Assembly (NCBI GenBank): GCA_029262415.1
Contig: JAJCZL010000001.1
Location: 1-53,367, forward strand
From: Deltaproteobacteria bacterium
GTDB taxonomy: Bacteria; Desulfobacterota; Binatia; UBA1149; JAJCZL01
Direction: 5' to 3'
DNA length: 53,367 nt
The position numbers and the translations under genes are program-made. Numbering within the stretch: the first letter of the stretch is position 1; each line of letters starts with the position of its first letter. The notes beneath the pieces were generated by a model that saw only the letters and a list, made by a program, of their open reading frames with translations, did not search any database and was not told the origin of the DNA. Below are positions 1-53,367 of this stretch, one piece after another.

Positions 1-15
1 AATCGATAACCTTCA

Positions 16-50
16 GTCCTAGGACAAAGGGGACCGCAAAGCCTAGGACA
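16..50. repeat. 10-bp palindrome and 9-bp direct repeat at the 3' end of the PhyH gene
   Basis: GTCCTAGGAC at 16-25 is a perfect palindrome, and CCTAGGACA occurs at 18-26 and again at 42-50. The second copy overlaps the stop codon of the dioxygenase gene. No T-tract follows, so a classical terminator is not supported. Function unknown; it may be chance. Confidence 0.3.
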
Positions 51-849
51 GGTCCCAGACCATCCGTTTAGCGGGCCCTTCGGCGAGCCGCTCGGCGGGA
101 GTCTTGCGGTCGATATGGCCGATCAGTCCCCGGTAGGTTCCGTAGCCTACGAGCTCCTGAAGCCGTGGCGGAAAGCTGCGGACGGTCTCGGTGCTGAGCC
201 CCAGTTGCTGGTTCTCTTGCTGGCGGATGTAGCCTGCGCAGTAGTTCATCGCGATCCCGGTACGCCTTGCGTTGCTGCGGTTGGCGCCGCCGCCGTGCCA
301 GAGGCTGCCGTGATAGATCATGACGCTGCCTTTGCGCATGACTGCCGGGACGGTCGGCTGAGAGATCCCGTACGCGGGTGAGTGATCGTACAAATGCGAT
401 CCCGGCACGATGCGAGTCGCACCGTTCTCGTCGCTGAAATCGCTCAACGCCCACATACTATTACACACCACGGCGGGGTGGGGCTTTGGCAGGGGGATTA
501 ACTGATCATCGGCGTGGATAGGTTGCTCTCTCTCTCCGGGTTCGATCGCAATCGACGACAACGACGAGATCAGACAGCCGTCGTCGAGTACTCCTTCAAC
601 GACCGCAAGAACGTCTTGCTGGACCGGGATCCCCGCGAACAACGACCCGTGCGCAAGCAGGTTGTAGATCCGATAGGTTTTTGCGCCTTCGAAGCTGTTT
701 TTTGCCGGTAGGATGTTGAGTTGATCTTCGAGCTCATGCAGCCGTTCGCACAAGCGGTCGGCGAGACTCGGCGCGATCACGTCTGGGAGGATCGTATAGC
801 CGTGCTCGGCTATGCAATCGTGGTGTTTGCAGAGATCCTCGGGGCTCAA
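43..849 (-). CDS. Phytanoyl-CoA dioxygenase (PhyH) family protein
   Basis: 268-residue Fe(II)/2-oxoglutarate-dependent oxygenase of the PhyH family. The facial triad is visible: H112 and D114 in an H-A-D motif and a distal H185 in [10 protein letters not shown], followed by R196, which in this family binds the 2-oxoglutarate carboxylate. The jelly-roll core spans roughly residues 95-215. The inferred start is TTG at 849, overlapping the bioB stop as TTGA, so translation is probably coupled to bioB. Substrate cannot be read from sequence; PhyH relatives hydroxylate fatty acyl-CoAs, ectoine and many secondary metabolites. It is the last gene of the minus-strand run, ending in TAG at 43-45. Confidence 0.85.
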
Positions 850-1868
850 GAAACTTTACGGACCGGGCTCGACGTGCCGTCGTGAGGGGGTTGGAGCGCC
901 GAGAATCCCGCCGCCTCCATCATCGCCAAGTCGGATTCGGTGTCGGGGTTACCCGTGGTCAGCAGTTTCTCGCCGAAGAAGATCGAGTTGGCTCCGGCCA
1001 GAAGACAAAGCACCTGTGCTTCTTCACTGAGGCCGCTTCGCCCCGCCGACAAGCGCACCATCGATGCCGGCATCATGATACGGGCGGTGGCTATCATCCT
1101 TACCAGCTCGAGCGGCTCGACCGGCGGAGTATCGCCTAAGGGTGTGCCCGCGACCGCCACCAGCGTGTTGATCGGTACGCTCTCAGGGTGGGTCTCGAGA
1201 TTGGCGAGTTCTACCAGCATCGAGCATCGGTCGTCGGTCGATTCACCCATGCCGATGATGCCTCCCGAGCACACCGTGATTCCAGCGTTGCGTACAGCGG
1301 CAAGTGTGCGCAGACGGTCGTCGTAGGTACGCGTAGAAATGATCTCTGGGTAGTACTCGCGCGAGGTGTCCAGATTGTGGTTGTAGGAAGTCAGGCCGGC
1401 TTCTTTCAATCGGACGGCCTGGTCTTCGTCGAGCATGCCCAGCGTTACGCAGGCTTCCATGCCCAGGTCTCGAACGCCGCGGACCATATCGAGAACTCTC
1501 TCGAACTCCTCGCCGTCGCGGACCTCACGCCACGCGGCTCCCATACAGAAACGACTGGCGCCGGCTTCGCGTGCATGAGCCGCCGCTTCGAGCACGCGGT
1601 CGACGTTCATGAGCTTTTCGGTTTCGAGCCCTACGTTGTGGTGCGCGCTTTGCGGACAGTAGGCACAGTCCTCGGGACAGGCCCCGGTTTTGATCGAAAG
1701 CAGGGAACACAGCTGCACCTCATCGCTCCGGTGGTAGCGGCGATGAAGGAGGCGGGCCCTGTCAACCAGCTCCCCTATGCTCAGATCGTGGATCCCCCGG
1801 GCCTCGGCGAGGGACCAGTCGTGTCGGAGTTCATATGTATTGTTAGGTGCTTGCGGCGATTGCCCCAT
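846..1868 (-). CDS. bioB: Biotin synthase
   Basis: 340-residue radical-SAM enzyme that inserts sulfur into dethiobiotin. The SAM-cluster cysteines C64, C68 and C71 lie in [12 protein letters not shown], and the conserved [23 protein letters not shown] and RLSAGR motifs follow. The C-terminal part ([11 protein letters not shown]) is canonical, so the protein is full length. The ATG at 1866-1868 has a strong AAGGAGA ribosome-binding site. No other biotin gene (bioA, bioD, bioF) is present in the window, so bioB is separated from the rest of the pathway. It lies 16 bp downstream of the YceI gene and overlaps the PhyH gene, so it is probably transcribed with both. Confidence 0.95.
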
Positions 1869-1884
1869 GGAGTCGAGTCTCTCC

Positions 1885-2496
1885 TTATTCTTTCTCGGTG
1901 AGTTCGACTTCTAGCAGTATCTCGATGTCCTCGCCAAGCATCAGGCCGCCGGTGTCCAGGGTCTTGTTCCAGACGATTCCATAGTCTTTGCGGTTGAGGC
2001 TTGCGGTGGCGGTTAGGCCGGCCTTCAGCTCGTCATAGGCGGTCTTGGCTGTGCCGTGGTACTCGACGTCCAACACCACCGGCTTGGTGACGCCGTGCAT
2101 GGTCAGCTTTCCATGGAGCTTACCCTTGGTACGCGACTCGTTGAGGTCTGTTAGTTTAGACGATTCGAATTCTATCGTCGGGTACTTCTCTACGTTGAAG
2201 AAGTCTTCGCCGCGCAGGTGCTTGTCGCGGTTGTCATTGTTGGTATCGATACTGGAAACTTCGATGCTCCCGTTAACCTTCACTTTGGCGGGGTCGGCGG
2301 GATCGAATTCTACAGTGCCATCAAACTTGCCGAACGATCCTTGAACCTTGGTGACAAAGTGTCGAACTTTGAAGCTCACACTGGTGTGGTCTTTGTCGAC
2401 GCCGAAGGTAGCCGCCTCTGCCGAGCCTATGGACACCGCAACAAACGCGGTAATGGTCAGTATCGAAAGGGTAACAAAACGTTTCAGATTCATCAT
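1885..2496 (-). CDS. YceI-family periplasmic lipid-binding-like protein
   Basis: 203 residues with an N-terminal signal peptide (residues 1-28, cleavage predicted after A-E-A). A YceI lipocalin-like beta-barrel follows, with [17 protein letters not shown] at the start and the typical [14 protein letters not shown] and [10 protein letters not shown] segments. YceI proteins bind isoprenoid or amphiphilic ligands in the periplasm; the ligand here is unknown. Start ATG at 2494-2496 is preceded by AAGGAGAG. The gene overlaps the upstream phosphoesterase stop as ATGA. A second in-frame ATG follows directly. Confidence 0.9.
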
Positions 2497-3713
2497 GTCG
2501 GGATCTCTCCTTCTTGTCGTAGTGTCACTACGGTGATCTCTCGCGGTGTAGCCAGTCGGACCGGCTGGCCGGTAACGCCCAATCCGAGGTTCACGTGCAT
2601 GGTGCTCCTGCCGATCTGAAACGTGCCGCGCGGGTAGGCAGTGATAAAATGGGCCAGTGAAGGCCTGCGATCATGAAACCATGGCAACGCGAGCTGCCCG
2701 CCATGGGTGTGTCCCGCCAACGTGAGTCCGATCTGCAGCCGTGCTGCGTGCTCGAAGGGGTCGGGCCGGTGGGATAACAACACATGTGCTTGGCCTTGGG
2801 GTACTTGCGCAAACAAGTATTCGAGCGTCGGGTGGTCTTTTAAGCCGTGCGCCCAATCCGACCCTCTGTCCTCTAAGCCGATCAAAAACAGGTTTCCGCC
2901 ATCAATCTGGACGCGTACGACCTCGTCGCGAAGTACTGTAAAGTCAGTACGCAGGCGGATGGCTTCGGTTACGCCCTCCGCGCCCGTGTACATGTCGTGG
3001 TTGCCCAAAATGGCGTAAACCCCGTGACGTGCGCGTAAGCCTGCGAGAATCGGGAACGTCCGCTCGGCGTGGTCGAGGCCGTCGGTGATATCGCCGGTGA
3101 TGCAAACGATATCGGGACTCAACGAGTTGACCTTTTCGACGTAGCCACGCAGCCGTTCTTCACTCAGGTACTGACCGAGGTGGATATCGCTGATCTGGAC
3201 CAAGCGCAGTCCATCGGCCTCGGCGGGGAGGTCGGCAAGCTCGAGGTCGAACTCATTGACGAAGAGACGTCGCTGTCCAAGCCCGTATCCATAGGCCATC
3301 GTACCGAGAACACAGACCAAGCCTGCGGTACTGATCAGTGCCGCAGCCTCGGTCATCGGTGCGGTCGGCAGGTTGGGACCGAAAGCCGAGAAGATCGTCA
3401 CGCCCGCATAGGCGGTTCCCCACACCGCACCGGCGACTAAAAGAAACGCGAAACCGAAAATCGAGGTGAAGGCGACGCTCATGTACGCCCTGCGCAGCGG
3501 CGCGACAGAAAGAGCGGACGGGCGCGCGGCACGCCTAGGCCCGAGAACGAGCCTGTTTAGCACGTATATCAACGCGGGTCCGAGCAGATGAGCCTGCCAC
3601 GGAATCTGTACGCCGAAGAGCTGACTGGCGAGCCAAGAAGCGCACGCCCACTGGGCGAAAGCGATTAGGACGACCAGGAAAAAGAAGAAATTTCGCCAGA
3701 AATACCGAATCAA
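2493..3713 (-). CDS. Membrane-anchored metallophosphoesterase
   Basis: 406 residues. The first ~150 residues contain four or five hydrophobic segments (about 8-30, 40-57, 78-100, 122-145). A calcineurin-type phosphoesterase domain follows: D176-x-H178 (SDIHLG), G-D at 207-208, GNHD at 237-240 and GHTHGGQ near 334-340. All metal-binding motifs are intact. This resembles the YkuE/YaeI group of membrane phosphoesterases that act on lipid phosphates or related substrates; the actual substrate is not shown. The inferred start is TTG at 3713, overlapping the upstream small gene as TTGA. The 3' end overlaps the YceI start. Confidence 0.88.
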   Translation of the reverse strand: MIRYFWRNFFFFLVVLIAFAQWACASWLASQLFGVQIPWQAHLLGPALIYVLNRLVLGPRRAARPSALSVAPLRRAYMSVAFTSIFGFAFLLVAGAVWGTAYAGVTIFSAFGPNLPTAPMTEAAALISTAGLVCVLGTMAYGYGLGQRRLFVNEFDLELADLPAEADGLRLVQISDIHLGQYLSEERLRGYVEKVNSLSPDIVCITGDITDGLDHAERTFPILAGLRARHGVYAILGNHDMYTGAEGVTEAIRLRTDFTVLRDEVVRVQIDGGNLFLIGLEDRGSDWAHGLKDHPTLEYLFAQVPQGQAHVLLSHRPDPFEHAARLQIGLTLAGHTHGGQLALPWFHDRRPSLAHFITAYPRGTFQIGRSTMHVNLGLGVTGQPVRLATPREITVVTLRQEGEIPT

Positions 3714-3937
3714 GTCATGGATAGCTCGGCAGAGCGCAGACGTTCGGAAAGTTTCTCGCGGATTCGATCGAGTTGCTGATCAAATGTCCGCCTGAGACCC
3801 TCGACATTGTCGATCCCCGGCTGTTGATCTGCGGATATCGATATTTTGCCGAGCAACGAATCCAGCTTCATGTGGACCTCGTTGAGATCGGCGATCATGT
3901 GAGAAAGCTCACCCTTAATCTGTTCTTTATCCGCCAC
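3710..3937 (-). CDS. Small coiled-coil protein of unknown function
   Basis: 75 residues from GTG at 3935-3937, chosen because a strong GGAGGA lies seven bases upstream (3945-3950). A longer reading with 20 extra residues is open but has no better start. The product is rich in charged and leucine residues and is predicted to be almost wholly helical with heptad-like spacing in both halves (EQIKGELSHMIADLNEVHMKL and RTFDQQLDRIREKLSERL). No cysteine, signal peptide or membrane segment is seen. It is translationally coupled to the membrane phosphoesterase, which suggests the two work together. I do not recognise a family. Confidence 0.6.
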   Translation of the reverse strand: MADKEQIKGELSHMIADLNEVHMKLDSLLGKISISADQQPGIDNVEGLRRTFDQQLDRIREKLSERLRSAELSMT

Positions 3938-4063
3938 AGTAAATTCCTCCACACATCGTACCTCCCGCACTTTGGCACGAACGGAACCGCCGCTCAAAAC
4001 GTTATGCGCCCCACGGCGGGCCGCGGCCGCACGACTAGCCTGGTCGGTTTGGCAGCAATTGTG

Positions 4064-4813
4064 CTACTTGAACAAATCGTCAGCCGGCGGGCGTATCAGG
4101 TCGCGCGCATGGCCATCGCCTGGTCGGTAGGGGGCGCCGCGGACGATCACCGCCGGGACACCCTCGCTTTTTCCCATCAGCAGGCCTGCAGCAGCTGCGA
4201 GCTGGTCGGCGACGGCAATCTGGGTGTGCTCCAAAGCCCTGCCATTTCGGTCGGTTCGGCCGCTTTCGTCGAGTAAAACATCGAGACCAGCGCAGCCAAT
4301 CGCGAAATCGAGCTGCCCGAGCCGCCAAGGGCGTCCCCAGGTGTCGGTCACTACTACGGCCAGTCGAAGACCGAAACGATCACAGAGGGTGTCGCGCAGC
4401 ACAGTAGCGCTGGCATCGGCATCAGCCGGTAGCAGCGATAGCCGATCGGCACGACTTTGATTCGAGCGATCGATACCGGAATTCGCGCAGATCCAGCCCG
4501 GGCCGGTGCGGGTGATCAGATGGCCGTTGTCCATACGCAGGATTTCGCTCGATTCGCGTAGCGCGACCTCGACGACCCGCGGGTCTTTGTCGCAGCTTTC
4601 GGCAAACACGCGTGCGCGTTTGGAAGGCTCGACGGTTTCCAGATCGACCACACGACCTTCGGATTTGGAGACGACTTTTTGACAAACGACAACGACATCG
4701 TCTGTCTTGACCCCGATGCGACTGGCATCAATCGCGTCCGCGAGGATGCCGGCAAGGTCGTCGCCGGGCATGATTTCGGGCACACCCGCGACGGGCAAAA
4801 GCATCGTTGCCAT
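4064..4813 (-). CDS. cofE: Coenzyme F420-0:L-glutamate ligase
   Basis: 249-residue CofE, which adds glutamate residues to F420-0 in a GTP-dependent reaction. Diagnostic segments are VVVVCQKVVSKSEGR near residues 41-55, ANSGIDRSN, and the TDTWGRPWRLGQLDFAIGCAG block; the C-terminal DLIRPP motif is present. The length matches stand-alone CofE, and the FMN-reductase domain of actinobacterial FbiB is absent. It lies 24 bp downstream of cofD and follows cofG-cofH-cofD in one strand-uniform cluster. Confidence 0.93.
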   Translation of the reverse strand: MATMLLPVAGVPEIMPGDDLAGILADAIDASRIGVKTDDVVVVCQKVVSKSEGRVVDLETVEPSKRARVFAESCDKDPRVVEVALRESSEILRMDNGHLITRTGPGWICANSGIDRSNQSRADRLSLLPADADASATVLRDTLCDRFGLRLAVVVTDTWGRPWRLGQLDFAIGCAGLDVLLDESGRTDRNGRALEHTQIAVADQLAAAAGLLMGKSEGVPAVIVRGAPYRPGDGHARDLIRPPADDLFK

Positions 4814-4837
4814 TGTCTATGATTCCTCCATCGGGGT

Positions 4838-5788
4838 TTAGCCGCACGCCGGTGGCTCGCCGAGTTCAAGCAGCGTACGCGCGAGGCGCTCTGCTCCAAG
4901 TTCGTCCGACATCAGGGTGTCGGTCTCGGCGAACACGGGCCATCCGCGCAGTGACTTCTCCACGGGCGCTTCGTGTAGTGCGACCACCAGCGTGGACGCG
5001 ACCCGCGCATAAAGGGATGCGATCGACGCATTATCGGCCTTCTTGCCGATCCCGCGGAGCATCGACACCAACGGGCCCTTAACGGCCCTACCGTTGATTA
5101 TCGGACTCACGGCCACGGTTTTGGCGCGTGCCTTCTGCATCGCGACTCGCAAGTGTTTTACCGACAGCATCGGGCCGATGCTGACCAGTGGGTTAGAGGG
5201 AGCAATGATGACCGTATCGGCGCCGCGAATAGCCCGCAGGACACCGGGAGCCGGGCCTGCCTTGGACGCACCGCGAATCGAAACCCCTTGCACGCGAGGC
5301 CGGGCTCGACGTTTAACGAGATAGTCCTGGAAGGGGAGTGCGCCGACCGAGGTGCGCATCACGGTTCGCACGGCGTCGTCACTCATCGGCAGAATTCTTT
5401 GTCTCACGCCCAGCGCAGCGCAGAGTTCTGCGGTGACTCTGCTCAACGGAGCCCCTTCGCTCAGGCGCTGCGTGCGTCTAATATGGGTGGCAAGGTCACG
5501 GTCGCCCAACGCGAACCATGACTCCGCGCCCAAGCGCTCGAGAGCGTGCTTGGCGGTGAAAGTGTCATCCTTGATTCCCCAGCCGGGCGACCACGGCGCC
5601 AAGCCGGCGAGGCTGTACATGATGGTGTCCAGGTCGGGCGATACGTGGAGTCCGTGAAACCGTTCATCATCGCCGGTGTTGACGACAATGGTGAGGTTCT
5701 CAGGTTTGACGAGACGTGCGAGGCCGCGTGCGAGCCTAGCTGCTCCCACTCCACCCGCCAGCAGCGTAACCTTCCTGCTGCGGTGCAA
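4838..5788 (-). CDS. cofD: 2-phospho-L-lactate (or phosphoenolpyruvate) transferase CofD
   Basis: 316-residue transferase that joins FO to the activated three-carbon phosphate (lactyl- or enolpyruvyl-diphospho-guanosine) to give F420-0 or its dehydro form. The N-terminus carries LAGGVGAARLARGL, followed by VNTGDD and SPDLDTIMYSLAGL; APSNPLVSIGP lies in the middle. All are hallmarks of CofD/FbiA. The inferred start is a TTG (5786-5788) inside the cofH 3' end, with a 53-bp overlap. Sequence alone does not show which of the two activated substrates is used. Confidence 0.92.
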   Translation of the reverse strand: MHRSRKVTLLAGGVGAARLARGLARLVKPENLTIVVNTGDDERFHGLHVSPDLDTIMYSLAGLAPWSPGWGIKDDTFTAKHALERLGAESWFALGDRDLATHIRRTQRLSEGAPLSRVTAELCAALGVRQRILPMSDDAVRTVMRTSVGALPFQDYLVKRRARPRVQGVSIRGASKAGPAPGVLRAIRGADTVIIAPSNPLVSIGPMLSVKHLRVAMQKARAKTVAVSPIINGRAVKGPLVSMLRGIGKKADNASIASLYARVASTLVVALHEAPVEKSLRGWPVFAETDTLMSDELGAERLARTLLELGEPPACG

Positions 5789-6983
5789 TATAGTCGTCCT
5801 CCGCCTCGTCGATCAGTTCGTAAACCGTGTTCCGCTGGCGCGGTATGCGCCCCATCGAGCGGATCATTTCCTTGAACTCTTGGGGCGACAGGTACTCGCC
5901 GGAATCCGCACCGGCTTCACGCGAGATGCTTTCCTCCATCAGGGTGCCGCCCATATCGTTACAGCCGGCCATCAGAGACAGCCGCGACAATTCGCGTCCG
6001 AGCTTGACCCAAGAGGTCTGAATGTTGTCTATAAGCCCGCGCAACATCAACCTTGAAGTCGCGTAAACCGCCATGTCGCGTTGCCCCTGGGGTATTGGCT
6101 TGACGATCCCCTGTGTAAACAGCGCGGTGTTTTGCCAGATGAACCTCAGGGGAACGAACTCGCTAAAGCCGCCGGTTTCGCCCTGGATCTGCCGCAACAG
6201 TTCGATGTGACGCGCTACGTGCATCGGCGTTTCGATGTGTCCGTACATCAGGGTCGAGGTCGTCGGAATGCCTTGCGCATGAGCCGTTTTGATAATCCGC
6301 ACCCAGGTTGCGGTGTCGAGTTTCTTGTGTGAGAGAATCTCGCGAACGTCGTCGTCGAGGATTTCAGCGGCCGTGCCGGGAAGGGTGTCTAAACCGGCAC
6401 GTTTTAGTTCGGTCAAATACTCCGGATAGTCCATGCCTGAACGACGCGCACCGTAGAAGATCTCCATAGGCGAATAAGCGTGGATGTGCAGGTCGGGGAA
6501 CGCGGCGCGGATTTCTTCAAGCAGCGTAATGTAGTGGTGAGGCGGGTTTTCTGGGTTGATGCCGCCTTGCATACAGATTTCGGTCGCGCCGCGATCGATG
6601 CCCTCTTGGATCCGCGCCAACACTGCTGTGGTCGGGTCGTCGTATGCTTCCTTATCGCCCTTAAGTCGTGCGAACGCACAGAACTTACAGCCGACGAAGC
6701 AGACGTTAGTCCAATTAATGTTGCGGTTAATGACGTAGGTAACGACGTCGCCGACGTCTTGCTTGCGGACGGTATCGGCCGTGCCGATAAGAGCAGAGAG
6801 ATCGGATCCACGCAGTGTGAGAAGATGTGCTCCCTCTTCTACGGTCGGACGGATGCCGGCTAAGCTCCGATCGAGGATTCCGCGGGTGTAGGACCCGGTG
6901 TCTCCCAGTCGTTGCTCGAGCGTGCGTTCGTCGGTTAGCAGAAATTCGACTGCGTCAGCGTTCTCTTCAGTTTCGTAGCTCAT
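5736..6983 (-). CDS. cofH: FO synthase subunit 2 (5-amino-6-(D-ribitylamino)uracil:L-tyrosine 4-hydroxyphenyl transferase)
   Basis: 415-residue radical-SAM protein with cluster cysteines C95, C99 and C102 in NVCFVGCKFCAFAR. It has the CofH/MqnE-like segments TEICMQGGINPE and SPMEIFYGARRSG. With CofG it builds the deazaflavin chromophore FO from tyrosine and the ribityl-uracil intermediate of riboflavin synthesis. Its ATG (6981-6983) overlaps the cofG stop as ATGA. MqnC/MqnE of futalosine menaquinone synthesis are relatives, but the adjacent cofG, cofD and cofE settle the assignment. Confidence 0.93.
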   Translation of the reverse strand: MSYETEENADAVEFLLTDERTLEQRLGDTGSYTRGILDRSLAGIRPTVEEGAHLLTLRGSDLSALIGTADTVRKQDVGDVVTYVINRNINWTNVCFVGCKFCAFARLKGDKEAYDDPTTAVLARIQEGIDRGATEICMQGGINPENPPHHYITLLEEIRAAFPDLHIHAYSPMEIFYGARRSGMDYPEYLTELKRAGLDTLPGTAAEILDDDVREILSHKKLDTATWVRIIKTAHAQGIPTTSTLMYGHIETPMHVARHIELLRQIQGETGGFSEFVPLRFIWQNTALFTQGIVKPIPQGQRDMAVYATSRLMLRGLIDNIQTSWVKLGRELSRLSLMAGCNDMGGTLMEESISREAGADSGEYLSPQEFKEMIRSMGRIPRQRNTVYELIDEAEDDYIAPQQEGYAAGGWSGSS

Positions 6984-8149
6984 ACTGCCATTGCTCCGTC
7001 GAGATGGTCACGGATCGTCCGCGCAACACTAAGCACGGGTTCATCCTGCCAGGATTCGGTTAAATAAGCATCGTAGACAGGCAAACGAGGTGCCAGTGTG
7101 AAACCCTCGTCTTCGCAGGTCCGGCGAAGGGCATCTAGGTGCGGCCACGGCGCCTCCGGGTTCACATAATCGGATGTCAGAGGAGAGATGCCGCCCCAGT
7201 CGTTGATACCGGCGCGAATCAGTCGAACATGCGCATTCGGGCTAAGGTTTGGGGGGGCTTGTAGATTCATTTCCGCACCAAGGATCAGCCGTGCCAAGGC
7301 GATCGTACGTAGCATCACGGCTTCTTCTGCATCGGGGTCGGACCCCATCGGCGTGCCGGGTTTAGCGCGAAAGTTCTGGATAATGACTTCCTGGATATGC
7401 CCGTGACGCTCGTGGCTCCGGCGGATCGCGAGCAGGCTCGCAATCCGCTCGGCTTCGTTCTCTCCGATGCCGACCAGGAGGCCGGTTGTAAACGGGATAC
7501 GCAGTTCTCCTGCGTCATCGATCATTTGCATACGGCGTGCGGGGTCTTTGTCCGGAGCGTACTGGTGCGGCATGCCTTTGTCGCGTAGTCTCGGGCTGAT
7601 GTTTTCGAGCATCAAGCCCATGCTTACGTTGAGCGGTCGCAGCATGGCCATTTCGTCTTGAGAGAGAAGACCCGCATTGGAGTGGGGGAGCAGACCTTCG
7701 GCTAGTGAGATCTCACACGCGATGCGGACGTAGTCGGCGGTTGAGTCGGCACCGTAGGATTCGAGCAGTTCCTTGAAGCCGCGAAAGGCAACTTCTGGTC
7801 GGTCGCCGAGGCACATCAGCGCTTCGATGCAGCCGAGCGATCGCCCGCGGCGGGACCATTCGGAAATCTCCTCCGGCGACATCGTCCACTCGCCCGCGTC
7901 GTTGGGGTCGCGCCTGAAGGTGCAGTAGGTGCAACGATCGCGGCAAAGATTGGTGACCGGTAAAAAGACCTTAGGCGAGTAGGTCAGAGTGCGGCCGTGG
8001 GCCTGCGTACGCAACTGAGCGGAAGCAGCGCAAAGATGGTCGAGTTTGCAAGCTGGGAGTGTAGACAGGGCGTAGGCGTCCTCCGCGCTCAGGCGATGCC
8101 CAGCAGCGGCCTTGCCGAGGGCGATGTCTGCCGGGTGTGACACGCGCAT
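6980..8149 (-). CDS. cofG: FO synthase subunit 1 (7,8-didemethyl-8-hydroxy-5-deazariboflavin synthase)
   Basis: 389-residue radical-SAM enzyme with cluster cysteines C69, C73 and C76 in LCRDRCTYCTF. The MCLGDRPEVAF, LLPHSNAGLLS, NISPRL and NDWGGISPLT segments are characteristic of CofG. I chose the ATG at 8147-8149; a longer open frame runs upstream, but that part has no CofG similarity and would overlap the regulator gene. A GGAGG sits at 8163-8167, about 13 bases from the ATG and partly inside a hairpin (8157-8191). It is the first gene of the F420 cluster. Confidence 0.92.
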   Translation of the reverse strand: MRVSHPADIALGKAAAGHRLSAEDAYALSTLPACKLDHLCAASAQLRTQAHGRTLTYSPKVFLPVTNLCRDRCTYCTFRRDPNDAGEWTMSPEEISEWSRRGRSLGCIEALMCLGDRPEVAFRGFKELLESYGADSTADYVRIACEISLAEGLLPHSNAGLLSQDEMAMLRPLNVSMGLMLENISPRLRDKGMPHQYAPDKDPARRMQMIDDAGELRIPFTTGLLVGIGENEAERIASLLAIRRSHERHGHIQEVIIQNFRAKPGTPMGSDPDAEEAVMLRTIALARLILGAEMNLQAPPNLSPNAHVRLIRAGINDWGGISPLTSDYVNPEAPWPHLDALRRTCEDEGFTLAPRLPVYDAYLTESWQDEPVLSVARTIRDHLDGAMAV

Positions 8150-8156
8150 GAGAATA

Positions 8157-8191
8157 GGGGGGCCTCCATTGCTTGTACGCACCGGCCCCCC
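8157..8191 (-). promoter_or_regulatory. GC-rich hairpin overlapping the cofG ribosome-binding site
   Basis: GGGGGGCC at 8157-8164 and GGCCCCCC at 8184-8191 form a perfect 8-bp inverted repeat with a 19-base loop. On the minus strand the hairpin follows the regulator gene (stop at 8220) and ends seven bases before the cofG ATG, so its 3' arm takes in part of the GGAGG. There is no U-tract on either strand, so it may act as a translational attenuator or RNA-stability element rather than an intrinsic terminator. Inference only. Confidence 0.45.
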
Positions 8192-8219
8192 GTAAGTCAA
8201 CGACGTTCGCCGCGTGTAC

Positions 8220-9647
8220 TCAGTCGCTGAAGCTGCTGCTTTGACCCATATCCTCGTGCTCCGGCTGCAAGCCGAGCTTATCCATTCGGTACTTGAGGAT
8301 CCTACGGGTGGTCCCGAGCACCGCGGCGGCACGGGTTTGGTTGAAATGAAACCTACCGAGCGCTTCGGAGATGATGTCACGTTCGAACTCATCGACGGCC
8401 TCGCTCAGACACAGCTTCCCGCTCAAGACACGTTCACGCACCTGTGAGCTGACCGAGCGCCCTTCCAGGACCTCAGGGGGCAGACAGTTCGGCTGCACTG
8501 GGCCGTCGTCGGAACTGAGCACGAGCATTCGTTCGATGACGTTTTCAAGTTCACGCACGTTGCCCGGCCAACTGTACGAGAGCAGTTTCTCCGTCGTGTC
8601 GGGAGCAAGCTCCTTCATCGGCAGCCCGTGTTCCTTGCTCTTGATGAGCAGGAAATGACGGATCAGATAGGGTATGTCGTCGGTACGCTCGCGCAGCGAC
8701 GGGATTGCTACCGACACAACGTTGAGCCGGTAGTAGAGGTCGGCACGGAAGCTTCCCTCGTGAATCGCCTCACGCAGGTTACGGTTGGTGGCTGCGATCA
8801 CACGTACGTCGACGTCAATCGGTTGACCGCCTCCAACACGCATGACCTGGCCCTCTTCGAGCACACGTAGAAGCTTGGCTTGAAGGCTTGGCGTCATCTC
8901 CCCGATCTCGTCGAGAAAGATCGACCCTTTGTGCGCGAGTTCGAACTGTCCGACTTTCTTCTCGACCGCGTCGGTGAACGAGCCGCGTTCGTGGCCGAAC
9001 AACTCGGTTTCGAGTAGGTTGTCGGGTATTGCCGCGCAGTTGAGCGAGACCATGGTGTTGTTCGCACGCGGGCTATTGTAGTGGATCGCGCGCGCGATCA
9101 GCTCTTTCCCGGTGCCGGACTAGCCGGTGATCAAGACCGTGGTCTTCAGGCGCGCAACTGCCTCGACGGTTTTGAAAACGTCTTGCATCGAGCCGGATTC
9201 ACCGATGATGTTGTCGAACCCGTAGCGCTTGCCGACCTCATCGCGCAGATGTTCAACCTCACGCTTGAGTTCGCCATTCTCTGTCGCCCTGTCAGCGATC
9301 AGACGGAGTTCTTCGATGTCAAATGGCTTAGTCACGTAGTCGAACGCGCCGAGCTTCATCGCGGTCACGGCGGTCTTGACCGTCTTGGTCGCGGTGACCA
9401 TTACGACCGGCGTTAGCGTGTCGGTCGTGCGAATTCTCTCCAGCACCTCGAGTCCGTCAATGCCGGGCATTAGGATATCGAGGAAAATAAGGTCTGGTTT
9501 CGAGTTCTCGAGCCAGCAGAGCGCGGCTTCACCGCTCTCGACTGCGACCGGGTCATAGCGGTCCTTCAAGACCATCCGAAACGATTCACGAACACCTGGT
9601 TCATCGTCAACGATGAGTACGATTGGTTTTTTTTCCATGGGCTCCAC
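8220..9647 (-). pseudogene. NtrC-family sigma-54 response regulator interrupted by an amber codon
   Basis: The frame encodes a complete 475-residue NtrC-type regulator. It has a receiver with VDDEP, the phospho-acceptor in FLDILMPGIDG and TKPFD, an AAA+ sigma-54 activator domain ([26 protein letters not shown]) and a Fis-type helix-turn-helix ([21 protein letters not shown]). A TAG at 9120-9122 replaces the glutamate codon of Walker A, which should read G-E-S-G-T-G-K-E. As written, translation yields only receiver plus linker (175 residues). The 300 codons beyond the stop are open and conserved. The GAFTGA loop reads GSFTDA, also off consensus. Start is GTG at 9647 or ATG at 9638. It overlaps the upstream fusion gene by 41 bp. 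The cause may be recent mutation, suppression or an assembly error. Confidence 0.88.
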
Positions 9648-11454
9648 CCCCCTCCTTGACCGGCAGGGTCAACGCGAACGTCGTTCCCGATCCTGCGGTT
9701 TCCATCTCCAAACTTCCGCCGTTGCGCATAGTCACGGCGCGAACCAGCATCACCCGCCAGGGCATCTGTCTGTCGCCTCTTCCTATCCACTTACCCAAGT
9801 GCGTGACCGCGGTAGGACCCGCGGACACCATCCATTCGATCGTCCCATCACCGGTCGGCCGGATCTCAATCGTCCCTGCCCGCGCCAACTCGGCGAACGA
9901 CTCATCAAGTAACGTACCGATCGCGAACTCTACGTGCGTAGGGTCTGCGACCACCGCGAGCGGCCCATCTACCAGCAGCCGAACAGGGGTGTCGTTGTTA
10001 CCACTGTTCAGTTCTATTCCGCGGCGGATCAGATCGGCAAGATCGATTCGCGAAGGCGTCGGCGTCTCGAGCGATGCGAATGCGGAGAGCGTCTTAATGG
10101 TGTTTCCAATTCTGTCGCACGCATCACCTGCCGCATTGATCAGAATCCGTGCCTCTTCCTCGCTGGACTCCCCCTGGTTGAGCATCGAAGCAAGCGTCTG
10201 GATCGGAACCATCGGATTTCCGAATTCGTGGGCCAAGGATGCGATCAGAACCTCTGCGTCGATCTCCGCAGAGGGCTCGGAGCGCGGTTGCTGTTCGGGC
10301 TGCGCGCTCACCAGCCCGGCCGAAAACAATCGCCTGAAGCGCTCTTGCGGTGACGCTTCCTCTTGCGAAACCCCCTTTCGCTGCACGGGCTCGCGCGGGT
10401 CGTTGCCACCAGGGTCGTCGGCAACCAAGCGAACCTCGTCGGCTTCGATGATGAGGCTGTCGCTGCCAAGCCGATCAATGTGCACTATGGTTCGGTTGAT
10501 GACCGCTTCGAGTTCGGCGAGGTTGCCGGGCCACATATAGCTTCTCAGTCTAGCGAGCCCTTCTTCGCTATAGGTTGCGTCTCGGTACCCGAGACGACGT
10601 GCCGCCGAGAACGTCAGCATTCGTGCCAACGGAGCGATCGCCTCCGGGCGTTCACGCAGCGGCGACAACTGGACCACTAGTCCAGTCAGTGCGTGGTATA
10701 GCCCGCGGGAGAAACCTCCCGATGCCGCCTGTGCGGCAGGATCGTAAACCGAACTCACGACCAAACGGAAGCGCCCATTGTCGGAGACGGCTGCGAGCAG
10801 GCGCTCCTGGTCGGCAATACTGCGTCCGTCAATGTCGGGGACGTACAACGTGTAACGCGACTCACCGGCCGCCGTCTCGAGCACTTGCTCGAGCGACTGA
10901 TCGGGGTACCAGGTAACGAACCGATACGTCGGGTCGTGGCGTAGTGAAACCGCGGCCGCCACACGGCGTCTACCGCAGCCGGGTTCGCCCATGATCCACA
11001 ACGGGGCGTCGAGAGCCGCGGCACGGCGCAGAAGCGCGCCTGCCGGCGCGGGCACGTAGGGGAACTCAAGCCACATGTCGGCGTCGTCACGGGCGGCGTG
11101 GATCCTCCCGCCACGTGTGCGAGAGGGCGGTGTAGCGAGCAGCGCGTCGACTTTCAGGCGAAGCTCAAAAGGATCGAATGGCTTTCTCAACACCGCCAGC
11201 CGACGCCCTTCGCGAACGCTGGTCGGGACCGGCGTCGTACGGTCGACTATCAATAAGAGGCGCACGGCACTCCCGAGAGTCTCGAGTACATCGGACTGGC
11301 CGATCTCTTGTTCGGAAAGATCGGCGATAACCAGCTCAGCCTCCGAAGCGGGTGTGAGTTCTTCGCGCGCGTCGATGGCATGCCATCGACCTAAGACGGC
11401 ATCGATCGTGTTGCGCACAACCTCACTGGCCGAGAAGAGAACCAGGTCAGCCAT
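9607..11454 (-). CDS. Receiver-like / inactive NtrC AAA+ / degenerate histidine-kinase fusion protein
   Basis: 615 residues with three recognisable parts. Residues ~1-110 resemble a receiver (VIADLS, LRKPFDPFEL) but lack the N-terminal acidic pair. Residues ~130-350 resemble the sigma-54 activator AAA+ core: a Walker A relic GEPGCGRRR without the catalytic lysine, no GAFTGA loop and no DE Walker B, yet LSPLRERPEAI and MWPGNLAELEAVINRTI are clear. Residues ~395-605 hold an HisKA H-box (LAHEFGNPMVPIQTL) and a relic ATPase domain: the N-box asparagine is lost, DxGxG is absent and only the late GSGTTFALTLP remains. No DNA-binding domain is seen. It overlaps the kinase by 8 bp and the regulator by 41 bp. 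A non-catalytic scaffold or adaptor is the likeliest role (inference). Confidence 0.8.
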   Translation of the reverse strand: MADLVLFSASEVVRNTIDAVLGRWHAIDAREELTPASEAELVIADLSEQEIGQSDVLETLGSAVRLLLIVDRTTPVPTSVREGRRLAVLRKPFDPFELRLKVDALLATPPSRTRGGRIHAARDDADMWLEFPYVPAPAGALLRRAAALDAPLWIMGEPGCGRRRVAAAVSLRHDPTYRFVTWYPDQSLEQVLETAAGESRYTLYVPDIDGRSIADQERLLAAVSDNGRFRLVVSSVYDPAAQAASGGFSRGLYHALTGLVVQLSPLRERPEAIAPLARMLTFSAARRLGYRDATYSEEGLARLRSYMWPGNLAELEAVINRTIVHIDRLGSDSLIIEADEVRLVADDPGGNDPREPVQRKGVSQEEASPQERFRRLFSAGLVSAQPEQQPRSEPSAEIDAEVLIASLAHEFGNPMVPIQTLASMLNQGESSEEEARILINAAGDACDRIGNTIKTLSAFASLETPTPSRIDLADLIRRGIELNSGNNDTPVRLLVDGPLAVVADPTHVEFAIGTLLDESFAELARAGTIEIRPTGDGTIEWMVSAGPTAVTHLGKWIGRGDRQMPWRVMLVRAVTMRNGGSLEMETAGSGTTFALTLPVKEGGGAHGKKTNRTHR

Positions 11455-13639
11455 GAATCCCAGGCTCCGGCGGCTCCAGCCGTGTCATCTGCGCGGTAAG
11501 TGGAGGGGCGTCTACCGGAAAGTGGATCTTGACTGAGGTTCCTTCGTCGATGCGACTGTCAACCTCGATAAAGCCCCCGTGTTTGGTCACGATCTGGTGG
11601 GCTATCGCGAGCCCGAGACCGGTGCCTTCTTTACGCGTCGTGAAGAACGGGTCGAAGATGCGCGCAAGGTTTTCATCAGAGATGCCGCATCCGGTGTCGC
11701 TCACGTCAACCCGTACGTATTCCGTCCCCTGCGTGAAGGTCTCCGAGCTTCCGACCTGCACCCGGCCGCCCTCCTGGCAGCTCTCGATCGCGTTCATAAC
11801 GATGTTCAGCACGACTTGTTTTACTTGATCCTCGTCGGCTACGACTTCGGAGAGTTGCTCACCCAGGTCGATCGCCAGCGTCACGCCTTTGGCCTTTGCT
11901 TGCGTCTGGAGCAGCCGAGATATCCGTTGCACGCATTCGTTGACATCCATCTCGGCAAGGTCCGCAGGCGCTGGACGTGCAAAGGCCAGCAGTTCATTGA
12001 TGAGCGCGCTGATCCTGTCGACCTCGGAGAGCGTCAAATCGAGGAATGTGCTACGGAACTCTTCGTCGTCGTAACGCTCGGGCAACAGTTGCGTGAATGT
12101 GCGAATCGAAACCAGCGGGTTGCGGAGTTCGTGGGCAAGGACTGCCGCCATCGTGCCGATGGCGCTGAGACGGTCGGATTGCTGGATGATCTCCCGGCTT
12201 CGCGTGAGATCGCTGTACAGTCGCGCGTTGAGCACCGCGACCGAGATGTGGTTTGCCAGAATCACCAGACGTTGTACATCCTCGTTAGTGAAAATGCCGC
12301 CCGTCTCCTTAGGGCCGAGCAAGATCGCGCCGACGAACACGTCCGTCGTATAGAGGGGCACCATCGCTTCGACTCCCAGTTCAATCATCCTCAACGCAGC
12401 CGGCCGGAGTTCAGGTTGAGAAGCGGCATCCAGCTCGAGCTCTTCACGGATTACCGGGAGCTTGGTTTTCTCGATCAGAGTGAGCAGTGAGTCGCCCTCT
12501 TCGAGTACCTCGAGCAGGGGAGCAGTGGCACCGCGCCACGCACCGAGTCGGAAACGGGCTTGGCCGTCATCGACATAGGTAGCGGCCGCCGAGACTCCAG
12601 GCGTTGCAGCGAGCGTGTTACACACCGACTCGAGCAGCTTATTTAAGTCAATCATGCTGGTAGATTCTCGGCTGAGCGCGTACAGCGACCCCTCGTAGTC
12701 TTTCTGCGAGCCGAACAGCAGGTTGTCGATGCTTTCGCGGGTAACGACGCGCAGACGCGGAAACAGAAACGTCGAAGCCAGAAGCGCCCCCAGGGCGATC
12801 AGCGAAAACTCGGTGTCGACGCGACCGAAGTAGGCACGTTGGGCATCGAGAAGCCCGGAAAAGCACGTCATCAAAAGAAGCGCGAGGACTAGGATACTGA
12901 CGAAGCTGCGTGCCACCGCGACGTCGATGTCGAGGAGGCGACGACGATGCAACGTGTATCCGGGGATCGCCGCCCAGATGACCATTGCCAACGAGCCGAT
13001 CGGGTAGAGCGGGACGGCGGTTGTTGGATATGTCTGGATACCTGCTACCCCGAAATAGTCGTGAAAGCCCCCGGCTGACGCCAGCGCCACCGCGACTAGC
13101 AGATAGCGCGCCTGTGCGCGTCTGCGTCCGGAAGATGTACGCCCGATCTGGAAAAGAATCGCAATCAGGGTGGAGATTACGATCAAGGCGTACGCGATCA
13201 GCAGTCCGTGCCACTGGGCTCGGATCGCATACCACTGGACCAAAGAATCTGAGTAGTCGACGCGGCTGACGCCCTCGACGAGCAACCCGAGGTGGTTGGC
13301 AACCATCAAGCAGCCGGCCGCAAGATAGGCGGGTACAAGCTGCCGACGTCTGCCCACGTCGAATAGAACCACCACTAGGTGCAAGAACAACAGCGGGGCA
13401 AGAACGATTCCGTACTGGAGCAACCGCGCCCAGAAGAGCGCTCGCTCTTGGGTAATCTGATGAAAAAGGATGAAGCCGGCTAGGGTCCATGCCGATAGCG
13501 ACAAACAAAAGGCGAAGTAGAGCTGATTCTCAGCACGTCGAAGTTGCCGGACAAGTACGGACGTCCCCAACGCGGCAACCACAACCGAAGCGGTCAGCGG
13601 CAGCAGCGCGAGAGGATTCACTTGCACACTACCGCGCAT
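11447..13639 (-). CDS. Membrane histidine kinase with 7TM sensor, GAF and catalytic core
   Basis: About 730 residues from ATG at 13637-13639; the frame is open to 13789, but that extension lacks membrane-sensor character. Seven or eight hydrophobic segments fill the first ~310 residues, as in the HisKA_7TM type of sensor. A GAF domain (~residues 345-490) follows, then the H-box AAVLAHELRNPLVSIRTF, an N-box with NIVMNAIESC, DTGCGI, a DPFFTTRKEGTGLGLAI stretch and a final EGTSVKIHFPV. All catalytic boxes are intact. It should autophosphorylate and signal to the receiver of the adjacent NtrC-type regulator, possibly through the fusion protein between them. The architecture recalls PrsK kinases of exopolysaccharide/PEP-CTERM systems, but no such genes are present here. 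Confidence 0.88.
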   Translation of the reverse strand: MRGSVQVNPLALLPLTASVVVAALGTSVLVRQLRRAENQLYFAFCLSLSAWTLAGFILFHQITQERALFWARLLQYGIVLAPLLFLHLVVVLFDVGRRRQLVPAYLAAGCLMVANHLGLLVEGVSRVDYSDSLVQWYAIRAQWHGLLIAYALIVISTLIAILFQIGRTSSGRRRAQARYLLVAVALASAGGFHDYFGVAGIQTYPTTAVPLYPIGSLAMVIWAAIPGYTLHRRRLLDIDVAVARSFVSILVLALLLMTCFSGLLDAQRAYFGRVDTEFSLIALGALLASTFLFPRLRVVTRESIDNLLFGSQKDYEGSLYALSRESTSMIDLNKLLESVCNTLAATPGVSAAATYVDDGQARFRLGAWRGATAPLLEVLEEGDSLLTLIEKTKLPVIREELELDAASQPELRPAALRMIELGVEAMVPLYTTDVFVGAILLGPKETGGIFTNEDVQRLVILANHISVAVLNARLYSDLTRSREIIQQSDRLSAIGTMAAVLAHELRNPLVSIRTFTQLLPERYDDEEFRSTFLDLTLSEVDRISALINELLAFARPAPADLAEMDVNECVQRISRLLQTQAKAKGVTLAIDLGEQLSEVVADEDQVKQVVLNIVMNAIESCQEGGRVQVGSSETFTQGTEYVRVDVSDTGCGISDENLARIFDPFFTTRKEGTGLGLAIAHQIVTKHGGFIEVDSRIDEGTSVKIHFPVDAPPLTAQMTRLEPPEPGIHG

Positions 13640-13766
13640 GCGCGAAACACCCGTCTCGCTGCAGCTAGAACAGACCGGTGCCGTTTGCACCGAAATAGGC
13701 GTACCGCCAAGCCGACCTCCACACCCACACCACCGACTCGCCTTCGAGCCGCAGCGATCACCGTAG

Positions 13767-13789
13767 CGTACAAAGCTGTACGCAGTCAA
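13767..13789 (-). promoter_or_regulatory. Candidate promoter -35 with overlapping 16-bp palindrome upstream of the kinase gene
   Basis: On the minus strand TTGACT (13784-13789) is followed at once by CGTACA-GCTT-TGTACG (13767-13782), a perfect 6-bp inverted repeat with a 4-bp spacer. It lies where a spacer between -35 and -10 would be. A weak -10 (TACGGT) could follow. An AT-rich patch at 13801-13827 lies just upstream. This fits an operator-controlled promoter for the signalling cassette, 130 bp before the kinase start. Not proven. Confidence 0.35.
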
Positions 13790-13849
13790 TACGAACGATG
13801 CTTTATATTTTGCTTTTTCGCGATCCAGCGGCCGCTTTGACCGGAACAG

Positions 13850-14275
13850 TTACGTACGCAAGCGCAATTGCGAGAGCGAGAACCGCCTGCGCACGAGCGC
13901 GATCAGGACGAAGGCAGAGCCGAGCACGGTCAGCATCCGCCCGCCTCGATGAACCACGCGGTAGCGCTCGCGTTTGATGGATGACGCGGTGTACAACTCG
14001 TGGGCATCGGTGCGGCCTTCGAGGATCGACTGGGTGCCCCTAAACGGTTTCCGCACGTCGGGCCCAGCCTCGGCGAGGGCAGCCGCCATCCGATCACCGT
14101 ACTGCTTGAGCTTGATCGAACCCATCGTCCAGTTGCCGATCCCGAGCGCCAGCATCAAGCAACCGGCCACCACCAGGGTAGGGGAGCCTGCGGCCGGCGC
14201 GGATCGGTTAGCACGCGGATCGGGGTAAGATGAGCGTGGCCGGGTCGCCAAGGTGCCTTGCCGTCTTGTCACCAC
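13850..14275 (-). CDS. Small two-helix membrane protein of unknown function
   Basis: 141 residues from GTG at 14273-14275; later starts are possible. Two hydrophobic segments are visible, about residues 33-53 (LVVAGCLMLALGIGNW) and 113-128 (MLTVLGSAFVLIALV), separated by a polar loop of about 60 residues. I recognise no family. The gene is divergent from lipB, with their starts only a few bases apart, so the two must share a very compact control region or one start is misjudged. Its 3' end faces the kinase promoter region. Coding status is moderately supported by length and by the hydrophobic pattern. Confidence 0.5.
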   Translation of the reverse strand: MVTRRQGTLATRPRSSYPDPRANRSAPAAGSPTLVVAGCLMLALGIGNWTMGSIKLKQYGDRMAAALAEAGPDVRKPFRGTQSILEGRTDAHELYTASSIKRERYRVVHRGGRMLTVLGSAFVLIALVRRRFSLSQLRLRT

Positions 14276-14278
14276 GCC

Positions 14279-14935
14279 ATGCTACATCAGACACATACCG
14301 AAGTCCGCGACTGGGGCACGCTCGGATACGAAGAATCCTGTCTCGGCCAAGAACGGATTTTTACAGACCGGGTTGCAGGCCGTGGTCCCGACGTAGTTGT
14401 TGCCGTGCGACATCCACCGACCATTACACTCGGGCGCCACGCGCCCGCCGAGGATGTCGTGGCCGACAGCGAGGTCCTGCGTGCATGCGGCATCGCTGTT
14501 TCGCGTAGCGACCGCGGCGGGCGCGCGACCTATCACGACGAGGGTCAGGCGGTTGTTTACCCCATAGTCGGCATCGCCGATCTCGGTCTCGGTGTGCGCG
14601 CCTGGGTGGGAATCCTCGAAGAAACGATCCAAGCTGTGCTCAGCGGCTACGGCATCGCCGCTCGCTGCCGAGGCGGCACCCCAGGCTTATGGACCGACCA
14701 AGGCAAGATCGCGTCGATAGGGTTGCGGATCCGTCACGGTGTCAGCACCCACGGGCTTTCCGTCAACGTCAACTTGGATGTCGGGGCCTTCAACTATATT
14801 GTCGCCTGCGGCGCTGCCGGGCAACCGGTCACGACGCTCGCCCTAGAGAGCGGAGACGACGTGCAGGTTTCCGAGGTATCTGATCGGCTTTGCCTCGAAC
14901 TCAAACGCCGCATCGACGAACGCCGCCGCGCATGA
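14279..14935 (+). CDS. lipB: Octanoyl-[acyl-carrier-protein]:protein octanoyltransferase
   Basis: 218-residue LipB, which moves octanoyl groups from ACP to lipoyl domains as the first step of lipoate synthesis. The signature RGGRATYHDEGQAVVYPI (family: RGGxxTYHxPGQ), the catalytic lysine in GKIASIGLRI and the acyl-accepting cysteine in IVACGAAG are present. The proline of the family PGQ is replaced by E here, giving DEGQ. Start ATG at 14279 gives the expected short N-terminus; an ATG seven codons upstream is in frame. The stop overlaps the next gene's ATG as ATGA. lipA is not in the window. Confidence 0.92.
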   Translation: MLHQTHTEVRDWGTLGYEESCLGQERIFTDRVAGRGPDVVVAVRHPPTITLGRHAPAEDVVADSEVLRACGIAVSRSDRGGRATYHDEGQAVVYPIVGIADLGLGVRAWVGILEETIQAVLSGYGIAARCRGGTPGLWTDQGKIASIGLRIRHGVSTHGLSVNVNLDVGAFNYIVACGAAGQPVTTLALESGDDVQVSEVSDRLCLELKRRIDERRRA

Positions 14936-15924
14936 CTATGAGAAAGAGAGACCCTGAAGTTCTGATTCCGGCGATGCTTGACGGCGATCGTATCGCCCTC
15001 GCGCGATTGATTACCATGGTCGAGAACCGTACGGCCGCGACCGCGTCGATCATGTCGCGCGTGTATGCAAAGTGCGGACACGCACTCACCGTCGGCATCA
15101 CCGGTCCGCCGGGCGCGGGCAAGTCGACAATCACGAGTTGCCTGATCCAGCATCTGCGCGATGACGGAAAATCAGTAGGCGTGGTTGCAATCGACCCCTC
15201 GAGCCCGTTCTCGGGCGGTTCGGTGCTCGGCGACCGGATCAGGATGCAAAAACACTTCCTCGACCCCGAGGTTTTCATTCGTTCGGTGTCTACGCGGGGG
15301 ACCCATGGAGGATTGGCACGCTGCGGACGCGATGTCGCGAGGTTGTTCGACGCGTTCGGCAAGGACGTCGTCGTCATCGAAACCGTCGGCGTCGGTCAAA
15401 CCGAACTCGACATCATGGAGGTCGCCGACACCGTCGCAGTCGTGTTAGTTCCCGAATCGGGCGACACAGTGCAAGTGATGAAAGCCGGTTTGCTCGAGAT
15501 CGCCGATGTTTTCGTCGTCAACAAAGCCGACCGTGACGGCGCGCTGCGAATGCGCACGGAGCTCGAGATGATGCTCTCGTTGAAAACCAATACCGGTGAG
15601 GGTACATGGCGGGTGCCGGTCTTGATGTCGCAGGCCTCGAAGGCCGAAGGAACGATGGAGATCCTCGAGGCATGCTTAGCCCACGGCGAAGTCTGTCGCA
15701 GCGCCGAGGCCTCCGAGAACCGCGCGCGACGTTTGCGCGACGAAGTGCTCGAGATCTGTGAAGAGGAGATCATGCGGCGGCTACGCGCCGGCGCCGACAG
15801 CGGTGCAATCGCGGAGCTACTGAAAAGTGTCGGTAGCGGCGATGTCGATCCCTACCGTGGCGCACTCGATATCCTCGAGGATGCGGACTTACTCGCGAAA
15901 GCCTTACGGTGCAACGACGCGTAG
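14932..15924 (+). CDS. meaB: MeaB/ArgK-type G3E GTPase (methylmalonyl-CoA mutase chaperone)
   Basis: 330 residues. A P-loop GPPGAGKS lies at residues 58-65, with DPSSPFSGGSVLGDRIRM, STRGTHGGL, the switch segment VIETVGVGQTELDI and the base motif NKAD, all diagnostic of MeaB. These GTPases gate cobalamin loading of methylmalonyl-CoA or isobutyryl-CoA mutases. No mutase gene lies in this window, so the partner must be elsewhere. The ATG overlaps the lipB stop, implying coupled translation. Ends in TAG. Confidence 0.9.
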   Translation: MTMRKRDPEVLIPAMLDGDRIALARLITMVENRTAATASIMSRVYAKCGHALTVGITGPPGAGKSTITSCLIQHLRDDGKSVGVVAIDPSSPFSGGSVLGDRIRMQKHFLDPEVFIRSVSTRGTHGGLARCGRDVARLFDAFGKDVVVIETVGVGQTELDIMEVADTVAVVLVPESGDTVQVMKAGLLEIADVFVVNKADRDGALRMRTELEMMLSLKTNTGEGTWRVPVLMSQASKAEGTMEILEACLAHGEVCRSAEASENRARRLRDEVLEICEEEIMRRLRAGADSGAIAELLKSVGSGDVDPYRGALDILEDADLLAKALRCNDA

Positions 15925-15954
15925 CCGGAGCGGAACGGGCAAGCCCGGTGTAAC

Positions 15955-15983
15955 TTGACATCCAAGCACGTGACCCGAATTCT
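15955..15983 (+). promoter_or_regulatory. Candidate promoter of the tRNA-Met gene
   Basis: A perfect -35 TTGACA at 15955-15960 is followed by 17 bases and AATTCT at 15978-15983 (GAATTC at 16 bases is an alternative). This would start transcription near 15990, about 28 bases before the mature tRNA. The -10 is weak, so confidence rests on the -35 and the position. Confidence 0.45.
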
Positions 15984-16017
15984 CGACGCGAGTGCCGCGT
16001 GGATGCGGCACAGCTCA

Positions 16018-16094
16018 GGCGACGTAGCTCAGGTGGTTAGAGCGAGGGTCTCATAATCCCTAGGTCGGTGGTTCGAGTCCACCCGTCGCCACCA
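16018..16094 (+). tRNA. tRNA-Met (anticodon CAT), elongator type
   Basis: 77 bases including an encoded CCA. Acceptor GGCGACG (16018-16024) pairs with CGTCGCC (16084-16090). The D arm is GCTC/GAGC with an AGGTGGTTA loop, the anticodon loop is CTCATAA with CAT at the centre, and the T arm is GGTGG-TTCGAGT-CCACC. The anticodon stem has a T-T opposition at its loop end. CAT could also mark tRNA-Ile2, whose C34 is modified by TilS (gene present at 25385), but the body resembles elongator tRNA-Met. Confidence 0.95.
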
Positions 16095-16112
16095 TGTTCT
16101 TCTTTAAGAACA
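16095..16112 (+). terminator. Hairpin immediately after the tRNA CCA
   Basis: TGTTCTT (16095-16101) and AAGAACA (16106-16112) form a perfect 7-bp stem with a CTTT loop, abutting the tRNA 3' end. No T-run follows, so it may be a weak terminator or a 3'-processing signal. Confidence 0.4.
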
Positions 16113-16215
16113 GAGTGGTGTGCCCTGGATTTCCCGGAGTCCGATTTTTGGAGTTTAGTGCTGCTGTCCACAGGAGGGCAGCATGTCGACTGGACGCCCG
16201 AGTATGGACGTCATG

Positions 16216-18000
16216 TCAATCCCCTACGGGGAGCCAAGGCGGTCGCATGTCCTTCGGGTCGATACCGGCGACGACCGTAGGCGCCTTCATCGCGTCGCGC
16301 CGGAAAGGCTCGCCGAGTTCCTGGTTGAGGATGACTTCGATGAACGTCGTCACACCGTTGCTCTGTTCCTTGCAGGCGACGCCCAGCGCCGCAGTCATCT
16401 CGGCCTGCGTCTTCACCACGACGCCCTTCAACCCGCAGCCTTCGGCGACCTTCGCGTAGCTCACCTGCGGATCGAGCTCGGTGCCCACGAAGTTGTCGTT
16501 GTACCAGAGCGTCGTGTTTCGCTTCTCGGCGCCCCACTGGTAGTTGCGGAAGACGATCATCGTGATCGGCGGCCATTCGTCACGCCCGATGGAGGTCATC
16601 TCGTTCATCGAGATCCCGAATGCGCCGTCGCCGGCGAAGCCGACCACGGGAACCTCGGGGCAGCCGATCTTGGCCCCGATGATCGACGGGAATCCGTATC
16701 CGCACGGGCCGAAGAGACCGGGTGCCAGATACTTGCGCCCCTCCTCGAAGGTCGGGTAGGCGTTGCCGATCGCGCAGTTGTTGCCGATATCCGACGAGAT
16801 GATCGCGTCCTTCGGGAGCGCTTCCATGATCGCGCGCCACGCCTGACGCGCGGACATACGATCGGGGTCGCGATCGCGCGCGCGCTCGTTCCAGGTCGTG
16901 CCCGGATCGTCGTCCTCGTGGTCCATCTCGGCGAGCGTCGCCTGCCACCCGGCCCTGGTCGTGCGAACGAGATCCTCCCGGTCGCTCCGTCCCGGATCGC
17001 CCGCGCTGTCGCCGAGCTGCGCCAGGATTTGCTCGGCGACCTGGCGCGCGTCGCCCTCGATGCCGACGGCGACCCGCTTGGTGAGGCCAATGCGGTCGGC
17101 GTTGATGTCGACCTGGATGATCTTGGCCTCGGTCGGCCAGTAGTCGATGCCGTAGCACGGCAGTGTCGAAAAGGGATTCAGCCGGGTGCCGAGAGCGAGT
17201 ACGACATCCGCCTTGGAGATCAATTCCATGGCCGCCTTCGATCCGTTGTAGCCGAGCGGACCGCACGAGAGCGAATGGCTCCCCGGGAAGGCGTCATTGT
17301 GTTGATAGTTGCAGCAGACCGGCGCGCTCAGCCGTTCGGCGAGCGCCTGAGAAGCCGGAATGCCGCCGCCGAGAATCACGCCGGCACCGTTCAGAATGAC
17401 CGGGAACTCGGCCGCTGAGAGCAGAGCAGCGGCATCGGCGATCGCCTGCGCGCCACCCGCAGGTCGTTCGAAGCGCACGACCTGCGGCAACTCGATATCG
17501 ATGATCTGCGTCCAGAAGTCGCGGGGCACGTTGATCTGAGCCGGAGCCGAGAGACGCCAGGCCTTGAGGATCACGCGGTTCAACACCTCTGCGATACGCG
17601 AGGGATTGCGAACCTCTTCCTGGTAACAGACCATGTCCCGGAAGGTCGCCAGCTGTTCCACTTCCTGGAATCCGCCCTGGCCGATTGTCTTGTTGGCTGC
17701 CTGCGGCGTGACCAACAGCATGGGTGTGTGGTTCCAGTAGGCCGTCTTGATTGGCGTAACGAAGTTGGTGATGCCGGGGCCGTTCTGGGCGATCGCCATG
17801 CCCATCTTCCCGCTCGCGCGCGTGTAGCCGTCGCAGATGAACCCGCCGTTGGTTTCGTGCGCGACGTCCCAGAACGTGATGCCCGCTTTGGGGAATAGAT
17901 CGGAGATCGGCATGAACGCCGACCCGATGATGCCGAACGAGTGCTCGATCCCGTGCATCTGCAATACCTTCACGAAAGCCTCTTCCGTGGTCATCTTCAT
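16216..18000 (-). CDS. xsc: Sulfoacetaldehyde acetyltransferase (thiamine-diphosphate enzyme)
   Basis: 594 residues, the usual Xsc length. Xsc converts sulfoacetaldehyde and phosphate to acetyl phosphate and sulfite, the desulfonation step of taurine, isethionate and related C2-sulfonate breakdown. The N-terminus MKMTTEEAFVKVLQMHGIEH, the catalytic Glu (E49 in AHETNGG), GQGGFQEVEQ, NPFSTLPCYGIDYWP, the cofactor motif GDGAFGI...RNYQWG and the ending NQELGEPFRRDAMK distinguish it from acetolactate synthases. ATG at 17998-18000 has AGGAGA nearby (18009-18014). The usual partner pta and taurine aminotransferase or dehydrogenase genes are absent nearby. It stands alone, facing the tRNA-Met gene, consistent with acquisition as a cargo gene. 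Confidence 0.93.
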   Translation of the reverse strand: MKMTTEEAFVKVLQMHGIEHSFGIIGSAFMPISDLFPKAGITFWDVAHETNGGFICDGYTRASGKMGMAIAQNGPGITNFVTPIKTAYWNHTPMLLVTPQAANKTIGQGGFQEVEQLATFRDMVCYQEEVRNPSRIAEVLNRVILKAWRLSAPAQINVPRDFWTQIIDIELPQVVRFERPAGGAQAIADAAALLSAAEFPVILNGAGVILGGGIPASQALAERLSAPVCCNYQHNDAFPGSHSLSCGPLGYNGSKAAMELISKADVVLALGTRLNPFSTLPCYGIDYWPTEAKIIQVDINADRIGLTKRVAVGIEGDARQVAEQILAQLGDSAGDPGRSDREDLVRTTRAGWQATLAEMDHEDDDPGTTWNERARDRDPDRMSARQAWRAIMEALPKDAIISSDIGNNCAIGNAYPTFEEGRKYLAPGLFGPCGYGFPSIIGAKIGCPEVPVVGFAGDGAFGISMNEMTSIGRDEWPPITMIVFRNYQWGAEKRNTTLWYNDNFVGTELDPQVSYAKVAEGCGLKGVVVKTQAEMTAALGVACKEQSNGVTTFIEVILNQELGEPFRRDAMKAPTVVAGIDPKDMRPPWLPVGD

Positions 18001-18521
18001 GGCTTCATCTCCTGATCGCGATTCATGGCGGTGTTGGACGGCCGCGGCAGACCGGCGTGACGAGCACGTCGATCGGACGCGCCGGGGAACCAGCCAGTAT
18101 AGCCATCCGGGCTGGGCGGCTCCACAGGAGCGGCGACTGTGCCAGCCGGCAGGTCACGCGAGAACCCTCGCCGTCTCCCGCGCGATCAGGCGTTGCGGCT
18201 AGGGCTTACAAACGCCCATGCCGAAGTATTGCCCAACGTCCGAGAAGGTCTTTTACCAAAACTAGCGGCTTGGTGCACGCGCCGACGGGGTGGGGCGGTG
18301 CCTATCGACGGCTGAGCAGTGCCGTGCCCTGGCATCGAGAAGAGTCTCGTCTGGGAGTCCGAGAATATCCTTTGGCTCTGCGTCAGCGGGCCTATATCGG
18401 CGTGGTGTTTGTGGAAACCAGCCTCGAACGCGTGAACAGTAATCCGATACTCATCGACGTTCTTGCCGCGAAGCACTGACTCGTCTGGACGCACGCATGC
18501 TGGAGCAGAGGGCGGTGCGGC
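18001..18521. other. Non-coding stretch between xsc and the metallo-beta-lactamase gene
   Basis: 521 bp. It holds the xsc ribosome-binding site (18009-18014) and repeat copy A (18220-18309). Short open frames on both strands show no family-like content, and I call no gene. The stretch looks like decayed accessory DNA. Confidence 0.5.
18220..18309. repeat. Diverged ~90-bp direct repeat, copy A
   Basis: This aligns with 19699-19789 in the same orientation. In the core (from CCGAGAAGGTC to TGGGGCGGTGCC) I count about 49 matches in 63 by hand, with GCGGCTTG and CGGGGTGGGG intact in both; both copies end in TATCGACGG. It lies between xsc and the metallo-beta-lactamase gene. Remnant of a mobile element end or of a duplicated non-coding segment. 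Confidence 0.6.
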
Positions 18522-19475
18522 TCAGCCGCGCCGGCGGAGCTCTTCCATCAATGCAAACAGTTCGATCGTGTTGGCAGGCTCGTCGCTGCCGCTGTATTCA
18601 CGGAAGAGGGTATCGACATTGATGGCAATCCGCTCTGAGTCGATCCAGCTATCAAAGTCGGTGATCGCGATGTCGAACGCGGCGTCTCTCACGGACATGC
18701 CGGCATCGAAACGCTTGCGTGCCTCGGCATCGATGTAGCGCAGGTAGTCCTGTACCCGTCGAACGCCGTTTGTATCCGTGATCGGGCCATGCCCGGGTAC
18801 GATCACGTCCGCCTGCATGTCGATAATCCTGTCGCAGGCGCGTATCCAGTTGGCGACGGGGCCTGCCCACATCAACGGCGTGCCATCTATGAACAGGATG
18901 TCGCCCGTGAACACGGTCGCCTCGTCGGGGACATATACCAGCACGTCGCCACCGGTGTGTGCCGGGCCGACCTCGATCAGGTTGACCTTCTTGTTACCGA
19001 CCGTGAGCGCCAGTTCGCCGCTGAATGTGCGGGTGGGCAGCTTCTCTGCCACATCGTTGAAATTGAACGGGCCGAAGACATCCAACACATACTCACCGGC
19101 AAGGCCCAGGTTGGGGGCGGCGGCCATGAATCCCTGCATGGCGTTGGCATCAAACGCTTCCATTTCACGCGCACTCGCATCCGATGCGATGATCTCGGCT
19201 TTGGTACAAAGGCCGTTGCCGTGTGTGTGATCGCCGTTGGCGTGCGTGTTCACGACGGTATCGATGGCCTCTGCACGGACGCCGGAAGCATCGGCCATCG
19301 CTGCCAGCATGTCCCGGGTCAGGCTGGCATCGAAGAGCGTGTCGACCAGCAGTGAGCGATCGCCATCGACAATGAGCCCGGCATTGGACCAACCCCATCC
19401 GCCATCCGGCTGCAGCCATGCGTAGATGCCGTTACCGGTTTCGTGCAAGCCCTTTTCATAGTTCCATCGACTCAT
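18522..19475 (-). CDS. Metallo-beta-lactamase-fold hydrolase
   Basis: 317 residues. The metal motif is H78-A-N-G-D82-H83 in VNTHANGDHTHGN, with the later metal ligands in VGPAHTGGDVLVYVP and the VFTGDILFIDG block; PGHGPITDTNGV lies further on. The start ATG (19473-19475) has GGAGAGA six bases upstream; the open frame extends further, but that part is not family-like and overlaps the neighbouring gene. Enzymes of this fold act as thiolesterases, lactonases, sulfatases or beta-lactamases; the substrate cannot be named. It follows the amidohydrolase remnant by 13 bp, so both once formed an operon. It ends at 18522, after copy A of the repeat. Confidence 0.88.
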   Translation of the reverse strand: MSRWNYEKGLHETGNGIYAWLQPDGGWGWSNAGLIVDGDRSLLVDTLFDASLTRDMLAAMADASGVRAEAIDTVVNTHANGDHTHGNGLCTKAEIIASDASAREMEAFDANAMQGFMAAAPNLGLAGEYVLDVFGPFNFNDVAEKLPTRTFSGELALTVGNKKVNLIEVGPAHTGGDVLVYVPDEATVFTGDILFIDGTPLMWAGPVANWIRACDRIIDMQADVIVPGHGPITDTNGVRRVQDYLRYIDAEARKRFDAGMSVRDAAFDIAITDFDSWIDSERIAINVDTLFREYSGSDEPANTIELFALMEELRRRG

Positions 19476-19488
19476 GCTGTCTCTCCAC

Positions 19489-19731
19489 TCAGATCCGGTA
19501 GATACGCGCCGCGGTGCCATAGAACATGGCGTCTTTCTCGCTCTCAGGGAATCCTGCCACGATCTTCTTGAGTGCGTTGTACAGCACCGCGTAGGACAGT
19601 GAGCGCTTGTCGACCGGAAAGGTCGATTCGAACATGCACCGATCGGGGCCGAAGCATTCGATTGTGTGCAGGTGGGGAAGGGCATTCAAGCGCCTCTCGC
19701 GAAGTATCGTGACAACAACCGATAAGATCAT
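19489..19731 (-). pseudogene. Amidohydrolase (TIM-barrel) 3' remnant
   Basis: About the last 60 residues are clearly the C-terminal end of an amidohydrolase-2 family protein: FGPDRCMFESTFPVDK, then SYAVLYNALKKIVAGF and KDAMFYGTAARIYRI. Full-length members have roughly 300 residues, so about four fifths of the gene is missing. The break lies next to repeat copy B (19699-19789), and the first residues of the open frame are not family-like. This is most simply a gene cut by insertion or recombination. It sits directly upstream of the metallo-beta-lactamase gene. Confidence 0.8.
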
Positions 19732-19789
19732 TTACGTAAACTGGCGGCTTGACGCACGTGCCGGCGGGGTGGGGTGGCTACGTATCGAC
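19699..19789. repeat. Diverged ~90-bp direct repeat, copy B
   Basis: Partner of 18220-18309 in the same orientation. It abuts the broken 5' end of the amidohydrolase remnant. The two copies enclose the metallo-beta-lactamase gene and the remnant (about 1.4 kb). Divergence of roughly one base in five indicates an old duplication. Confidence 0.6.
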
Positions 19790-20009
19790 GGTACAGCACA
19801 GCCATTTTCTCCCCGTCGAGCAGGCGAGCTACGAATCTGAGTCTCTCATCCCTGGGTTTACACTCTTTCCAAGGCATTCAGGGGCCTCCCCAAATGCGCT
19901 AATGTGTAAACCATGTCTCCGGTATAGTCCGTAAGGCATCTCTCGGGTACGACACCCCGTCACATGCACGTGCTCAGCGACCGGGGCGGATCCTCTCCTG
20001 CGAACGCCG
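19790..20009. other. Non-coding gap before the secreted hydrolase gene
   Basis: It contains the 9-bp inverted repeat (19855-19912) and the region past the hydrolase stop codon. No gene is seen. No hairpin with a T-run was found downstream of the hydrolase. Confidence 0.45.
19855..19912. repeat. Perfect 9-bp inverted repeat, insertion-sequence-end-like
   Basis: GGTTTACAC at 19855-19863 and GTGTAAACC at 19904-19912 are exact inverse copies 40 bases apart. The second is followed by ATGTCTCCGGTATAG, resembling terminal sequences of some IS elements. No transposase frame is present. With copy B and the truncated gene next to it, an IS relic is plausible. Confidence 0.4.
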
Positions 20010-22985
20010 CTAGGGCGTGTTGCGAGTGAGGAAATCGAGCAGCGGTGCGTACACGTTGTTGTGCGCGGGATCATCCGGTGCCGTGAGTACGTCAATGTGC
20101 GCATAGCCCTCGCTCAGATGTGCCTCGAAGCCTCCGTCCGGCCCACCATACACAGTCTGGACGTTCAGGGGATTAACGATGCGCGGCGTGCCGTTGCAGG
20201 TCGGCGCCGTGCATGGTCCGATCGCTTCTGCGAAGGCTTTGAACGAGCCGGGTGTCGGTGCAAGACCGTTTGTACCGCCGAACGCGATGACGGGGATATC
20301 GATGCCGCCGGCCTCGGTCAGGTTCTCAATGTCCGCGCGTCCGCGTCCCACCGATAGCGGAGTCGTGTCCATGCCGCCGAGTTCGGCGGTAACGCCCAGC
20401 CCCGAGGATGCGAAGTACCAATCTCCGAAGTTTGAAGCTTCGGCACGAATCAAACTGAACATTGTTTCGATCGGCGTAACCTCGATTTCCACGCCGGTAA
20501 CGAGGTCGGGGATGAAGTAAGGGCCTCCATTGTCGGGCGTCGCCTGCGAAGGCATCGGATCGCTGACGCTGATCCATTCGCGCACGGGATCAAAGCCCGC
20601 TGCGCCCGCTACCAGGAAGTCGAATCCGGGGATCACCACGTTGTTGCCGTTGTTGGTAAAGCCCATCGACACACGGAAGGCCGGCTGCGGTGAAAAATCG
20701 TCGTCGAGGAAAAGGCCGAGAGCGGCTTCGGTCGTGGTCGGTGCGAGTGCCCCCAGCAGCCCGAGTCCCGACACCAGATCGACGGCGGCGCCGGAACCGA
20801 AGTCTTGCTGGACCAGCGTCTGGGAGTCGGGCGTCACGCGCCCCTGGATAGCGGTGATGTCGCCGGCCGCCTGAATCTGTGGGGTGACCGTGGAGAACGG
20901 TCCGACCGCGGCGCCCGTGTATGCCTCGACGGGCTCGACGCATTTGCTTGTCAGCGCCCCGGCGGTCGGTGCCACCGCGACGCAATCGGCATTGGTGACA
21001 CACGGGGTGCCGTCGACACAGCTGGGAGCGCCGGTAAGGACGGCGTTGTAGAGACCGCCGTCGGCGCGCGCAATGACCAAGTCGAGTTCGTCGTCAGTCG
21101 GTGTAGCCGTGGCCGCAGAGCCGAACAGCGCGCCGCCTTCCATCAAAACCAAACCGGCCACCTTGCTGTGACCCGCAACGACACCGGCGCCGGTATCAAA
21201 GTCGGTCGATGCGTAGCGCGCGGTGAAGGTCGTTCCCAACGAGTGACCGCCAAGGAACACTGTTGGTGCACCCGGCAACGCGGTGGCGGCGTCGACGACT
21301 GCGTCGATGTCGCGCGCGAATACATTCGGCGTAAAGTTGGCGACGAAGGCAACGTCCGGGCCTGCGTGAAATACTCCGCGTCGTGACAGGCGCGGATCGA
21401 GGCTGAGGCCGATTTCACTGCCGAAGAACCAATCGAGCCCCAGTAACGGATCCTGTTCGGTTTCCGCCAGGATGACTCCCTCGAGGTCTTCGAGTTGGTT
21501 GGTGCGACGATCGAAGGCCCAGACCTCCAAGGCGAGCCCCGCTTCGCCGGCCGCTTTCTCGACCATCACTTCGGCGAAGTACTTGAAAGACTGTGCGCCG
21601 GCGGCGAATCCGGGAATCATCACGAGCACCGCGTCGGGATCACCGGCACCGGGTGCGAAATAACGCGTGTAAGTAGCGTTGTTCAGATCAAAGATCGTCG
21701 TCCCAAATCGGGTCTCGAGCGTGCTGCCCGGAGCCACCGCGTTTGTCGGCGTGCCGTCGGGGGTGTCGGCCGGCGCAGCGCCGCTGGCAATCGTAACCGT
21801 TTCGGAATCGGTCGGCCCGATCACGCAATCGTTGGTGCAGGTGTCGAGCGGGTCGCGGTCGCCGTCATCACAGCTTTCGCCGTCTTCGACGATACGGTTG
21901 CCGCAAAAAGGAAGGCAGACCTCATCCTCACCGGCCAAGACACCCGCATCTGAGAACAACGCGCAGCTTCGTGGCTGAACCGAACCGATCTCGCGCAACA
22001 CGGAAACTTTCGAGCCTCCGGTCGCACATGTGCGGACATCTGCGGCGTTGGTTGCAGCGGGGCAGGTCTGCGCGAAACCGAGAGCTGATTGCAGATCGGC
22101 GAGTGCGACACCGCCGCAAGCCGCATCAATCGCCGTGTCGGTCTTGGCATCCTGGGCCGAGATCTTCGAGCTGAGCGCTGCACACTTCGCATCGGCTTTC
22201 GCGGCGCACGCAGCTGTGGTCGTCGCATCGGCCTCGCCACGTTCCTCTGCCACGGTGCAGGCGAAGAATCCGTCCGAGCAACCTAATAAACCCTTGGCCC
22301 GAGTTGCAGCTGACTTGGCGAGGTTCTTCGTTAGAGTTTTCTGGCAAACATTCAGCTCCTTGGCCGGTGCACCTGCGAGCGCGGGCGATGGTGCGCGGAC
22401 CTCTAAGCAGGGAAAAGTACCCGCTGGAAGAGCGGCCTGAACTCCAGCCTCGGTGAGGACTTCGTATGCGCGCGGAATAACCTGCTCGAGGATTTCGTCA
22501 CCGCGGCAAACTATCGCTGCCGTGATGCACGAGGCAAGAGCGTCTTCGCCGATGATCGACTCGGGCGGCGAGAAGGCTGCGCAAGACTGCTCGACGTCGC
22601 GGAATCCGAGGCCTGATACCCGCGCTCTGAACTGGGTCTGGCTTAAGGCCAGGCACTGCTTCTTGTTCGCAGCCTTGGTAATCTTGGCCGGAAGCTTATC
22701 GACAACCTTAGCTATCTTAGCGGTACATTTGAGGGTCGGCTTTGCGGCACAACCGGCGAAGCTCCCTCCGCCGGTTTCCTCGGCGATCTTACACTCGAGC
22801 AGGTCTCCGGCGCATGCGAGTTTCGACTTGAGCAGCGATTTAGCGAGTTTTTGCCCGCCCTTATTCAGGCCTTTTTGGCAAGCAGAGAAATCCTTCGCGA
22901 CCGCCGAATGTCCAACGGTGGGCAAAGACGCCAGTCCGAAAGCCGCCGCCACCGTAGCTAGGAGTAATACTCGATTGTGTTCCAT
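20010..22985 (-). CDS. Large secreted alpha/beta-hydrolase with cysteine-rich N-terminal modules
   Basis: 991 residues from ATG at 22983-22985, preceded by GGAGAG. A signal peptide (1-28) is followed by two related cysteine-rich modules, each opening with x-CQK-x3-K (C36 and C214) and containing an ECKIAEE or ACTVAEE segment. A Myxococcus-type cysteine-rich repeat (DUF4215 type) spans residues ~356-387: CGNRIVEDGESCDDGD. The C-terminal ~560 residues form an alpha/beta-hydrolase with nucleophile S582 in GGHSLGT and a likely catalytic histidine in the late EGYAHIDVL. The protein is exported and disulfide-rich, probably outer-surface or secreted. A lipase, esterase or depolymerase role is possible; the substrate is unknown. 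Confidence 0.82.
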   Translation of the reverse strand: MEHNRVLLLATVAAAFGLASLPTVGHSAVAKDFSACQKGLNKGGQKLAKSLLKSKLACAGDLLECKIAEETGGGSFAGCAAKPTLKCTAKIAKVVDKLPAKITKAANKKQCLALSQTQFRARVSGLGFRDVEQSCAAFSPPESIIGEDALASCITAAIVCRGDEILEQVIPRAYEVLTEAGVQAALPAGTFPCLEVRAPSPALAGAPAKELNVCQKTLTKNLAKSAATRAKGLLGCSDGFFACTVAEERGEADATTTAACAAKADAKCAALSSKISAQDAKTDTAIDAACGGVALADLQSALGFAQTCPAATNAADVRTCATGGSKVSVLREIGSVQPRSCALFSDAGVLAGEDEVCLPFCGNRIVEDGESCDDGDRDPLDTCTNDCVIGPTDSETVTIASGAAPADTPDGTPTNAVAPGSTLETRFGTTIFDLNNATYTRYFAPGAGDPDAVLVMIPGFAAGAQSFKYFAEVMVEKAAGEAGLALEVWAFDRRTNQLEDLEGVILAETEQDPLLGLDWFFGSEIGLSLDPRLSRRGVFHAGPDVAFVANFTPNVFARDIDAVVDAATALPGAPTVFLGGHSLGTTFTARYASTDFDTGAGVVAGHSKVAGLVLMEGGALFGSAATATPTDDELDLVIARADGGLYNAVLTGAPSCVDGTPCVTNADCVAVAPTAGALTSKCVEPVEAYTGAAVGPFSTVTPQIQAAGDITAIQGRVTPDSQTLVQQDFGSGAAVDLVSGLGLLGALAPTTTEAALGLFLDDDFSPQPAFRVSMGFTNNGNNVVIPGFDFLVAGAAGFDPVREWISVSDPMPSQATPDNGGPYFIPDLVTGVEIEVTPIETMFSLIRAEASNFGDWYFASSGLGVTAELGGMDTTPLSVGRGRADIENLTEAGGIDIPVIAFGGTNGLAPTPGSFKAFAEAIGPCTAPTCNGTPRIVNPLNVQTVYGGPDGGFEAHLSEGYAHIDVLTAPDDPAHNNVYAPLLDFLTRNTP

Positions 22986-23017
22986 TCGCTCTCCGTGCGG
23001 CAAGCGCCGCGGATCCC

Positions 23018-23061
23018 ATTGTAAACCTTGCCAGTCAACACACCGATGGTGTGTATGTCAA
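23018..23061 (-). promoter_or_regulatory. Candidate promoter and operator palindrome for the secreted hydrolase
   Basis: On the minus strand TACAAT (23018-23023) is a good -10, 32 bases before the hydrolase ATG. Seventeen bases upstream lies a poor -35 (TCGGTG), inside the perfect palindrome ACACACC-GAT-GGTGTGT (23038-23054). TTGACA (minus strand, 23056-23061) and TTGACT (23033-23038) flank it. A regulator binding the palindrome could act on the hydrolase and the divergent dockerin gene. Inference. Confidence 0.4.
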
Positions 23062-23227
23062 CGCAGATTAACAACAGGTTTCACTGTGATGCCCGGGTCC
23101 GGGTCGCCTAGAAATTCGCTTTCACCCATGCGAGTCCACTATTCTCCACGCATATGGGCCCTTTCATTCGGACTTGACGCAGGCTAGCTATACGGAGCCG
23201 CACCGACCTGATGGCGCCCGACTGCGT

Positions 23228-24703
23228 ATGCACTTTCGAACCAATACAGTAGCCCTAGTGCTCACCCTGTTGGGGGTAACTCCCTCGCCGGAGATCTACG
23301 CGCAAGCGCTTCCGAGTGGGGGGGATTTCAGCGTCAATGCCTACACCACGGGAGGCCAACAAAACCCTTCGGTCGCTCCCTTCGGGGCGGGCGGGTTCGT
23401 GGTCACCTGGGATTCGCAAGACGACGGCCAGACCGGTGCGGTTCAAGAAATTGCCGCCAGGGTATTCGAGCCCAGTGGTGCCGCGGTCGCTGAAGAGTTC
23501 ATTGTCAACGAGTTCACTGTCGGTAACCAGAGTTTTCCTTCGGTAGCCGGATCGGCAACTGCGGGGTTTGTGGTTGCGTGGCAAAGTTTCGGTCAGGACG
23601 GTCCGCCCGACTCTTCCGCGATTGTGGCACGTCGCTTCGATGCCACCGGAGCGCTGTTGGGTAGCGAATTTGTCGTGAACGGCTACACGACCGGCCGCCA
23701 GGCACGCGCGGTGGTTCGTATGGCCCCTTCCGGTGAGTTCGTTGTCGTTTGGATCAGCGGTAGCTCTGGGGGAACACAAGACGGAGACCGAGAAGGAGTG
23801 TTCGGCCGCAAATACGATGCTCAAGGCTTGCCCGTCGGTAGCGAGTTCCAGGCCAACCAGTTCACAACCGGTTCGCAGGCGACTGCCGGTGTCGCCATGA
23901 ATGAAGACGGCGCGTTCTTAGTGGCCTGGGAGAACGGGTTTCTCTCCGGGGGTGACGGCAGCGGTAGCGGAGTCTTCGCGCGCGCCTTTGGCACCAACGC
24001 CACACCAGCCGGAGACCAGTTCCGCGTGAACCTACTGACAGCCTCCGAGCAGCGCCGACCTTCTGTCGCGACGGCTGCGGACGGCAGCTTCCTGGTAACG
24101 TGGGAAAGCTTTGGGCAAGACGGCGACGGTGGTGGAATTGTTGCGCGCAAGTTCAGCGCCGCGGGAATGTCGGAAGGCACCGAGACTATTGTCAACGCGT
24201 TCACTACCGGCATGCAAGTCCTGCCGGTGGCATCGGCCTCCGGTCTCGGCGGCTTCACGGTTGTCTGGCAACAGGTTGATGACGGGCCGACCAGCGTACT
24301 GGTTGCACGCGATCTGGACGAAACGGGAACCCCGCAAGGTGGTGATTTCGCGGTCAGCTCGGGAACCGGCAACTACTTGTTCGGCCAATCGATCGCAGCG
24401 ACCCAGGCGGGGTTCGTGATCGCCTGGCAAGAGGACGGCCGTGACGGTGACCAAGGTTCGATCATTGCTCGTCGTTTCGGCGATGGCGCAACCAATGTCC
24501 TTTGCGGCGACGCGAACGACGATGGGTTCATCACCGCGAGCGATGCGCTGTTCGCGCTGCAGTCGGCCGTCGGCGCTCAGCAATGCGCGTTATGCGTGTG
24601 CGATGTTTCCGGAGACGGGTATGTCCGCGCGGGCGATGCGCTTGTGCTACTGCGTGTTAGCGTCGGCCAACAGATCGCCATGAACTGTCCGCCCTGCGTC
24701 TGA
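23228..24703 (+). CDS. Secreted seven-repeat (predicted beta-propeller) protein with C-terminal dockerin
   Basis: 491 residues from ATG at 23228, chosen because a signal peptide (1-25, ending IYAQA) follows; an in-frame upstream extension adds 18 residues before it. Seven repeats of about 55-65 residues follow, each with an (E/D)F-x-VN-x2-TTG-x-Q opening, a GGFVV-x-W strand and an I-x-AR-x-F ending. Seven such units suggest a seven-bladed propeller. The last 60 residues form a type I dockerin: two calcium loops, DANDDGFITASDAL and DVSGDGYVRAGDAL, each followed by a helix. Four further cysteines surround them. Dockerins usually bind cohesins; no cohesin gene is in the window. It is divergent from the hydrolase. 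Confidence 0.82.
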   Translation: MHFRTNTVALVLTLLGVTPSPEIYAQALPSGGDFSVNAYTTGGQQNPSVAPFGAGGFVVTWDSQDDGQTGAVQEIAARVFEPSGAAVAEEFIVNEFTVGNQSFPSVAGSATAGFVVAWQSFGQDGPPDSSAIVARRFDATGALLGSEFVVNGYTTGRQARAVVRMAPSGEFVVVWISGSSGGTQDGDREGVFGRKYDAQGLPVGSEFQANQFTTGSQATAGVAMNEDGAFLVAWENGFLSGGDGSGSGVFARAFGTNATPAGDQFRVNLLTASEQRRPSVATAADGSFLVTWESFGQDGDGGGIVARKFSAAGMSEGTETIVNAFTTGMQVLPVASASGLGGFTVVWQQVDDGPTSVLVARDLDETGTPQGGDFAVSSGTGNYLFGQSIAATQAGFVIAWQEDGRDGDQGSIIARRFGDGATNVLCGDANDDGFITASDALFALQSAVGAQQCALCVCDVSGDGYVRAGDALVLLRVSVGQQIAMNCPPCV

Positions 24704-24745
24704 ACAACCCGTATGGGCAGTTTCGCTTGGCACGCGAACGGTTCT

Positions 24746-25378
24746 TCAGTTATCGACCGGCTGGTCGGCGTGGCTTCGCAGCTCTTCGATCGGTAGCCGG
24801 CCGGCAACCAACTGTTTCAAAGCATCGGCGGGTATGCTGAAACGCGCCTCGCCGTGTTGCAGGTGTCTATCGAGATCGGGCTTGTCGGTGTGGTTGAGCT
24901 GATAGCTCTGCATCGCGTACCCAATCACGAGATCCACCCCCGCCGGCTTGAGGTCGGTCGACACCAGGCGCGCGAGCGCCGGGGTTGCCACGTCTCGCCA
25001 AACAACGTCGCTGCGGCCCGCGGCGTTGGTGGTGTCGCTGTCGAAGATAATGCCGGTGTCGACGATGATTCGAAGAAACTCGGGGCCGGCTACGGGTGTA
25101 GGCCCGATCACGCTGACTTGCGTCGGCCCAAGTGCGCCGGCCGACAGCGCGGCCATGAGCAGCGAGGCCTGTAAGACGACAGCGTCGGCTCCGTGGGCAC
25201 GGACGGTCTCCTGTAAGGAAGACGCCAGCCCCTGGGCAGCCCGTTGGCGCGCGTCAGCAACGGCTTCGGAAGAAGGCGGCTCAAACGAGGTATCAGCTGC
25301 CGCCGCTGGCGCCGCAAACGAGGCCGAGGCAACATGTGCTAGGGCGATGATGCCGAGAAGGAAACGGGATTTTTGCAC
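24746..25378 (-). CDS. Secreted protein of unknown function
   Basis: 210 residues from GTG at 25376-25378. A signal peptide is evident (1-28; SFAAPAAAAD at the cleavage region). The mature part shows no cysteines and no motif that I recognise; hydrophobic-small residue stretches (LLMAALSAGALG) and VIVDTG-like strands suggest a compact alpha/beta fold. It is convergent with the dockerin gene (42 bp apart) and divergent from tilS with only a few bases between starts. Not assigned. Confidence 0.6.
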   Translation of the reverse strand: MQKSRFLLGIIALAHVASASFAAPAAAADTSFEPPSSEAVADARQRAAQGLASSLQETVRAHGADAVVLQASLLMAALSAGALGPTQVSVIGPTPVAGPEFLRIIVDTGIIFDSDTTNAAGRSDVVWRDVATPALARLVSTDLKPAGVDLVIGYAMQSYQLNHTDKPDLDRHLQHGEARFSIPADALKQLVAGRLPIEELRSHADQPVDN

Positions 25379-25384
25379 GAGGTC

Positions 25385-26800
25385 ATGATGGCACCGGCGT
25401 CGAGGATTGAAAAGAACGAATCGAAGTTGCTCTCCTGCCTGCGTGGCGGGTTGCGACGGGCCGATCTGGATGCCGACAGTGCTCTGATCGCGGCCGTCTC
25501 CGGCGGAGCCGATTCGACGGCGATGCTGGCGCTACTTGCATCGCTGCCCGCTGACGAGAGGCCGCGGCTATCGGTCGCCTATATCAACCACGGCATTGAG
25601 CCCGCACGCCACATCCGCGAGCATCAACACGTAGCCAGGCAGGCCGCGTCATGCGGCCTGCCGTTCGTTGCCATTGCGATTGAGAACGGCGGGCGTCACG
25701 ACGAAGCGACACTGCGAAGAGCGCGCTACCAAGCACTGGAGGATCACGCACGCACAAGCGGAGCAACCGCCATTGCGACCGCGCACACACGTGAAGACCA
25801 AATCGAAACTATGCTCGGCCGGTTTATCCGCGGCGCCGGTAGACGTGGCTTGGCGGGCATCGCCGATACGCGCGGATCCTGGGTCAGGCCTTTACTCGAC
25901 GCCGGCAGAGAAGATCTGCGTAACTACTTGCGCGCGCGCGACATCGCGTGGTGTGATGATCCCGGCAACGACGACAAGCGCTACACCCGTAACCGTATTC
26001 GTCATGTGCTTCTTCCGAAGCTGCACGAAGAAGCCGGGGACGTCGGTTTCGCACGTATCGTGCGCGGCGCGCGCAGACTGCGCGAAGAGGAATCCTTCCT
26101 CGAACGCGAAGCGGCGCGATACCGCGCGTTTGTAGAACGCGACAGACACCTCGACCTTGTCGCCCTCGCGGAGGTTCCCGATGCGCTCAAACCGCGTCTG
26201 CTGCGCAGCTGGCTCACTGATTCCGGCGTTCACGGTCCGGTAGAGCTCGATCACCTTGAAGCCGTCGAAGTATTGCTTGGAGCCGCGGGCGGTAGTTCGC
26301 GGGTCGATCTACCGGGTTTAGTCGTCACCCGCGAGTACGAATCTCTGCGTGCAGATATCCGTTGGGAACCTGCCGCTGCGCCCGCTTACGCCCTCACACT
26401 GGATGAACCGCTGCGTCGTTTGCCGTGTGTTGTGCGCGCGCCTGGGGGTGAATGGGAGTTGTCATTGGGCACGGCCGATAACACTGCGATGGCTTGTCAC
26501 CGAGCCCCCTACTTCGAAGAAGTGGACATTCCTGCACGTCTATTGGCTCGAGATCCAGTCCTCCGGCCGATCGCAAGCGGCGACCGGACGGGGCGTGTAC
26601 GGGGGCGCATGGGGTCCCGCAAACTTCACGATCTTCTCGTTGATGCGCGGATTCCCGGCCGTATGCGACGAATTTGGCCTGTGCTTACCTGTGAACGTCG
26701 TATTGTATGGGTGCCAGGTTTGGGGGCTGAGCCGCTCGCCGACCCGAGCACACTCGGTGACCGGAACATCCGCGTGTGTTGGCGTATGCACCTTCGCTAG
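25385..26800 (+). CDS. tilS: tRNA(Ile)-lysidine synthase
   Basis: 471 residues from ATG at 25385 (a second ATG follows). The N-terminal PP-loop ATPase has VSGGADSTAM and the THTREDQIET-type segment (TAHTREDQIETML), both diagnostic. The middle and C-terminal parts (RMGSRKLHDLLVDARIP) match the TilS substrate-binding and C-terminal domains. It modifies C34 of tRNA-Ile(CAT) to lysidine so that it reads AUA. It lies 109 bp upstream of ftsH in the classic tilS-ftsH order. Stop is TAG. Confidence 0.93.
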   Translation: MMAPASRIEKNESKLLSCLRGGLRRADLDADSALIAAVSGGADSTAMLALLASLPADERPRLSVAYINHGIEPARHIREHQHVARQAASCGLPFVAIAIENGGRHDEATLRRARYQALEDHARTSGATAIATAHTREDQIETMLGRFIRGAGRRGLAGIADTRGSWVRPLLDAGREDLRNYLRARDIAWCDDPGNDDKRYTRNRIRHVLLPKLHEEAGDVGFARIVRGARRLREEESFLEREAARYRAFVERDRHLDLVALAEVPDALKPRLLRSWLTDSGVHGPVELDHLEAVEVLLGAAGGSSRVDLPGLVVTREYESLRADIRWEPAAAPAYALTLDEPLRRLPCVVRAPGGEWELSLGTADNTAMACHRAPYFEEVDIPARLLARDPVLRPIASGDRTGRVRGRMGSRKLHDLLVDARIPGRMRRIWPVLTCERRIVWVPGLGAEPLADPSTLGDRNIRVCWRMHLR

Positions 26801-26909
26801 ATCGCACTGTTGCCGGTCCGCATCGCCCGTGTTAGGAAACGCAGTGGAGTAGCCAACCGCGCTGGTGCTTTGTGAGCGCAAAGTCGGCCGGCAGTCAGCC
26901 AATATACGT

Positions 26910-28736
<1,827 letters not shown>

Positions 28737-28777
28737 ATGCCGCGCAGCAGCCCGATGGCCGGGCCGAGGGAACCGTA

Positions 28778-30142
28778 GTGAGCAACGCAGGGCGCAAGCT
28801 TTTCGGCACCGATGGGATTCGCGGTGTCGCCAATATCGAACCGATGACGCCGGAAACGATCCTGCGACTCGGCCGCGCGGTTGGGCGCTACTTTCAGACC
28901 TCCGGCGACCGACGTCACAAAATCGTAATTGGCAAAGATACGCGGATATCCGGGTACATGATCGAGACCGCCTTGTCTTCAGGCCTGTGTTCGATGGGCG
29001 TGGATGTCATGTTGGTCGGTCCACTGCCGACTCCCGGCATCGCGTTTCTAACCCGCAGCCTGCGCGCCGACGCAGGCGTGGTGATCTCGGCTTCGCACAA
29101 TCCCTTCGAAGACAACGGAATCAAGTTCTTCGGTCCCGACGGCTTCAAGCTCGCCGATGCCGCGGAACGCGAGATCGAAGCCTTGATGGATGGCAACGAG
29201 ATCGACCGGGTGCGGCCGACTGCGGGCGGCATTGGCAAGAACTATCGCATCGAAGACGCGACCGGTCGTTACAATGTGTTTTTGAAGAACGTAGTACCCA
29301 AAGAGCTGACACTTGACGGCCTCCGGATTGTCGTCGATTGCGCGAACGGCGCCGCTTACCGGGTCGCACCCGCCGTCCTCTCAGAGCTCGGCGCGGAGGT
29401 CATCAGCATCGGGGTGTCTCCCGACGGGTTCAATATCAACGAAGAGTGTGGTGCCACCGATACCGCGGCGCTGCGCGAACGTGTGGTACGCGAGGGTGCA
29501 CATATAGGCCTCGGCCTCGACGGCGATGCCGATCGCGCGATCCTGGTCGATGAATTGGGCGAAGAGATCGACGGTGACCACATGATGGGCATCCTGGCCT
29601 GTACAATGTCCGAGCGTGGACAACTCAACCACAACACGGTTGTTGGCACCGTGATGTCGAACTTAGGGCTCGAGATTGCGCTCAAAGAAAAGGGCATCAC
29701 ACTCAAGCGCGCCGCAGTGGGCGACCGCTACGTCGTCGAGATGATGCGCCAAGGCGGCTACAATCTTGGCGGCGAGCAAAGCGGACATATCATCTGTCTC
29801 GACCACGCGACCACCGGCGATGGTATGACCACGGGGCTCGCAATCCTCAGTATCATCCAGGAGGTCAAGCGCCCGCTGTCGGAGCTGAAGACGGTCATCC
29901 GTAAATTCCCGCAAACGCTCATCAGCCTTCGTGTCAAAGAGAAGCCCGAGTTTAGTTCGGTCAGCCAAATCGCCAATGCAATCAGCGATGCCGAGGGAGT
30001 GCTTGGTGAACGTGGTCGCGTACTGGTGCGATACTCCGGAACCGAGCCCGTCGCGCGCGTAATGGTTGAAGGTGAGGCCGCCGACGTGGTAGCCGAGCAA
30101 GCCGACCATATCGCCGCCGCAATTGAAGCCCACATTGGCTGA
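28778..30142 (+). CDS. glmM: Phosphoglucosamine mutase
   Basis: 454 residues, GTG start at 28778 with GAGGG upstream. It converts glucosamine-6-phosphate to glucosamine-1-phosphate on the way to UDP-GlcNAc. The phosphoserine loop is SASHNP (S106), the metal loop DGDADR and the sugar-binding GGEQSGH are present; FGTDGIRG at residues 9-16 is typical. It directly follows ftsH; the folP gene often found between them is missing. Its last 20 bp overlap the pdxJ frame. Confidence 0.95.
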
Positions 30143-30887
30143 GTTTGCCCGCGATCGCGCCGGGGTCCGCCTGGGCGTTAACATCGACCACGTCGCCACG
30201 CTGCGCCAGGCACGGCGCACGACCTATCCTGATCCGGTCGAGGCGGCGCTTGCGGCTGAGCGCGGGGGGGCCCAGGGCATTACGGTTCACCTTCGCGAAG
30301 ACCGCCGCCACATCCAAGACCACGATGTCGAACGGATCCACCGCGGGATCGCGACCAGGCTCAACCTCGAGATGGCCGCAACCGAAGAGATGACCGCTTT
30401 CGTCTTGCGGCTCAGACCGCCGGCGGTGTGCATCGTCCCGGAAAACCGCGAGGAACTCACCACCGAAGGTGGCCTTGCGGTCGCCGGCCACGAGATGGCT
30501 CTCGGTCCGATCTGCAAACGCCTCGCTGAAGCCGGTGTTGAGGTCAGTCTGTTCATCGATCCGGAGCCGAGCGAACTCGATGCAGCGGCCTCTCTCGGGG
30601 TGCCGGTGGTCGAATTGCACACCGGCGCATACGCAGGAGCGGCGGGCTCTGAGGCCAAAGCTGAAGAACTCGAGCGGATCCGTACTGCAGCCGTGCACGG
30701 TAGTGGCGTTGGGCTGCAGATCAACGGGGGCCACGGCCTCACCATCGACAATGTCGGGCCGATCGCTGCACTCCCCGGAATGGTCGAACTCAACATCGGC
30801 CACAGCATCGTCTCGCGTGCCGTCTTTGTGGGCATGGAAGCGGCCGTACGCGAAATGTTAATTGCTTGCCGCACCGAGACTTCTTGA
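30123..30887 (+). CDS. pdxJ: Pyridoxine 5'-phosphate synthase
   Basis: 254 residues. It condenses 1-deoxy-D-xylulose-5-phosphate with 3-amino-2-oxopropyl phosphate to pyridoxine phosphate. [55 protein letters not shown], and the closing [13 protein letters not shown] are canonical. The start is uncertain: only TTG codons (30123 or 30135) precede the conserved core, both inside the glmM 3' end. The usual downstream partner acpS is absent; nnr follows instead. Confidence 0.94.
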
Positions 30888-30912
30888 AAAAACCAGGCTA
30901 GCCTTACGCACG

Positions 30913-32535
30913 GTGTTCGGCGACAATTTCACCCCTGTATTCGGCCGTGAGGAGATGCGCACGCTCGATCGCGTATCGATCGAGCGCGGCACACCATCTA
31001 TCGAATTGATGGAGCGCGCGGGCAGGGCAGTAACCGACTGCATCCTCGCGTACGAGCCGCTCCGGGCACGCAAACCTTCGGGTATCCCCTTTCGAGTTCT
31101 GATAGCCGCCGGCCCTGGAAACAACGGCGGCGACGGCTACGTGATCGCTCGACTTCTCGAGCAGAGCGGTGCCCGCGCGGTGGTGGCGCAAGTTCTTGCG
31201 CAGCCACATGAGGACTCCGACTGCGCCAAGGTTGCGGCTCGCTGGAGAGAACAGGGCGGCGAGGTGCTGGCGCCCGCAAACGCCGCCGAGGCGATACGCA
31301 GCGCCCGTAGCGAAGGTTTTCATGCGATCGTCGATGCAGTATTCGGGACCGGTCTTGACCGTAGCGTCGAGGGTGAAGCGGCGCAAATCCTGCGTGTTAT
31401 CGCTGAGGCAAGACTTCCTGTTGCCGCCGTCGATATTCCCTCGGGTCTGTGTGCGGATACCGGCGTGGTGCTCGGGGTATGCGTTCCGGCGGTGCTCTGC
31501 GTTGCCATCGGCGGCGCCAAGCCTGGGTTATTTCTCGACCAGGCTCCGGACTTTACCGGCCGTGTTCGCGTTGTCGACATAGGCCTACTCAACGCAGAAG
31601 AGGCCGGCGTCCGTGATGTCGGACAGGTGATCGACGGTACTACCTGCGCTGCGTGGCTTAAGCCACGCAGCGGCACGACGCACAAAGGGAGTCTCGGGCG
31701 TGTTCTCATAATCGGCGGTTCGCTAGGTCGAATCGGCGCGCCGCTCTTGGCGGCGCGTGGCGCGTTACGTGCGGGCGCGGGATTGGTGACCATCGGCGTG
31801 CCGGCCACGCTCGCGCTGCAGACCGACACGGCGATGCACGAAACGATGACGTTTGCGCTTCCCGACAACGGCCAAGGTGCACTGGCGGAAAAAGCTTGGC
31901 AGGTCCTGGCCGAACCGCTTCGAGCATTCGACTGTATCGCCGTCGGACCGGGGCTCGGTACCGGTATCGGGGTGCGTGATTTCGTCATTGAATTGGTGCG
32001 TAATTTTCCGGGTCGGCTGATCGTTGACGCCGATGCATTGAATGAGCTCGCGGCGAGCCGCTTGGACCTCGCGGTTATGTTCACGAAACGGCGGCGTGTC
32101 GGGCACGGCGCGGCAATCTTTACTCCTCACCCCGGAGAAGCCGGACGCATGCTCGCGATTGATTCCGCGGCGGTTCAAGACGACCGCCTCGGGGTTGTTG
32201 AAGATCTTACCCACGGCAGCCCCTCGACGATTGTTCTCAAGGGGGCCGCGACCATCATCGGCTCAGGCAAACGGATCGGCTTTAACACCTCGGGCAACCC
32301 CGGCTTGGCAAGCGCCGGTATGGGCGACGTGCTCGCCGGCGTATGCGCGGCAATTACAATGCACGAGGACGACCCGTTCCGTGCAGCGGCACTTGCCGTC
32401 CACGCCCACGGACTGGCCGGCGATATTCTTGCCGCCGAACTCGGAGGCCCGGGCTTTCTCGCCTCCGAGGTTGCCGATACGATTCCCCGCGCGCTGGCGG
32501 CGTTGCTTGGCGACCGCTACGCTTCAGTGCCGTGA
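30913..32535 (+). CDS. nnr: Bifunctional NAD(P)H-hydrate epimerase / ADP-dependent dehydratase
   Basis: 540 residues from GTG at 30913, chosen because it places the conserved REEMRTLDR near the N-terminus; the frame is open to 30862. The epimerase half (about 1-220) has NNGGDGYVIARLL and DAVFGTGL. The dehydratase half (about 245-525) has GRVLIIGGSLGRIGA, TPHPGEAGRML, KGAATII and GNPGLASAGMGDVLAG. Together they repair damaged NADH/NADPH hydrates. Its stop overlaps the tsaE start as GTGA. Confidence 0.92.
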   Translation: MFGDNFTPVFGREEMRTLDRVSIERGTPSIELMERAGRAVTDCILAYEPLRARKPSGIPFRVLIAAGPGNNGGDGYVIARLLEQSGARAVVAQVLAQPHEDSDCAKVAARWREQGGEVLAPANAAEAIRSARSEGFHAIVDAVFGTGLDRSVEGEAAQILRVIAEARLPVAAVDIPSGLCADTGVVLGVCVPAVLCVAIGGAKPGLFLDQAPDFTGRVRVVDIGLLNAEEAGVRDVGQVIDGTTCAAWLKPRSGTTHKGSLGRVLIIGGSLGRIGAPLLAARGALRAGAGLVTIGVPATLALQTDTAMHETMTFALPDNGQGALAEKAWQVLAEPLRAFDCIAVGPGLGTGIGVRDFVIELVRNFPGRLIVDADALNELAASRLDLAVMFTKRRRVGHGAAIFTPHPGEAGRMLAIDSAAVQDDRLGVVEDLTHGSPSTIVLKGAATIIGSGKRIGFNTSGNPGLASAGMGDVLAGVCAAITMHEDDPFRAAALAVHAHGLAGDILAAELGGPGFLASEVADTIPRALAALLGDRYASVP

Positions 32536-33053
32536 AGCCGGCGACCCGAGTCGTTGTCGCTACGTCGGGCGATGCACACACCGAGTACGTCGCAGAGACC
32601 CTCGCTGCATCGCTCGTCGGTTCGGTCTGCATCGCCCTCGACGGGAGTCTGGGTGCCGGAAAAACTTGCTTCGTGCGCGGCCTTGCGAAGGGCCTGGGCA
32701 TCGAACCTACGCAGGTCTGCAGTCCTTCTTTCGTCTACCTCGTCGAGTACGAAGGTGGGCGCACGCCGCTGGTACACGCCGACCTCTACCGGCTCAGCGA
32801 GACTCCCGAAACCGAGGCAGCTGCGGTTTTCGCAAGCATAGGTCTGACGGCCGCACTGGCCGGACCCGGCATTACGGCCGTCGAATGGTGGAAGCACTAC
32901 GTAGGTCCGACGCCGCAACGGCTTGTGAATGTTGAGTTTTCGATTGAATCCGCAGAGGATAGGCGGATTGATTTCCGCTTCTCCGGCGCAGATTTAGAAC
33001 ACTGCGCCGATGTCCTGCGGCGGCTGGACCTTGCAGGTACGCGTGAGCCGTAG
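32532..33053 (+). CDS. tsaE: tRNA threonylcarbamoyladenosine biosynthesis ATPase TsaE
   Basis: 173 residues, GTG start at 32532 overlapping the nnr stop. The P-loop GSLGAGKT is at 38-45; SPSFVYLVEYE, HADLYRL and the TAVEWW segment match TsaE. It assists TsaB-TsaD in making t6A37. Neither tsaB nor tsaD is in the window. mtaB, which methylthiolates t6A, lies 5 kb downstream on the same strand. Confidence 0.92.
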   Translation: MKPATRVVVATSGDAHTEYVAETLAASLVGSVCIALDGSLGAGKTCFVRGLAKGLGIEPTQVCSPSFVYLVEYEGGRTPLVHADLYRLSETPETEAAAVFASIGLTAALAGPGITAVEWWKHYVGPTPQRLVNVEFSIESAEDRRIDFRFSGADLEHCADVLRRLDLAGTREP

Positions 33054-33105
33054 GTGTAGCCGATAACCGGACGGTCCTGGCAACAAGGTCGATCGGCGCG
33101 GTGCA

Positions 33106-34401
33106 GTGAGCGACATGGCCAGAACGACAACAAGACAGGCAGGCGCGCCAGGTTCGTACCAACGGGTCGTGCAAAAGTATGGTGGCACCTCGGTTGCTGA
33201 TCCAGACCGCTTCCGCGCGGTCGCGGAGCGCATAAAAAGAGCCCGCGAAACCTACAGCGAGCTTGCAGTCGTGGTTTCTGCGATGTCGGGCGAGACCAAT
33301 CGGTTACTCGGCTTGGCCGGAGAGTTGTCGGCCAACCCGCCGCGGCGTGAACTCGATGTGCTGCTCGCCAGTGGTGAGCAAGTCTCGGTCGCGCTCCTCA
33401 CCATCGCGCTTGCCGATATCGGCGTGTCCGCGGTGAGCTTGCTCGGCGACCAGGTACGTATCACCACCGACTCCTCGTTCGGACGTGCGCGCATTCAATC
33501 AATCGACGTAAGTCGTGTCGAAGAAGTCTTCGCCGAGGGGGCGGTTGCCGTGGTCGCTGGTTTTCAGGGCGTTGATGCACGCCACAACATCACTACGCTA
33601 GGTCGCGGTGGTTCCGATACCAGTGCCGTCGCTCTCGCGGCGGCGCTGAACGCCGACGTATGCGAAATCTACACCGATGTGTCCGGGGTCTTCACTACCG
33701 ATCCACGGGTATGCCCCGATGCGGTCAAGCTCGACCGAATCTCCTATGACGAGATGCTCGAACTTGCGGGTGTCGGCGCTAAAGTTTTGCAGATTCGCTC
33801 GGTCGAGTGCGCCAGTCGGTACAAGGTTCGAGTCTTGGTACGGTCGAGCTTCAGCGACGAAGAGGGGACCTACGTCGTTCCCGAGGAACAGATCATGGAA
33901 GAAGTTCTTGTCTCAGGCGTCGCCTTTGAGCGTGACGAAGCGAAGGTGACCGTTCACGGGTTGCCCGACTCGCCAGGACTCGCTGCCTCGGTTTTCGGAC
34001 CGCTAGCCGATGCGGGCTTGGTCATCGACATGATTGTTCAGACCGCTACTGTCGGCGAAGACCGCCGTACCGACATCACGTTTACAGTCGGCAGCAAAGA
34101 TCTCAACGAAGCCGTCAGTATCATCAATGTTGTGGCCGACCGCGTCGGCGCCCTAGGGGTCATGCAAAGCGGACGCGTCGCGAAAGTCTCGGTGGTGGGA
34201 CTCGGGATGCGCAACCACGCCGGCGTTGCCGCGCGGATGTTCCAGGTGCTCGCCGATGAGGGTATCAACATCCAGATGATCTCCACCTCGGAGATCAAGA
34301 TCTCGGTAATCGTCGATGGCGAATTGGTCGATAAAGCCGTCAAGGCTCTTCACGCTGCGTTCATCTCTGCAGAAACCGGTGCGGCCGCGGAGGTGCAATG
34401 A
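33106..34401 (+). CDS. lysC: Aspartate kinase
   Basis: 431 residues from GTG at 33106 (ATG three codons on is an alternative). The kinase domain has QKYGGTSVADPDR, VVSAMSGETNRL and LGRGGSDTSAVALAAAL. The C-terminal ~150 residues hold two ACT domains (VTVHGLPDSPG and VSVVGLGMRNHAGVAARMF), the allosteric site for lysine or threonine in this family. It starts the aspartate pathway. The stop overlaps the cimA ATG as ATGA. No leader peptide or lysine-riboswitch-like structure was seen in the 52-bp gap upstream. Confidence 0.95.
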   Translation: MSDMARTTTRQAGAPGSYQRVVQKYGGTSVADPDRFRAVAERIKRARETYSELAVVVSAMSGETNRLLGLAGELSANPPRRELDVLLASGEQVSVALLTIALADIGVSAVSLLGDQVRITTDSSFGRARIQSIDVSRVEEVFAEGAVAVVAGFQGVDARHNITTLGRGGSDTSAVALAAALNADVCEIYTDVSGVFTTDPRVCPDAVKLDRISYDEMLELAGVGAKVLQIRSVECASRYKVRVLVRSSFSDEEGTYVVPEEQIMEEVLVSGVAFERDEAKVTVHGLPDSPGLAASVFGPLADAGLVIDMIVQTATVGEDRRTDITFTVGSKDLNEAVSIINVVADRVGALGVMQSGRVAKVSVVGLGMRNHAGVAARMFQVLADEGINIQMISTSEIKISVIVDGELVDKAVKALHAAFISAETGAAAEVQ

Positions 34402-36008
34402 GTGCTGTGGCCAAAGCGCGGCGGATCGATATCTACGACACCAGCCTGCGCGACGGGAGCCAAGGCGAAAGCGTCAGCTTCACTGTCGCCGACAAGTTAA
34501 CAATCGCTCAAAAGCTCGACGAAATAGGCGTCCGTTTCATCGAAGGTGGTTGGCCCGGCTCAAACCCGCGCGATGCCGAGTTCTTCAAGAAAGTGCGATC
34601 GCTAAAGCTGAAGAACGCGCGGATAGCGGCGTTCGGTTCGACCATGCGGCCGGGAAAGCACGTCGCGGAAGATGCCAATGTCAAAGCGCTGCTCGCTGCC
34701 GAGACACCGGTAGTGACTATCGTAGCGAAAACCTGGGACATGACGGTCCGCGAGGATCTACGCATCAGCCTGGATGTGAACCGCGGGTTGATCGCCGACA
34801 CCATCGCCTACTTTGCCGAACGCGTCGAGTCCGTGATTCTCGACGCGGAGCATTACTTCGACGCTTATCGCGCCAACCCCGAATATGCATTGGCGTGTTT
34901 GCAGTCGGCCAGCGACGCCGGAGCCTCGGTGCTTTGCCTGTGTGACACACGCGGGGGAGCGATGCCGTTTGAGGTTGAGGAGGCGGTAACTGCCGCGGGT
35001 AAGCTCGGCATCGATCTCGGAATCCACTGTCACAACGATTCCGGGCTCGCTGTCGCCAATTCGCTGCGTGCCGTCGGTGCCGGCGCCGTACAGGTGCAAG
35101 GCACCATCAACGGAATCGGTGAGCGTTGTGGTAATGCTAACCTGTGCACCGTCCTGCCGAACCTCCAGATCAAGATGGGGTACCGCTGCGTTACCGCCAA
35201 GCAACTCACGAAGCTTGGCGAGCTATCGCGTCTGGTCTACGAGCTCGCCAACCTGGAGCCCATCAAGAGTTCGCCGTACGTCGGTCGTTCAGCCTTCGCG
35301 CATAAGGGTGGGTTGCACGTATCGGCAGTGCGCAAGAACCGCGAGACCTACGAACACATCGATCCGGCACTGGTCGGCAACGAACAACGCGTGCTGGTTT
35401 CAGACCTCTCGGGCAAAAGCAACGTCGAGTACAAGGCCAAGCAATTCGGTATCGATATCGACGGGCGTGCCGACGAGCTCAAGCATCTGCTCGGTGAACT
35501 CAAAGAACTGGAAAATACGGGTTTTCAGTTCGAAGGTGCGGAAGCTTCGTTCGAACTGCTCATGCACAAAAGCCTGCGCAACAAGTTCGCGTTCTTCAAA
35601 CTCAAGGGCTTTCGGGTGATCGACGAGAAACGCGTCGAGACCGAACCATCGGTCTCCGAGGCAACGGTGATGATCGAAGGCCCCGATGGGACAATTGAAC
35701 ACACCGCTGCGACCGGTAACGGCCCGGTACACGCGCTCGACCTCGCGTTACGCAAAGCTCTGGTTAAGTTCTACCCGCAGATTCAGGACGTTGTTCTTCA
35801 CGACTACAAAGTTCGCGTGCTTGCCGGTAGCGACGGCACCGGTTCGTTGGTTCGAGTGCTGATCGAATCCGGTGACACCGAATCGCGTTGGGGAACCGTC
35901 GGGGTATCGCACAACCTGGTTGAGGCCAGTTGGCAGGCACTGGTGGACTCGCTTGTGTACAAACTCCACAAAGACGGCGTACTACCAGCCAAGCGCGCGG
36001 CGGTGTGA
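34398..36008 (+). CDS. cimA: (R)-citramalate synthase, LeuA-like type
   Basis: 536 residues. It condenses pyruvate and acetyl-CoA to citramalate, a threonine-independent entry to isoleucine. The TIM barrel opens with YDTSLRDGSQGESVSFTV; IHCHNDSGLAVANSL and GTINGIGERCGNANL provide metal and substrate residues. A LeuA-type dimerisation domain fills the C-terminal ~150 residues. The FIEGGWPGSNPRD segment marks this citramalate synthase branch rather than isopropylmalate synthase. It is coupled to lysC upstream and to the cysteine desulfurase downstream (GTGA overlap). Confidence 0.9.
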   Translation: MSAVAKARRIDIYDTSLRDGSQGESVSFTVADKLTIAQKLDEIGVRFIEGGWPGSNPRDAEFFKKVRSLKLKNARIAAFGSTMRPGKHVAEDANVKALLAAETPVVTIVAKTWDMTVREDLRISLDVNRGLIADTIAYFAERVESVILDAEHYFDAYRANPEYALACLQSASDAGASVLCLCDTRGGAMPFEVEEAVTAAGKLGIDLGIHCHNDSGLAVANSLRAVGAGAVQVQGTINGIGERCGNANLCTVLPNLQIKMGYRCVTAKQLTKLGELSRLVYELANLEPIKSSPYVGRSAFAHKGGLHVSAVRKNRETYEHIDPALVGNEQRVLVSDLSGKSNVEYKAKQFGIDIDGRADELKHLLGELKELENTGFQFEGAEASFELLMHKSLRNKFAFFKLKGFRVIDEKRVETEPSVSEATVMIEGPDGTIEHTAATGNGPVHALDLALRKALVKFYPQIQDVVLHDYKVRVLAGSDGTGSLVRVLIESGDTESRWGTVGVSHNLVEASWQALVDSLVYKLHKDGVLPAKRAAV

Positions 36009-37141
36009 GCGCGAAGACCCCTTGCTACCTTGACCACAACGCCTCGGCACCGGTCCGCCCTGAGGTTCTTGAGGCGGTGCGCGAGGCACTCGAAGCATCC
36101 GTCGGTAATCCCTCGAGCATGCACCTCGAAGGCCGCCGCAGTGCGGCCATGATCGACGATGCGCGGCGCCGTATCGGCGCCGCGCTCGGCATCGACAGGC
36201 GACGGATAGTCTTCACCTCGGGTGCAACTGAATCCAACAACTTGGCGTTGCGCGGCGCAGTCGCCAAACGCCCGGCGCTGCGCGTGATTACCTCGGCGGC
36301 CGAGCATGTCTCGACGCTGGCAACGGTCAGGGATCTGGCCGCACACGGCACCGATACCGTGGTGTTACCTGTTGACGCCGCCGGTTCACCGTCCGGCCGC
36401 GAACTCATGAGAGCGGCGGCTGAACGCTTCTCGCTGGTAAGCCTCGGCTGGGCCGGCGGCGAGACCGGCCATGTTCTAGACGCTGCGGCTTTGCTCAAGC
36501 AACTCGCACGCTCAGCGATCGTCCATCTGGACGCCGCGCAGATTTTCGGACGGCTACCTTTGCGGATTCCAGAAGGGGTCGACATGCTCTCGCTATCCGC
36601 GCACAAGATCGGCGGGCCTGCCGGTGTCGGGCTTCTCGTCGCACCGGCCGAAGAACTCCATCCGCTGATTACCGGCGGGCCCCACGAACGCGGCCTACGC
36701 GCGGGGACTGAGAACGTTGCGGGCATCGTCGGCATGGCGGTGGCGGTAACGGCCGCAACCGAGACTGCGGCCTCAGAGGCCGTCCGGCTGAGTGCCCTTC
36801 GCGAGCAGATCTGGGAGAAGATCGCGGCCGCATTGCCTGATGTATTGCGTATTACGCCACACAACGGCCTACCCAATACCCTAACCATGGCGGTAACCGG
36901 AATCGGCTCGGATGTGCTGATCGCCGGGCTCGACCTAGAAGGTTTTTGTGTGTCCAGCGGATCGGCTTGTGCGGCTGGTTCACCTGAACGCTCTCCCGTG
37001 ATCGAAGCTATCGGTACCCCCGAGCGCTACCGCGACGGCGTAGTGCGGGTAAGCATGGGATGGTCGACCGAAGCGGCCGATGTAGAGGCGTTCCCACAGG
37101 CGTTTGAGCGTGTCGTGCGCCGTGCCAAGCTGGCGGCATGA
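36005..37141 (+). CDS. Cysteine desulfurase-like aminotransferase (NifS/IscS family)
   Basis: 378 residues from GTG at 36005. The PLP lysine is K201 (SAHKIGGPAGVG), the PLP-pairing aspartate lies in LDAAQIFGR, GATESNNLALRG binds phosphate, and the sulfur-accepting cysteine is C322 in SSGSACAAGS. It should provide persulfide sulfur, most likely to MnmA, whose gene is coupled by an ATGA overlap. One oddity: the conserved ANNExG active-site segment reads WAGGETG here, so the asparagine that normally contacts PLP is glycine. No iscU, sufE or tusA lies nearby. Confidence 0.88.
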   Translation: MSAKTPCYLDHNASAPVRPEVLEAVREALEASVGNPSSMHLEGRRSAAMIDDARRRIGAALGIDRRRIVFTSGATESNNLALRGAVAKRPALRVITSAAEHVSTLATVRDLAAHGTDTVVLPVDAAGSPSGRELMRAAAERFSLVSLGWAGGETGHVLDAAALLKQLARSAIVHLDAAQIFGRLPLRIPEGVDMLSLSAHKIGGPAGVGLLVAPAEELHPLITGGPHERGLRAGTENVAGIVGMAVAVTAATETAASEAVRLSALREQIWEKIAAALPDVLRITPHNGLPNTLTMAVTGIGSDVLIAGLDLEGFCVSSGSACAAGSPERSPVIEAIGTPERYRDGVVRVSMGWSTEAADVEAFPQAFERVVRRAKLAA

Positions 37142-38310
37142 GCGGTCTGAGTGAAACCGGCCTCAGTGAGGCGCGTAGCATCGCTACGACGCCTCGTGAA
37201 CTGGTGGCGTCCGGCCCTCGGCCCCGCGACCGCGTTGTTGTCGCGATGAGCGGCGGCGTGGATAGCTCGGTCGCGGCCGCACTATTGGTCGCGCAGGGCT
37301 GCGAAGTCGTCGGCATCTCGCTGCGGCTCGCCGACCACCGCGAACGCAGCGACTCGAGCGGCTGCTGCAGTCTCGACGATTTCCGCGATGCCGCCCGCGT
37401 GGCTGGAGCACTCGGCGTCCCTCACTACGTCTTCGATATGCGACGCGAATTCGAGGACGCGGTCATCAAGCCTTTCGCGTCCGAATATCTGGCAGGACGC
37501 ACTCCGAGCCCATGCATCATTTGTAATCGTGAGATCAAGTTCAGCCTGCTGCACGAGAAAGCGCGCGAGCTCGGCGCGAAATATATCGCGACCGGTCACT
37601 ACGCGCGGCGCGAATACGACGGCGCCCGCTTCCGGCTGCGTACGGGTCTGGACGGCAGCAAAGACCAGAGTTACTTCCTGTTCGAACTCGGCCAGGACGA
37701 GCTCTCCGAAACACTGTTTCCAATCGGAGAACTCGACAAAAGCGAGGTCAGGCGTTTAGCAGGCGAACTCGGGCTCGACGTTGCATCCAAACCCGACTCA
37801 CAAGAAATCTGTTTTGTAGCCGACGGCCGATACGCGGAGTTCGTTGAGAAGATCGCGGCCGAGCGTACTCGGCCGGGTCGTATCGTCGACCAAGACGGTA
37901 AGCAGATCGGTTCACACGATGGCGTACATCGCTACACCGTCGGCCAACGCAGAGGCCTCGGTGTCGCGGCCGCGGAACCTTTGTACGTATCAGAACTGCG
38001 CGCCGATGCGGCAGAAGTCGTCGCGGTGCCACGCGACCGCCTCGGCCGAATAGGATTGGTCGCGCACGATGTCAGTTGGACATCCGGCGAGCAGCCGGCT
38101 CAGGGCAACCGTTGCGCTGTACGAATCAGGCACCGCCACAGTCCGGTCGGCTGCACACTTGAGCGCGTCGCAGGCGACCGTGCCGTGGTGTTCTTTGACA
38201 ATCCTCAAGAGGGTGTTTCGCCGGGCCAAGCCGCGGTGTTCTACGACGGCGACGAAGTCGTGGGTGGCGGTTGGATCGCGGCCTCGATCGAGGACGGTAC
38301 GTGCGCGTAG
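37138..38310 (+). CDS. mnmA: tRNA-specific 2-thiouridylase
   Basis: 390 residues. It thiolates U34 of tRNA for Lys, Glu and Gln using persulfide sulfur. The PP-loop SGGVDSS is at 38-44; the two catalytic cysteines are in SPCIICNREIKF and SQEICFVADG. KDQSYFLFEL and YTVGQRRGLGVA are canonical. About 30 residues precede the usual N-terminus. The start overlaps the desulfurase stop, and the 3' end overlaps mtaB by 10 bp. Confidence 0.95.
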   Translation: MSGLSETGLSEARSIATTPRELVASGPRPRDRVVVAMSGGVDSSVAAALLVAQGCEVVGISLRLADHRERSDSSGCCSLDDFRDAARVAGALGVPHYVFDMRREFEDAVIKPFASEYLAGRTPSPCIICNREIKFSLLHEKARELGAKYIATGHYARREYDGARFRLRTGLDGSKDQSYFLFELGQDELSETLFPIGELDKSEVRRLAGELGLDVASKPDSQEICFVADGRYAEFVEKIAAERTRPGRIVDQDGKQIGSHDGVHRYTVGQRRGLGVAAAEPLYVSELRADAAEVVAVPRDRLGRIGLVAHDVSWTSGEQPAQGNRCAVRIRHRHSPVGCTLERVAGDRAVVFFDNPQEGVSPGQAAVFYDGDEVVGGGWIAASIEDGTCA

Positions 38311-39602
38311 CGATGGCGACCCTCGGTTGTAAGGTCAACCAATACGACACTGCGGTGTTCGAACGCTTGTTCAACCAGCGCGGCTGGCGGCGGGTAGGTT
38401 TCGAGGAAAAAGCCGATACGTACGTCATCAATTCGTGCACAGTCACCGATCGTGCCGACTCCGACGCTCGCAAATTGGCGCGTAAGGCGCGTCGTACCAA
38501 CCCCAACGCACGAATCGTGATGACCGGCTGCTACGCGCAGACCAGTCCCGACGAGGTGGCAGCGCTCGACTACGTCGACTACGTAGTGGGATTGGGACGG
38601 GTGCCCGACCTTCTCGCCGCGGTCGAAGGCAAACTCGCGCAACGGGCGGTGGTTTCGGATCTGCGCAAGGCCGCGACGGTTGCTACCACAGGGATCACGA
38701 GTTTCTCGGGACGCACGCGCGCTTTCGTGAAAGTGCAAGAAGGTTGCGATCTGTTTTGCACGTTTTGCATCATTCCGGTCGCACGCGGGCGCAGCCGCAG
38801 CGTTGCTCCGCGCGCCGTGGTCGATGAGATTGAACTCCTGGCCGCACGTGGCTACAAAGAAGTGGTTCTGACCGGGATCCACCTGGGTGGATACGGAGCC
38901 GATCTCGAGCCCGAGTGCGACCTTGCCTTTCTCCTTGAGACGATCGCCGAGCGCCGCCCCGGTCTGCGCGTGCGTATCAGTTCTATAGACCCACCGGAGA
39001 TCACCGAACGCTTGGTCGACGTCGTTACTTCTTCGCGACTGTTTTGCCGTCACTTCCATGTGCCGCTGCAAGCGTGCGAGGACGATGTTTTGGCGCGCAT
39101 GAAGCGTCAGTACACGCGCGCGCAAGCTGCCGATATTCTGAAAATGCTCGTTGAACGCATCCCCGGTGTCTGCGTCGGGACGGATATGATCACTGGATTT
39201 CCCGGCGAGACTGCCGAGCAATTCGCAGACGGATTGAAATTCGCCGAGTCCTTGCCCCTCGACTATCTGCACGTGTTCCCGTATTCGAAACGCTCATCGA
39301 CCTCGGCCGCCAAGCGCTGGCAAGAGCTTGCCGACGACGTCGTCCATGGGCGTGCCCGCCGCATGCGTGAACTCGACGGTGATCTTCGTCGGCGCTTTCT
39401 GCAGCGCAACGCAGGAACCAATGGAGAGGCTTTGTTCGAAACTGCGCGCGACGGAGAAACCGGGCTACTCAAGGGATATACGGACAACTACGTTCCGGTG
39501 TTGTGCGCTGGAGGAGACCCCTTGCGCAACACCCTGGCACCGGTCTTCTTAGAAAAGGTACGCGGAAAACGAGTGCAGGCGGTCGCGTTACACGCCGCCT
39601 GA
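38301..39602 (+). CDS. mtaB: tRNA t6A37 methylthiotransferase MtaB
   Basis: 433 residues from GTG at 38301, which gives the usual N-terminus VRVAMATLGCKVNQYDT. Cysteines of the auxiliary cluster are C10 plus those in NSCTVT and TGCYAQ. The radical-SAM motif is GCDLFCTFCIIP. The FPGETAEQF and HVFPYSKR segments are family hallmarks, and the TRAM-like C-terminus is present. It converts t6A to ms2t6A in tRNA. MiaB and RimO are relatives, but the CKVNQYD start favours MtaB. Confidence 0.92.
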   Translation: MRVAMATLGCKVNQYDTAVFERLFNQRGWRRVGFEEKADTYVINSCTVTDRADSDARKLARKARRTNPNARIVMTGCYAQTSPDEVAALDYVDYVVGLGRVPDLLAAVEGKLAQRAVVSDLRKAATVATTGITSFSGRTRAFVKVQEGCDLFCTFCIIPVARGRSRSVAPRAVVDEIELLAARGYKEVVLTGIHLGGYGADLEPECDLAFLLETIAERRPGLRVRISSIDPPEITERLVDVVTSSRLFCRHFHVPLQACEDDVLARMKRQYTRAQAADILKMLVERIPGVCVGTDMITGFPGETAEQFADGLKFAESLPLDYLHVFPYSKRSSTSAAKRWQELADDVVHGRARRMRELDGDLRRRFLQRNAGTNGEALFETARDGETGLLKGYTDNYVPVLCAGGDPLRNTLAPVFLEKVRGKRVQAVALHAA

Positions 39603-39611
39603 GCAAGCAAC

Positions 39612-40316
39612 GTGGCCGACGTGCAAACCAATACGACGCGTAGAGACGCGCTCGAATCCGCAATCGGACATTCTTTTTCGCAACCTGAATTGCTCGACCT
39701 AGCGCTTATCCACCGCTCGTATGCCGCCGAAGAGGGCACCAGTGATAACGAGCGCCTCGAATTCCTCGGCGATGCGGTGCTGGATGTCGCTGTTTCCGAG
39801 ATGCTGATGGATCGCGATGCCGATATGGACGAAGGAGAACTCAGCCGCAGCCGCGCCGCCTTGGTCAGCGAAGACGCGCTTGCCGGTGTGGCGTGCAAAC
39901 TGGGTCTTGACCTTGCGATCAAGCTCGGCAAAGGCGAAGAAAGCAGCCAAGGCCGGACAAAACCACGCCTCCTCGCCTCCGTCTACGAGGCCGTCATCGG
40001 GGCTGTATTCCGCGACGGCGGTTACCTTGAAGCACGGTCTTGCATCCAACTTCACCTGGCCGACTCCATCGCCGGAGCAGCGGAGGCTTTGCGCGACCAC
40101 AAAACCAAACTTCAGGAACTCACCCAGCAGCGCTCCAAGGTCATACCGTCATACGAAATCACCGGCGTTGAGGGGCCGGAGCATGAGCCGATTTATCACG
40201 TGCGTGTTCTTGTCGAAGGCAAAGTCTTGGGCGATGGCAGAGGCAGTAGCCGCAAGAGTGCCGAGCAGGCCGCGGCCGAGCGCGCGCTGGCCGTGTTGAG
40301 AGGGCTGAGAGAATAG
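39612..40316 (+). CDS. rnc: Ribonuclease III
   Basis: 234 residues, GTG start at 39612. The signature NERLEFLGDAVLDVAVSE is present, with the second acidic pair in YEAVIGAVFRDGG. A double-stranded-RNA-binding domain occupies about residues 158-232. It processes rRNA precursors and structured mRNAs. era follows four bases later, the standard rnc-era pairing. Stop is TAG. Confidence 0.95.
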   Translation: MADVQTNTTRRDALESAIGHSFSQPELLDLALIHRSYAAEEGTSDNERLEFLGDAVLDVAVSEMLMDRDADMDEGELSRSRAALVSEDALAGVACKLGLDLAIKLGKGEESSQGRTKPRLLASVYEAVIGAVFRDGGYLEARSCIQLHLADSIAGAAEALRDHKTKLQELTQQRSKVIPSYEITGVEGPEHEPIYHVRVLVEGKVLGDGRGSSRKSAEQAAAERALAVLRGLRE

Positions 40317-40320
40317 GGGA

Positions 40321-41250
40321 ATGAACGACCAAGAAGACGAGAACGGCGGCGGCGACGCAGAGGTATTCAACGAACCGCCGGGAGGGCGAGCCGGGTTTAT
40401 TGCTCTCGTCGGCGCGCCCAACGCCGGTAAATCGACGCTGCTCAACGCCGTTCTCGGAATCAAGATCAGCATCACCGCGCCGCGGCCGCAGACCACGCGT
40501 AATCGTATCCTCGGTATCCATAACGTCGATGAGACGCAGCTGATCTTCGTCGATACGCCCGGTATTCATCGTCCACGCGGCCTTATGCACCAGCGCATGG
40601 TGGAGCGCGCGAGGGAGAGTGTTGGCGACGCCGATATCGCCTGTTGGATCATCGACGTCGGCCGTGGTCTGCGTCAACGCGATATCGAAGAGATCGTGGC
40701 ACTCGCACCACAACCGACGGTCGTGGTGTTGAACAAAGTCGACACCATCGACAAGCGCTCATTGTTGCCGATGTTGGCGAAACTTTCAGAGGTGGCACCG
40801 GCGGTCGAGTGTGTCCCGGTCTCGGCGCTCAAACACAACGGTGTCGACGAACTCATTAGGGTGTTGGCGCGCATGGTACCCGAGGGCCCCTGGCTCTACC
40901 CCGAGGACGCTTTGACCGATCAGACCGACCGGTTCTTTGTCGCCGAACTGGTCCGCGAGCAGCTGTTTCGCCGCCTTCGCGAGGAGATGCCTTACCGATT
41001 GGCGGTCGTGACCGAGGGCTTCGAAGAAAAGCAGGGCAGGGTTTGGATCCAATGCCTCATTTACACCGATACCGACTCGAGCAAGAAGATCATCATCGGC
41101 AAGGCCGGCGAGGCGATCAAGGCGGTCGGAATCGCGGCGCGCAAGGGCTGCGAGCTCCATCTGCAGTGCCCGGTCGACCTTCGACTCGAGGTCAAGGTTC
41201 GCAAATCCTGGCAGCAAGATAGACAGTTCCTCTCGGAGCTCGGGATCTGA
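40321..41250 (+). CDS. era: Ribosome-assembly GTPase Era
   Basis: 309 residues. G1 GAPNAGKS, G3 DTPGIH and G4 NKVD are clear, and the C-terminal KH domain has GRVWIQCLIYTDTDSSKKIIIGKAGEAIK. It binds the 16S rRNA 3' end during 30S assembly. A short AGGGGA precedes the ATG and overlaps the rnc stop region. The N-terminus is slightly extended and acidic compared with typical Era. Confidence 0.95.
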   Translation: MNDQEDENGGGDAEVFNEPPGGRAGFIALVGAPNAGKSTLLNAVLGIKISITAPRPQTTRNRILGIHNVDETQLIFVDTPGIHRPRGLMHQRMVERARESVGDADIACWIIDVGRGLRQRDIEEIVALAPQPTVVVLNKVDTIDKRSLLPMLAKLSEVAPAVECVPVSALKHNGVDELIRVLARMVPEGPWLYPEDALTDQTDRFFVAELVREQLFRRLREEMPYRLAVVTEGFEEKQGRVWIQCLIYTDTDSSKKIIIGKAGEAIKAVGIAARKGCELHLQCPVDLRLEVKVRKSWQQDRQFLSELGI

Positions 41251-41311
41251 ACCAGCCGGGAGTCTGACCACAGACTGGTCGGCTACGCGCAGTCCCCCGC
41301 GAACGAGACCG

Positions 41312-42805
41312 ATGGCGCTGAAAATTCAATCCCGAAGCCGAACCCGCGGAGCGCGAATGGGCATGCCCTCCGAGGGACTTCCGCGCGTAGCCATCGTCGG
41401 CCGCCCCAACGTCGGCAAGTCGACCTTGTTCAACCGCCTTGCCGGATGGCGCAAGGCAATCACCCTGAACACCCCGGGAGTCACCCGCGACCCCATCGTA
41501 GAGCCGGTCGAGTGGGACGGAAACCGGCTCGCGCTCGTCGATACCGGTGGGTTGGGCGGCGAGTCGCAGATCACCCTCGCCGATGCGGTCCACGCCCACA
41601 CCCTAGCCGCGGTAGAGCAAGCCGATCTGCTGGTCGTACTGTTTGACACCCGCGCAGGTGTAAGTCCGCTCGACGCAGAAACCGTCGAAATCGTCTCTCG
41701 CTCGCGAACACCGGCGATCTACGTCGCCAACAAGGCAGAATCGCCCGAGACTGAAGATGCGTCGATCGGATTTTGCGAGCTCGGCATCGACCCGCCGTTG
41801 ACGATCTCCGCCGAGCACGGCCTGGGAATCTTCGATTTAAAACGTGCGATCGTCAACGCTCTAAACGAGCTCGGACTCAACGTGCGTGCCGAGGCCGGCG
41901 ATCCCGGGCGCGGTCCAGTCAGTGACAAAGTAGGTCACGAGGTCGACGCGGAAGAGCTCGCCGACGACGACGATGATGATCCGGTCGACGAGTCCGCTTT
42001 CCCTACTGCGGACGGTTTGTGCAGCGTGGCGCTGGTCGGACGACCCAACGTCGGCAAGTCTTCGTTCCTCAATCTCGTCGCGGGTCGCGCGCTTTCGCTG
42101 GTCGATGCCGCGCCTGGAACCACCCGTGATGTCGTCGATATCAACATCACCCGAGGCGGACGCGAATACGTTTTGCTCGACACCGCCGGGTTGCGCAGAC
42201 CATCAAATGTCGAACGCGGCATCGAGAAGATCAGCGCGCGGCGAAGCCTCGATGCGGTCGAACGTGCCGACGTCGTGGTGCTGATGATCGAACCCGAAGA
42301 GCTGATGACCGATCAGGACGCACGCATAGCGCGTACCGCCTGGGAGAACGGCAAGGCCGTAGTTATCATGGTCAACAAGACCGACCTGATCTCACGCCGC
42401 ACCTCGCGCGAAGCGGTCATCGCCTCTTTGCGGGCCGATTATGCCAGCCTGTCCAGCGTTCCGATCGGGTTCATGTCGGTGGTGAAGGAGGAAGGCATCA
42501 ACCGCTGCTTCTCAGCGATCGATGCGGCCTTCGCCGCCTATAACCGCCGTTTCGTCACCTCCGATCTCAACCGGATCTTGGATCTGGCCGCTGAACGCAA
42601 GCAACCGCCGATCGTCTCGGGCGGCCGCATGCGGATGTTCTACGCTACCCAGGTCAGGGTGCGGCCGCCGACGATTCGCATCTACACCAATCGTACAAAG
42701 ATCCCGGTCCACTACCATCGCTACCTAGAGAATCGGATACGAGAAGCCGTCGATCTGGAAGGTTCGCCGCTGCGCATTTTGTTCAAACGTCGCGCTTCGC
42801 ATTGA
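41312..42805 (+). CDS. der: Tandem GTPase Der (EngA), 50S assembly
   Basis: 497 residues with two G domains, VAIVGRPNVGKST and VALVGRPNVGKSS, joined by an acidic linker rich in aspartate (about residues 210-228), and a C-terminal KH-like domain ending near HRYLENRIREAVDLEGSPLR. Der acts in late 50S maturation. The ATG at 41312 gives a basic 20-residue extension; ATG at 41357 is an alternative closer to the usual start. It is the third GTPase/RNA gene in the rnc-era-der run. Confidence 0.94.
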   Translation: MALKIQSRSRTRGARMGMPSEGLPRVAIVGRPNVGKSTLFNRLAGWRKAITLNTPGVTRDPIVEPVEWDGNRLALVDTGGLGGESQITLADAVHAHTLAAVEQADLLVVLFDTRAGVSPLDAETVEIVSRSRTPAIYVANKAESPETEDASIGFCELGIDPPLTISAEHGLGIFDLKRAIVNALNELGLNVRAEAGDPGRGPVSDKVGHEVDAEELADDDDDDPVDESAFPTADGLCSVALVGRPNVGKSSFLNLVAGRALSLVDAAPGTTRDVVDINITRGGREYVLLDTAGLRRPSNVERGIEKISARRSLDAVERADVVVLMIEPEELMTDQDARIARTAWENGKAVVIMVNKTDLISRRTSREAVIASLRADYASLSSVPIGFMSVVKEEGINRCFSAIDAAFAAYNRRFVTSDLNRILDLAAERKQPPIVSGGRMRMFYATQVRVRPPTIRIYTNRTKIPVHYHRYLENRIREAVDLEGSPLRILFKRRASH

Positions 42806-42871
42806 ACCGTGAATCACCGTAGACCTTGCGTATCGTCGAGGCATGCTTAGACTCGCTGCGTCCTTGTCGTC

Positions 42872-43909
42872 ATGGAGTTCCAAGACTACTACAAAGTGAT
42901 CGGTGTCGCCCGCGACGCAGATGCCGACACCATCAAGAAAGCCTACCGCGCGCTCGCCCTGAAGTGGCACCCCGACCGTCATCAGAGCGGTACACGAGAA
43001 GAAGCGGAAGAGAAGTTCAAGCGCGTCAACGAGGCCTACGAAGTGCTCTCGGATCCCGAGAAACGCAGCAAGTACGATCGCTTCGGCAAAGACTGGGAAC
43101 ACGGCCAAGACTTCCGTCCACCCCCCGGCGGGCAGACGATGTCGCGCAAGGATTTCGAGGCGCGGTTTGGCAACGCCGGTTTTAGCGAGTTCTTCGAAAC
43201 ACAGTTCGGAGACCAGTTCGTGCGTGGCTTCGGACGCTCGGGCCGTAGCCAACACCCGCGCTTTCGGCAACGCGGGGCCGACGTCCGCGCCGATCTGACC
43301 CTCAGCGCTAGCGACGCGATTGCCGGCGGCAAGCGCCGCTACAATATTCCCGCAACCAAAACCTGCACACAGTGCGGAGGCGTCGGTTTTGCGCGCGAAC
43401 ACGTGTGTCCGGTATGCGCCGGAATCGGACGTATACGTCATAGCAAGACCATAGATTTGAAGATCCCCGGTGACATCCGCGAGGGGGTCTCAATACGCCT
43501 CAAAGGCATGGGTGAGCACGGTGAGCACGGTGGTGAGACCGGCGATTTCTTCATTGTGCTGCACATCGCTTCCGATGATGTTTACCGCGTAAACGGCAAC
43601 GACCTCGACGCCGAGGTTCCGATCACGCCGTGGGAGGCCGTCAGCGGCACCAAGGTCGGGGTGAGGACTCCGGCCGGCGATCTCAAGGTGACGATCCCAC
43701 CCGAATCTCGCGCCGGAACCCGCCTGCGGTTGCGCGCTAAAGGCTTTGCCGACGGACGCGGCGGGCGCGGCGACTGCTTCGCGATCGTTCGTCTGGCGCT
43801 CCCCGAGGGACTCACCGACGAGCAGAAGCGGCTATTGGCCGAAGCCGCCGGCAAAGGCCCTGCGACGTTGCAAGGGGGTGCGCGTACGCATGTGGAGACA
43901 AAGCAGTGA
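42872..43909 (+). CDS. DnaJ-family co-chaperone with a reduced zinc finger
   Basis: 345 residues. A J domain (1-70) has the HPD in KWHPDRH. A linker with phenylalanine-rich sequence follows. The central zinc region keeps only two CxxC motifs (CTQCGG and CPVCAG, about residues 167-190) where DnaJ has four CxxCxGxG motifs, so it could bind at most one zinc. The C-terminal substrate domain ([22 protein letters not shown] onward) is complete. It is intermediate between DnaJ and CbpA. The CbpM-like gene downstream, coupled by GTGA, argues for a CbpA-type role with DnaK. No dnaK or grpE is adjacent. Confidence 0.88.
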
Positions 43910-44160
43910 GCGCTGTACGCGCAGCGATCGACGGCGAGAGCTTTATTACTCTGCGCGCCGCTGCAGCCTGTTACGAGTGCGACACCCACTGGGTGTTCGA
44001 CGTCTACGAGTTCGGTTTCCTCGGGGAGGGGTTGGAGATCGACGGCGAACTCGCCGTGGCTTCACAAATGCTCGATCGACTCGCCGAGATCCGGCGTCTA
44101 AACGTCTTTCAAGGGCTCGAACTCTCGGTCATCGCCACTTTTATAGACGCAGACGGCTAG
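43906..44160 (+). CDS. CbpM-like chaperone modulator (MerR-like helix-turn-helix)
   Basis: 84 residues, GTG start overlapping the DnaJ-like stop. The layout [27 protein letters not shown], then a [31 protein letters not shown] stretch matches CbpM: a short MerR-like helix-turn-helix followed by a long helix and an L-x-V-x-QG-x-x-L motif. CbpM binds the J domain of CbpA and blocks its work with DnaK. Family assignment is by pattern and by the neighbour. Confidence 0.7.
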
Positions 44161-44182
44161 CCGCGCTCAACCGGCTTTTTTA
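44159..44182 (+). terminator. Intrinsic terminator after the CbpM-like gene
   Basis: AGCCG (44159-44163) and CGGCT (44172-44176) form a stem with an 8-base loop, followed directly by a T-run to 44181. The first stem base lies in the stop codon. The T-run is also the 3' coding end (Lys-Lys) of the converging carbonic-anhydrase-like gene. Confidence 0.55.
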
Positions 44183-44682
44183 TAGTTGGCGGCGAGCGCA
44201 ACGTAGCGAGCGACGGTCTCGGCCTGCCACTTGCGTTCGGCGTCGCTGACCTCGCGGACGACTTTGGCCGGTGCACCCATAACGACCATCCCCGGCGGGA
44301 CTATCGTGCGCGGTGTTACCAACGCCCGCGCTGCGACCACCGAACCCTCGCCGATTACGGCGCCGTCAAGTACGACTGCGCCGATACCGATCAGCGCGCC
44401 GGTCTTGACTGTCGCGGCGTGCAAGACAGCGCTGTGCCCGACCGTTACATCGTCTTCAATCACCGTGGGCGTACCGTCGCTGTTGACATGAAGGACGGTC
44501 AAATCCTGGACGTTGCTGCGCGCGCCTACGCGAATGCTACAAACGTCGCCGCGCAGTACGCACCCGAACCAAACCGAGGCTAACGGTCCAAGCTCGACAT
44601 CGCCGATAACGGAAGCGTCCGGAGCCACCCACGCGCTCGGGTCAACGTGGGGGTGCGTGTCGTTATACGCGTACAGGGCCAT
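44167..44682 (-). CDS. Gamma-carbonic-anhydrase-like hexapeptide-repeat protein
   Basis: 171 residues of left-handed beta-helix with hexapeptide repeats. The three metal histidines of the YrdA/Cam group are in VLHVNSD, VGHSAVLHAATV (two). The QDLTVLH and GMVVMGAPAKVVRE segments are typical. Members range from active carbonic anhydrases to proteins of unknown role. It is the only minus-strand gene in the right part of the window and converges on the CbpM-like gene with 6 bp between stops. Confidence 0.9.
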   Translation of the reverse strand: MALYAYNDTHPHVDPSAWVAPDASVIGDVELGPLASVWFGCVLRGDVCSIRVGARSNVQDLTVLHVNSDGTPTVIEDDVTVGHSAVLHAATVKTGALIGIGAVVLDGAVIGEGSVVAARALVTPRTIVPPGMVVMGAPAKVVREVSDAERKWQAETVARYVALAANYKKAG

Positions 44683-44838
44683 TAAACGCTCCGGCTACGC
44701 CGGTCTGTGCGACACGGCCAGGTCATCAGATTAGTTGTCTAGCTGAACAATTGCGAAATACCTCGGCACACCCGCTCTCAGGCCGGCCGGTTTGTGCGTA
44801 ACCGCGGTGTTTCCGGTACGCATGCGCCCGACGGACTG

Positions 44839-46339
<1,501 letters not shown>

Positions 46340-46348
46340 GGCCTGTTG

Positions 46349-47896
46349 ATGGTTGTCATCCTCGACTTTGGCAGTCAGTACACCCAGCTGATTGCACGGC
46401 GGATTCGTGAGGCCGGGGTGTACTGTGAGATCCACCCTTACAACCTCGCGCCGGAGAAGCTGCGTGCCCTGGCTCCGCAGGCGGTGATCCTTTCCGGCGG
46501 CCCGGCAAGCGTCTACGACGAGGACGCCCCGAGGCCCGACCCGTCTGTTTTTGATGTTGACGTTCCGCTGTTGGGCATCTGCTACGGGCAAGGCCTGCTG
46601 GTACTCCATCACGGCGGCGCGGTTGTGAAATCGGCACAGCACGAATACGGACGTGCCACGCTTGCGGTGGACGACCCGGGCGATCTTCTTGCGGGCTTGC
46701 CGCCCTCGGGTCTCAGCACCGTGTGGATGAGCCACGGCGATCGCATGGAGCGCTTGCCTCGGCACTGGCACGTGCTCGGCAGCAGCGACAATTCGCCCTA
46801 TGCAGCGGTCCGTAACCGCGACGGCACACGATTCGGGGTGCAGTTTCATCCAGAGGTCGTCCATAGCGAGGACGGGCGGCAGATCCTCGAGAATTTCCTG
46901 TTCAATGTAGCGAGGATCGCTCCCGACTGGACGATGGAGAACTTCGTCGAAGCTGCGTGCCGACGGATTCGCGAGCAGGTCGGCGACGGTCACGTGATCT
47001 GCGGCGTCAGCGGTGGGGTGGACTCGACGGTCACCGCCGCGTTGATCGAGAAGGCCGTGCCTGGACAGCTCACCTGCGTATTCGTGAACAACGGCGTTTT
47101 GCGCAAGAACGAAGCCGATCAGGTGCGCGCCGCGTTGCAGGACTATTTCGCCTCAGACTTCGTCTACGTTGACGCATCGACGGAGTTTTTGACCGAGCTC
47201 GACGGCGTCATCGACCCAGAAACGAAGCGCAAGATCATAGGCCGGGTGTTCATCGAGGTCTTCGAGAAAGCGGCCCACCAAGACGAACGCAAGCGCGGCA
47301 AACGCGCCGCCTTTCTCGCACAAGGAACGCTGTACCCCGACGTCATCGAGTCGGTGTCGGTGCGCGGGCCCTCGGCGACGATTAAGAGCCACCACAACGT
47401 CGGTGGCCTGCCCGAACGCATGAACCTCGAGTTGGTTGAACCGCTGCGTGAGCTTTTTAAGGACGAGGTTCGCAGCGCCGGTAAAGTGCTCGGCCTACCA
47501 GCCGATTACCTCGGCCGCCATCCGTTTCCCGGTCCCGGTCTCGCTATCCGCATCCTTGGGGCGGTTAATCAGGACGACTTGAGGATCTTGCGCGACGCTG
47601 ACGAAATCTACATCGAAGAGATCCGCAAAGCCGGCCTGTACGACGAGATCTGGCAGGCCTTCGCGGTTCTACTACCCGTCCGTACAGTCGGCGTGCAGGG
47701 CGACGATCGCACCTACGACCGCGTGATCGCGCTGCGCGCGGTAGTTAGCCAAGACGGAATGACTGCCGATTGGTACCACTATCCTCATGAGGTGCTTGCA
47801 CGGATGTCGAGCCGAATCTCCAACGAGGTCGCGGGCGTGAATCGGGTAACCTACGACATCTCCTCGAAGCCTCCGGCAACTGTTGAATGGGAGTGA
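46349..47896 (+). CDS. guaA: GMP synthase (glutamine-hydrolysing)
   Basis: 515 residues. The class I amidotransferase domain has the catalytic cysteine in GICYGQG and the HPE in VQFHPEV; the ATP pyrophosphatase P-loop is SGGVDST; the C-terminal dimerisation domain ends in NRVTYDISSKPPATVEWE. It converts XMP to GMP. ATG at 46349 is preceded by an in-frame TTG. It lies four bases upstream of dnaE. Confidence 0.96.
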   Translation: MVVILDFGSQYTQLIARRIREAGVYCEIHPYNLAPEKLRALAPQAVILSGGPASVYDEDAPRPDPSVFDVDVPLLGICYGQGLLVLHHGGAVVKSAQHEYGRATLAVDDPGDLLAGLPPSGLSTVWMSHGDRMERLPRHWHVLGSSDNSPYAAVRNRDGTRFGVQFHPEVVHSEDGRQILENFLFNVARIAPDWTMENFVEAACRRIREQVGDGHVICGVSGGVDSTVTAALIEKAVPGQLTCVFVNNGVLRKNEADQVRAALQDYFASDFVYVDASTEFLTELDGVIDPETKRKIIGRVFIEVFEKAAHQDERKRGKRAAFLAQGTLYPDVIESVSVRGPSATIKSHHNVGGLPERMNLELVEPLRELFKDEVRSAGKVLGLPADYLGRHPFPGPGLAIRILGAVNQDDLRILRDADEIYIEEIRKAGLYDEIWQAFAVLLPVRTVGVQGDDRTYDRVIALRAVVSQDGMTADWYHYPHEVLARMSSRISNEVAGVNRVTYDISSKPPATVEWE

Positions 47897-47900
47897 TGCG

Positions 47901-50900
47901 TTGAGCTACGCCCACCTTCATCTCCATACCCATTACAGCCTGCTCGATGGAGCTAACAAGATCGACGCGCTGATGAAGCGCGTCAGCTCGGCCGGGATGC
48001 CCGCCGCAGCGATGACCGACCATGGCAACATGTTCGGGACCGTCGACTTTTACCGATCCGCCGTCGCCCACGGCGTCAAGCCTATCATCGGTTGCGAAGT
48101 CTACGTCGCCCCGCGCAGCCGGACCGAACGCGGGGCATCAGTCAAGAGCGATGACTACGAACGCGCCGGCAATAACCACCTGATCTTACTTGCGCAGAAC
48201 CTCGAGGGTTATCGCAATCTCAGCCGCCTGGTATCGCAGAGCTACATCGACGGTTTCTACTACAAGCCGCGGATCGACAAGGAGATCCTGCGAGAGTTCA
48301 ACGCGGGCATCATTTGTCTGTCGGGATGTCTGGCGGGTGAGGTCGCGACGACGTTCACAAAGGGCCGTCCAGACAAGGCGCGCGAGGCGATCGAGTGGTA
48401 CTCTCGCTTGTTCGGCGACCGTTACTACCTGGAAATTCAGGACAACCACATTGAAGACCAGCGCAGGCTCAACGACTTCCTGATCCCAATGTCCAAAGAT
48501 ATGGGCATCCCGTTGGTAGCGACCAACGATTGCCACTACCTGGAGCACGAGGACCACGTCGCCCACGAAGTTCTGCTGTGTGTGCAAACCGGCAAAAGCC
48601 TGAGCGACGATACTCGCTGGCAGTTCGGAACCGATCAACTCTTCGTCAAAGATGCGTCGGCGATGATCGAGGCCTTCCCCGAGGCACCCGAGGCGATCAA
48701 GACCTCGCTCGACATCGCCGATCGCTGCGATCTCGAACTGAAATTCGGTGACTACCAGTTCCCGGTTTACACCACCGACGAAGGCTACACGCTCGAGCGC
48801 CAACTCGAGCGTGATGCAAAGGACGGTCTGGACAGGCGCATTGCGGAGGCCGGCGCTCTTGGACTGACGATCGACGAAACCACCTACCGCGATCGCGTCA
48901 CCACCGAGCTGGCGATGATCAACCAGATGGGTTTTGCCGGCTACTTCTTAATCGTCGCCGACTTTATCAACTGGGCAAAAGAGCAGGGCATCCCGGTGGG
49001 CCCCGGCCGTGGTTCGGCTGCGGGCAGCCTGGTCAGTTACGCGCTGCGCATCACCGATATCGACCCTATCCCCTACGGTCTGCTCTTCGAACGCTTCCTC
49101 AACCCCGAACGTATCTCGATGCCGGATATCGATGTCGACTTCTGCTTCGAGCGCCGCGAAGAAGTGCTCGAGTACGTTCGCGACAAATACGGGCGGGATC
49201 GGGTAGCTCACATCATCACTTTCGGCACGCTCAAGGCTAAAGCCGCGATTCGTGACGTCGGTCGCGCGCTCGACTTTACTTTCGCGGAGACCGATAGGAT
49301 GTGTAAACTGTATCCCGCCGCCAAACAGGGTCGCGACTTCCCGCTTGCACAGGCCTTGACGATGGAACCGCGCCTCGCGGCGATACGCGACTCGGGCGAA
49401 CGCGAAGCAAATCTGTTTAAATACGCGCTCAAGCTCGAGGGGCTGGCCCGACACGTCTCAAAACACGCAGCGGGAATCGTGATCTCGAACCGCCCGCTGG
49501 TCGAAGACGTTCCGCTGTTCGTCGACAAAGAAGGCACCACGATGACGCAGTTTGCGGGGCCCGAGATCGAGGCTATAGGACTGATCAAGTTCGACTTCCT
49601 CGGACTCAAGACTCTCACGCTGCTCGAAAACGCCGTGCGCATGGTCGCTGAGAATACCGGTAAGAATATCGTGCTCTCGGCCTTACCCCTTGACGACCCC
49701 GGTCCGTATTGGTTGATCAGCCGCGCCGACACCGTCGGGATCTTCCAAATGGAATCCGGTGGCATGCAAAAGCTGCTTACCCAGATCAAACCGCGCGTGT
49801 TCGAAGACCTTATCGCCGTTCTCGCGTTGTTCCGCCCGGGTCCGCTCGATAGCGGCATGGTCGAACAGTACATTAAACGCCGCGACGGCAGCGAACAGGT
49901 CGTCTACCCAGATCCGGTTCTCGGCGCGATGCTCAAAGAGACCTTCGGCGTCATCGTCTACCAAGAGCAAGTCATGCAGATCGCGCAGGTCTTTGCGGGC
50001 TACTCGCTCGGCGACGCAGATCTTCTGCGCCGCGCGATGGGTAAGAAGAAAGCATCGGAGATGGCCAAGCAGCGTGAGCGCTTCTTGAAAGGCGCCAAGG
50101 CGCTGGGCCGTGATCCAGGCGTGGCGGAGCAGATATTTCAGCAGATGGAGACCTTCGCGGCTTACGGCTTCAATAAGTCGCACTCAGCCGCGTACGCATT
50201 GGTTTCGTACCACACGGCGTATCTCAAGCACTACCACCCTTCAGAGTTCATGGCTGCGTTGCTGACCATGGAGATGGGCGACACTGATCGCACCATCAAG
50301 AACCTCGGCGACTGTGCCCGTCACGGCATCAAAATCCTGCCGCCTTCTGTCAACGAGAGTCGCGCCAATTTTACGCCGATTCCAGAAGGTATCCGCTTCG
50401 GACTGTGCGCCGTGAAGGGAGTCGGCGAAAAGGCCATCGACATCATCCTCGAAGCCCGCGAAGAAGGGCCGTTCAAGAACCTCTCGGACTTCTGTGCGCG
50501 CACGGCAGCAGGCCAGGTCAACAAGCGTATCGTCGAATGTCTGGTCAAAGCGGGCGCCTTCGACGGCATCGAACTCTCGCGTGCACGCATGCTCAGCGGA
50601 ATCGAGAGCGCCATGTCGCGGGCCCAGCGTGTGATCGAAGATCGCAAAGCAGGGCAGATGGGACTCTTCGGTGCAGCAAGCGCGAACGGCAGCAGCGAAA
50701 GCGAAGCAGAAGAAGACCTACCACGGGTTGCCGACTGGGATGACACGACCCGACTTGAATACGAGCACGAAGTCGTCGGTTTTTACATATCCGGCCATCC
50801 TCTCGACAGCTACATTCGCGACCTTGAGTTTCTGACACCAACACCGACCTCTGAACTTAGGAGCCGTATGGACCAAGAAACGGTCACTGTGGCCGGCGTT

Positions 50901-51443
50901 ACCAACTCGATTAAGCGCAAGAACAGCAAGAAAGGCGACCGTTATGCGACGTTCAATCTCGAAGACCGCGACGGCGTCGTCGAAGTAATTGCCTGGCCAA
51001 AGACCTATAAGGCTTGTGAAGAAACCCTGCTCGGGCGCACACCGGTTCTGGTTACCGGACGTCTCGAAGTAGGAGATTCAGCGGGCGCACGGATGCGTCC
51101 GGGCGGTGCAGACAACGCAGACGGCGCGACGAGTGGGCCCGACCTCACGGCGAAGTGCCAGATCATCGCCGACAAGCTCATCCCGCTGGTCCAAGCCCGC
51201 CGCGATCGCGCGATCGGGGTCACCCTCACAGTTGAATCCGGCCGGCTGGGGCCCGAGTGTATCGAAGCCCTCGAACGCACGCTTAAGCGTTTTCCCGGCT
51301 CGTGCAGGCCTTTTCTGTCGGTGGTGCGCCCCGGCGACAGCCAGACCACGATCGAGTTTCCCGGATTACGTATCGATCCCTGCGACGAGTTGTTTGTCGA
51401 AGTCGAGCGCATCCTCGGTCCCGGCACGGCTAGCCTTCGGTGA
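47901..51443 (+). CDS. dnaE: DNA polymerase III alpha subunit
   Basis: 1180 residues from TTG at 47901, which is preceded by GGGAG and gives the standard start [17 protein letters not shown]; a TTG six codons earlier lies in guaA. An N-terminal PHP domain keeps [11 protein letters not shown]. The polymerase core has [14 protein letters not shown] and the catalytic [13 protein letters not shown] helix-hairpin-helix region, an OB fold (residues ~1000-1100) and a C-terminal tail follow. Length matches DnaE1-type replicases. Its stop overlaps hflX as GTGA. Confidence 0.96.
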
Positions 51444-52705
51444 TATTGAGGGAAACCCAACCCGAGAGAGCGCTGCTTGTGTGGTCGGGCACCGATGCCC
51501 ACGCAGCCGCGGGCTCGCTCGATGAGTTGGCGCTGCTCGCCACCACAGCCGAACTCGAAGTCGTCGGGCGCGTCTCCCAGCACATCAAAAGAGCGTCGGC
51601 CGCTACCCGCGTCGGTAAAGGCAAGGTCGAGGAAATCTGCACGTTGGTCAAAGACTCATGCGCAGCAGTTGTCGTTTTCGATGATCCCTTAACCCCGGCG
51701 CAACGCCGCAATCTAGAGCGTGCCACCGACGTAAAGGTCGTTGATCGCAGCCAACTGATCCTAGATATCTTCGCGGCACGGGCACAGACGCGGGCCGGAA
51801 AACTTCAAGTAGAACTTGCGCAACTGGAGTACCTGCTGCCGCGGCTCACGCGGCACTGGACCCATTTGTCGCGCATCAGCGGCGGCGTAGGTACCCGTGG
51901 CCCCGGTGAGACCCAGCTCGAAGTCGACCGCCGGCAAGTCCGCGAGAAGATCAACAAACTGAAAAAGCGCCTACGTGAGATCGACCGCACCAGGCGTCTG
52001 AACCGCTCCGAGCGTGAAGCCGTGCCGTTCCCCGTGGTTGCACTGGTCGGCTACACCAATGCCGGTAAATCTTCGCTGATGAACGCGATGACCGGCGCCG
52101 ATCTGTACGTCGCCGATCAACTCTTCGCGACCCTCGACTCCACCGTGCGCAAGCTCGCTCTGCCCTCGGGCCAGATAGTCATGTTGGCGGACACGGTTGG
52201 GTTCGTCTCCAAGCTTCCCCACGAGCTCATCGAAGCATTTAAAGGAACACTTGAACACGTGGCCGGCGCGGATCTCATCCTCCACGTAGCCGATGCCGCA
52301 GACCCCGAGCGCGTCAGGCGCGCCCGCGTAGTTGAAGAGATCCTTGAAGAACTGGAGGCCGACACAATCCCGACGTTGCGGGTATTCAATAAATGCGACC
52401 TCGCGCTTTCCGAGCCGGTGCCCTGCGACTCCTCTTGCGTCTCGGCCCTGACCCGCGCAGGGGTAGACGAGCTTGGCGCGCGGATCGAGGAACTGCTCGG
52501 CAAGCGTGAGGAAACCATCGTTTTGAGGTTGCCTTCAGTGGAAGGACGCGTGCGCGCATGGTTATATCGAAACGCACGTGTCCTGGAAGAGGGCAGTGAC
52601 GAGGAGACCGGCGAACTACGGATCGTCGCCTCGATCGATCGGCGCGCGGCGGGGCGCCTTACGTCGATGATCGACGGTACCGCCTGTAGGTTGAGCTACC
52701 GATGA
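51440..52705 (+). CDS. hflX: Ribosome-associated GTPase HflX
   Basis: 421 residues, GTG start overlapping the dnaE stop. The N-terminal HflX domain has VGKGKVEEI and the [15 protein letters not shown] segment, then [21 protein letters not shown] and the [15 protein letters not shown] block. The G domain has [19 protein letters not shown] and NKCD. HflX splits stalled 70S ribosomes. The pgsA start overlaps the stop as ATGA. Confidence 0.95.
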
Positions 52706-53283
52706 AACCGGATCCGGCAACAGCACCGCGACTGCTGAACGTCGCAAACGCTTTGACGCTACTGCGAATCCTCGCGGTCCCTCTCTACCTAAACTTCGTT
52801 GTTGACGGACTCTACGACCTCGCATTCCTTGTCTTTCTCGCCGCCGGCGTTACCGACGCGGTTGATGGTGCGGTCGCCCGCTTGACCAACACACGCACCG
52901 AGCTCGGTGCGCACCTTGACCCACTCGCCGACAAACTATTGGTAATCAGCGCGTTTATTGCCTTTGGCATTCTCCACGAGATCCCGCTCCGCCTGATGAT
53001 CATGGTTATCACCCGCGATGCGGTGATCCTCAGTGGATTCCTGACCACCGCTGCGGTGCTCGGCACACCCATGCCGATGCGCCCTTCGATTTCGGGCAAG
53101 CTGACGACGTTTTTGCAGATTACGTCGATCGGCCTGGTGATGTTGCACCTGGCCGGTTGGTGGACGGCGCCGTCGGCTCTGCGCGAAGGATGGTTCATCG
53201 CAACCGGAATCGCGACGCTGATCTCAGGTGCCGGCTATGTCGTGGATGGGATCCGCTTTTACCAGGCGCATAGCGAAGGTTGA
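52702..53283 (+). CDS. pgsA: CDP-diacylglycerol-glycerol-3-phosphate 3-phosphatidyltransferase
   Basis: 193 residues with about five hydrophobic segments. The CDP-alcohol phosphotransferase motif D-G-x2-A-R-x8-G-x3-D-x3-D is complete ([23 protein letters not shown]), preceded by [12 protein letters not shown]. It makes phosphatidylglycerol phosphate. The length and spacing match PgsA; other CDP-alcohol transferases are possible but less likely. Confidence 0.9.
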
Positions 53284-53367
53284 GTCGCTCCACGCACCGG
53301 GATCAAGACTCAGCCTTGCAATCAACGGATTCGAACGGGGTATCACAAGGTGCGCCGGGGGCATGGT
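53284..53367. other. Non-coding end of the window
   Basis: 84 bp after pgsA. No clear hairpin or start of a further gene is visible. Confidence 0.4.

Follow-up and report, generated by a model that had tools for sequence, protein, structure and literature searches.

A propeller protein with a cysteine-rich dockerin and a family of divergent cohesin-like domains suggest a non-cellulosomal display system in Binatia

The window, i.e. the whole stretch of 53,367 nucleotides that was analysed, contains the gene of a secreted-looking propeller-dockerin protein of 491 residues (23228..24703, + strand), and it raises the question of which partner such a dockerin could have in a Binatia genome where Pfam recognises no cohesin. 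According to the ORF list, the frame is open up to the stop codon at 24701-24703, and it is shared with a stop-to-stop ORF of 537 residues. The program placed the start of this ORF at a TTG (23174), and an ATG at 23228 lies in the same frame. We favour the ATG over the TTG because a signal-peptide-like stretch comes directly after it. This N-terminal stretch (MHFRTNTVALVLTLLGVTPSPEIYA, 23228..23302, + strand) was recognised with a crude hydrophobicity rule, its cleavage site being our own reading, and it suggests that the protein is exported.

With regard to the body of the protein, seven repeats of 54-59 residues are observed between 23321 and 24493 (+ strand), which start at 23321, 23483, 23654, 23831, 24005, 24170, and 24332. 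Twenty of the 21 repeat pairs align with z>5 over shuffles, and the weakest pair, repeats 3 and 7, has a z of 3.0, with 5 of 500 shuffles equally good. The single-sequence AlphaFold2 model of the protein, which is of low-to-middling confidence (mean pLDDT 63.7, pTM 0.72), exhibits 28 strands across the repeats, four in each. Foldseek returned 275 PDB chains at E<=0.001 for this model, with CylK, lyases, sialidase-like enzymes, and NHL domains in the top rows, all of which we take to be propellers. Repeats, model, and matches thus agree on seven four-stranded blades, within the limited confidence of the model. An earlier note on this DNA had read the repeats as a seven-bladed propeller and had suggested structure prediction as a check, and this reading is supported.

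The best structural match of the modelled propeller is the C-terminal propeller of CylK (7roo), with a Z of 35.1 in VIA-align over 364 residues and an rmsd of 3.5; at an identity of just 11-12%, this is a likeness of predicted fold only. Five CylK entries lead the VIA-align list (Z 34.6-35.1), followed by an entry at Z 26.1. CylK is a Friedel-Crafts alkylating enzyme, and it fits the model far better than other propellers do (Z 35 vs 26). No match to CylK was found in the PDB sequence search with the window protein, which gave no match of weight for the propeller and listed six dockerin rows and three UMP synthase rows. The latter (E 0.47-0.85) were taken as chance. Relatives of the protein were not found in a scan of viral contigs. 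In Pfam and NCBIfam scans, a sub-threshold Dockerin_1 match was the sole match, with no catalytic family recognised, and it is for this reason that we consider ligand or surface binding the most likely role of the propeller. Binding of sugars or proteins is common among propellers. Nine of the 13 proteins with at least three repeats of this type carry a dockerin in the stretches fetched from the same genome, which were picked from matches to the window protein, so this figure is not a census.

The C-terminal module of 66 residues (24503..24700, + strand) is, on its profile and sequence matches, a dockerin. Its two intact calcium loops, recognised in the sequence and in the alignment, are DANDDGFITASD (24509..24544, + strand) and DVSGDGYVRAGD (24602..24637, + strand). 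Both fit DxNxDGxIxxxD, the calcium loop pattern of type I dockerins (PF00404). These dockerins have an internal twofold likeness, and the two halves of the module align to each other better than 2000 of 2000 shuffles. The window protein alone scores 20.0 bits against Dockerin_1 (PF00404), below the curated cut-off of 22.9; in the genome search, the module scores 21.8 alone and 30 together with its neighbours in the frame, and it exceeds the cut-off only when these neighbours are counted in. Among structurally known dockerins, 6kg9_A is matched by the single window protein (E 0.0028) and 1ohz_B by a profile of 34 modules of the same genome (A3, E 6.9e-6). In the AlphaFold2 model, the dockerin part has a pLDDT of about 30. 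The module contains six cysteines, at module positions 1, 28, 31, 33, 62, and 65, and the description in the earlier note of a dockerin with two clean calcium loops and extra cysteines therefore stands.

The six cysteines, numbered C1 to C6, are not equally conserved. We compared 101 unique full-length modules taken from the fetched loci. C1 and C5 occur in 99% of them, C4 in 92%, C2 in 73% (at fixed spacing, which undercounts it where the spacing shifts), C6 in 43%, and C3 in 40%. C3 and C6 co-vary: both are present in 39 modules, both are absent from 57, and only 5 are discordant (Fisher 3e-22, a value inflated by kinship among the sequences, which the other cysteine pairs share). When only modules with room for C6 are counted, the figures are 38, 43, and 5. 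The next-best pair is C2 with C4 (p 1e-5), which a shift in spacing can explain, and no other pair comes near. The co-variation of C3 and C6 therefore predicts an optional disulfide between them.

The same module is widespread in the genome and in its order. The window protein has 86 matches in its own genome, many of them to the dockerin alone, and profile A3 finds 59 Cys-rich dockerins there, so the search for further dockerin proteins advised in the earlier note was productive. In each of the other 12 members of the order, 12-107 matches were found, the counts being lower bounds in G002, G003, G009, and G010, where only 107 candidates each were scored. We collected 54 carrier ORFs from the own genome, which is an undercount, as a 55th (L097) was left out of the scans; four of the 54 (L098, L099, L103, and L121) are partial and run past the end of the fetched stretch. 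By the crude rule, 43 of the 54 carriers have a signal-peptide-like start, one of these calls (L098) being visibly false, vs none of four window genes taken as cytoplasmic. Dockerin_1 is matched by 15 of the 54 at E<=0.001. At the same threshold, Pfam assigns to the carriers families such as subtilase, reprolysin, multicopper oxidase, glucose/sorbosone dehydrogenase, ethylbenzene dehydrogenase, cytochrome c, FG-GAP, BNR, PD40, and DUF4215. The two complete Pfam lists of the 54 carriers, four of which are partial, contain no family of glycoside hydrolases (22 and 14 families, E<=0.001).

The position of the dockerin varies between carriers. It lies within 14 residues of the C-terminus in 31 of the 54, near the N-terminus in 15 (four of these partial), in many cases directly after the signal-peptide-like stretch, and in the middle of the protein in eight, six of which have a cohesin-like domain directly after it. 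The 31 C-terminal modules, which follow different bodies, would suit a sorting tag recognised by an export or anchoring machine rather than a docking plug. We give this explanation little credence in view of the 15 N-terminal and eight internal modules, of the match between the module profile and structurally known dockerins, and of the co-occurrence of the module with a family of cohesin fold, described below.

A second dockerin subtype was also observed, which starts with CGQP, CGRP, or CAQP and exhibits a degenerate first calcium loop. In the own genome it is present in L099, L100, L102, L107, L115, L118, L119, L121, and L122, i.e. in nine of the 15 N-terminal modules. The dockerins of the gene cluster described below are of the CGQP type in G000 (the own genome), G005, and G012, and that of G006 starts with CGDP. 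This subtype may correspond to a second specificity. At another locus of the own genome (L085, G000:C1), an open frame of Cys/Asp-rich tandem repeats (CxxDSSG) lies upstream of the signal-peptide-like start of a dockerin gene and is perhaps not translated.

With regard to the partner, PF00963 (Cohesin) has no match in the own genome, which is 96.8% complete, either at E<=0.001 or at E<=0.1. Among 58 relatives, 14 genomes have a match at E<=0.1 and 10 a match above the cut-off, none of these 10 belonging to the order; the order members G004 and G006 have sub-threshold matches, and the other 12 order members all lack a match above the cut-off. In several carriers, a domain of about 120 residues lies directly after the dockerin. 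With a profile of this domain (A2), 18 copies were found in the own genome and 3-33 per genome in the rest of the order. Pfam (11 and 10 members scanned) and NCBIfam (10 members scanned) yielded only isolated matches of single members, none of them better than E 0.026. No PDB sequence was matched by profile A2 at E<=10, and a cohesin-like alignment (A4) gave no relatives in the scan of viral contigs.

We modelled one such domain, from a relative (L188), with AlphaFold2 and an alignment of 10 rows from L188-L190. The model, which is of high confidence (pLDDT 95.5, pTM 0.88), exhibits nine strands, as in the cohesin fold. No PDB entry was matched at E<=0.001 in Foldseek (best 0.011), and the first 27 rows, from E 0.011 upwards, are cohesin or cohesin-dockerin entries. 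In VIA-align, which was run on Foldseek's own match list, the best entry is 2xdh (Z 10.9, rmsd 2.1, 101 aligned residues), and the 34 entries listed at Z>=8 are all cohesins. Cohesins occupy 46 of the first 47 rows, the exception being 6to1 (Z 7.6); 3kcp, 4fl4, and 2o4e are presumably cohesin entries too and are counted as such, though their titles do not name cohesin. In a profile-profile comparison, 61 cohesin-like domains match eight Pfam-positive cohesins of other Binatia with a probability of 71% and a score of 32.1, vs at most 13.3 for 60 column shuffles and 14.0 and 14.8 for two reversed controls. Against the same cohesins, A2 reaches 57% and another cohesin-like alignment (A5) only 24.6%. 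The domain is accordingly called a divergent cohesin by its predicted fold, outside PF00963 as that model stands.

It could be objected that the domain is another beta-sandwich, e.g. a carbohydrate-binding module, and that the true cohesins are unrecognised elsewhere or lie in the unassembled part of the genome, as the Foldseek E-values are weak, Pfam does not call the domain a cohesin, and the assembly is 96.8% complete. Nevertheless, every listed entry at Z>=8 is a cohesin, whereas a chitin-binding domain in the same list reaches only Z 6.2, and a loss in assembly would have to be reconciled with the other 12 order members, which also have no Pfam cohesin above the cut-off. We judge this explanation improbable. 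The earlier note had held that the lack of a cohesin in the genome, together with a fold other than a propeller, would speak against its proposal. In terms of PF00963 there is indeed none, yet 18 copies of a family with predicted cohesin fold are present, and this half of the test would mislead because the family escapes PF00963. Dockerins without recognised cohesins are reportedly a known puzzle, associated with Peer and colleagues (2009). In the own genome, the partner seems to exist but to have gone unrecognised, and it may be worth looking for the partners of other 'orphan' dockerins in the same way, by gene neighbourhood and fold.

In other Binatia families (G018, G030, G037, G044, and others; L068-L075), Pfam cohesins and Dockerin_1 matches are both present. 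In one contig (G018:C2), several Pfam cohesins lie close together.

The dockerin and the cohesin-like domain tend to be found in the same genomes. Across 148 Binatia genomes, 18 have both, two have the cohesin-like domain only (G030 and G104), two have the dockerin only (G107 and G017), and 126 have neither (Fisher p 6e-19, and 1e-6 outside the order, for genomes which are not independent). The cut-offs for these counts (E<=1e-5 and E<=1e-10) were chosen once the first order-wide profile counts were known, and at most 30 and 41 candidates were scored per genome. At looser cut-offs, a cohesin-like match appears in G017 and a dockerin match in G030. G043, G044, G050, and G056 have weak dockerin matches and no cohesin-like domain, but they do have Pfam cohesins. 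The two search profiles derive from the own genome, and their reach falls with distance. As the signal also comes mostly from two lineages (the order and family f9), the co-occurrence is weaker than its p-value; the joint distribution partly reflects phylogeny and how far these profiles extend. Within the 13 genomes of the order, the copy numbers of the two modules are correlated (rho 0.93, and 0.87 with genome size removed). Against a pairing of the two stands their unequal number, with about three dockerins to one cohesin-like domain.

The two modules are also linked by gene neighbourhood. In 10 of the 13 order genomes (G000, G001, G003, G005, G006, G007, G009, G010, G011, and G012), a cohesin-like gene and a dockerin gene are neighbours on one strand, as part of a similar cluster. 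The search for clusters covered stretches picked around strong cohesin-like matches, and those taken from G002, G004, and G008 did not show this cluster; in G002, other adjoining or fused cohesin-like and dockerin genes are present (L211 and L218). The cluster of the own genome (L191, G000:C75:4500-13500) and that of G001 (L214), a member of the same family, exhibit the order cohesin-like, dockerin protein, cohesin-like, double cohesin-like, cohesin-like, and the remaining eight clusters start with a gene for two cohesin-like domains. In eight other genomes, the cluster's dockerin protein shares 37-46% identity with that of the own genome (blastp, two matches of partial length, G001 excluded). 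A lipobox-like pattern is present in the first gene of all 10 clusters, in eight by regular expression and in two (G000 and G001) by eye, these two being atypical, with a Tyr at -3. As the regular expression also fired on three dockerin ORFs, the pattern is a weak sign, and the product of the first gene is an apparent lipoprotein only.

Some proteins contain both modules. One ORF of the own genome (G000:C25, L128) has three cohesin-like domains and one dockerin, and the ORF with the most cohesin-like domains, in G012 (L133), has four and one dockerin. If these domains are cohesins, both proteins have the several cohesins of a cellulosomal scaffold. A third explanation, in which the module only shields exported proteins as a cap held together by calcium and disulfides and needs no partner, would suit its up to six cysteines, the co-variation of C3 and C6, and its terminal position in many carriers, but it leaves unexplained both these two-module proteins and the clusters that 10 of the 13 order genomes share with genes of cohesin fold, and it has, in our view, a slim chance of being right.

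The explanation that we consider probable is a non-cellulosomal cohesin-dockerin display, in which the window propeller would plug, by a disulfide-stapled dockerin, into the divergent cohesins of its own cell. The protein would be exported and fold as a seven-bladed propeller, and its C-terminal dockerin, loaded with calcium and stapled by disulfides, would plug into these cohesin domains. Some of the cohesins would be carried by the apparent lipoproteins, which would anchor them in a membrane, and the proteins holding both a cohesin and a dockerin could act as adaptors or scaffolds that extend or branch the array. The same dockerin plug would be used by more than 50 other exported proteins. 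What was computed is the identity of the module, the copy numbers, the predicted cohesin fold, the co-occurrence, the gene neighbourhood, and the cysteine co-variation; from these we infer dockerin-cohesin binding, disulfides, lipidation, and a surface location. Of the cohesin-based surface complex that the earlier note had proposed, the complex is thus supported indirectly, by fold, co-occurrence, and clusters, and its location at the surface is suggested by lipobox-like patterns only. A broader proposal, to which we give an even chance, is that a separate class of cohesin-dockerin pair exists in this Binatia order and in family f9, with cohesins invisible to the libraries, dockerins with two near-constant disulfides and an optional one, lipoprotein anchors in a conserved cluster, and about sixty propellers, proteases, and oxidoreductases displayed on the cell in a function other than the degradation of polysaccharides.

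The proposed system resembles the clostridial type I/II cellulosome in its cohesin-fold domains, some of them in tandem, in the two-calcium-loop dockerins on many exported proteins, and in its two-module proteins, which are similar to adaptor scaffoldins. In contrast to the cellulosome, where dockerins are on plant polysaccharide hydrolases, no glycoside hydrolase family was found at E<=0.001 on the 54 carriers scanned (four partial), and the Binatia have apparent lipoprotein anchors, dockerins with about four to six cysteines, and cohesins outside PF00963. The amylosome (PMC9112005) and the mucinolysome (PMC12997984) are reported as starch and mucin systems found in gut anaerobes. They likewise use cohesin-dockerin assembly for a purpose other than cellulose, whereas no polysaccharide-degrading family was found on the Binatia carriers.

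The earlier note had called such dockerins unusual outside the Firmicutes, which is too strong, as non-cellulosomal or cellulosome-like sets have been reported in ANME archaea (PMC9012536) and in Cloacimonadota (PMC8542988). The non-cellulosomal sets of the ANME archaea similarly comprise dockerin and scaffold-like proteins that are not involved in the use of cellulose, and the non-cellulosomal cohesin of Archaeoglobus (2xdh) has the solved fold nearest to the Binatia cohesin-like domain. These archaea belong to another lineage, and the ANME domains were reportedly found with standard libraries, whereas the Binatia cohesin-like domain was not; in addition, the Binatia have a shared cluster led by an apparent lipoprotein. 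For Candidatus Stygibacter (Cloacimonadota, PMC8542988), a cellulosome-like complex is reported with a scaffoldin of 3755 residues containing cohesins and CBMs, and with GH18 and GH57 enzymes. This uncultured non-Firmicute also exhibits dockerins on a serine peptidase (S8/S53) among its exported proteins. In contrast, the Binatia have smaller cohesin-like proteins, and no GH family was found.

A term search in the main text of the genome paper on Binatota (PMC8262859) found neither 'dockerin' nor 'cohesin', and among the literature matches listed, no title or abstract start named a cohesin or a dockerin of Binatota. As far as seen, the new features are the divergent family of cohesins, the stapled dockerin, the shared cluster with its leading gene for an apparent lipoprotein, and clients on which no glycoside hydrolase was found. 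If the proposed display is true, the cohesin-dockerin principle would be a general protein-display system in an uncultured phylum, which is known for methylotrophy (PMC8262859), and a dockerin with built-in disulfide staples would be on offer.

The earlier note had also suggested that a divergent secreted hydrolase encoded nearby takes part in the complex. This suggestion is not upheld, as neither a dockerin nor a cohesin-like domain was found in the neighbouring hydrolase in the scan of the window. This hydrolase-like secreted protein (20010-23003, - strand) exhibits sub-threshold matches to Abhydrolase_1 and DUF4215, and its N-terminal part consists of Cys-rich, helical-looking repeats. In a protein of another genome (L075, G023), Cys-rich repeats that look similar by eye are followed by a Pfam cohesin and a dockerin-like end.
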